Origin: Hymenobacter sp. J193 | GTDB taxonomy: Bacteria; Bacteroidota; Bacteroidia; Cytophagales; Hymenobacteraceae | DNA length: 64,000 nucleotides | Assembly (NCBI RefSeq): GCF_024700075.1 | Contig: NZ_JAJONE010000001.1 | Span: 434,001-498,000 of the forward strand | Direction: 5' to 3' | In this document: in pieces, positions 1 through 64,000 of the stretch | Layout of the letters: every line of letters starts with the position of its first letter | How positions within the stretch are numbered: the first letter of the stretch is position 1 | Translations under genes and position numbers: made by a program | The notes under the pieces: generated by a model | The model's database searches: none | What the model saw: only the letters and a program-made list of their open reading frames with translations | Told to the model about the DNA's origin: nothing

Positions 1-15
1 CACCACTTCACCATC

Positions 16-918
16 TCACAATTTCACCTCCGCCGGGTGCAGCCACTGGTACTGCGGGTCGCGGCGAAGCCAGGTAAGCTGGCGCTTAGCGTAGCGGCGG
101 GAGTTGCGCTTGAGCAGGCGCACGGCCTCGGCGTAATCGTATTGCCCCTCGAAGTAGCCGAACAGCTCCTGGTAGCCCACGGTCTGCAGGGCGTTGTGGT
201 GGCGGTACGGGTACAGGGCGCGGGCTTCGGCCTCCAGGCCCTGGCCTAACATCAGGTCCATGCGCTGGTCGATGCGCTGGTACAGCTCCTCCCGCTCCCG
301 GGTGAGGGCAATTTTTACTAGCCGAAACGGCCGGGGCTCCGCCGATCTGGTACCGTGAAACGAGCTGAACGGCTGCCCCGTTCCCCGGCAGATTTCCAGG
401 GCCCGCAGCACGCGCTGGTGGTTCTGCTGGTCGATGCGGGCGTGCGTAACGGGGTCGAGGCGGGCCAGCTCGGCTACCAGCGGAGTGAGGCCTTCGGTGG
501 CTAATTCCTCGTGCAGCTGCGCCCGCACCTCGGGCGCCACGGCTGGCAGCACATCAAATCCTTCCGTGACGGCCTGCAGATACAGGCCCGAGCCGCCTGT
601 CAGAATCACCACGGAATGGCGCGTGAATAAGTCAGCCAGCAAAGCCAGCGCGTCCTGCTCGAAGCGGCCGGCATTGTACTCCTCGGCAATGCTATGGGAG
701 TTGATGAAGTGGTGCGGTACGCCTTGCATTTCCGCGGGCGTGGGCTTGGCCGTGCCAATGGTTAACTCCCGGAAAAACTGCCGCGAGTCGGCCGACACGA
801 TTTCGGTACGAAGCTCCTGTGCCAGCCGCACGCATAGGTCGGTTTTGCCCACGGCAGTAGGCCCGGTGATGACCAGCAATGTTGGCTCGGCGGAGGAAAT
901 CAGGGAATGCAGCTGCAC
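16..918 (-). CDS. miaA: tRNA dimethylallyltransferase MiaA
   Basis: Transfers a dimethylallyl group to N6 of A37 in tRNAs that read codons starting with U. The 300-residue length is normal for the family. The P-loop GPTAVGKT lies at about residues 19-26, followed by the family's SADSRQFF and GTAKPT segments, the GGSGLYLQAV motif near residue 109, and a C-terminal RRYAKRQLTWLRRDP stretch typical of MiaA. The start is an ATG at 918. The glycosyltransferase gene ends only 19 bases upstream on the same strand, so the two are probably co-transcribed. No key motif is missing. Confidence 0.97.
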   Translation of the reverse strand: MQLHSLISSAEPTLLVITGPTAVGKTDLCVRLAQELRTEIVSADSRQFFRELTIGTAKPTPAEMQGVPHHFINSHSIAEEYNAGRFEQDALALLADLFTRHSVVILTGGSGLYLQAVTEGFDVLPAVAPEVRAQLHEELATEGLTPLVAELARLDPVTHARIDQQNHQRVLRALEICRGTGQPFSSFHGTRSAEPRPFRLVKIALTREREELYQRIDQRMDLMLGQGLEAEARALYPYRHHNALQTVGYQELFGYFEGQYDYAEAVRLLKRNSRRYAKRQLTWLRRDPQYQWLHPAEVKL

Positions 919-937
919 AGGTTATCGGAAAAACGAT

Positions 938-2092
938 TCAGGAAATAACAGCGGCCACTGTTGTGGCTGCGGGAGCACCCAGCGGCGCCAATGCGGCGAA
1001 CAGTGCCAGCAGCCGGGTTTCTTCGTGCTGCCAGCTCAGCTCCCGGCGGGCCTGGCGGCAGTTATGAGCCAGGGTCTGGTAGTGGGCCGCGTCGCCACCG
1101 GGCAGGAGGCGGTTGAGAGCCGCCGCCAGCGTGGCCGGCTCCAGGTCAGTTATCAGGTCGGCCACGTCGTACTGCTCATTGAGGGCGCGGTACTCGGGGA
1201 AGTCCACCACTACCTGGGGCACGCCGGCGTGCAGGTAGTCGAAGAATTTGTTGGCCAGGGAATAGTAATAGCTTAGCCCCAGGTTTTCGAGCAGCATCAC
1301 GCCCACCGTGGCCTGCCGGGTAAGCCGGCGCAGCTCGGCCGGCAGCACGTACCCGCGAAACGCCACCTGCCCGCTGGCGAGCAATCCTAGTCGCTCCGCC
1401 CGCGCCCGCAGCTCCTGCGACAGGTTGCCCTCCCCGCAGAGCACCAGCCGGCCACGAACCTGCGGCATAGCATCCAGCAGGGCTTCCAGTCCTCGACCTT
1501 CATTTAAGGCTCCCTGATATAGAATAAACGGGTTTTCAGGGGCAGAAACAGGGGCAATATCAGCCTCTTCGACGAGGCGGCTGATATTGCGGATAACTTC
1601 GAAAGGACGGTTGTAGCGCTGCTCAAACAGCCGGGCCAGCGCTGGCCCCACTGTATACGCCAGCCGCGCTCGGGGCACGATGAATGCCTCCACGCGGCGC
1701 CATACCCACTGCACGGCCGGGCGGCGCACCACTTCCGGCAACTCCGTAAACAACTCGTGGGCATCGTACACGAACGGCTGCCCGCCTAGCCGCGCCCGCA
1801 GCCACACGGGCAGGGCCGTATCCAGGTCGATGGCACACCAGGCGGCGGCCCGCTGCGTGAGCAGGTAGGCTAGCAGCCGCAGCGTAAACTCCAGGTAAAA
1901 CAGCTTGCCTTTGTGAAACCAGCAGCGCAGCCGGTGCTGGGCGTAAGGCTGCGGTGTGAGCGGCAACGACTGCGGCAGCTCCCGTCCCACCAGTAGCACG
2001 GCGTACCCGCGCTGCGCCAAAGAGCCGCAGATGCGCTGCATCCGCTGGTCGTAGTTCAGGTCGGTGGTGACGGTAAAAAGCAGGCGGGGCAT
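938..2092 (-). CDS. GT-B family glycosyltransferase (group 1/GT4-like)
   Basis: A 384-residue predicted cytoplasmic glycosyltransferase. The N-terminal half starts with a Rossmann-like MPRLLFTVTTDLNYDQRMQ segment and contains VYDAHELFTELPE, common in sugar transferases that act on surface polysaccharides. The C-terminal half has the donor-binding domain with ILYQGALNEGRGLE and the ANKFFDYLHAGVP loop where the nucleotide-sugar phosphate is bound. The specific sugar and acceptor cannot be deduced. It is divergent from the hybrid kinase at 2232 and precedes miaA by 19 bases. Confidence 0.85.
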   Translation of the reverse strand: MPRLLFTVTTDLNYDQRMQRICGSLAQRGYAVLLVGRELPQSLPLTPQPYAQHRLRCWFHKGKLFYLEFTLRLLAYLLTQRAAAWCAIDLDTALPVWLRARLGGQPFVYDAHELFTELPEVVRRPAVQWVWRRVEAFIVPRARLAYTVGPALARLFEQRYNRPFEVIRNISRLVEEADIAPVSAPENPFILYQGALNEGRGLEALLDAMPQVRGRLVLCGEGNLSQELRARAERLGLLASGQVAFRGYVLPAELRRLTRQATVGVMLLENLGLSYYYSLANKFFDYLHAGVPQVVVDFPEYRALNEQYDVADLITDLEPATLAAALNRLLPGGDAAHYQTLAHNCRQARRELSWQHEETRLLALFAALAPLGAPAATTVAAVIS

Positions 2093-2231
2093 GGCAAAGC
2101 AAAGCCCGATACCGGATTATTCGGCGGCCGCACACGGCGGATTCGGGATATTTCAGCAAATTTAAGCAGTCAACCTCTCCCGTGCGGGGGCTATTTTCCG
2201 CCGGGTGCTTCTTCTGTTCGCTTCTACCCGT

Positions 2232-6298
<4,067 letters not shown>

Positions 6299-6363
6299 CC
6301 CGTAGCATTACTTAAGCCATTCTCACTCTCCACTCCCCATCCCCTTTTATTCCTCTCTTTCTC

Positions 6364-6741
6364 ATGGCCGACGCTAAGACGATTCTGATTGCCGAAGACA
6401 GCTCCGTAATTCTGAATCTGACCAAGAAAATTCTGGAGCTTCAGAAATATAAAATCGTGTCCGCCAAAAACGGGGGCGAAGTAATGAAGCAGGTGGAAGC
6501 CCAGCCCATCGACTGCGTGCTGATGGACATCAACATTCCCGTGAAGGACGGCATGGAGTGCACCCGCGAAATCCGCCGCCACACCGACCCGCGCATTGCT
6601 GCTATTCCCGTTATTGCCATTACTGGCAACGCCAATAACTACTCCATGGAGCAGTTCCGCGAGGCCGGCGTGACGGACTATCTGCCCAAGCCTCTCGATT
6701 TCGACGCCCTTGTGCGCGTGGTGAAGCAGTACGTCGGATAA
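6364..6741 (+). CDS. Single-domain response regulator (CheY-like)
   Basis: A 125-residue stand-alone receiver domain. ILIAEDSSVILNL carries the acidic pocket, LMDINIPVKDG carries the acceptor Asp, and PKPLDF near the C terminus carries the conserved Lys. No output domain is present. It sits 65 bases downstream of the hybrid kinase on the same strand and is a natural candidate target for that kinase's phosphorelay, by position only. Start is the ATG at 6364. Confidence 0.93.
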   Translation: MADAKTILIAEDSSVILNLTKKILELQKYKIVSAKNGGEVMKQVEAQPIDCVLMDINIPVKDGMECTREIRRHTDPRIAAIPVIAITGNANNYSMEQFREAGVTDYLPKPLDFDALVRVVKQYVG

Positions 6742-6746
6742 TTTTT

Positions 6747-6858
6747 GGGACTTGGGGACTTGGGAGCTTAGGGACTTGGTTGACGTTCTACGAAACGTTG
6801 TTTTTCAGAATGTCAACCAAACCCTCAAGTCCCCAAGCCCCCAAGTCCCTAAGTCCCC
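6747..6858. repeat. Long imperfect inverted repeat between two genes
   Basis: The left arm consists of repeated GGGACTTGG-type words (about 6747-6780). The right arm is the complementary CCAAGTCCC-type words (about 6820-6858). An inner stem GTTGACGTTCT/AGAATGTCAAC surrounds a short loop. It could act as a terminator-like hairpin for the response regulator or be a mobile palindrome; it lacks a clean trailing T run. Confidence 0.6.
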
Positions 6859-6861
6859 TCT

Positions 6862-7629
6862 ATGCAGATAACCTTCCTCGGAACAGGCACATCGCAGGGC
6901 GTGCCCGTGATTGGGTGCCAGTGCGCCGTGTGCCGCTCCCTCGACTACCGCGACAAGCGGCTGCGGGTATCGGTGCATCTGCAGGTGCAAGGCAAAAGCA
7001 TTATCATCGACTCGGGCCCCGATTTCCGGCAGCAGGCCCTGCGCGAGTACATCCAGCACCTCGACGCGCTGGTGTTCACCCACGAACACAAAGACCATAC
7101 CGCCGGCCTCGACGATATCCGGGCCTACAACTTCCGCCAGCAGCAGGACATGCCCGTGTACGCCGAGCCCCGGGTGCTGGAGCAACTGAAGCAGGAGTAC
7201 GCCTATATCTTTGCCGAGCACCGCTACCCCGGCATCCCGCAGGTGCAGTTGCACCCGATCCTGAGCGATACGGAAACGTTTCTGGTGGAAGGTGTGCCAT
7301 TTGAGCCCATCCGGGCCCTGCACTACAAGCTGCCGGTGCTGGGTTTTCGCGTTGGCAATTTCACCTACGTCACGGATGCCAACCACCTTTCCCCGGCGGC
7401 GCTGGAACAGATGCGCGGCTCAGAGGTGATTGTACTCAACGCCCTGCGCCACGAAAAGCACATTTCGCACTTCACCCTGCAGGAAGCCGTGGACATCCTC
7501 ACAGACCTGGCCCCTAAGCGGGCCTACCTTACCCACATCAGCCACCAGCTGGGCCGCCACCGGGAAGTCGAAGCTACTCTGCCTTCGTTTATCCGGCTGG
7601 CATACGATGGGCTGCGGGTGGATTTGTGA
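6862..7629 (+). CDS. MBL-fold metallohydrolase (PhnP-like)
   Basis: A 255-residue metallo-beta-lactamase-fold enzyme of the PhnP/RNase Z-like branch. It begins MQITFLGTGTSQGVPVIGC, with CxCxxC-type cysteines (GCQCAVC) typical of PhnP-like proteins. The metal motif is THEHKDHTAG near residue 74, followed by YVTDANH and the late THISHQLGRH histidines. PhnP itself is a cyclic phosphodiesterase, but most bacteroidete homologues have no assigned substrate, so only the fold and a phosphodiesterase-like activity are supported. The gene is preceded by the inverted repeat at 6747-6858. Confidence 0.85.
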   Translation: MQITFLGTGTSQGVPVIGCQCAVCRSLDYRDKRLRVSVHLQVQGKSIIIDSGPDFRQQALREYIQHLDALVFTHEHKDHTAGLDDIRAYNFRQQQDMPVYAEPRVLEQLKQEYAYIFAEHRYPGIPQVQLHPILSDTETFLVEGVPFEPIRALHYKLPVLGFRVGNFTYVTDANHLSPAALEQMRGSEVIVLNALRHEKHISHFTLQEAVDILTDLAPKRAYLTHISHQLGRHREVEATLPSFIRLAYDGLRVDL

Positions 7630-7732
7630 AGGTAGATGACCGCAGAACTATAGCATAGCTAATGCACTGCGGCTCGGCCACTCTTAGAGCCGAATAAGAT
7701 TTTGCTCTGCTAGACGTTAGGAGAGAAAAGCT

Positions 7733-8260
7733 ATGGTTGATAAACCAGTGTACCTCATCATCAGCCTGCTCGGTTGTGCCTTCCAAAGTGTGGCACAACG
7801 CACTACCGATGGAGTGTATACCAGTCCGGGCTCACCGCTGATTGTTCATCGGCCGGTTACGCCGTATAGATCCAACAGTACGCCAAGGCCGCCGCTATTA
7901 TTTCCGCGCTATTGGAATCTGGCCGATTCCGTCAACCGGCTTGTTGAGTACCAAAGATTTCTGCAGACAGTGGCTGGACGCGTACAAGTGCCGCCCACTT
8001 TCTTGCGGCAGAATTTCAAAACCTATGAATCCTTGGCCTCTTCCGCTCGGTTCGTATTCCAACTCATAATCAAACCTGATGGCACCCTGGCCGCTACGCT
8101 CGTAAGCAGGGAGTTTAGCAAGGATGGGAATGAGTATTCCGCTGAATCCGTCAGCTTGCTGGAGCAGTCAGCCATTCGAACATTCGGCACGTTGCGTTTC
8201 GCGCCGGCGGCTGCCCAGGACACCTTGGTTCTTCCTATAACCTTCGGTCTATCCCGCTAA
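7733..8260 (+). CDS. Secreted protein with TonB-C-like C-terminal domain
   Basis: A 175-residue protein with a signal peptide (hydrophobic LIISLLGCAF, likely cut near SVAQ). It has a proline-rich spacer and a C-terminal segment, ARFVFQLIIKPDG followed by SAIRTFGTLRFAPAAAQD, that resembles the TonB C-terminal/energy-transducer fold found alone in many Bacteroidota periplasmic proteins. No transmembrane TonB anchor remains, so it is not a canonical TonB. A purine-rich GGAGAG lies just upstream of the ATG. Function unknown. Confidence 0.65.
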   Translation: MVDKPVYLIISLLGCAFQSVAQRTTDGVYTSPGSPLIVHRPVTPYRSNSTPRPPLLFPRYWNLADSVNRLVEYQRFLQTVAGRVQVPPTFLRQNFKTYESLASSARFVFQLIIKPDGTLAATLVSREFSKDGNEYSAESVSLLEQSAIRTFGTLRFAPAAAQDTLVLPITFGLSR

Positions 8261-8296
8261 AAGCCGCTGGCTTTCCTCTTTCGTCCCTCATTCCCC

Positions 8297-9892
8297 ATGC
8301 ACATCAACTACTATTTCTTGCGGCAACTGGCCCCGGCCCTTACCCGGCAGCTGGCGGGCTACACCGTGGCCACGTGCTTTTCGCAGGACAAGGATGAGCT
8401 GGTGATTGGCCTGACCAACGGCACGGCGGAGTATTGGCTGAAGCTGCACCTGGCCGCGGCCGGCGCCCTGCTCGCCCTGCCCGAAACCTTTCACCGCGCC
8501 CGCCAGAACTCCGTGGATCTGCTGCCCGGCCTGCTGGGGCGGCGCCTGGACTCTGTGCAGGCCTGGCCGCACGACCGGGTGCTGCAACTCAACTTCCGGG
8601 GTGGGGCCACGCTGCTGCTGAAGCTGTACAGCACCCGCCCCAACGCCGTTTTTCGCCCTGCGTTCGATTCCCCGGCCGAGCTGTTCCACCAGCGCTACGC
8701 CGCCGATGCGGAGCTGCTGCCCCGCTCGCCGGAAAGAACCCAGCCGGTAGCTCCCGCAACGGAGACACCCCAGGAAAGCCCACCGCAGAATCCGCTTAAG
8801 GCCTACCCCAGCCTCGGCGACCTGCCGCCCCTGTTTCTGCGGGCCCACGGCTACGAGGCCGCGCCGCTCCCCGAAAAGTGGCGGCTGGTGCGCGACGTGG
8901 TGCAGCAGTTGGAGAAGCCCACCGCTTTCTACATCGTGCGGGTTGAGGGCCGCACGCGGCTTAGCCTGCTGCCCGTGGGCGAGGTGGAAGCCACGCTGCC
9001 CGCCACCGACCCTGTGGCGGCCTTACGACGCTTTGTGCCGCTGCTACAGGGCCGCCGGGCCTACGAAGCCGAGTTGCGCCAGGTGCGCCAGCAGCTGGAA
9101 AAGCGCGCCGAGGAAGCCAGCACCAGTGCCGGCCACGCCCGCCGCCGCCTGCACTCCCTGGAGCACGAGGCCGGCTACCGCCACACCGCCGACCTGATTA
9201 TGGCCCACCTGCACCAGATTGCGCCCGGCGCCGCGGAGGTAGAGGTGGAAGATTACCTGACCGGTGAGGCACGCACCATCAAGCTCAAAACCACCGAAAC
9301 GCCCCAGCGCACCGCCCAAAACCTCTACCGCAAAGCCAAAAATCAGCAGCTGGAAACCCGTCAGCTTCGGGAGCGGGCCGAGCGCCGCGAAGCCGAAGCC
9401 TTTGCGGCCCTGGAACGCCTGGAGGAGTTGGCGGCCCTCCCGCCCGATGAGCTGCGTACCCTACGAGCCTGGCGCAAACAGCACGGCCTCGATGCCGCTA
9501 AGGCCACCAAAGCGGCGGCCCAGGAGTTGCCTTTCAAGGTATTTGAGGACAGCGGCTTCACTATCCTCGTCGGTCGCAACGCCCAGAACAACGACCTGCT
9601 CACCCAGCGCTATGCCCATAAGGACGACCTCTGGCTGCACGCCAAGGATGTCACCGGCTCCCACGTCGTGATTCGGCAGCGGCCGGGCCACCCGGTGCCG
9701 GAGCCCGTGCAGGAGCGCGCCGCCCAGCTGGCCGCCTGGTACTCGCGCCGCAAAAACGACTCGCTCTGCCCCGTCACTATCACGCCCAAGAAGTTTGTGC
9801 GCAAGCCCAAAGGCGCAGTAGCCGGCTCGGTGGCGGTGGAGCGGGAAAAGGTGCTGCTGGTAGTACCCGCCAACCCCTTCGAGCGAGAGTAG
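8297..9892 (+). CDS. rqcH: NFACT family ribosome-quality-control protein (RqcH/Rqc2-like)
   Basis: A 531-residue NFACT protein. The N-terminal NFACT-N region (about 1-270) includes HLAAAGALLALPE. A charged coiled-coil segment follows (about 255-390), then the NFACT-R RNA-binding domain (DUF814) with RYAHKDDLWLHAKDVTGSH (about 435-455) and the terminal KKFVRKPKGA. In other bacteria RqcH binds obstructed 50S subunits and recruits tRNA-Ala to add C-terminal tails. Bacteroidota members are shorter than Bacillus RqcH, so conservation of tailing is inference. A bidirectional terminator hairpin follows. Confidence 0.85.
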   Translation: MHINYYFLRQLAPALTRQLAGYTVATCFSQDKDELVIGLTNGTAEYWLKLHLAAAGALLALPETFHRARQNSVDLLPGLLGRRLDSVQAWPHDRVLQLNFRGGATLLLKLYSTRPNAVFRPAFDSPAELFHQRYAADAELLPRSPERTQPVAPATETPQESPPQNPLKAYPSLGDLPPLFLRAHGYEAAPLPEKWRLVRDVVQQLEKPTAFYIVRVEGRTRLSLLPVGEVEATLPATDPVAALRRFVPLLQGRRAYEAELRQVRQQLEKRAEEASTSAGHARRRLHSLEHEAGYRHTADLIMAHLHQIAPGAAEVEVEDYLTGEARTIKLKTTETPQRTAQNLYRKAKNQQLETRQLRERAERREAEAFAALERLEELAALPPDELRTLRAWRKQHGLDAAKATKAAAQELPFKVFEDSGFTILVGRNAQNNDLLTQRYAHKDDLWLHAKDVTGSHVVIRQRPGHPVPEPVQERAAQLAAWYSRRKNDSLCPVTITPKKFVRKPKGAVAGSVAVEREKVLLVVPANPFERE

Positions 9893-9932
9893 ACGCTGAG
9901 GCAGGTCTGACAGGTTTTATACACGCCGCGAG

Positions 9933-10025
9933 GTAGGGTGCGGGGCTTGCCCCCGCCCGCCGGGGAACGATAGATACCTTAGCAGCTCAACGATGGGCGG
10001 GGGCTCGTCCCCGCCCCCACTATGT
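9933..10025. repeat. GC-rich palindromic repeats (GGGGCTTGCCCCCGCCC family)
   Basis: Two facing copies of a short GC-rich word, GCGGGGCTTGCCCCCGCCC (near 9940) and its inverted form (near 9995). Similar words occur at 17500-17525 and 23515-23545, so this is an interspersed family. No coding sense. Confidence 0.55.
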
Positions 10026-10058
10026 TTCTTGCCTCTCTTCGGAACGGGACTAAAACAA

Positions 10059-10093
10059 CACGACCCGCTTCGGCGAGGCCAGAGCGGGTCGTG
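10059..10093. terminator. Bidirectional terminator between rqcH and tRNA-Leu
   Basis: Perfect 12-bp stem, ACACGACCCGCT paired with AGCGGGTCGTGT, with A-rich sequence on the left and T-rich sequence on the right. It can terminate the convergent rqcH (+) and tRNA-Leu (-) transcripts. Confidence 0.75.
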
Positions 10094-10105
10094 TTTGAAT
10101 TTGCG

Positions 10106-10187
10106 TGCGCGCGGGGAGATTCGAACTCCCACACCCGAAGGCACCACCCCCTCAAGATGGCGTGTCTACCAGTTTCACCACGTGCGC
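10106..10187 (-). tRNA. tRNA-Leu (anticodon GAG)
   Basis: Read on the minus strand it folds as a class II tRNA. The acceptor strands GCGCACG and CGCGCGC form six pairs with one A-C mismatch; the D arm is GTGAAACTGGTAGACAC. The anticodon stem CCATC/GGTGG closes the loop TTGAGGG with anticodon GAG. The long variable arm is GTGCCTTCGGGTGTG-like, the T arm is GGGAG-TTCGAAT-CTCCC, and the discriminator is A. CCA is not encoded. Unlike the structures at 27.3-28.7 kb it has normal 5'-to-3' order. Confidence 0.93.
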
Positions 10188-10566
10188 AAAAAAGAAGGCG
10201 AAATCGGCAAGCAGGACAGAAACCTATGTTTCCGGCTTCGGTGAGGCGGCGAAGCGAGGGCAAAAGTAGGCACTGAGGCACACCAGTGCAAGCCTGAACC
10301 TTATTTTTTTGGCTTTACGCACGCGTTGGCGGCCCCGTCACCGACCCTTGCGGCTCATTCTCAGCTATAAGCCCACACGCTTTTTTTTGTGTGAGGCCGG
10401 TACTCCGGCATTCTGGTGCCCGGCGGCCGCCGCTACCCTCCTTCCACCCTGACTTCATAAGCGTCTTTCAACAAATTCTCTCACGCTGAAATCCATCCAA
10501 CCCAAAAAGCAAATAGCCCGACCATCCGGCCGGGCTGTTTGATATATTTACGGTACAAAGCCGTGC
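10188..10566. other. Intergenic region with dps terminator
   Basis: No open frame with coding character. It contains a T-rich stretch, a GC-rich stretch and, at 10515-10538, the stem AGCCCG/CGGGCT. On the minus strand this stem follows the end of dps and is trailed by a T-rich tract, so it is a likely terminator for dps. Confidence 0.6.
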
Positions 10567-11215
10567 TTACGACCGGGCCAGCGGGGTATCTACCACGTGC
10601 TCCGACACGAACCACACCTGCAGTTCGTTGGTGCGCAGCACGTTGCTTACCACCAGGTCATTGGTGCCGTCGTCGCCGGACTCATCGGCTTTTTCGGCGT
10701 ATTCGTGGCAGTTTTTGAGGATGATCTGGTGAGCTTCCAGCAGGCGCGACACCTGCACGGGCGCTTCTTCCCGGTCTTTGGGGGGGACGGGGGATGCTCG
10801 TTAGCTCGGCCACATCGGCGGCCATGGCTACGGCTACCCCACCCAGGATCTGGATCCGCTCGGCAATCATGTCCACCAGGGCGTCCTGCTCCTCGTAGTG
10901 CTTGTCGTAGAGCAGGTGCAGCTGGTAGAACGTGGGGCCTACCACCTGCCAGTGGTGCTTTTTGTACATGTCGCGGATGGAGCAGGTATCGGCCAGCAGC
11001 TGGTTGAGCATGTTCACGCTTTCCTGGCGGGTTTCGGCATCAAGGCCGATGGGCAGGCGCTGCGACACGGTGCCGTACTTCTGTAGGGGCGCCGGGGCGT
11101 TGAACTGCTGGTTCAGGATGGGTTGCACGCTGGGCGCGGCAGCGCGGCCATTGGAGGCTGCGGCGGCTTTTTGCTGAGCGGCCGGCTTTTTGGGAGCAGT
11201 GGTTTTGGTTGCCAT
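10567..11215 (-). CDS. dps: Dps-family DNA-binding ferritin-like protein (frameshifted)
   Basis: Miniature ferritin that stores iron and shields DNA. After a Lys/Ala-rich N-terminal tail (ATKTTAPKKPAAQQK), the Dps signature is clear: KKHHWQVVGPTFYQLH, then DALVDMIAERIQILGG, the di-iron ligands of the inter-subunit site. The C-terminal half (QVSRLLEAHQIILKNCHEYAEKA...) is in another frame. The switch falls in a seven-base G run at about 10780-10786 (C7 in the sense strand). Removing one base gives IPRPPKDREEAPVQVSR and a 215-residue protein of normal fold. Start chosen at the ATG 11215, after which the tail reads as coding. The terminator is at 10515-10538. Confidence 0.88.
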
Positions 11216-11340
11216 GATGGGATTCGGAGTGAGACGGGCGCGCTGCCTATTCAACAGGAGCGGCCGGGCTTTTCTTACGCAGCCTGCTCCCTGGGGTTGA
11301 GGAAAACCCGTTACTTTCCTTTTTCAAAGATTTACTTGCC

Positions 11341-12043
11341 ATGCAGCACCAGCACCCCCCACCCCGAGGAGCACCTCACCAGCTCGGTCATGCTCCAGGA
11401 TATCGTCATCGGCCTGTCCGACGGCCTTACCGTGCCCTTTGCGCTGGCGGCCGGCCTGAGCGGAGCCGTGGATTCGTCGGCGCTGGTGATTACGGCCGGG
11501 CTGGCCGAGATTGTGGCCGGCTCCATTGCCATGGGGCTGGGCGGCTACCTGGCCGGACGCACCGAGGTGGAGCACTACCAGGCCGAGCTAGCCCGCGAAT
11601 ACCGCGAAGTGGCCGAGGTGCCCCACGTGGAGCGCGCCGAGGTAGACGAGCTGCTGGCCGAAATGGGCCTCTCACCCTCCACCCGCGCCCAGGCGGTGCA
11701 GGAGCTCACCGCCGACCCCGACCAGTGGGTGCGCTTTATGATGAAGTACGAGCTGGGGCTGGAAAAGCCCGATCCTCAGCAGGCCCGCAAAAGTGCCCTC
11801 ACCATTGGGCTGGCCTATGCCCTGGGCGGCCTGGTACCCCTATCGGCTTACTTCTTCACGGCCACGCCCCGGGAGGGGCTGCTGTGGTCGGCGGTGATTA
11901 CGCTGCTCTGTCTGCTGGTATTTGGCTTTCTCAAAAGCCGCCTCATTGGTCAGCCGCCGGTGCTGGGCGCCCTGCGCATGGCCGGCATCGGAGCCCTGGC
12001 CGCCGGCGCCGCCTTCCTCGTCGCCCGCTGGATAGGCGGCTGA
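11341..12043 (+). CDS. VIT1/CCC1-family metal transporter (frameshifted near start)
   Basis: Predicted inner-membrane iron/manganese transporter of about 233 residues. The hallmark DIVIGLSDGLTVPFALAAGL segment is followed by GLAEIVAGSIAMGLGGYLA, a cytoplasmic AELAREYREVAEVPH loop and three C-terminal membrane helices, as in the vacuolar iron transporter family. The only in-family start, ATG 11341 reading MQHQH, is one base out of phase. A C6 run at 11354-11359 separates it from HPEEHLTSSV. With five C the N terminus matches the family. An internal ATG at 11390 is possible but would drop the conserved EEH motif. It is divergent from dps, another iron-handling gene. Confidence 0.85.
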
Positions 12044-12100
12044 TGGGCTAATGTGGGTTGAATGTGCTAATGTGGGGGCGCTTCGCTAATGTGAGAAATG

Positions 12101-12328
12101 TGTCATTGCGAGCGGAGCGAAGCAATCCGTCCTGGGCAACACCAGACCCGTTTTTCTACCACAAAGCTCCTGACGCCAGCGCAGACGACAGAGGCTTGTC
12201 ACGTCTCGGGGCTGAGCACGTTGCTCAGGACGGATTGCTTCGGCTCCGCCTCGCAATGACAGCGTAACCACATTTCAGGGCTTTCTACGCTGCTCAGGAC
12301 GGATTGCTTCGCTCCGCTCGCAATGACA
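12101..12328. repeat. Interspersed palindromic element, three related copies
   Basis: The left copy TGTCATTGCGAGCGGAGCGA (12101 on) is inverted at 12297-12328, and a third copy lies at about 12229-12262. The outer flanks also repeat AATGTG words in opposite orientations, suggesting one composite palindromic element. A relative is at 41655-41695. The rest of 12044-12377 holds no gene. Confidence 0.7.
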
Positions 12329-12377
12329 CATTTCCCACATTTCCCACCTTACCCACATTCAACCCACATTACATAAA

Positions 12378-12911
12378 ATGGCTTTCCCTTTCTTTGGCGA
12401 CGACAAATCGAAAATTGCGCAGCTGCTGGCTACCCTGCCCCAAACCGGCCGCGTGGAGTGGATTGGCCTGCGCCCGGCCCGGCGCGCGCCCCTGCAGAGC
12501 GTGGCCGAGGCCACCGTGGAAACCGACCGCCACTTGCTGGGCGACCATGCCCGTCCCAAGCCCGGGGGCAAGCGGCAGATTACCCTTATCCAGCACGAGC
12601 ACCTGGCGGCCGTAGCCGGCTATCTGGGTTTGCCCGAGCCTGTGGAGCCCGGCCGCCTGCGCCGCAACCTGGTGGTGAGCGGGCTGAATTTGCTGGCCCT
12701 CAAAAACCGCCGCATCCGGCTGGGCGAGGAAGTGGTGCTGGAAATTACGGGCGAGTGCCACCCCTGCTCCCGCATGGAGGAGGAGCTGGGCCCCGGTGGC
12801 TACAACGCCATGCGCGGGCACGGTGGCCTCACGGCCCGCATTGTGCAGGGCGGCACCCTGCGCGTGGGCGACGCGGTGCGGGTGGTGGAGATGGGCGAGC
12901 CAAACGCCTGA
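12378..12911 (+). CDS. MOSC domain-containing protein
   Basis: A 177-residue stand-alone MOSC domain (molybdenum cofactor sulfurase C-terminal). Visible landmarks are the N-terminal VEWIGLRPARRAP, GKRQITLIQHEH, the LRRNLVVSGLNLLALKNR core and GECHPCSRMEEELG, which carries the conserved cysteine region proposed to handle sulfur. YiiM/YuaD-type proteins of this kind detoxify N-hydroxylated bases or transfer sulfur; the substrate here is not known. ATG at 12378. Confidence 0.88.
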   Translation: MAFPFFGDDKSKIAQLLATLPQTGRVEWIGLRPARRAPLQSVAEATVETDRHLLGDHARPKPGGKRQITLIQHEHLAAVAGYLGLPEPVEPGRLRRNLVVSGLNLLALKNRRIRLGEEVVLEITGECHPCSRMEEELGPGGYNAMRGHGGLTARIVQGGTLRVGDAVRVVEMGEPNA

Positions 12912-13043
12912 ACGGGAATACCGCCCCGGGTAACCGCCCGAAAACAGTTCCGGCCTCTGCGTCCGGGAGTTGGGGGCGGCGCGCTGAGTTAGCCGCCCCG
13001 CCCGCGTTTTTTCCCCTGTCCCGGCTCCGTATCTTGCCGGTCT

Positions 13044-16000
13044 ATGAAGTATAAAGCCGTACTGCCCTCCCAGGCGCTTGATTTAGCTTATCGTCGTCAG
13101 AAAGTAACCCGGGCTACCCTGGACGCCTTTGAGGCCGCCCGCGGGCAGCTGCTCACCGAGCTGGATGCCCAGGCCGATGAGGCCGATATTATAGAGCCCC
13201 TGCGCCGCTTTTTGCAGGCCGCCGGCTTTGCCAACTACCTCAACTCCCGCAAAAAGCGCGACCTGGTGATGCACACCGGCCCCCAGGTCTCCGACCCCAT
13301 CGGCATCATCTTCGAGCTCAAGCACGCCAAAAACAAGGCGGAGATGGTGCAGAAGGACAACCTCAACCGCAAGGCCCTGCACGAGCTGCTGCTCTACTAC
13401 TTCCAGGAGCGCACCGCCGAGCAGGAAGCCCAGGAGCTGCGCCAGCTCATCATCACCAACGGCTACGAGTGGTTTGTGTTCGACGCCCACGATTTTGACC
13501 GGGTGTTCTGGAAGAATACCGAGCTGCGCACCTTTTTCCAGAAGCACAAGCAGGGCCAGACCACCGGCGGCGACACCAAGTACTTCTACGACCACGCCCG
13601 GGCCCTGCTGGAAAAATCGGAGGCCGAGGTGCGCTTCACCTACTTCTCCCTGGACCCGCGCGACGAGAAAAACCAGCGCAAGCCCCTGGGCGAGCGGGGC
13701 CTGCTCTGGCTCAGCAAGCTCTTCTCGGCCCCGCACCTGCTCAAGGAGCCCTTTGCCCAGGACGCCAACACCCTCAACCGGGCCTTCTACGAGGAGCTGC
13801 TCTACCTCATGGGCCTGGAGGAAGTGAAGGACAAGGGCCGCAAGCTCATTCAGCGCTGCGCCCCCGAGCGCCGGCAGCGCGGCTCCCTGCTCGAAAATAC
13901 CCTGGTGCAGCTGCGCGCCGAAGACATGCTGCGCAACCTGCCCCCCGAGGAGCTGGCTACCTACGGCGACGCGCCCGGGCAGCAGGCCCAGGAAGTGGGC
14001 CTGGCCTTGTGCCTGACCTGGGTGAGCCGCCTGCTGTTTCTGAAGCTGCTGGAGGGCCAGCTGCGCCGCTACCACGCCCCCCACGAGGCGCCCTTCCGGT
14101 TTCTCGACCCCGCCCAGCTCAAGGAGTACGACCAGCTGAACCTGCTCTTTTACCGGGTGCTCAACCGCCCGCCGGCCGAGCGGGAAGGGCCCGAGGCGGC
14201 CCAGTACCACCAGGTGCCCTACCTGAACTCCTCCCTGTTTGAGCCCTCGGCCCTGGAGCGCGTCACGCTGCGCATTTCCGGCCTCGATGACCGCATCGAG
14301 CTGCCCCTGCTGGCCAAAGGCAAGACCAGCCGCTCAGTGCTGCGCCAGGAAACCGGGGGCCCCGCGCCGGCGGCCCTCACCTACCTGCTGCGCTTTCTCG
14401 ATGCCTACGACTTTGCCTCCGAGGGCTCCGAAACCGTGCGCGACGACGACCGGCCCCTGATTTCGGCGGCCGTGCTGGGCCTCATCTTCGAGAAAATAAA
14501 CGGGTACAAGGACGGCTCCTTCTACACGCCCGGCTTCATTACCATGTACATGTGCCGCCACACCCTGCGCCGGGCCGTGGTGCGCCACTTCCAGGCGCGC
14601 TTCGCCCTGGAAGCCGACACCGTGGCCGAGTTGCGCGAGCGGCTCGACGACCAGCCCAAAAAGCGGCCCGAGTTCAGCGAGGCCTTCAACGAGCTGCGCG
14701 TGTGCGACCCGGCCGTGGGCTCGGGCCACTTCCTGGTGAGTGCCCTCAACGAGCTGCTGGCCATCAAGAGCGAGCTGGGCCTGCTGCTCGACGACGAGGG
14801 CAAGCGCCTGCGCTACACCCTCACGGTGGCCCGCGACGAGCTGGCCGTGACCAGCGACGAAGACGACACCCTCTTTGAGTACCACGCCCGCCTGGCGGCC
14901 GACGGCACCCGCCACGTGGGCCGCGACCATACCCGCCTGCAAAGCGCCCTGTTCCGCGAAAAGCGCCACCTGATAGAGCACTGCCTCTACGGCGTGGACC
15001 TCAACCCCAACTCCGTGCGCATCTGCCGCCTGCGCCTCTGGATTGAGCTGCTCAAGCACGCCTACTACACCCCCGCCAGCCAGTACCGCGAGCTGGAAAC
15101 CCTGCCCAACCTCGACCTGAACGTGCGCGCCGGCAACTCCCTCATCAGCCGCTATGCCCTGGGGGGCCGACCTCACGGAGGTGTTCCGGCGCAAGGATAC
15201 CTCGGTGGCCGCCTACCGCCGCGCCTTTGCCGCCTTCTTCTCGGCCAGGGGCCGCGAGGCCAAGCAGGAGCTCCAGGAGTTCCTGGTGCGCCTGAAGGAG
15301 CAGTTCAAAACCAGCATCCAACTCCACGACCCGCTCCTGAAGAAAATAACCCGGGCCAAAGAAGACGTGTTGCGCGCCGAGCTGGATGCCAAGCCCGACT
15401 TGTTTGGCAAAGCCCGCCTGACGGAGGAAGACGCCTGGGCCAAGCGCACCACCGCCCAGCTGAACCTGGAAAAGCTGGAGGCCGAGCGCCTGCACCGCGA
15501 GCAGGGCGCCCTCTACCGCGACGCCTTTGAGTGGCGCTTCGAGTTCCCGGAGCTGCTGCACCCCGATGGCTCCTTCCGCGGCTTCGATGCCGTGCTGGGC
15601 AACCCGCCCTACATCCGGCAGGAGGAGCTGGCCCCGGCCTTCAAAAACCACCTCAAAACCGGCTACGACACGGCCGCCGGCACCGCCGACCTCTACGTGT
15701 ACTTCTACGAGCAGGGCCTGCGCCTGCTGGCCCCCGGCGGCGAGCTGAGCTTTATCACCAACAACAAGTGGCTGCGCGCCGGCTACGGCCAGGGCCTGCG
15801 CCGCTACCTGCTCCAGCCCGAGCGCCAGCTGGTGGAGCTGCTCGACTTCGGCGACCTGCCCGTGTTCCCGGAGGCTACCACCTACCCCAACATCCTGAGC
15901 GTGTGCCGCGCCCCCCAAGCCGCCACCGTGCGCGTGGCCGAGCTGACTACCCTGGGCACCGACCCCACCCGCTTTGAGGCAGTAGTAGAGGCCGCCACCA

Positions 16001-16848
16001 CCGACATGCCCACCGCCCGCCTCTCCGAAGAAGCCTGGAGCCTCGCCGCCGCCGAACAGCAACAGCTACTGGAAAAGCTGCGTGGGGCCGGTACGCCCCT
16101 GGGCGAGTATGTGGGTGGAAAGATTTATAACGGGGTAAAAACCGGCTTTAATGAAGCTTTTGTTATTGACGCAGCAACGCGAGAAGCTCTTATTGCCGAC
16201 GACCCAAAATCAGTAGGATTTATTAAGCCGTTTTTATCAGGCAGGGATGTAAAACGCTACCGGCAACCAGCTTCCAACACTTTCCTACTGTATATCGACT
16301 GGAAGTTTGAACTGGATAAGTTCCCAGCCATTAAAACCCATTTACTTCAATATCAAGAACAGCTTTCGGCACGCTCCGAAGTAAAGAAGGGTAACTATCC
16401 TTGGTATGCCCTAGAAAGAGCAAGACCAGAGATTAAAGCCATATTTGAACAACCCAAAATAATGATTGCAAACTTTTCGCAGAACGCTCCATATACGATT
16501 GATAAACAGGGCTATTTTTCAAATAATAAGACAACTATTATTCCATTAAACGACAATTTTTTGGTAGGAGTACTTAATTCAAGACCCACTGATTTTTGCT
16601 ACAAAGCAATAGGCGCTACAAAAGCCAACGGCTATTATGAATACCTACCGATTAATCTCTCCCAACTTCCCATCCCCGCCGCCACGCCCGAGCAGCAAGC
16701 CGAAATAGCGGCCCTGGTGGAGCAGGTGCTGGCCGCCAAAGCCGCCGCCCCCACCGCCGATACCACCGCCCTGGAGCAGCAGATAGATGCCCTGGTGGCG
16801 GGGCTCTACGGCCTCACGCCCCAGGAAACGGCCCTGCTCACGGCCTAG
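13044..16848 (+). CDS. Type IIG-like restriction-modification enzyme (frameshifted)
   Basis: Single-chain restriction endonuclease/adenine methyltransferase of the Eco57I type, about 1267 residues once joined. The N terminus has a PD-(D/E)XK-like nuclease pattern (RDLVMHTG near residue 73, then IIFELKHAKN near 92). The helical middle is followed by methyltransferase motif I DPAVGSGHF (about 14707), motif IV NPPYIRQEEL (about 15601) and a C-terminal target-recognition region. Frame 1 stops at 15530, while the second frame opens before 15154. The overlap contains a G6 run at 15162-15167, and dropping one G joins NSLISRYALG to ADLTEVFRRKD. The region about 16110-16650 is clearly more AT-rich than the rest. 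An HTH gene follows. Confidence 0.85.
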
Positions 16849-16984
16849 CCCCGGCGCGGCACTTTGCGCCGCCGGCCGGTTTGCTTTCGCTTTTTGAAGA
16901 ACGCAAAAAACTGAAAGCAAATCGGGTGCGGTTTTGCTTTCGGTTTTTTACCTTGCCCGAAAAGCGAAAGCAAATGCCACGGGT

Positions 16985-17502
16985 ATGACGACTACTACGC
17001 CCCTGCTGCCCCGCCTGCGGGCCTGGTTTGGCCTGAGCCAAACGGAATTGGGCCGCTGCCTGGGTTTGAGCCGGGTGATGGTATCGCAGGTAGAGCGGGG
17101 CGTGCGCGGGCTGCCCCTGCCGGCGGGCCTGCCCCAGGCCGCCCTCACCCTGGCTTACCACCACACCCCGCCCGAGTCTACCCTGAGCCCCCCAATACCG
17201 TGGCCCTGCGGCGGCAGCAGCGCGCCTGTCTCCTGCGCGCCGATAGGGTAGCCTATGAGCTGGAGCTGCTGCCCGAGCGCGCCGCCTGGGCCCGGCGCCG
17301 CCTGGCGGCCCTGCCCACCCTCACGGCGGCCCTCTGCCCCCACGGCGAGCCGCCCCCGCCCTGGCTCAACGGCTTTGCCAATGCCGCCCGCGACGAGCTG
17401 GTGCGCAGCGGCAGCACCGCCCAGGCCCGCCTGCACGCCCGGCGCGCCGCCCTATTGGCCGAGGCCGCCGCCCTGGAGCAGCTGCTGGCCGGCACTATGT
17501 AG
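16985..17502 (+). CDS. Small HTH (XRE-like) protein next to the R-M gene (frameshifted)
   Basis: From ATG 16985, an XRE-type helix-turn-helix is visible early: LRAWFGLSQTELGRCLGLS followed by RVMVSQVERGVRGLP. After a C6 run at 17188-17193 the frame is lost, but the next frame (+1) continues NTVALRRQQRACLLRADRV and an Arg/Ala-rich helical C terminus to 17502. Adding one C gives about 172 residues. The gene starts 136 bases after the R-M enzyme. Controllers of R-M expression are often small XRE proteins, so a regulatory role is possible but not shown. The C-terminal half is unlike known C-proteins. Confidence 0.6.
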
Positions 17503-17550
17503 GGGCGGGGCTTGTCCCCGCCCGCCGCTAAACCGGAGGTCAGCATAGCT

Positions 17551-17729
17551 AAGAGCAGGTTTGGGATTTGTCAAAAAGACCGCTGGAACGTCATGCTGAG
17601 CGCAGCCGAAGCATCTCTACCTCTGGCTAATTATAGCCTTACAACGAAGCGGTAGAGATGCTTCGACAAGCGGACGCCAGATCAGGCTTGACGGAAACGA
17701 CTTTGTTTTAAATTCCCAAACCCGCTCTT
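17551..17729. mobile_element. MITE-like palindromic element, copy 1
   Basis: Terminal inverted repeats AAGAGCAGGTTTGGGATTT (left) and AAATTCCCAAACCCGCTCTT (right, ending 17729) flank an inner pair of TCATGCTGAGCGCAGCCGAA-type words. A second copy with the same termini is at 42660-42814. No ORF is inside. The remainder of 17503-17931 has GC-rich REP words and nothing else recognisable. Confidence 0.75.
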
Positions 17730-17931
17730 AAAACCTCCAGCCTAAAATCGTCGGGCTCCCCTCTCTCCTTTTCATTCCGGGCATCAAGCGCTACCCCGCG
17801 TGGCTCCTCCAAAAAAACCCATCTTTCTATATTCAATCAATACGATAAACCAATATCTTACCGTTAGTAAAAGAGCTGCCGCGCGGAAGCCGGGGGCCCA
17901 GTGTTATTCCATCTTTTTCCATTTTCTACCT

Positions 17932-18339
17932 ATGGCGTTTTCCGTCAATCTACTTACCACGGCCGCTCAGTGCACCGAGCTGCTGGCTGACAAAGGCCGC
18001 GAGCGGACCGGCCTGGTCAACCGCCTCAACAACCTCCAGTTTCAGCTCGACAACTGGAGCAACGTCACCAGCACGGCCGCCGAGCTGGCCACCACCCAGG
18101 CTATGATTGCGGGCCTGCAGCCGCTGATCGACTCCCTGCCTGAGGGCGACGACCGGCGCCGCAACCAGAACACGCTGCTCCGCTACCAAGCCCGCGCCAA
18201 CAACCTGGCCGGCAAAGTGGAGGACTACAGCGCCACGGCCCTGCTGGAAAAAGAGCTGGACCGCGACGAGCTGACGGCCGAAATTGCCGTGCTCGACACG
18301 TTCATTGCCGCCGTTACTGCCCGCAAAGCCGCCCTCTAG
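17932..18339 (+). CDS. Hypothetical coiled-coil protein
   Basis: A 135-residue all-helical protein of unknown function. Start taken as ATG 17932 (MAFSVNLLTTAAQ), because upstream codons in the frame lack coding character. It is rich in Ala, Leu, Asn and Asp with heptad-like spacing (TELLADKGRERTGLVNRLNN, then LEKELDRDELTAEIAVLD), suggesting antiparallel coiled coils. No signal peptide or membrane segment. A strong terminator follows 45 bases later. Confidence 0.7.
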   Translation: MAFSVNLLTTAAQCTELLADKGRERTGLVNRLNNLQFQLDNWSNVTSTAAELATTQAMIAGLQPLIDSLPEGDDRRRNQNTLLRYQARANNLAGKVEDYSATALLEKELDRDELTAEIAVLDTFIAAVTARKAAL

Positions 18340-18381
18340 GCCCCGGCTGTTCCGCTATGCTATCTTCCGCACCTATTGCAC

Positions 18382-18412
18382 GCCCCCTCCGGTTTCGGAG
18401 GGGGCTTTTTTT
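18382..18412 (+). terminator. Rho-independent terminator
   Basis: Ten-base stem GCCCCCTCCG / CGGAGGGGGC with loop GTTT, followed by seven T. Ends the coiled-coil protein transcript. Confidence 0.9.
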
Positions 18413-18626
18413 ATGAATTTACGTAGCCCCTGATGCCCTTATAAGGATTTGAGCTGCAGTTGACTAGGATAATTAATTTTTAACTTCCTTTTAATCCAAT
18501 TATACAATCCGCAAGCTCAACCGGGTGCGTAGGCATAGCACGCACCAGCCAGGCAAGGCGGCCCCAATACCGGGGACGGCCCGGCATGAGGAACGTGTAT
18601 TTCTCACTTTTTTACCTTATCTGAGT

Positions 18627-21600
18627 ATGCCAACACCCCTACTCCCGCCGCGGCTGCGCCTTCCGGGAAACAACCCCTCCCTTCGCCGCTGGACCCTGGG
18701 CCTGGGGCTGCTGCTGACTTCGGCCGGCGCGGCTTCTGCCCAAACCATCTACGGCCTCTCGGGCACCAACAACAACAAGCTGGTGAGCTTCGCGGCTGCC
18801 ACGCCCGGCACGCTCACGTCCACCAACATTTCGGGCGTGGCCGGCGGGCAGCTGCTGGTAGGCATTGATTTCCGGCCCGCTACCGGCGAGCTGTATGCCC
18901 TGGGCTACAACGCCGCGGCGGCCTCCCCGGCCACCAACGCCCAGCTGTACGTCATCAACCGCAGCACCGGGGCAGCCACGGCCGTGGGCAGCGCCAGCCG
19001 CCTGGAGCTGGGCGGCAGCTCGGAGCGCATCGGCTTCGACTTCAACCCCACCGTGGACCGCATCCGGATAGTAAGCACCAACGACTTCAACTACCGCCTG
19101 CACCCCACCACCGGCGCCATCGTGGATGGCAACGCTACTCTGGACGGCACCCAGCCCGATGGTACCCTGGCCTACGCCGCCGCCGACGCCAACGCGGGCC
19201 AGAACCCCGGCGTGGGCACGGCCGCCTACACCAACTCCTTTATCGGCAGCACCAGCACCACGCTGTATGTGATAGACGAGCTGGCCGGCCGCCTGCTGAC
19301 CCAGAACCCGCCGAATGCCGGCACGCTGAACACAGAGGGCACCCTGCCCGGCTTCTCGGGCGCTTCCGCAGTCGACGCCGACATCTACTTCGACCCCGCC
19401 ACGCGCACCAACGACGCTTTCCTGCTGGCCACCGCCGACCCCGGCCCCGGCCCGGAGCGCTCCACGCTGTACCAGCTGAACCTGGACAACGGCACCATAG
19501 GAACGCCGGCCCTGATTGGCGGCCCCAGCGACCAGCTCAGTGACATTGCCGTGCTCATTGACCGCACGGCTCCGGCCCCCAGCGGGCAGCTGCTCTACGC
19601 CGTGAGCTCCAACAACAACCTGCTGAGCTTCTACTCCGGCACGCCGGGCTTTATCAACTCGGCCACGCCCATCACGGGCATTGCCCCGGGCCAGACGCTG
19701 GCAGGCACCGACTTCCGGCCCAACACCGGCCAGCTGTTCGGGCTGGGCTACAACCCCGGCACCGGCGAGTCGCGCCTCTACGTGATTGACCGCAGCACGG
19801 CCGTGGCTACGCCCGTGGGCTCCGGCCCCATCACCCTGAATCTGGGTACTACCACCGCAGCCGTCAACGGCATCGGCTTCGACTTCAACCCCACCGTGGA
19901 CCGCATCCGGGTGACGGGCCTTAACCAGAGCAACTACCGCCTCAACCCCAACAACGGCGCCATTGTGGATGGCAACGCCGCCGAAGCGGGCGTGCAGCCC
20001 GACGGTGACCTGAAGTTTGTGGATGGCACTACGGGCACTCCTACCATTGGAGCGGTGGCCTACATCAACTCCTATGTGGGCGCTACCAGCACCACGCTAT
20101 ATGATTTTGATGGGGTGCGCAACCAGCTGTTTGTGCAAACCGACCCCAACAAGGGCGAGTTGACGGCCGTGAATGGCAACGCCCTGTTTGCGGGCAACAG
20201 CAGCTCGAACACCGACCTGGACGTGTACTTCGACCCCTCGGCCCTGATAAACCGGGCCTTTGCGGTGTCGGACGCGGGCAGCGGCAGCCCGGCGGCCTTC
20301 AGCACCCTGTACTCAGTGACCCTGCTGAACGCCACCAGCAGCAGCCTGGGCGTGATTGGCGGGGGCATTTCGGTGCGCGATGTGGCGGCCTTCCTGACCG
20401 GAGCCAATGCCTCGGCTCCACTCTCCGGCCGTCTGCTCTACGGCGTGGCCGGCGGCAACCTGGTATCGTTCGGCTCGGGCAACCCCGAGGTGATTCGGAC
20501 GGCCGTGAACATCACCGGCCTGGGCACCGGGCAAGTGGTAGCCGGGGTTGATTTCCGGCCCGCTACCGGCGCCTTGTATGCCTTAGGCTACGATGCCACC
20601 AACCAGCAGGCCCAGCTCTACACCCTGAACACCACCACCGGGGCCCTCACGGCCGTAGGCGGCGTGAACAATCTGGCCCTGGGCACCAGCGCGGCCGGCA
20701 TCGGCTTCGACTTCAACCCCGTGCCCGACCGTATCCGGGTAATTGGGGCCGATGGCGTCAACTACCGCCTCAACCCCACCGTGGGCACCGACGTGGTGAC
20801 GACGGACGGCACCACCGGCCGCAGCCTGAGCGCCGCCGCCTACACCAACAACGACAACAACACGGCTACGGGCACGGCCCTCTACGCCTACGAGCAGAGC
20901 ACCAACCGGGTAATCCTGTTCAGTGACCCCAACGCGGGCACCAACTCGGTGCGAGGCGCTTCGGGCATCACGGTGAACCCCGGCGTGGACTTCGACATCT
21001 TCGCCGATATAGCTGACCCCGGCACGCCTGCCAACACGGCCTACCTGGTGGCCACGCCCACCGGCAGCACTTCCGACAACCTGTACACCGTGGCCCTGGG
21101 CTCCGGCGCTGCTTCGCTCGTGGGCCGCATCGGCTCGGGCTCGAACCTGACCGGGCTGGCCGCCTTCCTGGAGCCGGCTCCCGTAGTTGCCAACGACTAC
21201 GTATGGACCGGCGCCGTGGATACCGACTGGGGCACGGCCGGTAACTGGCTGCCCATGCAGGTGCCCACCGCCACCAGCAACGTAACCATCCCCAACGTGG
21301 CCAACGACCCGGTGGTGGATGACGCTCAGCAGGCCAACAACCTGACCCTGGGCAGCGGCGCTACCCTCTTCACCGCCAACGGCGGCGTGCTCATGGTGAA
21401 CGGCGCCTTCACCAATAACGGCGGCCTGACCGATGGCACCGGCACCGGCGAAGTGCGCTTTATGGGTGCCGCTGCGCAAACCATCAGCGGTACAACTACC
21501 CTGTTCAACAACCTCACGGTAGGCTCGGCCGGCGTGCTGGCGGGTGGCCCGGTACAGGTGCAGCGCGTGCTGCTCCTCAACGGCAACCTGAACTCTAACG

Positions 21601-23063
21601 GCAACCTGACCCTGCTCTCCAATGCCGAAGGCACGGCCCACGTGGTGAACACCAGCGGCGCGGTGCTGGGCACTGCCACTGTGCAGCGCTACATCATGTC
21701 CAGCAACAACGGCCTGGGCTACCGCCACTATTCCTCCCCGGTGGTGAGCACGACCGTGGCCGACCTGGCTACCTCTGGCTTCACGCCCGTGGTGAATAAC
21801 GACTACAACACCGACCCGACCCCGGGCGATGCGAAACCCTACCCCACGGTATTCGGCTATGACGAGCAGCGCCTCGACACCAGCCCGGCTACCGCGCTGG
21901 CGCCCTTCAGCAAAGGCTGGTTTTCCCCGGCCAGCCTGGGCAGCCCCCTGGAGCGCGGCCGCGGCTACACCGTGAACCTGCCCGGCACGGCCCTGGTCGA
22001 TTTCGAAGGCACGCTCAACAACGGCCCCATCACCCAAACCGGCCTCACCCGCACCACGACCGACGCGCCCAGCTCCGGCTGGCACCTGCTGGGCAACCCC
22101 TATCCCTCGCCCATCGACTGGTCGGCCCTCTACCAAAGCGGGGCTTCAGGCCTGAACGGAGCCGTGTACATCTTCGCCTCATCGGGCCAGTACAGCGGCA
22201 ACTATAGCTCCTTCGTGAACGGGGTGCCGTTTAATGGCCAGAACATTGCCGCTGCCCAGGGCTTCTTTGTGCGGGTGACCACGCCCGGCACGACCGGCTC
22301 GCTCACCTTCAGCAATGCCGCCCGCCTGACGACCTACGCCAACCCGGCCTTCCAGCGCGGTACTGGTGAGCAGCGCCCCCTGGTGCAGCTCGACTTGTTG
22401 GGCAAAGACCAGGCCGATGCCGCCTACGCCTATTGGGAGCAGGGCGCTACCCCTGGCTTCGACGCCAGGTTCGATGCCGTGAAGTTCCCCGTCCGCTCGG
22501 GCCTCTCGCTGGCCTTGCTGGCCGGCACCGAGGAAATGAGCATCAGCGGCCTGCCCGCCCTGGACGCGGCTACCTCTACGGAGCTGCCCCTGACGGTGCG
22601 CGTGCCCGCGGCCGGCACCTACACCCTGCACGCGGCCCAGCTGCTGAACCTGCCCGCCGGCATGAAAGCCTATTTGCGCGACGCCCAGACCGGCCAGCTG
22701 ACGGATCTAAGCACCCAGCCCCGCTACGCGTTCAGCACCGCCGCCGACGGCCTGCAGGCCCCACGCTTTACGCTGGTGCTCAGCGCCAACAGCGTGCTGG
22801 CCGCAGCCCCGGCGGCCCTGCGTGAGCAGGTAGCCCTCTACCCCAACCCCGCCCGCGACGCCGTGCGCGTGCTGCTGCCCGCCAGCCTGAGCAAGCAGCC
22901 GGTGGAAGCCGTGCTGGTCAACAGCCTGGGCCAGACGGTACGGCGGCAGGCCGTGGCCGCAGACCAGCGCAGCCTGAGCCTGCGGGGCCTTGCCCCAGGC
23001 GTGTACACCGTGCAGCTGCGCACGGCCCAGGGCCTGATTGCCAAGCGCCTGGTAGTACAATAA
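18627..23063 (+). CDS. Secreted DUF4394-repeat protein with T9SS type A sorting domain
   Basis: A 1478-residue exported protein. The start is set at ATG 18627, which gives a basic-hydrophobic signal peptide (RRWTLGLGLLLTSAGAASAQ). It has three DUF4394-like beta-propeller repeats beginning about residues 41, 320 and 602, each with a DFRPATGxLYALGY phrase and a GFDFNPxxDRIR phrase. A VWTGAVDTDWGTAGNW segment follows at about 857, then beta-rich spacer domains. From about 1399 there is a type IX secretion sorting domain: VALYPNPARDAVRV, LRGLAPGVYTVQLRT and a terminal KRLVVQ. It is therefore translocated by the T9SS and probably anchored or released at the surface. Ligand unknown. Confidence 0.9.
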   Translation: MPTPLLPPRLRLPGNNPSLRRWTLGLGLLLTSAGAASAQTIYGLSGTNNNKLVSFAAATPGTLTSTNISGVAGGQLLVGIDFRPATGELYALGYNAAAASPATNAQLYVINRSTGAATAVGSASRLELGGSSERIGFDFNPTVDRIRIVSTNDFNYRLHPTTGAIVDGNATLDGTQPDGTLAYAAADANAGQNPGVGTAAYTNSFIGSTSTTLYVIDELAGRLLTQNPPNAGTLNTEGTLPGFSGASAVDADIYFDPATRTNDAFLLATADPGPGPERSTLYQLNLDNGTIGTPALIGGPSDQLSDIAVLIDRTAPAPSGQLLYAVSSNNNLLSFYSGTPGFINSATPITGIAPGQTLAGTDFRPNTGQLFGLGYNPGTGESRLYVIDRSTAVATPVGSGPITLNLGTTTAAVNGIGFDFNPTVDRIRVTGLNQSNYRLNPNNGAIVDGNAAEAGVQPDGDLKFVDGTTGTPTIGAVAYINSYVGATSTTLYDFDGVRNQLFVQTDPNKGELTAVNGNALFAGNSSSNTDLDVYFDPSALINRAFAVSDAGSGSPAAFSTLYSVTLLNATSSSLGVIGGGISVRDVAAFLTGANASAPLSGRLLYGVAGGNLVSFGSGNPEVIRTAVNITGLGTGQVVAGVDFRPATGALYALGYDATNQQAQLYTLNTTTGALTAVGGVNNLALGTSAAGIGFDFNPVPDRIRVIGADGVNYRLNPTVGTDVVTTDGTTGRSLSAAAYTNNDNNTATGTALYAYEQSTNRVILFSDPNAGTNSVRGASGITVNPGVDFDIFADIADPGTPANTAYLVATPTGSTSDNLYTVALGSGAASLVGRIGSGSNLTGLAAFLEPAPVVANDYVWTGAVDTDWGTAGNWLPMQVPTATSNVTIPNVANDPVVDDAQQANNLTLGSGATLFTANGGVLMVNGAFTNNGGLTDGTGTGEVRFMGAAAQTISGTTTLFNNLTVGSAGVLAGGPVQVQRVLLLNGNLNSNGNLTLLSNAEGTAHVVNTSGAVLGTATVQRYIMSSNNGLGYRHYSSPVVSTTVADLATSGFTPVVNNDYNTDPTPGDAKPYPTVFGYDEQRLDTSPATALAPFSKGWFSPASLGSPLERGRGYTVNLPGTALVDFEGTLNNGPITQTGLTRTTTDAPSSGWHLLGNPYPSPIDWSALYQSGASGLNGAVYIFASSGQYSGNYSSFVNGVPFNGQNIAAAQGFFVRVTTPGTTGSLTFSNAARLTTYANPAFQRGTGEQRPLVQLDLLGKDQADAAYAYWEQGATPGFDARFDAVKFPVRSGLSLALLAGTEEMSISGLPALDAATSTELPLTVRVPAAGTYTLHAAQLLNLPAGMKAYLRDAQTGQLTDLSTQPRYAFSTAADGLQAPRFTLVLSANSVLAAAPAALREQVALYPNPARDAVRVLLPASLSKQPVEAVLVNSLGQTVRRQAVAADQRSLSLRGLAPGVYTVQLRTAQGLIAKRLVVQ

Positions 23064-23142
23064 ACCTAGCGAGCGGCCGGTGCTCCGGCATCGGCCGCTC
23101 TACCGGGTTCCTTTTTCTTCGAATTAGCTTTAGACTTTTCAG

Positions 23143-23358
23143 ATGAACCGACTTCCTTTCCTTCTGCGCGCCGGTGGCCTCATGCTGGCCCTGTTTTGCT
23201 GCACTACGCTGGTGCATGCTCAAAGTGAGGAGCCACCCGAGGGTGGCCCCATGCCCGAGGACCCCACCGCTGTTCCCATTGACGGGGGAGCTTCCCTGCT
23301 ACTGGCAGCCGGCGTGGGCCTGGGCGTGCGCCACCTGCGCCGCCGGCAAAAAGCCTGA
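23143..23358 (+). CDS. PID-CTERM sorting-domain small protein
   Basis: A 71-residue protein with an N-terminal signal peptide (hydrophobic LMLALFCCTTLVHAQ), a short Pro/Glu-rich spacer (EEPPEGGPMPEDP) and a C-terminal sorting tail, VPIDGGASLLLAAGVGLGV followed by RHLRRRQK. PxDGG, hydrophobic helix and basic end is the PID-CTERM pattern of Bacteroidota, thought to be handled by exosortase-like enzymes. Almost nothing is left as mature protein between the two signals. It follows the T9SS gene by 79 bases. Confidence 0.75.
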   Translation: MNRLPFLLRAGGLMLALFCCTTLVHAQSEEPPEGGPMPEDPTAVPIDGGASLLLAAGVGLGVRHLRRRQKA

Positions 23359-23379
23359 TCCGTTAAGCTGTCGTACACT

Positions 23380-23431
23380 TCAATAGCAAAGAAGGCCCGG
23401 ATGCATGCATCCGGGCCTTCTTTGCTATTGA
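23380..23431. terminator. 52-nt perfect palindrome, bidirectional terminator
   Basis: A perfectly self-complementary 52-base sequence centred on GCATGC, with stem words AGAAGGCCCGG and A/T-rich outer ends. It sits between the convergent PID-CTERM gene and rtcB, so it can stop both transcripts. Confidence 0.85.
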
Positions 23432-23539
23432 GCTATCGGGCACTAAATTGTATGCAGTAAAGTACGGATCTTGCCTGTGTCCCTGGTTATAATGCGGCCA
23501 TCCACCGGCACGCACGGCGGGCGGGGGCAAGCCCCGCCT

Positions 23540-24976
23540 CTACTCGCCGCCGTAACGGCTTTTGCCGGCCCCACCGGCGTCCATGCGCACGATTTTGGGT
23601 TGGAAGGAGCCGAGCACGTCTACTAAGTCGCGCTGGTGGGCCATAACCTGGTGAATGTCTTTGTAGGCCATGGGGGCTTCGTCGAGGCCGCCCCCGATAA
23701 GCTCCACGCCCTGGTCGCGCAGCAGGCGCCGCAGTTCCCCTTCAGTTACCTGGAGCTTGGCCTGGGTGCGGGAAAGGCGCCTACCCGCCCCGTGCGAGGC
23801 CGACTGAATGGAATCCTGCTCCCCGCGGCCCCGCACGATAAAGCCGGGCGCCGTCATGGAGCCGGGAATCACGCCCAGCACGCCCTGGCCGGCCGGCGTG
23901 GCCCCCTTGCGGTGGACTATAGCTTCTCGGCCATCGGGCAGCTGCTCTTTCCAGGCGAAGTTGTGGTGGTTTTCTACTTTGGCCAATACCTCCTGCCCCA
24001 GCGCCTTGCTCAGGCGGCGGTGGATGTCGTGGTGGCAGGCCGAGGCGTAGTCGCCGGCCAGGTTCATGGCCGCCCAGTACTCCTGGCCTTCCTGGGTGTC
24101 GAGGCCGAGCCAGGCCAGGTAGCGGGCCTCGGGCGGCAGCGGGCACTTGTTCATGGCCACCTTGGTGTAGTGCTGGGCAATGGCCGCGCCCAGCCCGCGC
24201 GAGCCGCTGTGCGAAAGCAGCCCCAGGTACTGGCCCACGGGCAGGTTCAGGTCGTTGTCTTCGGCCGTAATATCCACTAACCCCCACTCCACGAAGTGGT
24301 TGCCGGAGCCTGAAGAGCCCAGCTGGTTGATGGCGGCTTCGCGTTTGCCCCGCACCACCCCGATTTCCCGGAACTCGGGCCGCTCCAGCACGGGGTCGTC
24401 GGCGGGATTCTTGAACACTTCCTTGCCCCCGAAGCGGGTGTGGTTGTGGAGCAGCTTTTTCAGCTCGTCGCGGCGCTGCTCCAGGTAGCGGGCCGGCATA
24501 TCAAACACCGACAAGGCCATGCGGCAGCCGATGTCCATGCCTACCCCGTAGGGAATGACGGCGTTGTCCACGGCCAGCACGCCCCCGATGGGCAAGCCGT
24601 AGCCCTGGTGAGCGTCGGGCATCAAAGCCCCATCAATGGTGACGGGCAGCTGCATGGCGGTGTCCATCTGCTTGCGGGCCCCATCCTCAATGAAGGCGTC
24701 GCCGTAGCGGCGGTAGTCTTTGATGCTAGGGTTGAGCTGCACGTCGCGGCTGGGCTGGGGCACCAGCTCCTGGGCCAGGGGGCGCCAGGTCTGGTCGCGC
24801 ACGTATTTGAACGGGTCGGCCTTGATTTCGCGCAGCAGGGCCAGGGCACTGCCTTTATCGAGCCGGCGTAGCTCGCGCTGGTCGAGGATATCCAGCGCCC
24901 GGCTGATCTGTTTATCGTCGGTGAAGCCCAGCTGGCGCAGGTCTTTGCCGTGGAGCTTGTTGGTTGCTTTAGCCAT
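23540..24976 (-). CDS. rtcB: RNA-splicing/repair ligase RtcB, copy 1
   Basis: GTP- and Mn-dependent ligase joining 2',3'-cyclic phosphate (or 3'-phosphate) RNA ends to 5'-OH ends. The 478-residue length is typical. Motifs: GVGMDIGCRMALS (metal-binding Cys), GSGNHFVEWG, SHSGSRGLGAAIAQHYT, VENHHNFAWKE, VHRKGATPAGQGV and SASHGAGRRLSR, which contains the guanylylated His. Start taken at ATG 24976 (MAKATNKLHGKDL). It is the last gene of a minus-strand RNA-repair cluster and a paralogue of the copy at 25738. No archease or RtcA is nearby. Confidence 0.95.
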   Translation of the reverse strand: MAKATNKLHGKDLRQLGFTDDKQISRALDILDQRELRRLDKGSALALLREIKADPFKYVRDQTWRPLAQELVPQPSRDVQLNPSIKDYRRYGDAFIEDGARKQMDTAMQLPVTIDGALMPDAHQGYGLPIGGVLAVDNAVIPYGVGMDIGCRMALSVFDMPARYLEQRRDELKKLLHNHTRFGGKEVFKNPADDPVLERPEFREIGVVRGKREAAINQLGSSGSGNHFVEWGLVDITAEDNDLNLPVGQYLGLLSHSGSRGLGAAIAQHYTKVAMNKCPLPPEARYLAWLGLDTQEGQEYWAAMNLAGDYASACHHDIHRRLSKALGQEVLAKVENHHNFAWKEQLPDGREAIVHRKGATPAGQGVLGVIPGSMTAPGFIVRGRGEQDSIQSASHGAGRRLSRTQAKLQVTEGELRRLLRDQGVELIGGGLDEAPMAYKDIHQVMAHQRDLVDVLGSFQPKIVRMDAGGAGKSRYGGE

Positions 24977-25066
24977 AACGAAGAGCAAAGGGTGGAACTC
25001 CTCTACCGCAAAGCCGCCGCTGCAGGTTACGGTTCAGCTAGCAGACAGGCAGGTTGGTTGCACGTG

Positions 25067-25129
25067 AACAAACTCCCCTCCTTACCAAAGGAGGGGCCGC
25101 CGCCGCTTCAGCGGCGGCTGGGGTGGTTG
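25067..25129. repeat. Inverted repeat, left arm of DUF559 cassette
   Basis: Reads AACTCCCCTCCTTACCAAAG, then a GCCGCCGC palindrome and GGGGTGGTTG. Its inverse is found at 25609-25670, on the other side of the DUF559 gene; a related copy lies at 27178-27290. Confidence 0.75.
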
Positions 25130-25161
25130 CGTCGTCTGGGCCGCTTACACCTAGCTTTTAC

Positions 25162-25539
25162 TTATAATCTCCTAGTATCCCAAAATGCCTGTCGAATCCC
25201 CTGCAGCACCCAGGCCAATTGCTCAAACACCAGCTTATTTTCCACCCGCACTACATAAATGCCCAAGCTGCTCAGATAAGCAGTACGCGTTTCGTCTCTT
25301 CCCTGACCCACCACATCAAAATGGCCTTGCCCATCCAGCTCTATGGCCAGCCGTTCGGCGGGGCAGTAGAAGTCCAGCACATACGGTCCCACGCTATGCT
25401 GTCGCCGAAACTTACGTCCGTCCAGCTGCCCGTTTTGCAGAGACTTCCACAGCGTTGCCTCGGCTGGCGTGAGGTTGCTCCGCAGCTCACGGCGGGAGCC
25501 TTTTAGCTCCTGGCGGTTGTGATGGCAGGTGTTGGGCAT
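25162..25539 (-). CDS. DUF559 (VSR/MTES_1575-like) endonuclease-fold protein
   Basis: A 125-residue PD-(D/E)XK-like nuclease of the DUF559 family. Start at ATG 25539 (MPNTCHHNRQELKG). Motifs: LRSNLTPAEATLWKSLQ, GRKFRRQHSVGPYVLDFYC (catalytic Asp region), LAIELDGQGH (Glu/Asp-Gly) and GIYVVRVEN. It is the usual length of these solitary genes, which are often found inside repeat-flanked cassettes. Here it lies between two rtcB genes and is enclosed by inverted repeats (25067-25129 and 25609-25670). Whether it cuts RNA or DNA, or is just a mobile cargo gene, is unknown. Confidence 0.85.
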   Translation of the reverse strand: MPNTCHHNRQELKGSRRELRSNLTPAEATLWKSLQNGQLDGRKFRRQHSVGPYVLDFYCPAERLAIELDGQGHFDVVGQGRDETRTAYLSSLGIYVVRVENKLVFEQLAWVLQGIRQAFWDTRRL

Positions 25540-25608
25540 GAATAAATATACAGTAAGGCGGATGCATATACCAATGCACGATTTGGCACTCTGACGGCGC
25601 GGACGGCT

Positions 25609-25670
25609 CAACCACCCCAGCGGCAGCTTCGCCGCCGCATCCCCTCCTTTGGTAAGGAGGGGAGTTTGTC
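25609..25670. repeat. Inverted repeat, right arm of DUF559 cassette
   Basis: Begins CAACCACCCCAGCGGCAG and ends TTTGGTAAGGAGGGGAGTTT, the inverse of the left arm at 25067-25129. Confidence 0.75.
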
Positions 25671-25737
25671 GTTCTGCCAACATAAAAACACCCATCGGGA
25701 ATTCCGACGGGTGTTTTTGCTTCTACCCACATGCCGC

Positions 25738-27141
25738 CTACACGGCCCCATCCATCCGCACGATTTTGGGCGTGAAGGTGCCGAGTACGTCCACTAGGTC
25801 CTGCTGGCTTGCCATCACGGTGTGGATGTCTTTGTAGGCCATAGGGGCTTCGTCGAGGCCGCCGCCGATGAGCTCCACGCCGTGCTGCTGCAGGTGGCGG
25901 CGCACGTCGGCTTCGCCCAGCTCGGCCTTGGCGCGGGTGCGCGACATCAGCCGGCCCGCCCCGTGGGAAGCGGACCCCAGCGAATCGGCCACGCCCCGGC
26001 CGCGCACGATGAAGCCGGGTGCCGTCATGGAGCCGGGGATGATACCCAGCACGCCTTTGCCAGCCGGGGTAGCACCCTTGCGGTGCACAATCACCTCCCG
26101 GCCATCGGCGAGGCGCTCCTTCCAGGCGAAGTTGTGGTGGTTTTCCACTTTGGCCAGGGGCCGCTCACCCAGGGCGCGGGCCACGCGCTGATGAATCTGG
26201 TGGTGGCAGGCGGAGGCGTAGTCCCCGGCCAGGTTCATGGCCGCCCAGTATTCCTGCCCGGCCTCGGAGTCGAGGGTGAGCCAGGCCAGGTGCTGAGCCT
26301 CGGCGGGCAACTTGCAGACGTCCTTGGCCAGGTTGGTGTAGTGCTGGGCCACGGCCGCGCCCAGCCCGCGGGAGCCGGAGTGCGAAAGCAGCCCCAGGTA
26401 CTGGCCCACCGGCACGCCCATTTCGTTCGTCGCGTCGGTGATTTCGACAATGCCGAACTCCACGAAGTGGTTGCCGGAGCCCGAGGTGCCAATCTGCGCA
26501 ATGGCCGACTCGTGCTTGTTGCGCAGGAAGGGAATCGAAGCAAACTCGTCGCGTTCCAGCACCTCGTGGCCTATTTTCTGGCCGTGCCGGAACACGTCCC
26601 GGTTGCCGAACTTGGTAGTGGTCAGCAGCACGTTGCGCAGCTCCTGCACCCGCTGGGTGAGGTACTGGGGCGGCAAGGCGAAGATGGACAAGGCCATCCG
26701 GCAGCCGATATCCACGCCCACGGCGTAGGGAATCACGGCGTTGTCGGTAGCCAGCACGCCGCCGATGGGCAGGCCGTAGCCGAAGTGGGCGTCGGGCATG
26801 AGGGCCCCGGCTACCGTCACGGGCAGCTTCATGGCCGTTTCCATCTGGTGAATGGCCCCGGCCTCGATGTGCTCGGCCCCGAACGTGACGTAGGGCTTGC
26901 GCTCGGTGAGGGCAATGTGGCGGCTGGGCACGGGCAGCAGCGCGGCGGCCGTGTGGCTCCAGTCGAGGTCGGTGAGGAAGTTGTTGGGGGTTTGCAGAAG
27001 GAGGTTGAGCAGCGCCAGCTGATCGGTGTGCGAGAGGCGCTTGAGGTGTTTGCGCTGCAGTTGGGCCAGCGCCAGCCCAATGGCCCGGCCTTCGGGAAAT
27101 CCGAGCTGGCGAAGGTCGTTGCCGCGTAATTGATTGGCCAT
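25738..27141 (-). CDS. rtcB: RNA-splicing/repair ligase RtcB, copy 2
   Basis: A 467-residue RtcB paralogue with the same motif set: GVDIGCRMALS, GTSGSGNHFVEFG, SHSGSRGLGAAVAQHYT, VENHHNFAWKE, VHRKGATPAGKGV and SASHGAGRLMSR. Start at ATG 27141 (MANQLRGNDLRQLGF). It differs from copy 1 mainly in the N-terminal third and around HGQKIGHEVLERDEF, so the pair is an old duplication rather than a recent one. It lies directly downstream of the Y-RNA-like array on the same strand, with the DUF559 cassette between it and copy 1. Confidence 0.95.
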   Translation of the reverse strand: MANQLRGNDLRQLGFPEGRAIGLALAQLQRKHLKRLSHTDQLALLNLLLQTPNNFLTDLDWSHTAAALLPVPSRHIALTERKPYVTFGAEHIEAGAIHQMETAMKLPVTVAGALMPDAHFGYGLPIGGVLATDNAVIPYAVGVDIGCRMALSIFALPPQYLTQRVQELRNVLLTTTKFGNRDVFRHGQKIGHEVLERDEFASIPFLRNKHESAIAQIGTSGSGNHFVEFGIVEITDATNEMGVPVGQYLGLLSHSGSRGLGAAVAQHYTNLAKDVCKLPAEAQHLAWLTLDSEAGQEYWAAMNLAGDYASACHHQIHQRVARALGERPLAKVENHHNFAWKERLADGREVIVHRKGATPAGKGVLGIIPGSMTAPGFIVRGRGVADSLGSASHGAGRLMSRTRAKAELGEADVRRHLQQHGVELIGGGLDEAPMAYKDIHTVMASQQDLVDVLGTFTPKIVRMDGAV

Positions 27142-27177
27142 ACTAGTCGTGCGAACAAAGTCGCGTGAGGTTAAAAA

Positions 27178-27290
27178 AAGGACTGTGAACGAACTCCCTT
27201 CCTTATTCAAGGGTAAAGGAAGAGCTGTGAACGAACTCCCCTCCTTTTTGAAGGAGGGGTGCCCGAAGGGCGGGGTGGTTAACCATGTCA
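27178..27290. repeat. REP-type repeat (DUF559-flank family)
   Basis: Two GTGAACGAACTCCC words and a CCCTCCTTTTTGAAGGAGGG palindrome, followed by GGGCGGGGTGGTTAACC. Same family as the arms around the DUF559 gene. Confidence 0.6.
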
Positions 27291-27334
27291 GCAGGAACTG
27301 CCTGAATCAGACTGTTTCCAATAGCACGGCACTC

Positions 27335-27362
27335 CACCTTAAAAAAGGGTGTTTTTCCCTGA
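27335..27362 (-). terminator. Possible terminator at the end of the RNA array
   Basis: On the minus strand AGGGAAAAACACCCT is followed by a T6 run. The stem is short, but its position directly after the last array RNA makes it a candidate. Confidence 0.45.
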
Positions 27363-27363
27363 G

Positions 27364-27461
27364 AGCCGGAGCAACAGACCGACCCGCGCACATTGGGGTA
27401 CACCTGAGGCATACTACCCGACAAGACAGGTCGAAGTAACGCGGGCCTACGGCATCCGGCC
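27364..27461 (-). ncRNA. Y-RNA-like RNA 8 (no tRNA module)
   Basis: Last unit of the array. Outer stem GGCCGGA (27461-27455) pairs with TCCGGCT (27370-27364). The conserved internal loop is TGCCGTAG on the 5' side and TTGC on the 3' side. Second stem GGCCCGCG (27447-27440) pairs with CGCGGGTC (27388-27381), followed by TTACTTCG. Unlike most sister units it has no T arm or D arm; inside is only a hairpin based on ACCTG/CAGGT. It therefore looks like a minimal Ro-binding RNA. Confidence 0.65.
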
Positions 27462-27479
27462 GGGAAGGCAGGTAGGTTC

Positions 27480-27548
27480 GGGCAAGGGGTACAGGTGGGC
27501 AGCCTCAGATTTTCAGTCGAAGGAATGCTGCCCGACGCCACCTTGCCC
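27480..27548 (-). ncRNA. Long hairpin between array units 7 and 8
   Basis: GGGCAAGG (27548-27541) pairs with CCTTGCCC (27487-27480), and inside it GGGCAGC pairs with GCTGCCC. It has a strong stem but lacks the TGCCGTAG/TTGCC loop, so it may be a processing signal, a terminator-like structure or a decayed unit. Confidence 0.45.
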
Positions 27549-27555
27549 GCCCACC

Positions 27556-27691
27556 CCTGATTGGGCAACAACTACGCAGCCCGTATGTACTCTAACCAGC
27601 TGAGCTACTGCTCCCGAAGAAGCAGGAAGGACTCGAACCTCCGACCCCATCGACCCAATCGAAGTAGGGCGGCGCTACGGCACCAATCAGG
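27556..27691 (-). ncRNA. Y-RNA-like RNA 7 with UUCG-capped permuted tRNA mimic
   Basis: Outer stem CCTGATTGG (27691-27683) is perfectly paired with CCAATCAGG (27564-27556). Loop TGCCGTAG/GTTGC. Second stem CGCCGCCC with GGGCTGCG (one mismatch), then TACTTCG. The tRNA-like part comes in permuted order: T arm GGAGG-TTCGAGT-CCTTC, acceptor strand CTGCTTC, a TTCG tetraloop, acceptor strand GGAGCAG (7 of 7 paired), then TA and D arm GCTC-AGCTGGTTA-GAGT. Because the acceptor end is closed there is no 3' CCA, so it cannot be charged unless cut. Confidence 0.8.
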
Positions 27692-27702
27692 AAAATAAGC
27701 TG

Positions 27703-27853
27703 CTTACCGGGGCAAAAAACGGCGGGCGCACATAGGGAATTGCGCTTTCAACCACTCAGCCACATTGCCTTGGGAAAGACAATGACGGGATTCGAACCCG
27801 CGAATCTTACGAAACAACTTGCGAAGTAGCGCCCGCCTACGGCACCCGGCAAA
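27703..27853 (-). ncRNA. Y-RNA-like RNA 6 with permuted tRNA-Ser-like mimic
   Basis: Outer stem TTTGCCGGG pairs with CCCGGTAAG; second stem GGCGGGCGC is a perfect 9-bp match to GCGCCCGCC; the conserved loop lies between, then TACTTCG. T arm GCGGG-TTCGAAT-CCCGT is preceded by TTTCGTAAGATTC, like a tRNA-Ser variable arm. Acceptor strands CATTGTC and GGCAATG pair 7 of 7 across an eight-base loop. D arm TGGCTGAGTGGTTGAAAGC is also Ser-like. Encoded on the minus strand. Confidence 0.8.
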
Positions 27854-27865
27854 CAGATGAAAAAA

Positions 27866-28003
27866 CGTTGGGGCAACAGGGCGCCCAGCCTGCATATCCT
27901 GCTCTACCAATCTGAGCTACCACAGCCGAAGCGGTGGGCGGGATTCGAACCCGCGACCCGGGCATTAAAAGTGCGAAGTAAGGCTAGGCTACGGCACCCA
28001 ACG
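27866..28003 (-). ncRNA. Y-RNA-like RNA 5 with UUCG-capped permuted tRNA mimic
   Basis: Outer stem CGTTGGG pairs with CCCAACG and is followed by a T6 tract, as in an intrinsic terminator. Loop TGCCGTAG/GTTGCC; second stem GCCTAGCC with GGCTGGGC (8 pairs, one wobble), then TTACTTCG. T arm GCGGG-TTCGAAT-CCCGC, acceptor strands CCACCGC and GCTGTGG (6 of 7) joined by TTCG, then TA and D arm GCTC-AGATTGGTA-GAGC. A classic T-loop/D-loop pair, so an L-shaped tertiary fold is plausible. Confidence 0.8.
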
Positions 28004-28016
28004 AGTGTGTAAGAAT

Positions 28017-28173
28017 CATTCTGACAGGGCAACAAGCGGAGCGCTCTTATTTACCGGCGCGTCTACATTTCGCCACCCGCTACCCAAAGGCAGCGAGGCA
28101 GGGTTTGCACCTGCACGCCTTGCGGCACCAGTTCTGAGCGAAGAAATGCGTTCCTACGGCACCTGTTTGAATG
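28017..28173 (-). ncRNA. Y-RNA-like RNA 4 with permuted tRNA-Leu-like mimic
   Basis: Outer stem CATTC-AA-ACAGG pairs with CCTGT-CA-GAATG. Loop TGCCGTAG/GTTGCC; second stem GGAACGC with GCGCTCC (6 of 7), then TTTCTTCG. T arm GCAGG-TGCAAAC-CCTGC, acceptor strands CTCGCTG and TAGCGGG (7 pairs counting wobbles) closed by CC-TTTG-GG, then TG and a Leu-like GCGAAATGTAGACGC D arm. Confidence 0.75.
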
Positions 28174-28184
28174 ATGAAGAAAAA

Positions 28185-28437
28185 TTCGCCGGGGTAAAAA
28201 AGGCCCCACTTCTGCTCTACCATTGAGCTACGGGCCCAGATGTTATAGCAGTTTTGGGAACAATGTAGAGACGCATACTTGCGTCTCATCGTCTGTGCCG
28301 CATGTTCAACGAGGAGACGCAAGTATGCGTCTCTACAGCTTCATGACACGGTTTCTGAATCTGCTATCGGTATTGGTGGGCCCGATAAGAGTCGAACTTA
28401 TAACACGAAGTACGTGAAGGCCACGACACCCGGTGAA
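28185..28437 (-). ncRNA. Y-RNA-like RNA 3, acceptor loop invaded by a miniature element
   Basis: Outer stem TTCACCGGG with CCCGGCGAA (one mismatch); loop GTGTCGTG in place of TGCCGTAG and TTACC in place of TTGCC; second stem GGCCTT/GGGGCC; then TACTTCG. T arm ATAAG-TTCGACT-CTTAT is followed by acceptor strand CGGGCCC and ACCA. About 134 bases later comes the exact partner GGGCCCG, then TA and D arm GCTC-AATGGTA-GAGC. The spacer contains a ~125-nt palindromic insertion (28244-28368). The divergent loop suggests loss of function. Confidence 0.7.
28244..28368. mobile_element. Miniature palindromic insertion inside RNA 3
   Basis: The ends ATAGCAGTTTTGGGAAC and the inverse GTTTCTGAATCTGCTAT flank inverted GAGACGCATACTTGCGTCTC words. 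The inner words recur at 33451-33525 and the end words at 44891-44949, so this is an interspersed family. Confidence 0.7.
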
Positions 28438-28455
28438 GGTATCGGCCACTGGCGC

Positions 28456-28577
28456 AAGCAAGGGCCGGGGCAACGGGCTGGAAGGCCCATGGGGAGTCGA
28501 ACCCCGGGCGTGGCTCATGGACCACTGCCCTCAACCAGACGAAGAAATGCCCTCCGACGGCACCCGACCGCCTGCTT
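28456..28577 (-). ncRNA. Y-RNA-like RNA 2 (T arm only)
   Basis: Outer stem AAGCA...GGTCGGG pairs with CCCGGCC...TGCTT. Loop TGCCGTCG/GTTGCC; second stem GGAGGGC with GCCTTCC (7 pairs counting one wobble), then TTTCTTCG. Inside are a strong hairpin GGGC-A-GTGG/CCAC-GCCC and a T arm GGGG-TTCGACT-CCCC. No D arm or acceptor stem is evident, so the tRNA mimicry is partial. Confidence 0.65.
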
Positions 28578-28590
28578 GGCCGCGGCGAAA

Positions 28591-28705
28591 GGAAACAGGC
28601 AATAAACCCGACCAGCCTACCAATACTCCGTGGTATGAGCACGGCGAAGAACTAAATCCTCCATCGCAGTTGGGCGAAGCATGGCTGATCTACGGCACTG
28701 TTTCC
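28591..28705 (-). ncRNA. Y-RNA-like RNA 1 (degenerate tRNA module)
   Basis: First unit in transcription order. Outer stem GGAAACAG is perfectly paired with CTGTTTCC (28598-28591); loop TGCCGTAG/ATTGC; second stem GATCAGCC with GGCTGGTC (8 pairs, one wobble); then GCTTCG. The interior shows a T-arm-like GGAGG-ATTTAGT-TCTTC and a CCGTG/CACGG hairpin; the D arm is not convincing. It lies 43 bases after the PARG stop. Confidence 0.65.
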
Positions 28706-28748
28706 GAAGAATTTTAGGAGAAGGATTTCATGACAGTAAAAAGGTTGG

Positions 28749-29582
28749 TCAGGTAAGGGCTTGTTCAAAAGCCTGTAAGGTTGCATAAGGCGGCTTCGGG
28801 TCGAATACCGCAAAATCGATGCGCCGGAACTGGTTGCGAACCGCTGGTTCGGCCAGGGCCTCGGCAAACAGCTCCGCCATCTGCGCGGGGTCATTGCCGA
28901 ATACACCGCATCCCCAGGCTCCGAGCACCAGGGCCTCACTCCCGTTTTGGGCGGCTACTGCCAGCACCTGCTGAATCCGGCGCTGCATGGTAGGCACCAG
29001 CTGGTCGAGCAGCTCCGGGTTGTTGCGGCGCAGTGCCCCGGCATTCACGGCCGGCGCGGTGATGATGTCCACTTGGTAGGGCTCGGTTAGACACTCGCCT
29101 TCATCCGTCAGCAGCACCGGCACGCCGGGTGAGTAAATGAGGTAGTCACTGTACAGGCCATTGAGGTGCGCATTGTGCTGGTACATTTCGGTGAACTGCG
29201 CAATGCACGGATATAGTCCCGTGGAGCGCGCCAGGCTTTCTTCCTGGGCCTGGCTGCCGCCCAAAAAGCCCCCGCCCGGGTTGCGGGCCGATGCAAAGTT
29301 CAGGCAGGTAACCCGCTGGTACTGGCTGGCCAGATCAGCCGCCGCGGCGAGCGTGGTGGCATGATAGATCCGCACTTCCGCCGGTTTGGTAGCAGCGTCA
29401 TCGGAGCCTTTCGGGGTCAGCAAAGCGGCTGCTTCCTGCGGCCGGTACAATCGGCTTTCGGCTTCGGCAGTGCGTTGCCAATTGCCAATATCGACTTGGG
29501 TGCCGGTAGCCGTTTGGTAGCTTCCCTGCTTTAGCGCGTGGAGCGTTTGGCGGGCTATTTCCTGTCGTTGTTCGCGGTTCAT
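28749..29582 (-). CDS. Microbial-type poly(ADP-ribose) glycohydrolase (TIGR02452, macrodomain)
   Basis: A 277-residue macrodomain-fold PARG. The catalytic signature NPGGGFLGGSQAQEESLARST lies near residue 105 (GGG...QEE loop with the catalytic Glu pair). VDIITAPAVNAGALR and ALVLGAWGCGVFGNDP form the ADP-ribose pocket. It removes ADP-ribose from targets. Macrodomain hydrolases are known companions of RtcB/Ro RNA-repair loci, possibly reversing ADP-ribosylation of RNA ends or of repair proteins; here that is inference from position between Ro60 and the RNA array. Start ATG 29582. Confidence 0.88.
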   Translation of the reverse strand: MNREQRQEIARQTLHALKQGSYQTATGTQVDIGNWQRTAEAESRLYRPQEAAALLTPKGSDDAATKPAEVRIYHATTLAAAADLASQYQRVTCLNFASARNPGGGFLGGSQAQEESLARSTGLYPCIAQFTEMYQHNAHLNGLYSDYLIYSPGVPVLLTDEGECLTEPYQVDIITAPAVNAGALRRNNPELLDQLVPTMQRRIQQVLAVAAQNGSEALVLGAWGCGVFGNDPAQMAELFAEALAEPAVRNQFRRIDFAVFDPKPPYATLQAFEQALT

Positions 29583-29708
29583 GATGAAAGGTAAAATCGT
29601 TTTTGTGGGCGGTGGCCCGGATTGACCGCCGCCCGGCCGCGTAGTGTTAGCAGTTCATAACCATCGGGGCTAACGATAAGCACACGAATAATTCAGCCTA
29701 GAATAGCC

Positions 29709-31239
29709 CTACAGCTCAATCCGCTGGATTTCGGTGAGGGCCGTGCCGCCGTTTTCCAGGGCCTGGAGCACGTCGAACACTTTATCGGACCAGCCGGCCA
29801 CGAGGGCCACGCCGTCGGCTTCGTGTACCTGCACCGGTGCCGTGCCGTGGCCGGCCAGGTCGAAGAGGTACAGGCGGGCCTGGGGCGCTACGGTGCGGCG
29901 GTATTGCCGCCACACTGCAGCCAGGGAGGCATCGTTGCCGGTGCTGTTCCAGAGCTGGCAGTCGGTGAAGATCATCACCTTATCCACCCGCTCGTTGTGG
30001 CGGATCAGGTCCTGCACCACCAGGTGGCCGTTGGTGCTGTAGCCTACCTCGCCTTCGCGGCGGTAGAGCTCCTGCACGTTGCGCAGCACCTGGCCCTGAG
30101 GCAAGGCCACCCGCTTCCAGGTGTTGCCGAACATGCCGGTTACCACGTGGGCGCAGCGGCTTTGCAGCAGCATGCCCAGCACCAGGCCTACATCGTAGAG
30201 CAGCACTTTGCTGCGCGCCGACACCGGCTGCTGCATGGAGCCCGATACGTCGCAGGCAACCACCACCCGCGTTTCGGGGCCGAAGCCGCGCAGGTTGGCA
30301 ATGGAGTGGCCGATGGCCGTTTCCAGCGCCGCCAGCAAAGCCGCTACGTGACCCGACTGCACCGCCAGCAACTCGCGGTAGGCGGCCAGGTAGCGGAACG
30401 GCAGCTGCTTGCTGCGCGCCACGGCCGTGGCATCGGTGAGAGCGGCCACCACCTGCGCCATAGCCCCGGCCGAAACCTCAGCTTCGAGGATGTTGCGCAG
30501 GTTGCGCAGCAGGGCCATGTAGCCCAGCTTGCCGCTGCCAATCAGCTCTTCCCACTTCTGGCGGAAGGCCGTTTGCCGGTCCGCCGCCGTGGCGTAGCTC
30601 GCCTGTCCCAGGGCCGAAAGCTCGGTTTCCCAGGTGTAGGGCGTGGGCAGCTCGCCGCGTACCAGCTGGTCGAACAGGTGTTGCTGCTCGGGGCTTTTGG
30701 CGGCGGGGTGCACCAGAAACAGGGCGTCGCGGAGGCGCACCTGGCCGGCCCGGTCATACTTGGCAAGCTGGTAGCCGTCGAAGCGGTTGAAGGAAAGCGC
30801 AAGGCCTTTCTGCAGCTGCTTCGACAGGCGGTTGAGCTGCTTGGTGCCCTGGCGCTGGTTGGCCAGGGCGTAGAAAGCCAGCAGCTCCGTGATTTCGTCG
30901 GCGCGCTGTACTACGCGGGCTACCAGGCGGCTCACCAGGTTGTCGCCGCGGTGGATCTGGGCCAGCTCCACGGCCAGCACCAGGGGCACGGTGCGCAGAT
31001 AGAGTTTCTCACGGGCATACACGGCCAGCTGGGCCACGAAGCGTGGGTCGTTGCGCGCCACCAGCTCACGCAGGCGCTGCAGGCGGGTATCGGCTTTTTT
31101 CGTAGAACTGGTCGCTGAGGGCAGCCGTGGCAACGGCGGCGTACAGCTCCAAGGCCGGCGTGAGTTGGTAAGCCACGGCCCCCTCGTGGTTCACCACGGC
31201 GGCCGGCTGAGTTTTGCGGAAGCTAAAGTTGAAACGCAT
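29709..31239 (-). CDS. rsr: Ro60/Rsr: TROVE plus vWA RNA-binding protein (frameshifted)
   Basis: Ring-shaped RNA chaperone that binds Y RNAs and misfolded RNA ends. The N terminus starts at ATG 31239 (MRFNFSFRKTQPAAVVNHEG) with TROVE-like TPALELYAAVATAALSDQFYE. The HEAT-like TROVE continues in another frame from about 31100 (DTRLQRLRELVARNDPRFV, then LYLRTVPLVLAVELAQIH). The C-terminal vWA domain has the MIDAS motif VVACDVSGSMQQP and FTDCQLWNS. The switch is an A6 run (T6 at about 31100-31105); five A join EK to ADTRLQR and give about 509 residues, normal for bacterial Ro60. It lies between PcfJ and PARG on the same strand. Confidence 0.9.
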
Positions 31240-31334
31240 GAGGGAGTGGTAAAAGGATGAGAAGAATGGAAGTGCGGCCAAACGGCGGCCCAGGTAGCTG
31301 CCACCACTACGTGGTCAGCGGGTTGGCAAGGCCG

Positions 31335-32615
31335 CTACAGGTACTTGGCCAGGGTTAGCTGGGCGTCGCGGGCCCAGCGTTTCAGCCAGTACCGTTCGTC
31401 CTCGTTGAGGCCCCGATTGTAGCGGCCACGGACCTGGACAATCTGGCGGTTGGGCAGCACCTCCAGCGTGAGGGCTCGTGCGCCCTCAATTTTAAGCGAG
31501 AAAATGCCACAGCGCCCTTGCTGGCAGGATTGCAGATAGGAGGCCACGCAGTGGCGCAGGGCCCGGCCCTCATCCACCAGTTCACTGTAAGTCCGCAGCT
31601 GACTGATGCGCACCCGCTCGTCTTCGCCACTGACGAAGTCGGGGATGGGCAGCGGCACCCAGGTGGCCGTGAGCAAGTGTCCGGCGTGCCGGGGCATCCG
31701 GCTTAGCTTCTGGTGCCACTGCTCCACCGCCGCCAGCATACCCGCCATGGTGCGGCCTTGCAGCGAGAAACCCGGCTGCGGCGGCTCCGGCTCGATGCCT
31801 ACCGTGCGTTTATGGTGAATCCAGTCGCAGACGGGCCCGAAGTGACGTGGGTCGACCATGGGCGAGGCCGCAAAGAAATCCGCCACACGCAGCCAGAACT
31901 CGTCGTCGGGGCCTATTTCGCGGCCCAGCCGGGATTCCAGCACCGGCCCTATCCACGCCAGAGCACCCCGGGCTGCCAGCTGACCGTAGCGCAAGGCTTC
32001 GAGGAAGCTGCAGCCTCCGGGAGCCCGCCGCATTTCGTGCTCCAGGCGCTTGGTGAGAGGTACCGGCACGCTCGCAAAGCTGCGCAGCGCCCGGCCACTG
32101 CCCAAGTGAATGGTTAGCTCCCGCAGATCTACGCCACTATGCTGAAACTGGCCGCTGCTCCAGGGCTCCAGCACCCACTGCGGTACGTCGCCGTACTGGT
32201 CGAAAAGGTGGCGCAGCAGGCTATCCAGCTGCCGGAACACGTTGCGGCTGCCGGGCTGCCAGTCGTCCAGCTCCCGCACCCGAAACAGGTAGTAGCGGGT
32301 GAGGCCGCCCACGGCGGCCACCGTGTCGGGCCGCTGCAGCAGGTCGGTGCGCTTGGCCGCTAGCTCCAGCAGTACTTTACGCGTCACTTGCCGCTCGGTA
32401 AGCGTGCGGCCCAGCACCCAGTGCTCAAAGCGGCCAAGCAGCGGCGAGCGGGGTTCTACCTGTTGCTGAAGCTCGGCCAGCGTGTAAAAAGAAAACAGAA
32501 ACTCTATTTGCCGGGCCGCCGACCATTTGCGCCAGTCGACGCGGCGGGTAAGCGCGGTTAGGGAGTGGCAGGCAGCCTGGGCCTGTCGGGGAGGGGGTTT
32601 GTGGCGGTTAGCCAT
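31335..32615 (-). CDS. PcfJ-domain protein
   Basis: A 426-residue protein of the PcfJ-like family, named after an Enterococcus conjugative-plasmid gene; biochemical role unknown. The recognisable C-terminal block is LVDEGRALRHCVASYLQSCQ followed by GIFSLKIEGARALTLEVL, QIVQVRGRYNRGLNEDE and a closing WLKRWA. The N-terminal two thirds are helical without known motifs. It is the first gene of the minus-strand RNA-repair cluster, 95 bases before Ro60. Start ATG 32615. The link to RNA repair is positional only. Confidence 0.8.
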   Translation of the reverse strand: MANRHKPPPRQAQAACHSLTALTRRVDWRKWSAARQIEFLFSFYTLAELQQQVEPRSPLLGRFEHWVLGRTLTERQVTRKVLLELAAKRTDLLQRPDTVAAVGGLTRYYLFRVRELDDWQPGSRNVFRQLDSLLRHLFDQYGDVPQWVLEPWSSGQFQHSGVDLRELTIHLGSGRALRSFASVPVPLTKRLEHEMRRAPGGCSFLEALRYGQLAARGALAWIGPVLESRLGREIGPDDEFWLRVADFFAASPMVDPRHFGPVCDWIHHKRTVGIEPEPPQPGFSLQGRTMAGMLAAVEQWHQKLSRMPRHAGHLLTATWVPLPIPDFVSGEDERVRISQLRTYSELVDEGRALRHCVASYLQSCQQGRCGIFSLKIEGARALTLEVLPNRQIVQVRGRYNRGLNEDERYWLKRWARDAQLTLAKYL

Positions 32616-33069
32616 CGGTCGGGGTTGCCCTCACGGGGTCGTTTACCGATTGAAAAATCAGATGCAGTTGGCGCCGGGGGCGCGGTCGGATAAAGCAGAA
32701 TGCGGAAACCTTCGTACATACCGAGTCGAAAAAAAGGGCGTGAGAAATCAGCCAGGTATTCGCGCACGAATACTGGCGTTTTAGAAACTATTTATTTGAA
32801 AAATTAAGGCAATACTTTTCCGTATTACCTTATCAAAGGCAATAAAACAGAAAGTGAAAACCCGAAGTATTAATTTAGTTTTTGCTGCCTGGATTTAGCT
32901 GCTACACTTTTCGCAGCCGCGTTTTCGGCTTTGAATAAGCGAGCAGTCAGACAAGCTAAGCGCAGTAGGATACCGGGTAGCAAAGGCCCGGGTAGCGACG
33001 GGCATAGAGCGCAACTGGGTGGGCGTAAGCATGGGGATGCAGGAGAATGGGTAACAGATAGTTGAAAAA

Positions 33070-33105
33070 CGAAACGCCCGAATCTGGCAGGATTCGGGCG
33101 TTTCG
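33070..33105. terminator. Strong hairpin
   Basis: 15-base perfect stem CGAAACGCCCGAATC / GATTCGGGCGTTTCG with loop TGGCAG. Terminator-like in shape, but no adjacent gene ends here. Confidence 0.6.
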
Positions 33106-33147
33106 CGGTAGGATGCTCTATCGGTAGAACTTCACCTTGCTGCTGAC

Positions 33148-33219
33148 GCGCCGAACCCCGGCTGGATCTTGCTATCCAGCATTGATGGGGTAACTGCTAA
33201 TTTATTGTAGTGCCGGCGC
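33148..33219. ncRNA. Candidate nested-stem RNA upstream of pcfJ
   Basis: Three nested stems: GCGCCG/CGGCGC outermost, CCCC/GGGG inside, and a perfect GCTGGAT-CTTGCT-ATCCAGC hairpin at the core. No coding sense on either strand. Strand and function unknown; it lacks the array's conserved loop. Confidence 0.35.
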
Positions 33220-33450
33220 ATGACGAGGGAAGTGTTAGAAACTGTACTTGTGGGCTTTTGAACGGATCAAAGGTAGAAAGGTTATTTTGTTCTAACTAAA
33301 TTTTTCATAAAATATTTTCAATTATTTTTATTCGCCTTAGCCATGATCATGTTTAAGAAAATAATAACCCGATGACCATCGTTATTTCAGAGCAATTACA
33401 GACTATCACCAGCGTTATTTAATCATTAGTAAATAGCGCGTACAGCGTGG

Positions 33451-33525
33451 AGAGACGTGTATTCGCGTCTCATGGTTGAACAGCACCCGGCGCGGACGGC
33501 GAGACGCAAGTATGCGTCTCTACAC
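33451..33525. repeat. GAGACG palindromic repeat
   Basis: GAGACGTGTATTCGCGTCTC faces GAGACGCAAGTATGCGTCTC. Same family as the inner words of the element at 28244-28368. Confidence 0.7.
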
Positions 33526-33584
33526 AAATGGGAAACCGCAGCGGCGCCGCTAACCGGGCGGGCCACCCCACGTAAAGTAGCGCC

Positions 33585-34487
33585 ATGCCCTGCCTTGCTT
33601 CCTCCGAAAACTACTCCATCACCCTGCCCGAAGGTCACCGCTTCCCCATTGCCAAGTACGCCCTCATTCGGGAGCAGCTGCTGTGGCAGGGCATTGCGCA
33701 GCCCGCCGACATCTACGACCCCGGCCTGGCTTCCGAGGAAGACATTCTGCGCGTGCATTTGGACGAGTATTGGTACAAGGTGAAGGAGCTGCGCCTCTCC
33801 CCCGCCGAGGTGCGCCGGCTGGGTTTGCCCCAAAGCCCCGAGCTAGTGCGTCGCTCCCTGAGCAGTGTAGCCGGTACGGTGGAGTCGGCGCGGCGGGCCC
33901 TGCAGGATGGCATTGGTCTGAGCCTAGCGGGCGGCACCCACCACGCGTTCCGGGACCGGGGCGAAGGATTCTGCGTGCTCAACGACATTGCTGTGGCCGC
34001 CGCCCATTTGCTTTATCACCAACTGGCCCGGCAAATACTCGTGGTGGACCTGGACGTGCACCAGGGCGACGGCACGGCCAGCATTTTCCAGCACGAGCCG
34101 CGCGTGTTCACCTTTTCCATGCACGCCGGCGCCAACTACCCCCTGCGCAAAGAGCAGTCGGACCTGGACGTAGCCCTGGCGCTGGGCACCGACGATGCCA
34201 CCTACCTGCGTATTCTGCGTGAGACGCTGCCGCGCCTGCTAAGCGAAGTGCAGCCTGATTTCATCTTCTTTCAGGCTGGCGTGGACGTGCTGGCCACCGA
34301 CAAGCTGGGCAAGCTGGCCCTCACCCAGGAGGGTTGCCGCCAGCGCGACGAGTTTGTGCTGCGCCTCTGCCGCCAGCACGAGCTGCCCGTGACCGTCAGC
34401 ATGGGCGGCGGCTACTCCGAGCTGCTCCGCGACATCGTGGACGCGCACTGCAACACGTTCCGGGTGGCGTATGAGGTGTATGGGTGA
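33585..34487 (+). CDS. Histone-deacetylase superfamily protein (class IV-like)
   Basis: A 300-residue zinc-dependent amidohydrolase of the HDAC/AcuC/acetylpolyamine family. Motifs: LAGGTHHAFRDRGEGFCVLND (catalytic His pair), VVDLDVHQGDGTASIF (Asp/His zinc ligands), DFIFFQAGVDVLATDKLG and VSMGGGYS. Bacteria lack histones, so the substrate is an acetylated protein or small amine and cannot be told here. It is followed by a short heptamer repeat and an aldo/keto reductase. Confidence 0.9.
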   Translation: MPCLASSENYSITLPEGHRFPIAKYALIREQLLWQGIAQPADIYDPGLASEEDILRVHLDEYWYKVKELRLSPAEVRRLGLPQSPELVRRSLSSVAGTVESARRALQDGIGLSLAGGTHHAFRDRGEGFCVLNDIAVAAAHLLYHQLARQILVVDLDVHQGDGTASIFQHEPRVFTFSMHAGANYPLRKEQSDLDVALALGTDDATYLRILRETLPRLLSEVQPDFIFFQAGVDVLATDKLGKLALTQEGCRQRDEFVLRLCRQHELPVTVSMGGGYSELLRDIVDAHCNTFRVAYEVYG

Positions 34488-34525
34488 CAGGTGACAGGTG
34501 ACAGGTGACAGGTGACAGGTGACAA
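34485..34525. repeat. Heptamer tandem repeat (GTGACAG)n
   Basis: About five perfect copies of GTGACAG starting at the stop codon of the HDAC gene. A slippage-prone microsatellite with no clear role. Confidence 0.9.
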
Positions 34526-34684
34526 AGCTCTCCAGCCTCGCCTCAAAAGCCGGCAACCGGAGCCTCGTTTTGTGTTGCAGATGCGGCGGTTTGTATAGTC
34601 CGGTTGGGGACGTAGTGCGGGACCTTTGTGCCGGACAAAGGCCAGGAGCTTTTGTCTTTCATCTCGCAACCAACCCCAAGCACC

Positions 34685-35680
34685 ATGAGCACCATCAAAC
34701 AAGTACCCCTGGGCAGCCAGGGCCTCACCGTATCCGTGGAAGGCCTGGGCTGCATGGGCATGACCGGCGGCATCAACGGCATGAGCGTGTACGGCGCGGC
34801 CGACGAGGCCGAAAGTCTGGCGACCCTGCACCGCGCCCGGGAATTGGGCGTGACCATGCTCGACACGGCCGACCTCTACGGCCCTATGCTCAACGAGCGG
34901 CTGATTGCCAAAGCCCTGGCCGGCCGCCGGCAGGAATACACCGTAGCCACCAAGTTCGGCTTCGAAGTAGACGAACAGGAGAACTGGACCGGGGGCTACA
35001 ACGGCCGCCCCGAATACGTGCGCAAAAGCATTGAACGCTCCCTGCGCAACCTGGGCACCGACTACGTGGACCTGTACTACCTGCACCGCCTCGACCCCAA
35101 CACGCCCATCGAAGACACGGTGGGTGCCATGAGCCGGCTGGTGGAAGAAGGCAAGGTGCGCTACCTGGGCCTCTCGGAAGTACCGGCCGACATCCTGCGC
35201 CGGGCCCACGCTGTGCATCCTATTTCGGCCCTGGAGTCGGAGTATTCCCTGTTCGATCGGCGCGTGGAGGACGAGGGCATTATTGCAGCGGCGCGTGAGT
35301 TGGGCATCGGTTTCGTGGCGTACTCGCCACTAGGCCGGGGCTTTCTGTCCGGCGACATCAAAACGCCCGACGACTTCGAGCCCACCGACTCCCGCCGCCT
35401 GTTCCCGCGCTACCAGGGCGAAAACTTCTACAAGAACCTGGAGCTGGTGGAAAAGCTCAAAACCCTGGCCGCCGCTAAGGATGTGACGCCCGCCCAGCTG
35501 GCCCTGGCCTGGGTGCTGGCCCAGGATGTGGTGGTGATTCCCGGCACCAAGCGCCGCAAGTATCTGGAGCAGAACGTGGCCGCCGCCAGCGTCGTGCTGA
35601 CTCCGCAGGAGCTGGCCGACCTCGACGCCATTATGCCCGTAGGCAGCGCCGCCGGCGCCGCCTATCCAGATGGCTTCTGA
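34685..35680 (+). CDS. Aldo/keto reductase
   Basis: A 331-residue NADPH-dependent reductase of the AKR13-like group. The tetrad is visible: Asp and Tyr in [10 protein letters not shown], Lys in [10 protein letters not shown] and His in [10 protein letters not shown]. Further marks are [25 protein letters not shown] and [15 protein letters not shown] for the cofactor. The start was moved to ATG 34685 ([13 protein letters not shown]) because the upstream reading frame has no coding character. An AraC-type regulator follows, divergent from nothing, so regulation of the reductase by it is possible. Confidence 0.93.
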
Positions 35681-35699
35681 TTTTGTTGTACCTATAATC

Positions 35700-35902
35700 G
35701 TCCGTCATTCTGAGCGAAGTCGAGAAATCTCGCGTGCTGATGTTGCAATGCTATTCTGACGTCAGCACGCAAGATCCCTCGACTTCGCTCGGAATGACGT
35801 TTTAACGAAGCGGTAGAGATGCTTCGACTCCACTCAGCATGACGGTGACGTTAGCAACATCAGCATTCGAGATGCCTCCGCTACGCTCGGCATGACGTTC
35901 AA
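35700..35902. repeat. Interspersed palindromic repeats, two tandem units
   Basis: GTCATTCTGAGCGAAGTCGA and its inverse TCGACTTCGCTCGGAATGAC form one palindrome (35703-35801). A second, TAGAGATGCTTCGACTCCAC, belongs to the GCATCTCTACC family seen at 17.6, 42.7 and 60.7 kb. It fills the gap between the aldo/keto reductase and the AraC gene. Confidence 0.75.
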
Positions 35903-35917
35903 CTCATTCTCTTCCCT

Positions 35918-36832
35918 ATGAAACCACCCGCCAAAGACTTTCGCCTACTGGCTACTGTTTCAGATTTCACCCAGCACTTTGGGTTTCCGGCGCCGGCGCA
36001 CCCGCTGCTTACGGTGGTTGATCTGGCGAAAACGCGCCACCTCACGCCGCCTACCGGCCCGGCGCTGCGGCAGCTCTACATCATTGCGCTCAAGAAAAAC
36101 CTGAAGGGCAACATCCGGTACGGACACCGCGCCTACGACTTCAACGCGGGCGTGCTGGCATTTTACGCCCCGGGGCAGCTTTGCGAAGGCAACGACGGGC
36201 TGGATATTTCGGAGATAAGCGGCTGGATGCTGGTGTTTCACCCCGACCTGCTGCACCGCTACCCGCTGGGCAAGAAGATGGCCGGCTACGGGTTTTTCTC
36301 CTACCAGGTACACGAGGCCCTGCACCTTTCCGAGCGTGAGGAGCAAGCCCTGGAAAGCCTGATGGACAACATCCGTCGCGAGTACGAGCAGCCCATCGAC
36401 GCCTTCAGCCAGGACGTGCTGGTCTCGCAGCTGGAGGTGCTGCTGAGCTACGCCAACCGCTTTTACCACCGGCAATTCCTCACGCGCCGGCCCGCCGAGC
36501 ACGATTTGCTTTCCCGTTTTGAGGAGTTGCTCACCGCCTACTTCCGCCAGGACACCGGGCAGCCCCTGCCCACGGTGCAGCACTTTGCCGATGCCCTGCA
36601 CGTGTCGCCGGCTTACCTGAGCGACATGCTGCGCACCCTCACGGGCCAGAACACCCAGCAGCACATTCACCAGGCCCTTATTGAGAAAGCCAAAACCCTG
36701 CTGCTGGGCACCTCCCTTACCATCAACGAAACCGCTTTCCAACTGGGGTTCGAGTACCCACAGTATTTCACCCGTCTGTTCAAAAGCAAAACCGGCCAGA
36801 CGCCGGCTGCCTTCCGGTTCTCGGCCCAGTAG
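35918..36832 (+). CDS. AraC-family transcriptional regulator
   Basis: A 304-residue regulator with an N-terminal cupin-like sensing domain (about 1-170, with VLAFYAPGQLCEG) and a C-terminal pair of helix-turn-helix motifs: VQHFADALHVSPAYLSDMLR and TINETAFQLGFEYPQYFTRL, ending FKSKTGQTPAAFR. Such genes in Bacteroidota often sit next to the oxidoreductase they control, here the aldo/keto reductase 238 bases upstream. Ligand unknown. Confidence 0.92.
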   Translation: MKPPAKDFRLLATVSDFTQHFGFPAPAHPLLTVVDLAKTRHLTPPTGPALRQLYIIALKKNLKGNIRYGHRAYDFNAGVLAFYAPGQLCEGNDGLDISEISGWMLVFHPDLLHRYPLGKKMAGYGFFSYQVHEALHLSEREEQALESLMDNIRREYEQPIDAFSQDVLVSQLEVLLSYANRFYHRQFLTRRPAEHDLLSRFEELLTAYFRQDTGQPLPTVQHFADALHVSPAYLSDMLRTLTGQNTQQHIHQALIEKAKTLLLGTSLTINETAFQLGFEYPQYFTRLFKSKTGQTPAAFRFSAQ

Positions 36833-36865
36833 AGCCCGCGGCGGCCGCTCCTTACCTTTGCGGGC

Positions 36866-37889
36866 ATGAACCTGCACAACCCGCTTACCGACCTGCCCGC
36901 CGCCAACCAGCTGCCTACGCCCGCCCCCACCGAAGCACCTGGCACCCCGGCCCAGCAGGCGTTTCGGGAGGCGGTGGCGCAGGTAGAAGGCCTTAGGCAG
37001 CGGCTGCGCGAGCTGCAGCAGGAGCAGGCCGAGGCGCGCCGCCGCTACTGGCAGCAGGTAGGGCCCGCCGCCCAGGAAGTGGTACGCGCCCGCCAGGCGC
37101 TATTTGCCCCGCTGGAGGAAGCCTTGCTGCTGGGCTATTTCAGTCGCCTGGAGGAACAGCAGATTACGGCTTTGCTGATAGGCAATGCCCGCGCCCTGCA
37201 AAACCGATTCGGGGAAGATGCCGCCGAAATCCTGCGCAAGTATGCCCCGCGCCGCCGCGCCGATGATAATGATGAGGACGCAGAAGCCCCCCGTGCCGCC
37301 CGCTGCTGCCCCCGAGCTCCTTGACCCCACCCTTCCCCCGCACGAGCAGGCCGCGGCCGCGGCACGTGCCCGGCGCAAAACCAGGCAGCAGAAAGCCGAA
37401 GAGGCTGCCGCCTACCAAGCCCGCGCCCAGGAGCAGGTGCTTTTGTCGAACACCAAGACCCTCTACCGTCAGCTGGCCCGTACTCACCACCCCGACCTGA
37501 CCCAGGACGACGCCATTCGGGAGCAGCGCAACCAGCTCATGCAGCGCATCACGGAGGCCTACGAAACCAACGACCTCTACACCTTGCTGCAGCTCCTGTC
37601 CGAGTCGGCACCCGCGGCGGCTACCGACGATACCCTACTGCTACGCTACACCCAGGCCCTGCACCAACAGCAGCTGGACCTGAAAACCCAACTGAACGAG
37701 CTCAAATTCGGCGACAACGGCTTCAGCGGCACCACCGGCAAAAAGCGCGAGCAGGAAATCCGCCAGCTCAAGCGCCACCTCCGCGCCGAGGCCGAGTACC
37801 TCCACCACGTCCACCACCTGATCCAGGAGCCCACCGGTCTGCGCGAAGTCCTCCGCGAGTTGGCAGCTGAAGGCCACGACACAGTGTGA
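36866..37889 (+). CDS. J-domain (DnaJ-like) protein (frameshifted)
   Basis: Co-chaperone-like protein with its J domain near the C terminus, about 340 residues when joined. The N-terminal part from ATG 36866 is helical (EAVAQVEGLRQRLRELQQEQ), then LLLGYFSRLEEQQITALLIG. The J domain is in the next frame: LYRQLARTHHPDLTQDDAIR contains the HPD motif, followed by LMQRITEAYETNDLYTLLQL. A C-terminal TTGKKREQEIRQLKRHL helix closes it. The switch is a C6 run at 37286-37291; five C read AEAPVPPAAAPELLDP. Partner DnaK is not in the window. Confidence 0.75.
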
Positions 37890-38079
37890 GGGTGGTGGAT
37901 GGTTTTATGGTTGAATAAAAGTATTCGGGTGCTGCAGCTCGACCAGCTGCGCAGGCCCGCTGGTAGGCGACGCGCCCAGCTGGCAAGGTTCAGCACAGCT
38001 TTTCGTCATGCTGACTGCTCGATGCATTTCAACCAACTAAGCACGCCTATTCGAACGCCTATGAAAGACGCGTAGCCTA
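37890..38079. other. Intergenic gap between convergent genes
   Basis: Between the J-domain gene (+) and the hybrid kinase (-). No clear hairpin with a T tract and no repeat was recognised. Confidence 0.5.
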
Positions 38080-41000
38080 TCAGTTGGCTACAGACTTACT
38101 CGCTTGCGCCGGCACAAGGGCCTGCGCAAGCAATAGCAGTTTCCCTTCCAACTCTTTTGCGGCCTGAGCACAGGCCGTTTCTATCTTCGAGAACAGGGAG
38201 AGCAGCCCGGTCATGACTTCCTGGCTGGCTCCATCACCGACGGAAATCAGGTTCACGGCCATAGCCTGAATGGATTTGGTGATATTCTCAAACTCCGGGT
38301 CCATGCCCATGGTGGCAAAGGTGGGAATGATGGAATGCGTAGCTCGTTTCAGGGCCATCCAGTCTTTTTCGGCAATAGCCTGTTTCATGGTTTGCACCAG
38401 CTGCGGAATCTCCTGCAGGTACAGGCCAATCATTTCAGCCATGCGGGCGTCGCTCTTGGTGATGCGTTTCAGGTAGTCGAAGTTGACGCAGGTCTGGGGC
38501 TGCGTCGGCACGTTAACGGCAGACAGCGCAGCCGTTTGGTCGGCGTCAGACTGCTTCAGGTACTTGATGATTTTGCTGTAGAGCAGCTTGTCGTCAATTG
38601 GTTTGGAGATGTAGTCATTCATGCCTACAGCCTTGCATTTCTCCACGTCTACCGTGGTCACATCGGCCGTGAGGGCAATGATGGGCACGTTCAGGCGCAG
38701 CTCGTTGCGAATGTATTCGGTGGCTTCAAACCCGTTCATCACGGGCATCTGCAAGTCCATGAGCACGATGTCGTAGCGGGTCGTACGCAGCTTCTCCAGG
38801 GCAATTTTGCCGTTGCCGGCTACTTCCATCTCAAAGCCGAAGTCCTCGAGCAGCGTTTTCATCAGCAGCTGGTTGAGGGCTATGTCTTCCACCACCAGGA
38901 TTTTGACGTTTTTGAAACCCTCTTCCCGCTCAATATTCAGGTTGATGTCCGCGCTGGCTTTTTCCAGCGTTTTGGCAAAGCTCAGGATGAAACTGAACAT
39001 GGATCCTACCCCCACCTTGCTTTTCACGTTGATAGTGCCCCCCTGGGGCTCCACCAGATTTTTCACGATGGCCAGGCCCAGCCCCGTGCCGCCGTACAAG
39101 CGGCTGGTGCCGCTGGTCGCCTGCTGAAAATCGTCGAATACGGTATCCAGCTTGCTTTCCTCGATGCCAATACCAGTGTCGGTAACCGCAAACTCGAGGA
39201 TGACCTTTTCCTTGTCCTGCACCAGCATGCGCACGCCCACGGTGATGGTGCCTTCGCTCGTAAACTTGACGGCGTTGCTTACCAGATTCAGGATAACCTG
39301 ATGCAGGCGCACGGGGTCACCCACCAGCACGTCCGGGATTTTGGTATCGTAGTCCATCACCAGTTCCAGGTTTTTCTCCTGAATCTTGGTTTCGAACAAG
39401 TGCACCATAGCCGTTACCGACGACGCGAGCTTGAACGGGATTTTCTCAAAGGTCATCCTGCCGGCATCTACTTTGGCCAGATCCAGAATATCGTTGATGA
39501 GTACAATCAGCGTGTCGCCGCTGAGTTTGATGGCCGTCAGGTATTCCCGCTGCTTATCGGTCAGCTCCGTTTTCAGAACCACCTTCGTGAAGCCGATGAT
39601 GGCGTTCATGGGCGTCCGAATCTCATGGCTCATGTTGCTGAGGAACTGCTGCTTGGCTTTCACCGCGCTTTCGGCTTTGGCCTGGGCTTCCTCGGCCAGC
39701 ACGGTGGCACGCTCGGCCGCAAATTTGGCTTCAATGAGCTCCGTGGCAATGCGCTTCTGGTCGGTCACGTCGCGGGCTACAATCACCACGCCCAGCACTT
39801 TGCCCTCGTCATTTTTGTACACCGACCCGTTGAAGAGCACATCGGTCAGCTTGCCGTTTTTGTGGCGGAGGGTGAGGGGTGAGTCAGCCACCGTACCTTT
39901 GGCAAACACTTCCTGGTACACCTCACGCGCCATCTGCGGGTCGGTGAAGTACACGAAGAAGTCGGAGCCAATGAGCTGCTCGCGGTCCATGCCAGTGATG
40001 TACACCGTGGCCATATTCATGTCCGTGATTTTGCCTTCCGGGCTGATGGTCACCAGCGGGTCGCGGCTGGCCTCAATCAGGCCCCGGGCGTAGTTGGCCA
40101 CGCGCAGCTCGGCCGCCCGCTTCACTTTCTCATCGTTCTGAAAGGCCAGCTCTTTATTGGCAATGACCAACTCCGCCGCGCGCTTCTCCTTCTCGTCATT
40201 CTGAAACGCCAGCTCAATGTTGGCAATGCTCAATTCTTGAGCCCGTTTCTCTTTCTCGTCGTTCTGAAAGGCCAGCTCCGCATTCGCAATGATTAACTCC
40301 TGGGCCCGCTTCTCTTTTTCGTCGTTCTGAAACGCCAGCTCTTTGTTGGCTATACCCAGCTCGGCAGCGCGCTTTTCCTTTTCGTCGTTTTGGAAAGCAA
40401 GTTCAGTGTTGGCAATGCTCAGCTCCGCCGCCCGCTTCTCCTTCTCGTCATTCTGAAACGCCAGTTCGGTGTTGGCAACGCCTAATTCCTGGGCGCGCTT
40501 CTCCTTCTCGTCATTCTGAAAAGCCAGCTCAGTGTTTGCGATTATGAGTTCCTGCGCCCGCTTTTCCTTCTCGTTGTTCTGAAAGGCTAATTCCTCATTG
40601 GCGACGCTCAGCTCCTGCGCCCTTTTTTCTTTCTCGTCGTTCTGGAATGCCAATTCTTCATTGGCGATGCTCAACTCATCGGCCCGCTTTTCCTTTTCGT
40701 TGTGCTGAAACGCCAGTTCTTTGTTGGCAATGCCCAGCTCCGTAGCCCAGTTTTTCTCGGCTACTTCCCGGGCTACCAACACCGCTCCCAGGGCCTTTCC
40801 CTGTTCGTCCCTGTTTACGGAGCCATCAACCAAAACCTCCGTCAGGCTGCCGTTGGTGTGGCGGAGCATAAACGGCACGTTGCTGATTGTCCCCTCCGCC
40901 ATTACCTGCTGGTAGGCTGCCCGCACCAGTTCTGGCTCGGTAAATAAGTTGAAAAAGTCACTCCCCATCAACACGTCCCGGTCTACACCCGTCAGGGTCA

Positions 41001-41106
41001 CGGCGGCCTCGTTAATATCAAGGACAATGCCCTTCAGATTCAGGGTAACCAGTAAATCCTGGCTGGCCTCAATCAGCTGCCGGTACTTTTTTTCGCTTTC
41101 TTTCAT
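38080..41106 (-). CDS. PAS hybrid histidine kinase with ten 21-residue coiled-coil repeats
   Basis: A 1008-residue soluble hybrid kinase. Order: PAS (1-120), ten tandem 21-residue repeats of the form ELxIANxELAFQNDEKEKRA (residues 123-332, bases 40111-40740), PAS (about 340-460), HisKA with NMSHEIRTPMNA (near 39630), HATPase_c with YGGTGLGLAIVKNLV, REC with VLMDLQMPVMNG and an Hpt with RATHSIIPTFATMG. The 21-residue period equals three heptads, so the repeats can form one continuous signalling coiled coil between the two PAS domains. Their DNA repeats every 63 bases, which invites length changes. No obvious output partner is adjacent. Confidence 0.92.
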   Translation of the reverse strand: MKESEKKYRQLIEASQDLLVTLNLKGIVLDINEAAVTLTGVDRDVLMGSDFFNLFTEPELVRAAYQQVMAEGTISNVPFMLRHTNGSLTEVLVDGSVNRDEQGKALGAVLVAREVAEKNWATELGIANKELAFQHNEKEKRADELSIANEELAFQNDEKEKRAQELSVANEELAFQNNEKEKRAQELIIANTELAFQNDEKEKRAQELGVANTELAFQNDEKEKRAAELSIANTELAFQNDEKEKRAAELGIANKELAFQNDEKEKRAQELIIANAELAFQNDEKEKRAQELSIANIELAFQNDEKEKRAAELVIANKELAFQNDEKVKRAAELRVANYARGLIEASRDPLVTISPEGKITDMNMATVYITGMDREQLIGSDFFVYFTDPQMAREVYQEVFAKGTVADSPLTLRHKNGKLTDVLFNGSVYKNDEGKVLGVVIVARDVTDQKRIATELIEAKFAAERATVLAEEAQAKAESAVKAKQQFLSNMSHEIRTPMNAIIGFTKVVLKTELTDKQREYLTAIKLSGDTLIVLINDILDLAKVDAGRMTFEKIPFKLASSVTAMVHLFETKIQEKNLELVMDYDTKIPDVLVGDPVRLHQVILNLVSNAVKFTSEGTITVGVRMLVQDKEKVILEFAVTDTGIGIEESKLDTVFDDFQQATSGTSRLYGGTGLGLAIVKNLVEPQGGTINVKSKVGVGSMFSFILSFAKTLEKASADINLNIEREEGFKNVKILVVEDIALNQLLMKTLLEDFGFEMEVAGNGKIALEKLRTTRYDIVLMDLQMPVMNGFEATEYIRNELRLNVPIIALTADVTTVDVEKCKAVGMNDYISKPIDDKLLYSKIIKYLKQSDADQTAALSAVNVPTQPQTCVNFDYLKRITKSDARMAEMIGLYLQEIPQLVQTMKQAIAEKDWMALKRATHSIIPTFATMGMDPEFENITKSIQAMAVNLISVGDGASQEVMTGLLSLFSKIETACAQAAKELEGKLLLLAQALVPAQASKSVAN

Positions 41107-41410
41107 CGGGTGAATTCACCAGCCCCAGGGAGCAGGTGTTGGCAGGATGCTTATTGCTTGTGGTGTGAGCTGCCCTGCTGGCGGGATATAAGCCCCCACC
41201 TGACATTGCTGATAAGTAGAGGCTTAGTGCAAAAAACAGCACAAGCACATGACTTATATAGATCTGATTATCATGTAAGGTAACGCTTTCTTATTTAAGA
41301 ATATTTATATTATAAGTATCCAGCCTGTTCTCCTGAGCGCGACCTGAACACTTAGCGTAAACCTAGACGAGCAATAGACCCGCGGGGCATCAGCCAAGCC
41401 TGCTGGAGGC

Positions 41411-41446
41411 TTCAAACCGGGTAGCGCCGGCGCTACCCGGTTTGAA
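41411..41446. repeat. 36-nt perfect palindrome
   Basis: Self-complementary around GCGCCGGCGC with arms TTCAAACCGGGTA. No trailing T run; it may be a hairpin or a protein-binding site. Confidence 0.8.
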
Positions 41447-41592
41447 TAAACGCGCCACCTGCTAGTCTGCCACTTTCTGCCTCATTGCTGCGTTGGCCTG
41501 GCTTCAACTGGTAACCCGCTCTGGCAGGCACGACATTCCGCGCATCAGGCGGCATCGATCCGTCTTGGGCAACGCACCCAGCCCTGAAACGT

Positions 41593-41626
41593 GAAAAGCT
41601 CTTACCCGTGCGCAACGGGTAAGAGC
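41593..41626 (-). terminator. Terminator of the alpha/beta hydrolase gene
   Basis: On the minus strand GCTCTTACCCGT pairs with ACGGGTAAGAGC and is followed by TTTTC. Confidence 0.75.
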
Positions 41627-41699
41627 CTTCTGGTAAAAGAACGTGAAGCACATTTCAGAGGACGGATTGCTTCGCGCTGCTCGCAATGACAGTGTTTCT

Positions 41700-42582
41700 T
41701 CACCCATTTACCCATTCCACCACCTCCCCTATCACCCCTTCATCCCGCATGATGCGGTTGTGGCCCAGGCCGGTGGTGGCGCGAAAGGTCAGAGCCGGCC
41801 AGTTGGCGGCAATTTCCTCGGCCTCGGCGAAGGGAATGCTCTCATCGGCACGGTCGTGGAAAAGCAGGGCGCGGCCGGCCGGGAACTGGCGGCCCACCTG
41901 GATGAGGCTAAAGCTTTCGGCGTCGCGGCCGTGCTGCTCCTGGATGTGGCGGCCCATGCGCGCAACCACGGCCGGGGGCAGGTGCAGGAGCGCGGCGAAG
42001 CGCTGGGCCACCGCCGTAGTGCTGCCCGGCGCAGCCAGCAGCACCAGGCGCGGCAGCTCCCCATCGGTGGCCTGGTTGAACCGCACCGGCACGCCCACCG
42101 TGGCCGCCGCCCCAAAGGAGTGCGCCACCACTGCGTACACCTCGCCCACCGCATCGGCCACGGCCTGCACGGCGCGGGCAAATGACGGCAGCGTGGTGCG
42201 CCGGCCGCTGGAGGCCCCGTGGGCCGGCCCATCGAGGGCCACTACGCGGTAGCCCGCCGCTACCAGCCCGGCCGCCATAGCGCCCCAGAAGCTGGCCCGG
42301 TGCTCCCAGCCGTGCACCAGCAGCACCGTGCGCTGGCCGGCCGGGTTCCACTCATAGGCCGCAAGGGTGTAGCCCCCACTTGGCACCGTGAAGCGCTGCG
42401 CCCCGGCCAGGGCCGCCGCTTCCCAGTGCTTCTCGGGCAGCCGCCGCGGCGTGGTGAACAGGCGCCAGGCCGCCCCAAACGCCCATTCCGTGGATACGGC
42501 CGCCTGCAGCTGCAGCTTCAGGCGCAGCAGTTTCAGGGCAGCGGGCTCAGGCGAAGCTGGTTGGGGTTGGGTTCTTGGCCAT
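41700..42582 (-). CDS. Alpha/beta hydrolase (probable frameshift near the start)
   Basis: Serine hydrolase-like protein. Motifs: VLLVHGWEHRASFWGAM (oxyanion loop), nucleophile elbow VVAHSFGAAATVG, and the late GLGHNRIMRDE with the catalytic His. A GTG start at 42386 would give only 228 residues, yet the same frame stays open upstream with coherent sequence (KLLRLKLQLQAAVSTEWAF, then WRLFTTPRRLPEKHW). The only plausible ATG, 42582 (MAKN), is one base out of phase across a C-rich stretch AACCCAACCCC. Removing one C gives about 293 residues. Substrate unknown. Confidence 0.75.
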
Positions 42583-42659
42583 GCGGCAAAGCTACGCAGG
42601 GAGGGGCGGCGGCAGCCTTGGAGCTTCTGTAATGTCTAATTTAACTATCCTCCTACTCT

Positions 42660-42814
42660 AAGAGCGTGTTTGGGAATTTATGAAAACGTCGTTTCTGTCA
42701 TGCTGAGCCTGCCGAAGCATCTCTACCGCTTCGTTGAAAAAGCCCCAAACGAAGCGGTAGAGATGCTTCGGCAGGCTCAGCATGACGTTCTTTTCAAATT
42801 CCCAAACACGCTCT
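42660..42814. mobile_element. MITE-like palindromic element, copy 2
   Basis: Ends AAGAGCGTGTTTGGGAATTT and the inverse AAATTCCCAAACACGCTCT enclose an inner palindrome TCATGCTGAGCCTGCCGAAG / CTTCGGCAGGCTCAGCATGA. Same family as 17551-17729. It marks the left edge of the AT-rich reverse-transcriptase island. Confidence 0.8.
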
Positions 42815-42899
42815 AATTAGGAGTATTCCACTGTATTAAATTCGTGTTGACAATAACTCCTTAACCATTACTACTCTGCGGCATTACTTAATATTGGAT

Positions 42900-44597
42900 C
42901 TATCTATTAAAAGATTTAATATAACTAAATGGCTTACCAAAGTATTTTATTTTGTCTTTTTTTATATTATTATGCAATGTCACAACATCAAGTGAAATCA
43001 ATGCTTTATTGAGTCTTATTATTTGCTTTTCCCTGTTTTTGTCAAGACGCTTAATTGAATTATAAAAGCTATTTCCATTACTCAACAATTTAAAGCCTGA
43101 AGACCAACACATTTGAGGCTCACCTTTTACACCAATTTGTGGCCTTCCCACAGACATAGATATAAGCTTATTTGTAACCCTATAAACAATTTGTCTTCTA
43201 GATATTTTTACATGAGAATAATCAAAGGCAAGTTTTTTCTTTTTAAATTTCACTGATTTAATAACAGAATCAACTACAGCTATTTGCTTCATCATCTCAG
43301 ATTTAACGGATTTTGATCTAATTCTTATATAGCCATCATACCGTAATTGATAGCCCACAAATGACAACCAAGGAACACTTCCTGCTTCAAGTAAAGGATT
43401 CGCCCAACGGTAAGGAGCTTTTGATTTTTGTTTCCAAAAATCTTTGTTATAAGCGCTTATATTTACTGGATCATGAGCAATAAGTTTAGATTTTTGCAAA
43501 GCAAAATAATATCTATCTAGTGCTTTCTGGCAACTAGATTGATCTGAATGCACTATTATCATATCATCACAGTATCTCAAGTATAACATATCATCCCTCT
43601 CGCCATCCAGTACTGACGTATCTACATTATGCATTATCAAGTTAGCTATTAAGCATGAAATAGCTCCACCTTGGGGCACTCCAATACATATAGACACATC
43701 TTCTTTTGGATATAGCTTATAAAATTCATTCTCCCCTAACCATTCAAAAGATATTTTTTTTCTTCTTCTCTTTGATAATTCAATTTCTTGCTCCTTTACG
43801 TACTTGTTAAATGAATATGAATCTAAGTATGCCTTATACCAATTTATTGCCCTTTCATCAACTTTTATCGAGTTTAATGAAGCTCTTGCAATTGCTTCGT
43901 TAAGAACTTCTATTGCCAAATTATGATTAACACAATCAAAAAATTTCTTTATATCACATTCCGCAGCCCATAATTTTTTATATCCATATTCTTTTTGATA
44001 TTGTATTATTCTACTCACTGTTCCATGATGTGTATTATCGACTACTGTCTTCTTTTTAGAAGAACGGAAGGCTACTGCACAATTATGCAAATCACTATCA
44101 AATACATCTGTTAAGTACTTAGCGACTCTACTTATAATTATTTTATCAACATAATCATATAATGCAATAGGCCTGTACGTTTGATTGACTTCATCTTTTA
44201 ACACAGGAAATATAACTGGTTTTTTCAGAAAATAAACATTATTAATGCAAGATTTTTTTTGGATTTCTTCTACTTTATTAAAAAGTTTAATAAGCCATTC
44301 AGGCGCAATTATTAAACCTTTGTTAACTTTCTCTAAGCAAATGAATACTGTCTTTAAAAGACTGTATTCATAAATTTTAGAACTGCTTTTTCCCTTCCTC
44401 TCTTTTGCACTAGGTCTTACCCAAGCCCTCCTACTTGGAAAAAAATCTGCCATTTTTAATTCAGGCATTTTTTCATGCTCTGAACTGATATTTCTCAAAA
44501 AATGAATCTCTTCTTCTTTTTTTGATTCAGAAATTCTAGCTGATACTAGGCATTTAATTATTTCTTTTCTGGAAAAATAGCTTTCAAAAGACATCAT
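42900..44597 (-). CDS. Stand-alone reverse transcriptase (unknown-group/defence type)
   Basis: A 565-residue RT starting at ATG 44597 (MMSFESYFSRKE). RT motifs in order: YRPIALYDYVDKIIISRVAK (fingers), WAAECDIKKFFDCVNH (first catalytic Asp), IGVPQGGAISCLIANLIMHN, and YLRYCDDMIIVHSD (YxDD near 43563-43574). A basic C-terminal part (KKKKLAFDYSHVKISRRQ) follows without the maturase X/HNH domains of group II introns, and there is no Cas1 or tyrosine integrase. The gene is strikingly AT-rich in a GC-rich chromosome, so recently acquired. The pattern fits UG-type defence RTs (DRT) or an Abi-like RT; the class cannot be fixed by eye. Confidence 0.88.
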   Translation of the reverse strand: MMSFESYFSRKEIIKCLVSARISESKKEEEIHFLRNISSEHEKMPELKMADFFPSRRAWVRPSAKERKGKSSSKIYEYSLLKTVFICLEKVNKGLIIAPEWLIKLFNKVEEIQKKSCINNVYFLKKPVIFPVLKDEVNQTYRPIALYDYVDKIIISRVAKYLTDVFDSDLHNCAVAFRSSKKKTVVDNTHHGTVSRIIQYQKEYGYKKLWAAECDIKKFFDCVNHNLAIEVLNEAIARASLNSIKVDERAINWYKAYLDSYSFNKYVKEQEIELSKRRRKKISFEWLGENEFYKLYPKEDVSICIGVPQGGAISCLIANLIMHNVDTSVLDGERDDMLYLRYCDDMIIVHSDQSSCQKALDRYYFALQKSKLIAHDPVNISAYNKDFWKQKSKAPYRWANPLLEAGSVPWLSFVGYQLRYDGYIRIRSKSVKSEMMKQIAVVDSVIKSVKFKKKKLAFDYSHVKISRRQIVYRVTNKLISMSVGRPQIGVKGEPQMCWSSGFKLLSNGNSFYNSIKRLDKNREKQIIRLNKALISLDVVTLHNNIKKDKIKYFGKPFSYIKSFNR

Positions 44598-44600
44598 AAA

Positions 44601-44817
44601 TAAATAACAGAAGGTAGTAGTGGGCGCCAACGGCTAATGAATTGGCAATTGAATCGCTTGTATTGTTTTTGTTTCCAAAGTTGAGCAATTCTAAACGTAA
44701 TGAGACTGGGGAGTCAGGGGTTAGCCTAACTTTGTTTCCACTTTGTTCAGTCGCAACCGATAGCAAGCACATTAAGCAATGATTGCTCCTATCGTCACTA
44801 CTTCCTTCTGTTATTTA
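44601..44817 (-). ncRNA. Candidate RT-associated structured RNA closed by a 22-nt inverted repeat
   Basis: Arms AAATAACAGAAGGTAGTAGT (44602 on) and ACTACTTCCTTCTGTTATTT (ending 44816) pair with one mismatch over about 22 bases and enclose ~170 bases. The 3' arm ends four bases before the RT start codon, so the helix would mask the translation start. Upstream structured RNAs serve as template or partner in several defence RT systems; that role here is inference. Confidence 0.55.
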
Positions 44818-44890
44818 ACAAGTTCTTATTTGCCCTTGCAGTGCAAATATGCAACATTTCCAAAGATGACAATCTTTTTTGCAAAAGTTC

Positions 44891-44949
44891 TATAGCAGAT
44901 TCAGGAACGGTGTATAGACGCATATTACACCATTCTTGAATCCGCTATA
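44891..44949. mobile_element. Short miniature element at the right edge of the RT island
   Basis: TATAGCAGATTCAGGAACGG on the left and the inverse TTCTTGAATCCGCTATA on the right form terminal repeats over about 24 bases. The ends match the element inside RNA 3 (28244-28368). Confidence 0.7.
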
Positions 44950-44975
44950 AAAGTGATTAGTTATTACCTCACTAA

Positions 44976-45075
44976 CCAAAGGCCCCGCCGCAACCGCGCT
45001 GGGGCCTTTTCACGCCCAACAATCGTCCGGCTCCTCCTTTCCACCCGGAGAGAAGGCCGGGTGGGTGAGGCCCCT
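44976..45075. repeat. Duplicated ~100-bp terminator region, copy 1
   Basis: AAAGGCCCCGCCGCAACCGC with a hairpin GGCCCC/GGGGCC (44981-45006) and CCCAACAATCG beyond it, matching 46541-46640 at roughly four bases in five. On the minus strand it lies just after the gene ending at 45074 and can terminate it. Confidence 0.7.
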
Positions 45076-46015
45076 ACCGCACCACCCACCGTCCCTCCCC
45101 GTCCACCTGCTCCAGGAGCACCAGCAGATACGGGGCTTCGGCGTCGCCCAAGGGGCCGTAGTCGGAGAGGTGTACGTCGGTTTTGTGCTTTACCAGCAGG
45201 CCCTGGCCCTCGGCGGGGCGGGCCGTGGGTTCGGCGGCCGTATAGTAGCGCAGGGCAATGCCCTTGCCGCTGCGGTTGCCCAGCGTGAGGGAAGTCAGGC
45301 CGGCCGTGCGCCGGTCAAACACCAGCACCGGCTGGTTGTAGTGGGCCACACCCCGGTACTGGGGCGTGCGGCGGGCAGCGGTTTTCACCAGGCGGCGCAC
45401 GGCCTCGTACTGGGCCACCAGCTCGGGGTGCTTCAGGCGCTGAGCCAGCACCAGCGGGTCCAGCTGCTCGTCCAGCACCGCTTTGGCCTCTTCCAGCAAG
45501 GTTTCCAGCGTGTCGGTAGCGGTGCTGGCGCCCGTAATCACCTGCCGGGCCTCGCCCTGCGTGTCGGTCAGCGTCTTGATGTCAGCCTGCAGGGCAGTGC
45601 GCACCTTGGGGTCGTAGCCCGCGTCGGTCAGGTCGGTGGCGGCCAGGGTGCCTACGGCTTCATCAATGCGGCGCAGGTAGCGCAACAGCTCAGCATCCTT
45701 GCCCGCCAGCGTTTTACTGAGCGGCTGCTTTAGCTCCCCGCGTAGGGCGGCATCGGGGGTAAGCGCCACTACCAGCAGGCGCAGCGCCTCCGCTTTGCCG
45801 GCCGCCTCGGCCTTCACTTGTCGGCGGTCCTGGGTGATTTCGGTCGTGTTCTGGTCCTGGGCCGCAGCCGCCGTTTGCAGCCGCGTCACCACGGCGGCCA
45901 GCGCCACCCGCCCGGCCCCGATGCGTTTAATGGCCGCCAGCGCGGCCCCATCTTCAGCCAGGAAGCGCAGCACGGCTCCATACATGGTTAACTGGTTTTG
46001 TTGATAAGTCTTCAT
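45074..46015 (-). CDS. Hypothetical helical protein
   Basis: A 313-residue protein of unknown function. The start ATG 46015 gives MKTYQQNQLTMYGAVLRFLA. The first 230 residues are rich in Ala, Leu, Glu, Thr and Asp and probably form a helical bundle (LAAVVTRLQTAAAAQDQN, TLETLLEEAKAVLDEQLD). The last 80 residues look beta-rich (YNQPVLVFDRRTAG, LTSLTLGNRSGKGIALRYYT). No signal peptide, membrane segment or catalytic motif. Similar solitary genes are common in Hymenobacter-like genomes, from memory. Confidence 0.75.
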   Translation of the reverse strand: MKTYQQNQLTMYGAVLRFLAEDGAALAAIKRIGAGRVALAAVVTRLQTAAAAQDQNTTEITQDRRQVKAEAAGKAEALRLLVVALTPDAALRGELKQPLSKTLAGKDAELLRYLRRIDEAVGTLAATDLTDAGYDPKVRTALQADIKTLTDTQGEARQVITGASTATDTLETLLEEAKAVLDEQLDPLVLAQRLKHPELVAQYEAVRRLVKTAARRTPQYRGVAHYNQPVLVFDRRTAGLTSLTLGNRSGKGIALRYYTAAEPTARPAEGQGLLVKHKTDVHLSDYGPLGDAEAPYLLVLLEQVDGEGRWVVR

Positions 46016-46129
46016 ACTAATTGGGATTGGAGATGATTATCAGCCTTTTCACCCGAAAAAGCTCCTCAATATATTCATCCTTTAATAGTTTGCAAGCCCC
46101 TTGTCCCATAGCAGCAAGGCGCCACCACC

Positions 46130-46320
46130 TCACCCACCGCTCCGACCATCCTTCCCACCGTTCCTACCATTCTTCCGCGCGCTCCTACCAACCTTCCGCA
46201 CGTTCCTACCAGCCTTCCGTATGATCCTACTGCCTCCCCGCACGTTCCCACCATCATTCCGATAGGTTCCACCGCCTCGCCGGCCGCTCCTGCCACCTTC
46301 ACCCAGGTCCCTTCTACGCC
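46130..46320. repeat. 21-bp degenerate tandem repeat, about nine units
   Basis: Units resemble CGTTCCTACCANCCTTCCGCA in register from about 46130 to 46320. Divergence increases toward the right end. Confidence 0.7.
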
Positions 46321-46336
46321 AAACCACCCGCCCCCA

Positions 46337-46520
46337 CTGGCGCGAGTTTAGCGTAGCGTAACTCGTGACCAGCCATGATTGGGAGGCTGCGCCTCCCCCG
46401 CACCACGAAACCACCGCCCGAACAAGCCGCGCAAAACCAGTTTGCCGCTGACGCGGCAGTGGAGGCCCAGCCTCCACACCATAGCCCGGCACGAGTTACG
46501 CTGCGCTAAACTCGCGCCAG
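46337..46520. mobile_element. 184-bp element with 31-bp terminal inverted repeats
   Basis: Left end CTGGCGCGAGTTTAGCGTAG and right end CTGCGCTAAACTCGCGCCAG are inverse copies with one mismatch over 31 bases. Inside are GGGAGGCTGCGCCTCCC and related palindromes. No transposase is inside, so it would be mobilised in trans. Confidence 0.75.
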
Positions 46521-46540
46521 CCCCGACGGCATAAGCATCC

Positions 46541-46640
46541 AAAAAAGGCCCCGCCGCAAACGCGCCAGGGCCTTTTCACGTCCAACAATCGGCAGGCTCC
46601 CCCTCTCCACCCGAAGAGAAGGCCGGGGATATGGCCCCTA
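46541..46640. repeat. Duplicated ~100-bp terminator region, copy 2
   Basis: Matches 44976-45075, including the GGCCCCGCC hairpin and CCAACAATCG. Positioned just after the SDR gene on the minus strand. Confidence 0.7.
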
Positions 46641-47636
46641 CGGCAGGCCGCCCCCGCCCATAGCGCCGTACACCTGTCCGGTAGCGTAGCTAGCGCCGGG
46701 GTCGGCGAGCTGCACGTAGATGGAGGCCAGCTCTGCCGGCTGCCCCGGCCGGCCCAGGGGCTTGTCGCCCCCGAACTTCACCAGGTTTTCCTGGGTAGAG
46801 CCCCCGCTCACCTGCAGGGGCGTCCAGATGGGGCCGGGCGCCACTCCATTCACCCGAATGCCCTTCGGCCCCAGCTGCTTGGCCAGGGAGCGGATGTAGT
46901 TGGAGGTAGCGGCCTTGGTCTGGGCATAGTCGTAGAGGTTGGCCGAGGGGTCCATGGCCTGCTCGGAGGTGGTACCGATGATGGCCGAGCCCGGCTTGAG
47001 GTGGGGCAGCGCGGCCTTGATAATCCAGAACGGGGCGTAGATGTTGGTTTTCATTGTCGCGTCGAAGTCCTCGGTGCTGAGGTCAAGAATCGACTGGCGC
47101 TGCTGCTGCCGGGCGGCGTTGTTCACCACAATATCCAGCCCACCCAGCTGCTTCACGGCCTCTTCCACCAGTTTTTTGCAGAAGGTTTCGTCGCGCAGGT
47201 CGCCGGGAATGGCTACGGCCTTCTGCCCGGCCTGCCTGATAAGGGCTATAACCTCTTTGGCGTCGGCTTCCTCGGCCGGCAGGTAGTTGATGGCCACGTC
47301 GGCGCCCTCGCGGGCGTAGGCAATGGCGGCCGCGCGGCCCATGCCCGAGTCGCCGCCCGTAATCAGGGCTTTGCGGCCCTTCAGGCGGTCCGAGCCTTTG
47401 TAGCTTTTCTCGCCGTGGTCGGGCCTGGGCTCCATCTGCCCGGCCAGCCCCGGCCAGGGCTGCTGCTGGCTTTTAAACGGCGGCCTGGGGTACTTGGTAG
47501 TAGGGTCCTGGAGCGGCTCAGCCGCGGGGCTGCTGGCGGCTTCGGCATCCAGCACGGGCGCTACGGCGGCCACGGCCAGGCTGGCGCCCAGCCCACTGAT
47601 GACCTGGCGCCGGCTCAGCGTGTTTTCCTCTTTCAT
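46638..47636 (-). CDS. SDR oxidoreductase with Tat-like signal
   Basis: A 332-residue short-chain dehydrogenase. The N terminus has a twin-arginine signal, SRRQVISGLGASLAVAAVAP. The NAD(P)-binding motif is LITGGDSGMGRAAAIAY, then IVVNNAARQQQ, and the catalytic Tyr/Lys lie in YDYAQTKAATSNYIRSLAKQ, with GPIWTPLQ and a terminal GQVYGAMGGGG. Homologous YhdF/YghA-type enzymes are stress-associated. A periplasmic SDR would need a cofactor loaded before export, consistent with Tat, but a cytoplasmic fate cannot be excluded. It is divergent from the lipoprotein at 47814. Confidence 0.9.
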   Translation of the reverse strand: MKEENTLSRRQVISGLGASLAVAAVAPVLDAEAASSPAAEPLQDPTTKYPRPPFKSQQQPWPGLAGQMEPRPDHGEKSYKGSDRLKGRKALITGGDSGMGRAAAIAYAREGADVAINYLPAEEADAKEVIALIRQAGQKAVAIPGDLRDETFCKKLVEEAVKQLGGLDIVVNNAARQQQRQSILDLSTEDFDATMKTNIYAPFWIIKAALPHLKPGSAIIGTTSEQAMDPSANLYDYAQTKAATSNYIRSLAKQLGPKGIRVNGVAPGPIWTPLQVSGGSTQENLVKFGGDKPLGRPGQPAELASIYVQLADPGASYATGQVYGAMGGGGLP

Positions 47637-47813
47637 AAGATTGGGTTGCGGTGCGGTTGGTTGTGCTTTTCCTTACGCACGGCGGCGGCTTTAAGGTGCG
47701 AAGCGCCGGCCGCGCCGGGCCTGTTTTCTGCCAGGTTGGCGCCGAAGGTTGCAACCTCCGCCGGCCGCCGGGGCTCCTGCCTTTGCCCGGCCCGTAGAAG
47801 CCGGCCGCCTGCT

Positions 47814-48437
47814 ATGCCCACACTTCTCCGCCTTCTTGGATGCCTTCCGCTGCTTGCCGCGGGGCTTGTCTCCTGCCAGAAAAACGACCTTGATGCGTCC
47901 GCCCCCATGGCCGAGCAGGTAGTGCCCCTGCGCGTAGGCAGCACCTGGGTGTACCGCCGCTACGCCTTCGATGCCAACGGCACCGCCATCGACAGCACCA
48001 CCACCACCCGCTCCGTGGTGCGCGACACCATTATCGACCGGCACATCTGGTACATCCTCAGCACCAAGGAGCTGGTGCAGAACAACCACAACGGCTACGT
48101 GCGCTACAACCCCGCCGACCCCGAGGGCATCATCGTCTACGCCAATGCGGGTTTCGGGGGCTCCATTGGCTACAATTACCAGTACCCCGACTATTCCCTG
48201 TGGGTGCTCACCTGGCGCGGCGCGCAGCCGGCGCCCGTGGCCACCTCCTGGCACCGCTACCATGCCATCCGCTACGATATTGAGCTGCAGTACCTCTACC
48301 CCGGCCAGGCCACGCCCCTCATTCAGAAGCGCGAAGAGTACGTGGCCCCCGGCTTGGGCTTGGCACACGCCAACTACTACGCCCGCGAAACCGGCCAGCT
48401 GCTGCAGCGCCTGGAGCTTCTCAGCTTCACGCAGTAG
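47814..48437 (+). CDS. Predicted lipoprotein, unknown function
   Basis: A 207-residue protein. From ATG 47814 the N terminus (MPTLLRLLGCLPLLAAGLVS) ends in a lipobox, LVSC, with Gln after the cysteine, so lipid anchoring after signal peptidase II is likely. The mature part is beta-rich with many aromatics (VLTWRGAQPAPVATSWHRYH, then YLYPGQATPLIQKREEYVAP) and resembles the small surface lipoproteins common in Bacteroidota. No enzymatic motif. A longer upstream open frame is only antisense to the SDR gene. Confidence 0.75.
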   Translation: MPTLLRLLGCLPLLAAGLVSCQKNDLDASAPMAEQVVPLRVGSTWVYRRYAFDANGTAIDSTTTTRSVVRDTIIDRHIWYILSTKELVQNNHNGYVRYNPADPEGIIVYANAGFGGSIGYNYQYPDYSLWVLTWRGAQPAPVATSWHRYHAIRYDIELQYLYPGQATPLIQKREEYVAPGLGLAHANYYARETGQLLQRLELLSFTQ

Positions 48438-48451
48438 CGGGCAGAGTCAGC

Positions 48452-49363
48452 CTACATCAGGTAATACTCCCCGGCCTGCACCGGGGCGGGCACTTCGGGG
48501 TCGGCCACCAGCTGCTTGAGGTTGATTTCGATGGTACGGGCAATGGCCGTCACGGGCGTATCGGTGGGTTTGTTGGTGAAGGGGTCCTGCAGGTAGCGGG
48601 CGGTGCGCTCCAGCAGAAAAAACGTGGAAGCCGTAACCAGCAGCACCGGAATTTCCCAGAGCCCCATCGTTTCCACCAGTCCCAGGGAAAGTGTCATCAG
48701 AAACAGGTAGATGAAGAAGTGCACCAGCAGCCGGTAGCTTACCGGAAACACCGTGCTGTTGATGCGCTCAGCCTTGCCCATGGCGTCGCAGAGGCGCACC
48801 AGGGTACTATCCAGCTGCACCTGCTGGAAGTCGTTGAGGGCCTGCTGCCGGTAGAGGCTGCGGATGTGCTCGGTGTGCAAAGCCAGCAGGGCCAGGGGCT
48901 TGTTGCGGTGGGGCTGCACGTACTTCTGCTCGGGGCGGGGCAGGTATTTTTCCAGCGTGGCGGTGGTATCCTGTCCGCGCAGCGCCTCGCCCAGGCTGTA
49001 GCACCAGGCTATCTGCCGGTAGGCAATGGCCTTCAGCGGCGACTCCCCATCCGGCGGATGCAGCACGGCCTCGGCCACAAAGCCCTTGATTTGCAGCACC
49101 AGGGAGCGGGAGTCATTCACGATGGCGCCCCAGACCTTGCGCGCCTCCCACCACCGGTCGTACGACTGATTGAGCGTGAAGGCCAGCAGCAGGGAAATGC
49201 AGCTCCCCAGGATGGTAGGCAGCTGCAGCGGAATGCGCGGCAGGTAATCCACAAAAAACATCTTCAGCAGCTGAAACACTACTGAAATCAGCAGAACCCG
49301 GATAACGTCGGGCTTGATGCGGGTGAAAATGTAGGAGACGGGCAGCTTGGTGTCAAGTAACAT
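48452..49363 (-). CDS. Bestrophin-family ion channel
   Basis: A 303-residue membrane protein. Start ATG 49363 (MLLDTKLPVSYIF); upstream codons overlap the next gene and are not coding. Family marks: LPTILGSCISLLLAFTLNQS, YDRWWEARKVWGAIVNDSR and HFFIYLFLMTLSLGLVETMG, with four membrane segments and a cytoplasmic helical part (RQQALNDFQQVQLDSTLVRL). Bacterial bestrophins conduct cations. It lies 103 bases after a STAS/CA-like gene on the same strand. Confidence 0.88.
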   Translation of the reverse strand: MLLDTKLPVSYIFTRIKPDVIRVLLISVVFQLLKMFFVDYLPRIPLQLPTILGSCISLLLAFTLNQSYDRWWEARKVWGAIVNDSRSLVLQIKGFVAEAVLHPPDGESPLKAIAYRQIAWCYSLGEALRGQDTTATLEKYLPRPEQKYVQPHRNKPLALLALHTEHIRSLYRQQALNDFQQVQLDSTLVRLCDAMGKAERINSTVFPVSYRLLVHFFIYLFLMTLSLGLVETMGLWEIPVLLVTASTFFLLERTARYLQDPFTNKPTDTPVTAIARTIEINLKQLVADPEVPAPVQAGEYYLM

Positions 49364-49466
49364 AGGGCAACAGGAGGTAAGCCACGCGGCCAGAGCCAAC
49401 AGGAAATGAGGGAAAAGAACTGAAGGAAGTGCGGCCGAATACCCCCGGCCATTAGCGGGGGAGCGG

Positions 49467-50645
49467 CTACGGCACGCCCAGGGGCCCGTGGCTATCCAGG
49501 GGCGGAATGGCCAGCACGGGGCCCGGGCGGGTATCCGTCTGCACCGCATACAGGAATGGCTCCTGCTGCAGCTCACCGGGCAGCGGGCGCAGGCCCTCGG
49601 GCGTGAGCTGGTAGCGCAGCTGCATCTCGTATTCCGAGAAGCCCCGGCGCAGGTCTACGCCCAGGTCGTGCAGTACGCCGCCGGTGCGGTCGTATACCCA
49701 GCCGTGCAGCTGGGGCACGTTGCCCCGCCCGGCCCAGGATTGCCGCAGCTCATACAGCTGCCCGATGATGTGCAGGCGTACCAGGCGGGCGTGGCGCTCC
49801 TGGTCGGTTTCCGGTTCGCCGGTTTCAGCCGGGGCCGGGCTTTCGCGCACGGCCGTAAGCCAGCTGCGCCCCGTTGCGGCCTCCACCGAAGCGGCGGGGG
49901 CGGCGGCAGGCTGTCCTTCATAGTGCCCGCACAGCACTATATGCTCTACCTGCAGCTCCTCCACCGCGTACCGGAGCACAGCCGGCAGGCTTAGCTCGGT
50001 GCTAACCACCACGTTAGCGGCGGAGCGCGGGCCAAACACCTGCCGGGGCTCCACGCCTGGCCCGGCCACGCCGGCAACCGGTGCCTCAGAAAAGCCTACG
50101 AACAGAAACCGGGGCGGCACCGCCGGTACGGCGGGAGGATAATCGGCGAGCTGCTGCAGCTTGTTGGCCACCCAGTTGCGCTGGGCAAAAAGCGGGTAAA
50201 AGGCCGTGAATTCCTGTTCCCGAAAACTCAGCCGGGGCTGGTCGGCCAGGTGGCGGGCGTAGTCGGCGGCCCGGCGCAGCAGCAGCAGTCGGATGTTGCG
50301 CGGCCGGGCCCTTTCCCGGAACAGCTCAATAACGCTCAGCACATCGGGGTCGATAAAGGCGGACAAGGTGCCGTCTATTTCCACGGTGGTATTGGCGGGC
50401 ACTTTATTGAGGGTGGTCAGCATGGTGGCTTTGTGCAGAAACGACACGTGCTGGCCCAGGCGAAGCTGCTGCAGGCCCGGCTGCAGTCGGGTGGCCGAAG
50501 CCGGGCGGCGGGCGGGCCGCCACTTTTTGCGCAGCTGCCAGCCCAGGCCTGCCAGCACCCCCACCAGGCCCAGGCCCAGCGAAGAAGTCAGCAGCAGGTT
50601 GGCCGGCAGAGCAAGCAACAGGAAAGGCAGGAAAGTCGTCAGCAT
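49467..50645 (-). CDS. STAS plus beta-carbonic-anhydrase-like protein with altered zinc site
   Basis: A 392-residue protein. It has two N-terminal hydrophobic helices (FLPFLLLALPANLLLTSSLG, GLVGVLAGLGWQL), then a STAS-like segment (FLHKATMLTTLNKVPANTTV, EIDGTLSAFIDPDVL), then a region with the layout of a beta-carbonic anhydrase: FGPRSAANVVVSTELSLPAV, VEHIVLCGHYEGQPA and VPQLHGWVYDRTGGVLHD. The usual CGHTxCGG is replaced by CGHYEGQ, so a zinc cysteine is missing. SulP-STAS-CA fusions are known; here the SulP part is a separate divergent gene at 51128. Possibly a regulatory, non-catalytic subunit. Confidence 0.65.
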   Translation of the reverse strand: MLTTFLPFLLLALPANLLLTSSLGLGLVGVLAGLGWQLRKKWRPARRPASATRLQPGLQQLRLGQHVSFLHKATMLTTLNKVPANTTVEIDGTLSAFIDPDVLSVIELFRERARPRNIRLLLLRRAADYARHLADQPRLSFREQEFTAFYPLFAQRNWVANKLQQLADYPPAVPAVPPRFLFVGFSEAPVAGVAGPGVEPRQVFGPRSAANVVVSTELSLPAVLRYAVEELQVEHIVLCGHYEGQPAAAPAASVEAATGRSWLTAVRESPAPAETGEPETDQERHARLVRLHIIGQLYELRQSWAGRGNVPQLHGWVYDRTGGVLHDLGVDLRRGFSEYEMQLRYQLTPEGLRPLPGELQQEPFLYAVQTDTRPGPVLAIPPLDSHGPLGVP

Positions 50646-51127
50646 AGGTGAGAGGAAAACGGCATGAAAGTTTCAGCGCTACTTTAACAGCAGCGAAAAG
50701 CAGTAGACCGGGTGGGAAGGCAGAAGCAGGGCGGGGAGGCGGTGGCCAGAGCAGCCGGACCGGGCGGAATCAGCAGGACTGCGGATAGCAGCCAGGGTAA
50801 GCTGATAAACCAGCGCAGCTACCAATTCGACCGTCACAAAGGTAAAGACCATTGTAACTACCAGAATTAAAATTGAATTATAAGTGTGTTAGAATTTAAT
50901 TAAAATAAGAATAAAGCATTTTAATCTGAACAATTCCAGCCTTTGGCGGTAGCCGGCCAAACGCTATAATCAGCCGTAGAAAACTAGCCATTGCCGCCTC
51001 TAGCGCGGGCAGCCCTACCTTTGCTGCTTCGGCTCGGGCTCATTCTACCTTAACAATTGGCTCGTTGTGCTCCATGCCGCTGCTCCCTACCGAGTGTGGG
51101 CGGCTTTTCTTTTGCTTTCCGCTTGTG
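50646..51127. promoter_or_regulatory. Divergent intergenic region between STAS/CA-like gene and sulP
   Basis: The middle part (about 50860-50935) is unusually AT-rich (AATTAAAATTGAATTATAAG) and probably carries the two divergent promoters. No hairpin or repeat was recognised. Confidence 0.4.
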
Positions 51128-52675
51128 ATGCCCGCTTCTTTTCAGCTTCAGTCTTATTTCGCCCAGTACACAGTAAACGTTAAAGACGAAATCCTGGCCG
51201 GCCTGACTACTGCCCTGGCCCTGGTGCCGGAGGTGGTAGCCTTTGCGCTGCTGGCCCACATCAGCCCGCTGGTGGGCATCGGCTCGGCCTTCGTCATCTG
51301 CCTTGTCACCAGCGTATTCGGCGGCCGGCCCGGCATGATTTCCGGCGCGGCCGGCTCCGTGGCGGTGGTTATCGTGAGTCTGGTGGTGCAGCACGGCGTG
51401 GAGTACCTGTTTGCGGCCGTGCTGCTGATGGGGCTGCTGCAGATGGGCATTGGCCTGCTGCGGCTGGGCAAGTTTATCCGGCTGGTGCCCCAGCCGGTGG
51501 TGTATGGCTTCGTCAATGGCCTGGCCATTATCATCTTCATGGCTCAACTCGAGCAGTTCAAGGTGCGCGACGCAGTCGGCGCCGAGCACTGGCTTACGGG
51601 CGCCCCGCTCGGGCTGATGCTGGGACTGGTAGCCCTCACGATGGGCATCGTGTACCTGATGCCCCGGCTCACCCGGGCCGTGCCGGCCTCGCTCACTGCC
51701 ATCGTGGTGGTGTCGTCGCTGGTGGTTGGGGCCGGGCTCGAAACCAAATCGGTGGGCGACATTGCCTCCATTGCGGGCGGGCTGCCCCGGCTTCATCTGC
51801 CCCAGGTGCCGCTGGCGTGGAATACCCTGGTGGTCGTGTTTCCCTACGCCGTCATCATGGCGCTGGTGGGCCTCACTGAAAGTCTGCTCACCCTGACAGT
51901 CGTCGACGAAATGACCGACAGCCGGGGCCGGGGCAACCAGGACTGCGTAGCCCAGGGCCTGGCCAACGTGGCCTCGGGCCTGACCGGCGGCATGGGCGGC
52001 TGCGCTATGATCGGGCAGACGATGGTGAACCTGGAGTCCCGCGGCCGAGGGCGGCTGTCGGGCGTGGTGGCGGCCGCGGCGTTGGCTTTGTTCGTGGTGG
52101 CTGGCTCGGAGCTGATTGAGCGGCTGCCACTGGCAGCCCTGGTGGGCGTCATGTTCATGGTCGTCATCGGCACCTTTGAGTGGGCCAGCCTGCGCATCCT
52201 GCGCCGCATGCCGCGTACCGACGTGCTGGTGATGCTGCTAGTGACCATCGTAACGGCCGTTTCGCAGAACCTGGCGCTGGCCGTGCTGCTGGGCGTAGTG
52301 GTGTCGGCGCTGGCCTTTGCCTGGGAGAATGCCCGGCGCATCCGGGCCCGCAAGCACGTGGACGATGCCGGGGCCCGGCACTACGAAATCTACGGCCCCC
52401 TTTTCTTTGGCTCGGTGCAGGCTTTCACCGATAAGTTCGACGTGCAGGCTGATCCGGCGGAGGTAGTCATCGACTTCCGGGAAAGCCGGGTGGCCGACAT
52501 GTCGGGTATCGACGCGCTGAACAAGCTCACGGAACGGTACCAGCGCCAGGGCAAAACCCTGCGCCTGCGTCACCTCAGCCCCGACTGCCGCCGGCTGCTG
52601 CAGAATGCCGGGGCGCTAATCGAAGTCAACATCCTGGAAGACCCCGAATACCGCGTGGTGACAGACGCGGGCTGA
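51128..52675 (+). CDS. SulP-family anion transporter with STAS domain
   Basis: A 515-residue transporter of sulfate, bicarbonate or related anions. Start at ATG 51128 (MPASFQLQSYFAQYTVNVKD), because upstream sequence lacks family character. SulP marks: EILAGLTTALALVPEVVAFA, FGGRPGMISGAAGSVAVV, LVPQPVVYGFVNGLAI, ANVASGLTGGMGGCAMIGQT. The STAS domain near 400-510 has VVIDFRESRVADMSGIDALN. It faces the STAS/CA-like gene, suggesting that the two act together in bicarbonate or sulfate handling (inference). Confidence 0.9.
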   Translation: MPASFQLQSYFAQYTVNVKDEILAGLTTALALVPEVVAFALLAHISPLVGIGSAFVICLVTSVFGGRPGMISGAAGSVAVVIVSLVVQHGVEYLFAAVLLMGLLQMGIGLLRLGKFIRLVPQPVVYGFVNGLAIIIFMAQLEQFKVRDAVGAEHWLTGAPLGLMLGLVALTMGIVYLMPRLTRAVPASLTAIVVVSSLVVGAGLETKSVGDIASIAGGLPRLHLPQVPLAWNTLVVVFPYAVIMALVGLTESLLTLTVVDEMTDSRGRGNQDCVAQGLANVASGLTGGMGGCAMIGQTMVNLESRGRGRLSGVVAAAALALFVVAGSELIERLPLAALVGVMFMVVIGTFEWASLRILRRMPRTDVLVMLLVTIVTAVSQNLALAVLLGVVVSALAFAWENARRIRARKHVDDAGARHYEIYGPLFFGSVQAFTDKFDVQADPAEVVIDFRESRVADMSGIDALNKLTERYQRQGKTLRLRHLSPDCRRLLQNAGALIEVNILEDPEYRVVTDAG

Positions 52676-52681
52676 GCCAGG

Positions 52682-53260
52682 CTACTCTGCCGGGACCGGC
52701 TCCGGGTTGGGCGCGTACACCAGCACGTAGGCCGGCGGCAGGTTCAGCAGCACATGGTCCTGCTTCAGAGGGCGGAAGAACTTCTCGAACAGCCGGGTAT
52801 TCTGCAGGGTGTACTGAAACAGAATCAGCTGCCCGTCGGAAGCCAGAATGTTACGCGTGTGCTCCAGCACGCGCCAGCCCAGCCGGGGCGAGAGAGACGT
52901 AAAGGGCAGCCCGCATACCACATAGTCGGCTTTTTCAATGCCGAGCCGCGCCAAATGATTTCCGGTTTTGTCGGCGGAGTCCTCGATAACGTGGACGCCC
53001 GGCTGGCCGGCGTACCGCTCCCGCAACTGCTCGCAGAAGCGTGGGTTCACCTCCATCAATACCAGCACGGTGTCGGCCCGGCGCCGCTTGATCAGCTCAT
53101 CGGTGAAGACGCCCGTGCCGGGCCCGTACTCCACAATGCAGGCGGCGCGGTCGAAGTCGATGGACTCGACTACCTTCCCGGTCAGGTCGCGGGAGCTGGG
53201 AATCAGGGAGCCGACGGTGGACGGGTCGCGCAGGAATTCTTCGACGAATGGGGGCAGCAT
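52682..53260 (-). CDS. Class I SAM methyltransferase, phospholipid N-methyltransferase-like
   Basis: A 192-residue methyltransferase. Motif I is IVEYGPGTGVFTDELIK; the acidic Asp/Glu of motif II lies in VLVLMEVNPRF; motif IV is ADYVVCGLPFTSL. The N terminus FVEEFLRDPSTVGSLIPSSR is the typical start of PmtA/rRNA-adenine-methylase-related phospholipid methyltransferases. A CDP-alcohol phosphatidyltransferase lies next to it on the same strand, supporting a lipid headgroup role, but the exact lipid is unknown. Confidence 0.8.
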   Translation of the reverse strand: MLPPFVEEFLRDPSTVGSLIPSSRDLTGKVVESIDFDRAACIVEYGPGTGVFTDELIKRRRADTVLVLMEVNPRFCEQLRERYAGQPGVHVIEDSADKTGNHLARLGIEKADYVVCGLPFTSLSPRLGWRVLEHTRNILASDGQLILFQYTLQNTRLFEKFFRPLKQDHVLLNLPPAYVLVYAPNPEPVPAE

Positions 53261-53347
53261 ACAATCGGAGGGCGAAGGTGAGCATTTGTCGCCCCAGGTG
53301 TACGAATGCTTGCCGGATCGGATGCAGATCCGAGCATTATGCTCTAC

Positions 53348-53959
53348 CTAACCGTTGAACAGTGGGTGACGGCGGATAGCCTGCCCCCGCCGCAGCTGCC
53401 GGGCGTGGTAGAGGGAAGGCACATCGGCCGCCCACACGCGCAGGGTGCCGACAATAGCCAGGGTTTCCAGCCGACTCAGCACCCCAAGTACCACGCACGC
53501 CGAGAATAACAGCCCCGTCTGCCCGGTGAGAATCAGCTGCAGCATAGTAGCCATCAGCAGCAGAGCCCAGGCTTTGGCGGCCAGGGTGTGCAGGGCAATT
53601 TCGCGGCGGAAGCGCAGGTAGCTGACCACGTACGTCAGGGCTTCGAGCCCCAGCACCAGGCAAATCCACAACGCATTATCCGGAAAGAAGCGTGGCCACA
53701 ACCGGAGTGTACCGGCCACAATGCACAGCCAGAACACCGTATCAACGCTGGAATCGAGGCGGCGGAGCCGGTGGGTAGCCACGCCCAGGCGCCGGGCCAG
53801 GATGCCGTCGAACACGTCGGTAAGCAGGCCAATGACCACGAGCGTAGCCACCAGCGGGCGGGTGAGCGGCTCGGCCGGCAGCAGCAGGCAGCCAAGCAGA
53901 ATTACCAAGCCAAGGACCAACCGGGAATACACGAGGGCAAGCGGAAGGTGGCGCAGCAT
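53348..53959 (-). CDS. CDP-alcohol phosphatidyltransferase-family membrane protein
   Basis: A 203-residue integral membrane enzyme. Start at ATG 53959 (MLRHLPLALVYSRLVLG). The family motif is nearly intact: DVFDGILARRLG followed by LDSSVDTVFW, i.e. D-G-x2-A-R and the two downstream Asp; the conserved Gly in between is replaced. Several membrane helices follow (TLVVIGLLTD, ALWICLVLGLEALTYVVSYL, AWALLLMATMLQLILTG). The alcohol is unknown. It sits 87 bases upstream of the methyltransferase. Confidence 0.82.
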   Translation of the reverse strand: MLRHLPLALVYSRLVLGLVILLGCLLLPAEPLTRPLVATLVVIGLLTDVFDGILARRLGVATHRLRRLDSSVDTVFWLCIVAGTLRLWPRFFPDNALWICLVLGLEALTYVVSYLRFRREIALHTLAAKAWALLLMATMLQLILTGQTGLLFSACVVLGVLSRLETLAIVGTLRVWAADVPSLYHARQLRRGQAIRRHPLFNG

Positions 53960-54234
53960 AGGAACGGGCAGCAGGTGAGTAGAGCCGCAAGGAAACAGCC
54001 TTACCACGAGGCACCCACCCAGCTTTTCGACCTACCAGACTCCTGAATCTTCCCGTCAACGGCTTTAAGCAGCTGACTTAATGCATTATCCCCACACTCA
54101 GATCAGACTTTTCGGGCAGTTCCCATCGAACTCCATTAGCGCTCCAGCCAGAGCTTTTCGTTGCTCAGCAGACCAACAAGAAACAGCCAGACGCAGAGTT
54201 GAACAGTTTTGCAAAACGAGGCGGCTTATGTCAT

Positions 54235-56793
54235 CTACCGGCTCCGGAACCGCGCCAGGTAAGGCGCCGTTTTGCTCTCCTTCACCTTCGCCACCGTTTC
54301 CGGCGGCCCGGCGGCTACTACCTTGCCGCCCTCGTCGCCGGCGCCCGGGCCGATGTCCAGCACCCAGTCGGAGCCGGCTACCACGCGCATGTCGTGCTCC
54401 ACCACGATGACGGTGTTGCCGGCTTCCACGAGGCCGTCGAGCTGGACGAGCAGCTTTTCCACGTCGGATGGGTGCAGGCCGGTGGTGGGCTCGTCGAGCA
54501 CGTAAAGGGAATTGCCACGCTGGGCCCGCTGCAGCTCGGTCGCCAGCTTGATGCGCTGGGCCTCACCCCCACTCAGCTCGGTGGCCGGCTGCCCCAGCCG
54601 CAGGTAGCCCAGGCCCACTTCGCGCAATACCGTAAGGGCCCGGAGCACGGTTGGCTCCTCGTCGAAGAAGTCGGCGGCGGCATCCACGGTGAGGCCCAGC
54701 ACTTCGGCAATGTTTTTGTCGCGGTAGGTAATTTCGAGGGTTTTGGCGTTGTAGCGGGCCCCGTGGCACACCGGGCAGGGCGCGTATACGCTGGGCAGAA
54801 ACAGCAACTCCACCATCACAAACCCTTCGCCCTGACAGTTTTCGCACCGGCCCTTGGCGACGTTAAAGGAAAATCGTCCGGCATCGTAGCGGCGCTTCTT
54901 GGCCGCCGGAGTAGCGGCGAAAAGCTTGCGCACGTGGTCGAACAACCCGGTGTAGGTGGCCATGTTGGATCGGGGTGTGCGGCCGATGGGCTTCTGGTCG
55001 ACCCGTACCAGCCGCTTGATCTGCTCCATGCCGGCCACAATCCTTCCTTCGGTCGGAGAATTAGTAATTGACAATGAAGAATTAAGAATTGCATCTTCTG
55101 CTTCTTCCGCGTCAATTCTTAATTCTTCATTACTAATTCCTAATTCAGCCGCTACCAGTTCCACCAGCACTTGGCTGACCAGGCTTGACTTGCCCGAGCC
55201 CGACACGCCCGTAACGGTGGTGAACACGCCCAGCGGAAATTCCACGTCGAGGCCCGTGAGGTTGTTGCGCGTCACGCCCTGCAAACGCAGCCAGCCCCGC
55301 GGCTCCCGCGGCTGGCGAGGTGTCAGCTTCTTCTCAGCAGTAAACAGATAGCGTCGGGTCTGGGACGCATCCACTGCAGCCAGGCCCGCCGGCGGGCCGC
55401 TGTACAGGACTTCCCCACCCTGCTCCCCGGCGGCCGGACCCACGTCCACCAGCCAGTCGGCCTGGCGGATGACGTCGAGGTTGTGCTCTACCACAAACAG
55501 CGAGTTGCCAGCTTTTTTCAAACTGGCCAGGGCCTGCAGCAGGGCTTCGGTGTCGGACGGATGCAGGCCGGCGCTGGGCTCGTCGAGCACGTACACCACG
55601 CCGAACAGATTGGAATACAGCTGTGTGGACAGCCGCAGGCGCTGCAGCTCGCCCGGCGACAAGGTAGGCGTGCTGCGCTCCAGGGCGAGGTAGCCCAAAC
55701 CCAGGTCGAGCAGCACGCCGAGGCGGGCCACCAGGTCTTCGGCAATGCGCCGGGCCACAATGGTTTGCTCAGGATGAGCGGAATCCTGCTTTTTGCGGCC
55801 GGCCGCGGTGCCGTCGGCAAACGGGCGCAGCAGCTCCGCGACGCGCTTGAGCGGCAGGCGCGACAGGTCGGCAATGTCGAGGCCGGCGAAGGTGACGGCC
55901 AGGGACTCGGGGCGCAGCCGCTTGCCGTGGCAGAGCGGGCACTCGGTGCTGAGCATGTACTGCAGGGCCCGCTTCTTCATCAGCGGACTTTGCGTGGTGG
56001 CGAAGGTGTGCAGCACGTGGCGCTTCACGCCGGTGAACGTGCCCATGTAGTTGGGCGGCTCCTTGCGCCGGAGGGCCCGCTGGGTTTCCTGGGGCGAGTA
56101 GCCCGGGTACACCGGCACCACCGGCTGCTCGTCGGTAAACAGAATCCAGTCCCGGTCCTTTTGCGGCAAAGCCTGCCAGGGCGTATCCACGTCGAAGCCC
56201 AGGGTCACGAGGATGTCGCGCTGGTTTTGCCCGCCCCAGGCCTGGGGCCAGGCGGCAATGGCCCGCTCCCGGATGGTGAGCGTGGGGTCGGGCACCATGG
56301 TCTGCTCCGTGACTTCGTAGGTGCGGCCCAGGCCGTGGCAGTTGGGGCAGGCGCCCTCGGGGGTGTTGGGCGAAAAGCCTTCGGCGTACACGATGCCTTG
56401 CCCAGCCGGGTAGTCGCCGGCCCGGGAATACAGCATCCGCACCAGGTTGGACAGCGTGGTTACGGAGCCCACCGACGAGCGGGCAGTGGGCGTGCCACGC
56501 TGCTGCTGCAGGGCCACGGCCGGGGGCAGGCCGTCGATGGCGTCGACTTCGGGTACGGCCATCTGGTGAAACAGCCGCCGCGCGTAGGGCGACACCGACT
56601 CGAGGTAGCGGCGCTGGGCCTCGGCGTAGAGCGTGCCGAACGCCAGGCTCGACTTGCCCGAGCCCGACACGCCGGTAAACACCACCAGGGCATCACGGGG
56701 AATGTCAACGTCGATGTTCTTGAGGTTGTGCTCCCGGGCGCCGCGCACGCGCACGAAACCGGAAAGGTTGGAAGAAGCAGAGGAAGGCGTCAT
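54235..56793 (-). CDS. UvrA paralogue (class II UvrA-like ABC ATPase)
   Basis: An 852-residue UvrA-like protein with two ABC modules: [20 protein letters not shown], zinc-finger pairs CPNCHGLG and CPLCHGKRL, signature [14 protein letters not shown], Walker [12 protein letters not shown]; then [27 protein letters not shown] and [26 protein letters not shown] and [17 protein letters not shown]. It is about 90 residues shorter than housekeeping UvrA, so probably a class II paralogue of the kind tied to antibiotic or damage tolerance. An AT-rich, self-complementary insert (about 55060-55145) adds [20 protein letters not shown] in frame after Walker A2. Confidence 0.9.
55060..55145. repeat. In-frame AT-rich palindrome inside the UvrA paralogue
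   Basis: AATTAGTAATTGACAATGAA faces the inverse TTCATTACTAATTCCTAATT with GAATTAAGAATTG/CAATTCTTAATTC inside. The sequence is alien to the GC-rich gene around it but keeps the frame open. Confidence 0.75.
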
Positions 56794-56911
56794 GGGGCGA
56801 AATACGGCAACTGGCTGGTTTTGGCCGCTTTTTGGCCGCTACCAAAGCAAGCCGTTGTAACTAAATGAGGTACGGGCAGTAGCCTGGCTCCGGCCGCAGG
56901 CAGCTTGCGGG

Positions 56912-57037
56912 TTACTTATAGAACAGCTCGTATATCACCCAGACCGCGGCAATCAGCGCCATGGTGTACCAGCCCCACTTGGTGTAGCGGTCATTGTAAT
57001 CGGGGCGCGGGCGGCGGTTCATACCGGGCATTCGCAT
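56912..57037 (-). CDS. Small single-pass membrane protein (41 aa)
   Basis: Unlisted because of its size. From ATG 57037: MRMPGMNRRPRPDYNDRY, a basic and polar head, then a hydrophobic helix YTMALIAAVWVIYELFY and a terminal Lys. Codon use matches the neighbours and the stop is at 56912. It probably sits in the inner membrane with the head in the cytoplasm. Function unknown; it lies between the UvrA paralogue and a divergent hypothetical gene. Confidence 0.6.
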   Translation of the reverse strand: MRMPGMNRRPRPDYNDRYTKWGWYTMALIAAVWVIYELFYK

Positions 57038-57236
57038 GGGAAAACAGCGGATAAGTGGAAGTGAAAATGCAGAACAGAGCGTTACCTGGTTTTACGTAGC
57101 AGACAGGACGAAACGTTTCCCGGGCCCGGCTTGCTGTCACACAGATATGTGTGCTCTATATAGTACAATAACCATAACCAACCCGTATCTTCCTGACTGG
57201 CACCGCTCCCCTACCCCTGGCGCTGCTCTTTCCACG

Positions 57237-57629
57237 ATGCAGTATTTTCATGAAACTTCTTCGCTATCTATTGCCTTCGACGAAGACAACCAGTGGCTTT
57301 ACGTAGAATGGAAAGGCCACCACGATGCAGTGTCTTCCAAAAAGGGCGGCGAGCTAGTGCTGCAGCATCTGCAAAGCTGTGCGTGTACCAAAATGCTCAA
57401 CGACAACAGCCAGGTAACGAGCGAGTGGGACAGAGGAGCGCGCTGGGTGGGCAGCCACTACTATGCCACCCTGGCCGACCAGGGGGTGCGCTTCGTGGCC
57501 TGGATCTGCCCGCCACACTGGCCTGCCCGCAAGTCCATGGAAACGGCTATGCTCTTCGTCACGCGGCCCATGGTGGTATTGTTCGATGACCTGGCCTCGG
57601 GCTACGCGTGGCTGGCCCGCCAAAGCTGA
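57237..57629 (+). CDS. Hypothetical protein, STAS/SpoIIAA-like fold suspected
   Basis: A 130-residue protein starting at ATG 57237 (MQYFHETSSLSIAFDEDNQW). It alternates beta strands and helices (WLYVEWKGHHDAV, KGGELVLQHLQSC, TKMLNDNSQVTSEWDRGARW, GVRFVAWICPP). Many Bacteroidota have such short genes, whose pattern WxG..., KMLNDN..., W suggests a SpoIIAA-like single domain. No catalytic residues. Convergent with the LRR kinase, leaving 4 bases between stops. Confidence 0.65.
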   Translation: MQYFHETSSLSIAFDEDNQWLYVEWKGHHDAVSSKKGGELVLQHLQSCACTKMLNDNSQVTSEWDRGARWVGSHYYATLADQGVRFVAWICPPHWPARKSMETAMLFVTRPMVVLFDDLASGYAWLARQS

Positions 57630-57633
57630 CGCA

Positions 57634-58959
57634 CTACCCTTGCAGGCCGGTTATCAGTTGTACTATTTCGATAAACAAGGGCCGCGCTGCTACCATTGGC
57701 TGGGCGCAAAGGCGCTGCAAGGCCCATAGGCTTTCCGCCGTAGCGGCGTCGGCAGGCTCACTTTGGCAACGCGTCAGCAGCTCTTCCAGCAGGCAGCCAA
57801 AGGCCCGTACCTCCAGCTGCTGCAACGCCTCAGCCCGGGCATTATCCTGTTTATCGAAAAAGCTGGCTGCCCCAAAGTCGCTCAGCAGTGCCTTGCCGGC
57901 TGCATTCACCAGCGTGTTGTGAGCGTACAGGTCGCCGTGCAGCAGGCCCTGAGCGTGCAGGTGTCGCGCCGCCGAAGCTACATCGTGCGCTATGCGCAGC
58001 ACCTGCTCCAGGCTGAATAAACTTCCGGGAGCATATACGTCGCGGGTACAGGTGGAAAAGCTGGGCGGGCCGGCCAGCACGCGGTAAGCTGGGTCCAGCA
58101 GCTCCAGCACCAGCCCTTCAGCGGCGGCCGGGTGGCGGCTGAGCTTGCCCAGCACCGGAATCAGGCCGGGGTGGCGCCCGGCACTGATGCAGGCTACCAT
58201 TTCGCTATGCGGCAGCCCGTCACTGGTCACGGCGCCCTTGAACAGCTTCACGGCAACCGGTTCGTGGGCTGCAGGATCCTGCCACTCCGCCCGGTAAATC
58301 ACCCCCGAAGCGCCCTCACCCAGCTGTTGCTGGATAGCCAGTTTCTCCCAACTGATTTCTGGTATGGGATGCGCGGCCAGCGCGGCGGCTTCGATGTACT
58401 CACTGAGTGGGTTGCCGGCAAACGCCAGCCAGCTCAGGCGAGGCAAGCTGAGCAGCCACGTCGGCAGCTCCCCAAGGTGGTTGGCCGAGATGCGCAGCAG
58501 CTCCAAGGCGATGCAGGCCGCCATTTCGGGCGGCAGATGGGTAAGCTGGTTGCCGGCCAGCATCAGCTTCTGGAGCTCGTGGCACCGGCCGATTTCGGGC
58601 GGTAGCGCGGTGAGTTGGTTGTCGGTCAGGATAAGCCAGCGCAACCTGGGTGGCAACGCGGTGGCCGGCAGCGTACGGATCTGGTTGGCTTTGAACCCCA
58701 CCATCTGCAGCTCTGAACACTTCCCTAGTGCCTCGGGCACCTCGGTAAACTGGTTGTCGGAGCAGAAAAGGATACGCAGCCGGCGCAGGCGGCTCAAGTC
58801 GGCGGGCAGCTCCGCCAGCGCGTTGCCGGAGAGGTTGAGGATTTCCAGCGTATCGGCCAGCTCGAATATTTCGCGGGGAAACTCCATGAGGCTTTCCGAT
58901 AGATCAAGGCGGGTAGCGCCGACCAAGTCGCCGCGGCGCAATTGCTCCAACGTGTGCAT
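57634..58959 (-). CDS. Leucine-rich-repeat serine/threonine protein kinase
   Basis: A 441-residue fusion. Residues 1-195 form seven or so LRRs with the pattern LxxLxLxxNxLxxLP (LEILNLSGNALAELPADL, LRWLILTDNQLTALPPEIG). Residues 205-441 are a eukaryotic-type kinase: GEGASGVIYRAEW (glycine loop), VAVKLFKG (Lys), LLHGDLYAHNTLVN (catalytic loop with Asp and Asn) and LSDFGAASFF (DFG). No membrane segment, so cytoplasmic. LRR-kinase fusions are uncommon in bacteria but recurrent in Hymenobacter-like genomes, from memory. Target unknown. Confidence 0.9.
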   Translation of the reverse strand: MHTLEQLRRGDLVGATRLDLSESLMEFPREIFELADTLEILNLSGNALAELPADLSRLRRLRILFCSDNQFTEVPEALGKCSELQMVGFKANQIRTLPATALPPRLRWLILTDNQLTALPPEIGRCHELQKLMLAGNQLTHLPPEMAACIALELLRISANHLGELPTWLLSLPRLSWLAFAGNPLSEYIEAAALAAHPIPEISWEKLAIQQQLGEGASGVIYRAEWQDPAAHEPVAVKLFKGAVTSDGLPHSEMVACISAGRHPGLIPVLGKLSRHPAAAEGLVLELLDPAYRVLAGPPSFSTCTRDVYAPGSLFSLEQVLRIAHDVASAARHLHAQGLLHGDLYAHNTLVNAAGKALLSDFGAASFFDKQDNARAEALQQLEVRAFGCLLEELLTRCQSEPADAATAESLWALQRLCAQPMVAARPLFIEIVQLITGLQG

Positions 58960-59019
58960 ACGGGCAAAGGTCGTGGTTTGCGGCCGTTGCCTTTGCGGTT
59001 ATCAGCCGTTAAGCAGAGC

Positions 59020-59100
59020 GAAACATCTCGCATGCTGACGTTGCATCAGTAATCAAATTACCATTGCACGTGAGATACTTCGCTGCGCTCTGCATGACCT
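59020..59100. repeat. Interspersed palindromic repeat
   Basis: AACATCTCGCATGCTGACGT on the left and GAGATACTTCGCTGCGCTCT on the right form a degraded palindrome of the CTCGCGTGCTGATGTTGCAA family found at 35.7 kb. Confidence 0.55.
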
Positions 59101-59186
59101 TACCACCTGCTCCAAAATATTTTCAAAATTATTTGCACGAATAAATTCTGGTTGTACATTTGCCCTGCGCTCCATGCCACGGAGCA

Positions 59187-59297
59187 CTTATCAAGAAAGG
59201 CGGAGGGACAGGCCCTGTGATGCCTTAGCAACCAGTAGAAATACCAGGTGCTAAATCCTGTTCTGAGTCGGCTTCGGTCGGCGCGGAAGAAGATAAG
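59187..59297 (+). promoter_or_regulatory. SAM-I (S-box) riboswitch
   Basis: Starts CTTATCAAGAAAGGCGGAGG, then GACAGGCCCTGTGATGCCTT and AGCAACCAG, the SAM-I core, and closes with AAGATAAG, which pairs with CTTATC. A T7 run follows at about 59353-59359, so control may be by termination. It precedes the PLP enzyme at 59440 and likely represses it when SAM is plentiful. Confidence 0.92.
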
Positions 59298-59439
59298 TTA
59301 AAAGATGCCTACCGTCTGCAGCGGTCTTGCTCTTCTGACTTGTCGGGAGGGCTTTTTTTATGCTCTTTCGGTAAGAAATCTTGCATAAGTGTCTGGGCAA
59401 CAAGGTGCGTTTTCGTCTAACCACAAAACGGCCAAACCC

Positions 59440-60642
59440 ATGCAATCTGCCACTCGCCTCCTCCAGTCCATTCCCGTAGATGAGCTCACCGGCGCCATCT
59501 CCGTTCCGATTTACCAGACCTCGACCTTCGTACAGGAGGCCCCCGGGGTAAACAAGGGCTACGACTACGCCCGCACCGGCAACCCTACCCGCCGCGCCCT
59601 CGAAAACATCCTGGCCACCCTCGAATACGGCCACTCCGGCTACGCCTTCGCCTCGGGTCTGGCCGCCATCGATGCGGTGGTGAAGCTGCTCTCGGCTGGC
59701 GACCAGATCGTGGCCATCGACGACCTGTACGGCGGGGCTTTCCGCCTGTTCGAGCACGTGTACCGCCGCTTCGGCATCGATATCGTGTACTGCGACACCA
59801 CTGATCCGGCCAAGGTAGCTGCCGCCATTACCGCAAAAACCAAGCTGGTGTGGCTGGAGTCGCCCTCCAACCCTACCCTGAAAGTGTCGGACATTGCCGC
59901 CATTGCCGACATAGCCCATGCCCACGGCGCCTGGCTGTGCGTGGACAACACCTTCGCCTCGCCCGTGCTCCAGCAGCCCATCAAGTTGGGGGCCGATATC
60001 GTGGTGCACAGCGCCACCAAGTACTTGGGCGGCCACTCCGACCTCATTGCCGGCGTCGTGGTAGCGGCCACCGAGGAGCTGGGGCTGCAGCTAAAATTCA
60101 TCCAGAACGCTTCGGGCGGTATCCTCGGGCCGTTCGATTCCTTCCTCGTGATTCGGGGGCTGGAAACGCTGCCTCTGCGCATTGAGCGGCACTGTAGCAC
60201 GGCCCTGAAAGTGGCCCAATTCCTCCAAACGCGCCCCGAAGTGCGCGCCGTGTACTACCCGGGCCTGGAAGAGCACCCCAACCACGCGGTAGCCAAAAAG
60301 CAGCAGCCCGGCGGTTTCGGCGGCATTATTGCCCTCGTGCTCGAAGAAGACACCCAGGAAGCCGCCACGCAGGTAGTCACCAGCACCAAGTACTTCCACC
60401 TGGCCGAAAGCCTGGGCGGCGCCAAGAGCCTGCTCTGCCACCCCGCCACCATGACGCACAAATCCACGCCCGTGGCCCAGCGCCAGGCCGCCGGTGTGGC
60501 CGACAGCCTGATTCGCCTGAGCGTGGGCCTGGAAGATGCCGAAGACCTGATTGCCGACCTGGCCCAGGCACTCGACCGCCTGAGCGAAGGCAAAGTAGCC
60601 CTGAAAGAAGCCGTACGCGAAGCCGAAGCCCAGCTGGCGTAG
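59440..60642 (+). CDS. PLP-dependent cystathionine gamma-synthase/lyase-family enzyme
   Basis: A 400-residue Cys/Met-metabolism enzyme. The start is ATG 59440 (MQSATRLLQSIPVDELTGA), which gives the usual N terminus PIYQTSTFVQEAPGVNKGYD. PLP marks: YARTGNPTRRALE, GYAFASGLAAIDAV, LVWLESPSNPTLKVSDI, CVDNTFASPVLQQP and the Schiff-base lysine in VHSATKYLGGHSDLIAG. The SAM-I riboswitch supports a role in methionine synthesis (cystathionine gamma-synthase or O-acetylhomoserine sulfhydrylase); motifs alone cannot decide. Homoserine dehydrogenase follows. Confidence 0.93.
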   Translation: MQSATRLLQSIPVDELTGAISVPIYQTSTFVQEAPGVNKGYDYARTGNPTRRALENILATLEYGHSGYAFASGLAAIDAVVKLLSAGDQIVAIDDLYGGAFRLFEHVYRRFGIDIVYCDTTDPAKVAAAITAKTKLVWLESPSNPTLKVSDIAAIADIAHAHGAWLCVDNTFASPVLQQPIKLGADIVVHSATKYLGGHSDLIAGVVVAATEELGLQLKFIQNASGGILGPFDSFLVIRGLETLPLRIERHCSTALKVAQFLQTRPEVRAVYYPGLEEHPNHAVAKKQQPGGFGGIIALVLEEDTQEAATQVVTSTKYFHLAESLGGAKSLLCHPATMTHKSTPVAQRQAAGVADSLIRLSVGLEDAEDLIADLAQALDRLSEGKVALKEAVREAEAQLA

Positions 60643-60660
60643 GGGCTGAAAAAGATAGTA

Positions 60661-60768
60661 AACCATCATGCTGAGCGCAGCCGAAGCATCTCTACCGCTT
60701 CGTTGCAATGTCAATTGGTTAGCCAGAGGTAGAGATGCTTCATCTGCGCTCAGCATGATGGTTAACAG
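60661..60768. repeat. Interspersed palindromic repeat between PLP gene and homoserine dehydrogenase
   Basis: ATCATGCTGAGCGCAGCCGA on the left is inverted as CTGCGCTCAGCATGAT on the right; GCATCTCTACC words lie inside. Confidence 0.75.
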
Positions 60769-60801
60769 TAGTGTGACGCCCTTTTGATTTGCACAAGTAC
60801 T

Positions 60802-62085
60802 ATGAATCGTAACGACATCCGCATCGGCTTATTCGGATTCGGCGTGGTGGGCCAAGGCCTGCACACTGTGCTGGAACGCACGCCCGGCCTGCGGGCCCGC
60901 ATCGGCCGCATCGGGGTGAAGGACCGCACCAAAGCCCGCAACCTGCCCGCCGAGCTATTCACCTTCGACCGCGACGAAGTGCTGGACGACCCCACGCTTA
61001 ACGTCATTGTGGAGCTGATTGACGACGCCGACGAGGCCTACCGCATCGTGATGGGGGCGCTGCGCCGGGGCAAAGCCGTGGTAACGGCCAACAAGAAAAT
61101 GCTGGCCGAGCACCTGCAGGAACTGATTGATTTGCAGCGCGAAACCAACACGCCCCTGCTCTACGAGGCCGCTGCCTGTGCATCCCTGCCCGTCATCCGC
61201 AACCTGGAGGAGTACTACGATACCGACCTGCTGGAAGCGGTGGAAGGCATCATCAACGGCTCCACCAACTATATCCTCACGGCCATGCACCGCGACGCGC
61301 TGACTTTCTCGGCGGCGCTGCGTAAGGCCCAGGAGCTGGGCTTCGCGGAAAGCAACCCCGCCCTCGACGTAGAAGGCCTCGACGCCCGCAACAAGCTGGT
61401 GCTGCTGCTGGCCCACGCGTTCGGGCTGGTAGCCCGGCCCGAGGACATTCTAGCCGTGGGCATAACCGGCATCAGTGAGCTGGCCAGCAGCTACGCCCGC
61501 GAAAAAGGCCTGGTGTTGAAGCTGGTAGCCGAAGCCCGCCGCCTGCCCAACGGGGGGGTAGCGGCGGCTGTGCTACCCACGCTGGTGCGCCCCGAGCACG
61601 AGCTGGCGCGCGTGCAGGACGAATACAACGGCCTCATTACCCAGAGCAACTTCGCCGACCGACAGTTTTTCCTGGGCAAAGGCGCCGGCGCTGTGCCGAC
61701 TGCCTCGGCCGTACTCAGCGACCTGTCGGCCCTTACCTACGGCTACCGCTACGAGTACAAGAAGCTGCACCAGCAAAGCGCCCTGTCCCTCACTCCCGCC
61801 GCCGCTGAAGCTGACATACTGGTAACCTTCGGGGCCGACCACGCCCCCGACCGCGCCGACTTCAGCACCGTTCACGAGTATTTTCACTCCCAGGAGTTAG
61901 GCTACTACCTCACCGGCACCATTGGACTGGAGCAACTGGCGCAGGCTGCGTGGCTGCGGCTACCCGGCATCAGCATCGTGCGGCTGCCCGCGCCGCTGCG
62001 GGCCGTGACAACAGCTCCTGCGCCGGAAACCAATACCATCGTGCAGGCCGCATGGGCAACCGATGAAGCGGTGAGCCCGCTGTAG
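60802..62085 (+). CDS. hom: Homoserine dehydrogenase
   Basis: A 427-residue enzyme converting aspartate semialdehyde to homoserine, the branch-point for methionine and threonine. Start ATG 60802 (MNRNDIRIGLFGFGVVGQGL), with the NAD(P) motif GFGVVGQGLH. VVTANKKMLAEH marks the dinucleotide domain; EAVEGIINGSTNYILTAMHR and FAESNPALDVEGLDARNKLV are the catalytic signature including the Glu/Asp/Lys cluster. It lacks the aspartokinase domain of ThrA. It follows the PLP enzyme by 159 bases and may share the riboswitch transcript. Confidence 0.93.
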   Translation: MNRNDIRIGLFGFGVVGQGLHTVLERTPGLRARIGRIGVKDRTKARNLPAELFTFDRDEVLDDPTLNVIVELIDDADEAYRIVMGALRRGKAVVTANKKMLAEHLQELIDLQRETNTPLLYEAAACASLPVIRNLEEYYDTDLLEAVEGIINGSTNYILTAMHRDALTFSAALRKAQELGFAESNPALDVEGLDARNKLVLLLAHAFGLVARPEDILAVGITGISELASSYAREKGLVLKLVAEARRLPNGGVAAAVLPTLVRPEHELARVQDEYNGLITQSNFADRQFFLGKGAGAVPTASAVLSDLSALTYGYRYEYKKLHQQSALSLTPAAAEADILVTFGADHAPDRADFSTVHEYFHSQELGYYLTGTIGLEQLAQAAWLRLPGISIVRLPAPLRAVTTAPAPETNTIVQAAWATDEAVSPL

Positions 62086-62107
62086 GAGCGGCAGTTACAT
62101 GCTACTC

Positions 62108-62213
62108 CCATCCGTCATTCCGAGCGCAGCCGAGGAATCTCGCTAGTGTAGTAATCATCTAGCACCACAACATCAGCACGCGAGATTCCTCGGCTGCGCT
62201 CGGAATGACTGTC
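62108..62213. repeat. Interspersed palindromic repeat
   Basis: GTCATTCCGAGCGCAGCCGA faces TCGGCTGCGCTCGGAATGAC. Sits between the convergent homoserine dehydrogenase and NCS1 genes. Confidence 0.8.
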
Positions 62214-62224
62214 TGTTTTTCTGC

Positions 62225-63733
62225 TCAAGCTACCTCTGCGGCAGCCAGTGGGGGCGATACGGACAGGCGGGTTTGGGGGCGCATCAGCAGCACGTAGAGG
62301 CCACCGGCCAGCAGAAAGCCTACAAACCAGGCGTAGTTGTACACGGCCGCCAGCCAGGGCCACACGCTCCCCGCTGGCACGGCACCCACAGCTTGCAAAA
62401 AGCCGGGAATGTTGGGTAGAATGCCGATGCCCAAAGCCAGCATGCCGGCGTAGTTGATGCCGTTTTGGTAGGTGTACCGGCCCTGGTACTGGTATAAGTC
62501 CGGTACGTGGAGTTGCTGATGGCGCAGCAGGTAGTAGTCGGCTATCATGATGCCGCCGATGGGACCCAGCAGCGCCGAGTAGCCTACCAGCCAGGTGAAG
62601 ATATAGCCGGAGGGGTCGGCTATGAGCTTCCAGGGGAAGATCAGCAAGCCGATGACGCCGGTGATGTAGCCGCCCGTGGTGAAGGATATTTTCTCGGGGG
62701 CGAAGTTGGCGAAGTCGTTGGCTGGACTAACGATGTTGGCGGCAATGTTGGTGGCCAGGGTGGAAAGCGCTACGGCCAGCATGGCCACGCTCACCAGCAC
62801 TTTGCTGTCGAACTTACCAGCCAGTACCACCGGGTCCCAGATGGTTTGTCCGTAAATCACGAACGTGGCCGACGTAACCACCACGCCCACAAAGGAAAAC
62901 AGCGTCATGGACGAAGGCAACCCCAGGGCCTGCCCCAGCACCTGAGCCCGCTGACTGATGGCGTAGCGGGTGAAATCGGGGATGTTGAGGGAAAGCGTGG
63001 CCCAGAAGCCTACCATACCCGTGAGCGAGGGAAAGAAAAACGCCCAGAACTCGGCCGAAGAAGCAAATTTGGCCGGCTGCGCCAGAATCGGCCCCAAGCC
63101 GTGGCCAGCCGAAATGGCCCACCACAGCAAAGCTGTTGCCGCCACCGGCAGGAAAAACGCCTTGAACACCAGCAGCTTCTTGATGCTGTCGACGCCCAAG
63201 TACACCACGTACATGTTCAGCACCCAGAACAGGAAAAAGGTTATGGCCGGTCCCGTTGCCAGGCCCCAGGAAGCTGGAAACACGGCCGGCAGCGTGGCCA
63301 GCCCCGGCACCCAGAGCACGGCCATCTGGTAGAGGGCGTAGCCGCCAATCCACGTCTGAATGCCAAACCAGCCGCAGGCAATAATTGCACGCAAGAGAGC
63401 GGGCACGTTGGCCCCACGCACCCCAAACGACGCGCGCGCAAAGACCGGGAACGGAATACCGTATTTAGCCCCGGCGTGCCCGTTGAGCAGCATGGGCACC
63501 AGCACCACCGTGTTGCCCAGGAAAATAGTCAGCAGTGCCTGCCACCAGTTCATGCCGCCTTCAATCAGCGAGCTGGCCAGCATATACGTGGGAATGCACA
63601 AGCTCATGCTGATCCACAGGGCGGCGTAGTTGGCGCTGGTCCAGGTGCGGGCCGCGGCGGGTACGGGGGCCAGATCAGGACTGGTGAGGCCGGCGCTGGG
63701 CTGGTCGTTTACCGGGGTAGAAAGTACTTGCAT
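62225..63733 (-). CDS. NCS1-family nucleobase/allantoin-type permease
   Basis: A 502-residue transporter with about 12 membrane helices. Start at ATG 63733 (MQVLSTPVNDQPSAGL). Family marks: RTWTSANYAALWISMSLCIP, GAKYGIPFPVFARASFGVRG, WFGIQTWIGGYALYQM, LNIPDFTRYAISQRAQ and NIVSPANDFANFAP, resembling the allantoin/uracil branch (PucI, FurD). Substrate unproven, but the partial gene on the left edge of its operon may be part of the same catabolic unit. Confidence 0.88.
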   Translation of the reverse strand: MQVLSTPVNDQPSAGLTSPDLAPVPAAARTWTSANYAALWISMSLCIPTYMLASSLIEGGMNWWQALLTIFLGNTVVLVPMLLNGHAGAKYGIPFPVFARASFGVRGANVPALLRAIIACGWFGIQTWIGGYALYQMAVLWVPGLATLPAVFPASWGLATGPAITFFLFWVLNMYVVYLGVDSIKKLLVFKAFFLPVAATALLWWAISAGHGLGPILAQPAKFASSAEFWAFFFPSLTGMVGFWATLSLNIPDFTRYAISQRAQVLGQALGLPSSMTLFSFVGVVVTSATFVIYGQTIWDPVVLAGKFDSKVLVSVAMLAVALSTLATNIAANIVSPANDFANFAPEKISFTTGGYITGVIGLLIFPWKLIADPSGYIFTWLVGYSALLGPIGGIMIADYYLLRHQQLHVPDLYQYQGRYTYQNGINYAGMLALGIGILPNIPGFLQAVGAVPAGSVWPWLAAVYNYAWFVGFLLAGGLYVLLMRPQTRLSVSPPLAAAEVA

Positions 63734-63873
63734 AGGGCGGCGCCTTAGAAGGTTCACTTCGTAAGTAAAGCAGAGAAAGCACCTTACGCAAGCATTTCCG
63801 CTGGCGGGCTGCCAGAAATGCAGCGGCATCCACATAGTATAGTGGGCAATGCCGCCCTGGCTGCCGGCTCGCG

Positions 63874-64000
63874 CTACTTCACCGACTGCGCGAGCGGCCA
63901 CTGGAAAGGCTGCAGTGCGTGCGGCCCCCGCCCGAACAAGTCACCCGTCATGAACCGGCGGGGTTCTTGGGTCGGGGCGTCCAGCAGGGAGGAGCCGTAG
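63874..64000 (-). CDS. Partial CDS, C-terminal end only (runs off the window)
   Basis: On the minus strand the frame is open from the window edge and stops at 63874. The visible tail reads YGSSLLDAPTQEPRRFMTGD, then LFGRGPHALQPFQWPLAQSV and Lys. It precedes the permease gene on the same strand by 140 bases, so could belong to the same operon. No family recognised from the tail. Confidence 0.55.
   Translation of the reverse strand, partial: YGSSLLDAPTQEPRRFMTGDLFGRGPHALQPFQWPLAQSVK

What the first reader, a model, noticed from the sequence alone, without database searches (positions are those of the whole stretch)
27364..28705. Array of eight Y-RNA-like noncoding RNAs between Ro60/PARG and rtcB
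By hand folding, eight consecutive minus-strand units share two outer helices whose sequences differ completely from unit to unit but remain paired: GGAAACAG/CTGTTTCC, CGTTGGG/CCCAACG, CCTGATTGG/CCAATCAGG, GCCGGA/TCCGGC, and inner GGCGGGCGC/GCGCCCGCC, GATCAGCC/GGCTGGTC, GCCTAGCC/GGCTGGGC. Between the helices the loop is conserved as TGCCGTAG on the 5' side and TTGCC on the 3' side, and CTTCG always follows the inner helix. This is strong covariation inside one locus. The loop resembles the Ro-binding element I recall for bacterial Y RNAs (GNCGAAG-like facing UUGACC-like), and Ro60 is encoded just upstream on the same strand. Published Y RNAs are usually one to a few per locus; an array of eight distinct members seems unusual.
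Basis: partly seen in the sequence, partly recalled or inferred. Interest (0 to 1): 0.96.

Follow-up and report, generated by a model that had tools for sequence, protein, structure and literature searches.

The report
Y RNA array hiding permuted tRNAs
Next to its gene for the RNA-binding protein Ro60, this Hymenobacter-like bacterium encodes a row of eight RNA units that are predicted to bind Ro60; five contain a rearranged transfer-RNA sequence, two of these with a complete anticodon arm, and they would likely serve as baits for enzymes that attack real transfer RNAs.

Summary
Eight minus-strand units lie between PARG and rtcB, behind Ro60. Outer and inner helices change sequence from unit to unit but stay paired. 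A covariance model built from relatives finds 7 of 8 units; unit 3 carries an inserted repeat. 'Y RNA' is right as far as sequence can show: the units are YrlA-like, but below Rfam's cut-off. At Ro60 loci of this genus an array is the rule (3-11 model matches).

Five units carry a circularly permuted tRNA: T arm, acceptor stem closed by a cap, then D arm. Halves resemble specific tRNAs (window: Lys, Leu, Ser, and a Pro-type anticodon loop). In 84 of 88 evaluable units across relatives the 5-bp anticodon stem is complete but split 2+3, with the Ro60-binding stem inserted between tRNA nucleotides 28 and 29. These 84 show 22 anticodons. Rejoined in tRNA order, 85 of 88 are called tRNAs; halves in encoded order, none. 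The Rfam YrlA model and the published description seen here have no anticodon arm.

Likely role (inferred): Ro60-mounted anticodon decoys for tRNA-cutting nucleases, possibly resealed by RtcB. Expression, binding and function are untested; the anticodon shows no clear excess of change.

The parts
28591..28705 (-). Y RNA unit 1; outer helix GGAAACAG/CTGTTTCC, inner GATCAGCC/GGCTGGTC; no clear tRNA module
   Evidence: no tRNA half above shuffle; R1 36.5 bits
28463..28569 (-). Y RNA unit 2; outer helix GGTCGGG/CCCGGCC; T-arm-like stretch (28 against shuffle maximum 29), no permuted D half
   Evidence: 31.5 bits
28187..28435 (-). Y RNA unit 3; permuted tRNA module: T arm and acceptor 3' strand 28374-28404 (followed by ACCA), acceptor 5' strand + D arm 28214-28238; Ro-type loop degenerate (TGTCGTGG)
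   Evidence: (D half 32, shuffle maximum 22; T half 29, shuffle maximum 28); orthologues with short caps in L033 9785-9909 and L034 11475-11600
28265..28336 (.). inverted repeat (arms GTAGAGACGCATACTTGCGTCTC) of a genomic repeat family, inside the capping loop of unit 3
   Evidence: 42 arm matches genome-wide at up to 2 mismatches, 0 for the reversed control pattern
28024..28166 (-). Y RNA unit 4; permuted Leu-type tRNA with long variable arm; 4-bp anticodon stem CCGG/CTGG
   Evidence: both halves best = Leu (T half 43 against 27 for the next amino acid; D half 31 against 18); stem read from the sequence, pairing checked
27866..28003 (-). Y RNA unit 5; complete permuted Lys(UUU)-type tRNA; split anticodon stem GG+GCA / TGC+CC, loop CUUUUAA, TTCG-capped acceptor
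   Evidence: T half Lys 48 against 36; D half general class I; 5 of 5 pairs; aragorn Lys(ttt) after rejoining
27960..27978 (-). linker and anticodon hairpin of unit 5 (CTTC, then GCA CTTTTAA TGC CC)
27700..27856 (-). Y RNA unit 6; permuted Ser-type tRNA; 5-bp anticodon stem CAATT/AGTTG formed by the two halves, CTTCGCA in the loop place
   Evidence: D half Ser 30 against 23; T half Ser 33, nearly tied with Gly 32; stem read from the sequence, pairing checked
27554..27693 (-). Y RNA unit 7; complete permuted tRNA with Pro(UGG)-type anticodon loop AUUGGGU; split anticodon stem CA+TCG / CGA+TG; D half of general class I type
   Evidence: (T half Pro 38 against 30; D half tied Val/His 36)
27364..27461 (-). 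Y RNA unit 8; short, both Ro-type helices, no tRNA module
   Evidence: 48.1 bits
29709..31133 (-). Ro60 orthologue (TROVE, vWA_Ro60; CDVSGSMQ motif)
28749..29582 (-). microbial-type PARG
   Evidence: PF10021
25738..27210 (-). RtcB RNA ligase, first copy, directly downstream of the array
   Evidence: downstream of the array in 49 of 49 loci L033-L081
23540..24988 (-). RtcB, second copy

Best explanation
The locus encodes eight YrlA-like Y RNA units, predicted to be bound by the neighbouring Ro60, five of which hold a circularly permuted tRNA sequence (two with a complete anticodon arm), and these likely act as decoys for nucleases or other factors that recognise tRNA anticodon arms. Shown by sequence: the unit structure; the order T arm - acceptor (closed by a cap) - D arm; resemblance of the halves to particular tRNA types; the 2+3 split anticodon stem with a 7-nt loop keeping U33; such units at Ro60 loci across Bacteroidota. 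Inferred: the units come from one precursor, because most spacers are short (250 of 344 at 30 nt or less); Ro60 holds the outer stem, so the anticodon loop sits beside Ro60. Inferred mechanism: an anticodon nuclease spends itself on the decoy loop. Because the acceptor ends are joined, the cut decoy would stay in one piece, and the neighbouring RtcB could reseal a 3'-phosphate/5'-OH cut. The panel of anticodons differs between lineages, as would be expected if each lineage meets different tRNA-cutting enzymes. Identity and structure: about 0.93. Decoy function: about 0.4.
For: Order: of 265 units from the motif finder (some are false), 132 have both halves above the shuffle 99th percentile; the T half precedes the D half in 131 of 132. 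Halves scored separately agree Leu-Leu or Ser-Ser in 24 of 132, expected 4.8, 0 of 10,000 permutations as high (orthologues are not independent). Anticodon arm: after the conserved CTTCG, 119 of 322 long units have a hairpin of >=3 Watson-Crick pairs with exactly a 7-nt loop, about 25 shuffled; other loop sizes 3-12 give 15-53. 100 of the 119 have U33. After dropping 7 TTC/GAA stems (93 left) and 5 without a locatable T or D arm, 88 remain: nt 27-28 pair with 42-43 in 84 of 88, against 38.9 (maximum 50) with partners re-dealt; types GG/CC 54, CA/TG 18, GC/GC 4, CG/CG 3 and others. Rejoined at 28/29, aragorn calls a tRNA in 85 of 88, with the loop's own anticodon in all 85; shuffled 0, encoded order 0, halves mixed between units 38. 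On 198 units not chosen for the hairpin: 114, shuffled 0, encoded halves 0, whole units as encoded 16. The 84 arms show 22 anticodons; A or G at position 37 in 89 of 93. All seven acceptor pairs change on both sides, and a cap starting N-CCA occurs in 1 of 88 (the acceptor is placed with 6-7 of 7 pairs in 67 of these 88), which argues against charging with an amino acid. Ro60 link. RtcB downstream in 49 of 49. In Salmonella the operon is regulated by damaged tRNAs, and the authors suggest that YrlA's tRNA-like domain might inhibit the anticodon nuclease (PMC7790460, passages).
Against: Only 2 of 8 window units have a complete split arm; W1, W2 and W8 have no permuted tRNA. A looser breakpoint scan gives full 5/5 stems in 110 of 285 units, 41.2 expected from re-dealt D sides (maximum 54). 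Anticodon columns are not clearly fast-evolving: 0.11 changes per nearest-neighbour pair against 0.075 in other unpaired columns, rank 9-12 of 56. RNA folding energies are not consistently low (z from -2.93 to +0.20 for seven units); the predicted folds of W4 and W6 are not the model, and W7's anticodon hairpin folds differently. Halves mixed between units still give 38 of 88 tRNA calls. No anticodon nuclease was linked to the locus. In Salmonella, fragments of YrlA were not detected, so it was not cut by that nuclease (PMC7790460). No expression or binding data.
Confidence: 0.55

Rival explanations
1. The tRNA module is an effector handle: Ro60 is tethered through it to an enzyme that binds tRNA-like RNA (such as PNPase), and the anticodon arm only stabilises the module or widens the set of partners.
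For: Role given for bacterial Y RNA with Ro60 and PNPase (PMC8394870, passages). Many array units lack a complete anticodon arm (5 of 5 pairs in 110 of 285 that have T and D arms).
Against: Does not explain why the loop keeps U33 and a purine at 37 while showing 22 anticodons, nor exact host anticodon loops right behind CTTCG (first match at offsets 0-2 in 41 of 208 units; all offsets 60 of 208, null mean 5.6, maximum 14).
Confidence: 0.25
2. The anticodon arms are relics: modules were captured more than once from neighbouring tRNA genes (T half of one, D half of the next), and the arm has no role of its own.
For: The two own-genome matches of R1 outside the array (28.4 and 26.7 bits; 111 of 4201 candidates scored) cover neighbouring tRNA gene pairs, one running from within one tRNA into the next. 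Anticodon columns are not clearly fast-evolving.
Against: 84 of 88 split stems are paired, with several compensatory types; linker and adjoining columns are invariant over 40 units.
Confidence: 0.13
3. The units are permuted tRNA genes: RtcB joins nt 28 to 29 after the Y stem is cut out, giving a circular pre-tRNA from which the cap is removed.
For: The rejoined sequences are called tRNAs in 85 of 88. Permuted tRNA genes are known elsewhere (PMC3978253, listing and passages; PMC3218864, listing only). RtcB lies next door.
Against: Cap begins N-CCA in 1 of 88; several caps are 4 nt, as in W5 and W7 (TTCG). The Ro60-type loop is conserved, and the host already has tRNAs for Lys(UUU) and Pro(UGG).
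Confidence: 0.05

Closest known systems
YrlA-type bacterial Y RNA (Rfam RF02553)
   Same: Ro60-side stem and loop, inner helix, T arm - acceptor - D arm order, capped acceptor, next to Ro60 and RtcB
   Different: Below the Rfam cut-off (best 41.9 of 69 bits; 0 of 59 relatives' genomes reach it). Has an anticodon hairpin where the Rfam consensus has three bases (CUA). tRNA-type-specific halves. Arrays of 3-11 matches in 49 loci.
Salmonella rsr-yrlBA-rtcBA RNA repair operon
   Same: Ro60 orthologue, Y RNAs and RtcB in one block (PMC7790460, passages)
   Different: PARG lies between Ro60 and the array; no RtcA or RtcR among the eight neighbouring proteins scanned (not a full scan); more Y RNA units
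Circularly permuted tRNA genes of algae and archaea
   Same: 3' half encoded before 5' half
   Different: Join point inside the anticodon stem at 28/29 with a Y stem inserted, capped acceptor nearly always without CCA, no evidence of splicing
tmRNA
   Same: Partial tRNA mimic in bacteria
   Different: Recalled comparison: tmRNA has a reading frame and a free acceptor end and no anticodon arm; the units here have a closed acceptor and, in part, an anticodon arm

Membership tests
YrlA / bacterial Y RNA | Encoded beside a Ro60 orthologue | tested here: met
   R1 at >=68 bits in 8 of 11 genomes with Ro60, 0 of 137 without
YrlA / bacterial Y RNA | Terminal stem with conserved Ro60-binding internal loop | tested here: met
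   TGCCGTAG-type / TTGC strands between covarying helices; aligned to the same place of the Rfam consensus. Binding itself not testable; W3's loop is degenerate
YrlA / bacterial Y RNA | Module like D, T and acceptor arms of tRNA | tested here: met
   5 of 8 window units; 3 of 8 lack it
YrlA / bacterial Y RNA | Rfam RF02553 gathering score | tested here: not met
   best 41.9 of 69 bits; 0 of 59 genomes
YrlA / bacterial Y RNA | Physical binding to Ro60 and an effector | not testable with these tools
   needs pull-down
Circularly permuted tRNA gene | 3' half upstream of 5' half, rejoinable to a tRNA | tested here: met
   85 of 88; unselected units 114 of 198
Circularly permuted tRNA gene | Discriminator and CCA encoded, or room for end processing | tested here: not met
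   1 of 88 caps start N-CCA; W3 has ACCA but no anticodon arm
Circularly permuted tRNA gene | Splicing motif at the join and mature tRNA | not tested
   no bulge-helix-bulge scan; needs RNA data

The most novel reading that the evidence does not exclude
A Ro60-mounted, RtcB-resealable panel of anticodon decoys: each bacterial lineage keeps an array of permuted tRNAs whose anticodon loops match the tRNAs that the nucleases it meets cut, so that the array reads as a record of the tRNA-cutting weapons that lineage faces.
Probability: 0.3. Interest if true: 0.95.

Novelty: new variant of a known kind. Interest (0 to 1): 0.8.

Why it matters
Why bacterial Y RNAs carry a tRNA-like part and sit with RNA repair genes is left open in the passages seen (PMC7790460). 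An anticodon arm on a Ro60-type RNA gives a direct, testable link to tRNA cleavage and repair. It also indicates that a whole tRNA fold, split at 28/29 and closed at the acceptor, is kept as a mimic, and that Rfam's YrlA model at its cut-off finds none of these units in 59 genomes of relatives.

Tried and rejected
Rejected: tRNA genes proper. Aragorn finds none in the array as encoded (one tRNA in the window, elsewhere). Rfam microRNA and twister-sister hits in the array are sub-threshold and look like chance or inverted-repeat matches. The ATGGGGT matches at offset 9 lie in the variable region and were not counted as anticodon loops. TTC/GAA stems (mostly loop GTTGGTT) belong to another unit type and were dropped. 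Fast evolution of the anticodon was expected for an arms race and was not clearly seen. DUF559 beside rtcB looks incidental (1 of 80 loci). Promoter scan: one sigma-70-like site just before unit 1 (0.7 expected by chance; Bacteroidota promoters are not covered) and 7 terminator-like sites (2.8 expected), several of them the units' own hairpins, so it decides nothing. Limits: in the host tRNA set three T halves (Ile, Met, Asp) were cut short by my trimming, which may lower their scores. The 28 of 453 model matches without a Y-type start were dropped, among them the two on the other strand. Papers: the main YrlA papers (Chen 2014, Wang 2018) are not held, so I do not know what they print on anticodon arms or arrays. 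In the listings of searches (titles and abstract starts, several of them capped) I saw no report of anticodon-bearing Y RNA arrays; 'Y RNA' with 'Hymenobacter' gave 0 papers. Recalled, from no call: Y RNAs being one to a few per locus; the tRNA position rules (U33, purine 37); tmRNA's plan.
Full report
What was checked. The minus strand of 27,364-28,705 was read. It holds eight units in a row, each enclosed by an outer helix whose sequence differs from unit to unit, a TGCCGTAG-type strand, an inner helix, CTTCG, an inner part, and (7 of 8) TTGC before the outer 3' strand. A script recovered the outer helices of 7 of 8 units with 5-12 contiguous pairs. Unit 3 has the same plan, a more degenerate loop, and an insert in its middle. 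Gene order on the minus strand is Ro60 (TROVE), PARG, array, RtcB, DUF559, RtcB.

Known family. Rfam at its own thresholds finds nothing in the array. At a relaxed threshold the lowest-E match is YrlA (RF02553), at unit 5 (41.9 bits) and unit 7 (32 bits), below the cut-off of 69. In 59 genomes of relatives 35 have sub-threshold matches and none reaches the cut-off. So the units are YrlA-like, but that model does not cover them.

Relatives. One scan for the Ro60 protein gave the best 80 of 366 loci, mostly Hymenobacter, with Pontibacter, Rufibacter, Cesiribacter, Flavobacterium, Mucilaginibacter and others. By tblastn within the held flanks, Ro60 is in 80 of 80, RtcB in 66, PcfJ in 32, PARG in 24, DUF559 in 1. 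In 49 of 49 loci L033-L081 (Hymenobacter plus one Solirubrum) RtcB follows the array.

The permuted tRNA. The 39 distinct host tRNAs were cut into a D half (up to nt 26) and a T half (from the anticodon loop on), and each half was aligned to each unit; three T halves were cut short by my trimming. In the window, unit 4 matches Leu with both halves (T 43 against 27 for the next amino acid), unit 6 Ser with the D half (30 against 23) and, nearly tied with Gly, the T half (33 against 32), unit 5 Lys(UUU) with the T half (48 against 36), unit 7 Pro with the T half (38 against 30) but a general D half. Unit 3 has a clear D half (32) and a weak T half (29, shuffle maximum 28). Units 1 and 8 match nothing above shuffles; unit 2 has only a T-arm-like stretch. 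Over 265 motif-finder units, 132 have both halves above the 99th percentile of shuffles, and the T half comes first in 131. Leu-Leu plus Ser-Ser agreement is 24 against 4.8 expected, with 0 of 10,000 permutations as high; these units are partly orthologous, so the test overstates independence.

The anticodon arm. Downstream of CTTCG an excess of hairpins appears above all for one loop size: 7 nt, 90 of 208 (shuffled about 17) in the first unit set, and 119 of 322 (shuffled about 25) in the covariance-model set. Sizes 5 and 11 show a smaller excess (53 and 44). U33 is present in 100 of 119. After dropping 7 units of another type, 93 remain, with A or G at position 37 in 89. Five lack a locatable T or D arm. 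In the other 88 (from 62 loci and the window), the two bases after nt 26 of the D half pair with the two bases after the hairpin's 3' strand in 84 (re-dealt 38.9, maximum 50; shifted by -2 to +3 bases, 1 to 19). The stem is therefore 2+3 = 5 pairs, as in a tRNA, interrupted on its 5' side between nt 28 and 29, where the Y stem is inserted. Rejoined there, 85 of 88 are read as tRNAs with that anticodon; 0 when shuffled, 0 in encoded order, 38 when halves are mixed between units. Without selecting for the hairpin, 114 of 198 units are read as tRNAs after rejoining, against 0 shuffled and 0 for the halves as encoded; 16 of 198 whole units as encoded gave some call. The 84 arms show 22 anticodons (UUU 25, UGG 8, CUU 7, GCG 6...), occur in 61 of 80 loci and in the window, and repeat an anticodon within a source in 1 of 22 sources that have two. 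With free choice of the break point, 110 of 285 units have all five pairs, 78 of them broken at 28/29; re-dealing the D sides gives 41.2 (maximum 54).

Same slot, other anticodon. In 40 aligned units of the unit-5 type, the linker, stem and following bases are invariant (columns 24-31, 41-44), U33 is nearly so, and the triplet varies. Covariation across the structure exceeds every shuffle and every slid control. These 40 were chosen for a GCA/TGC or GCG/CGC hairpin, so that helix is paired by construction. All seven acceptor pairs vary on both sides, so acceptor sequence is not kept. Against an arms race, nearest-neighbour change at the triplet (0.11) is only slightly above other unpaired columns (0.075). 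Folding energies do not single the units out: z from -2.93 to +0.20 for seven units, and W4 and W6 fold otherwise.

Distribution. R1 gives 453 matches in the window and 80 loci, 425 with the Y-type start, all of these on the Ro60 strand. Loci L033-L081 hold 3-11, median 6; 10 of 49 hold eight or more. Of 344 spacers between neighbouring matches 250 are 30 nt or less, 30 exceed 150, median 18. In 19 genomes of the genus searched whole, 11 have full-length matches at E below 1e-20; the others have weak matches or none. In 148 phylum genomes, matches of 68 bits or more occur in 8 of 11 with Ro60 and 0 of 137 without (Fisher p 3.5e-11). At E 1e-8 the counts are 10 of 11 and 8 of 137; 6 of the latter 8 are partial, tRNA-like matches.

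Origin. Two weak off-array matches in the host genome cover neighbouring tRNA genes, one from within one tRNA into the next. A T half followed by a D half is what such a pair offers, so capture from tandem tRNA genes is a simple source of the permuted order (inference).

How it may work. PMC7790460 (passages) ties the Salmonella operon with Ro60, Y RNAs and RtcB to damaged tRNAs, and proposes competitive inhibition of the nuclease by YrlA's tRNA-like domain, of which no fragments were detected. PMC8394870 (passages) describes that domain as like the D, T and acceptor arms, and gives PNPase tethering as its role. A retained anticodon arm fits a decoy better than a plain tether. The free acceptor sequence, the cap and the near-absence of CCA argue against aminoacylation. 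Since the acceptor ends are joined, a cut loop would leave one molecule that RtcB could reseal. This part is inference.

Noticed in passing
window 28265-28336: Inverted repeat of a family with arm GTAGAGACGCATACTTGCGTCTC, inside the acceptor cap of unit 3; 42 arm matches genome-wide with up to 2 mismatches.
   Followed up: partly
window 25162-25695: DUF559 gene between the two rtcB copies; found near Ro60 in only 1 of 80 relatives' loci.
   Followed up: partly
window 31335-32615: PcfJ-like protein next to Ro60; found near Ro60 in 32 of 80 loci, in some between array units and rtcB.
   Followed up: partly
window 59185-59299: SAM riboswitch (RF00162, 78.7 bits) on the plus strand.
   Followed up: no
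units 1, 2 and 8 of the window; short units of 56-99 nt in relatives: Ro60-type units without a permuted tRNA; their inner part is unexplained.
   Followed up: no
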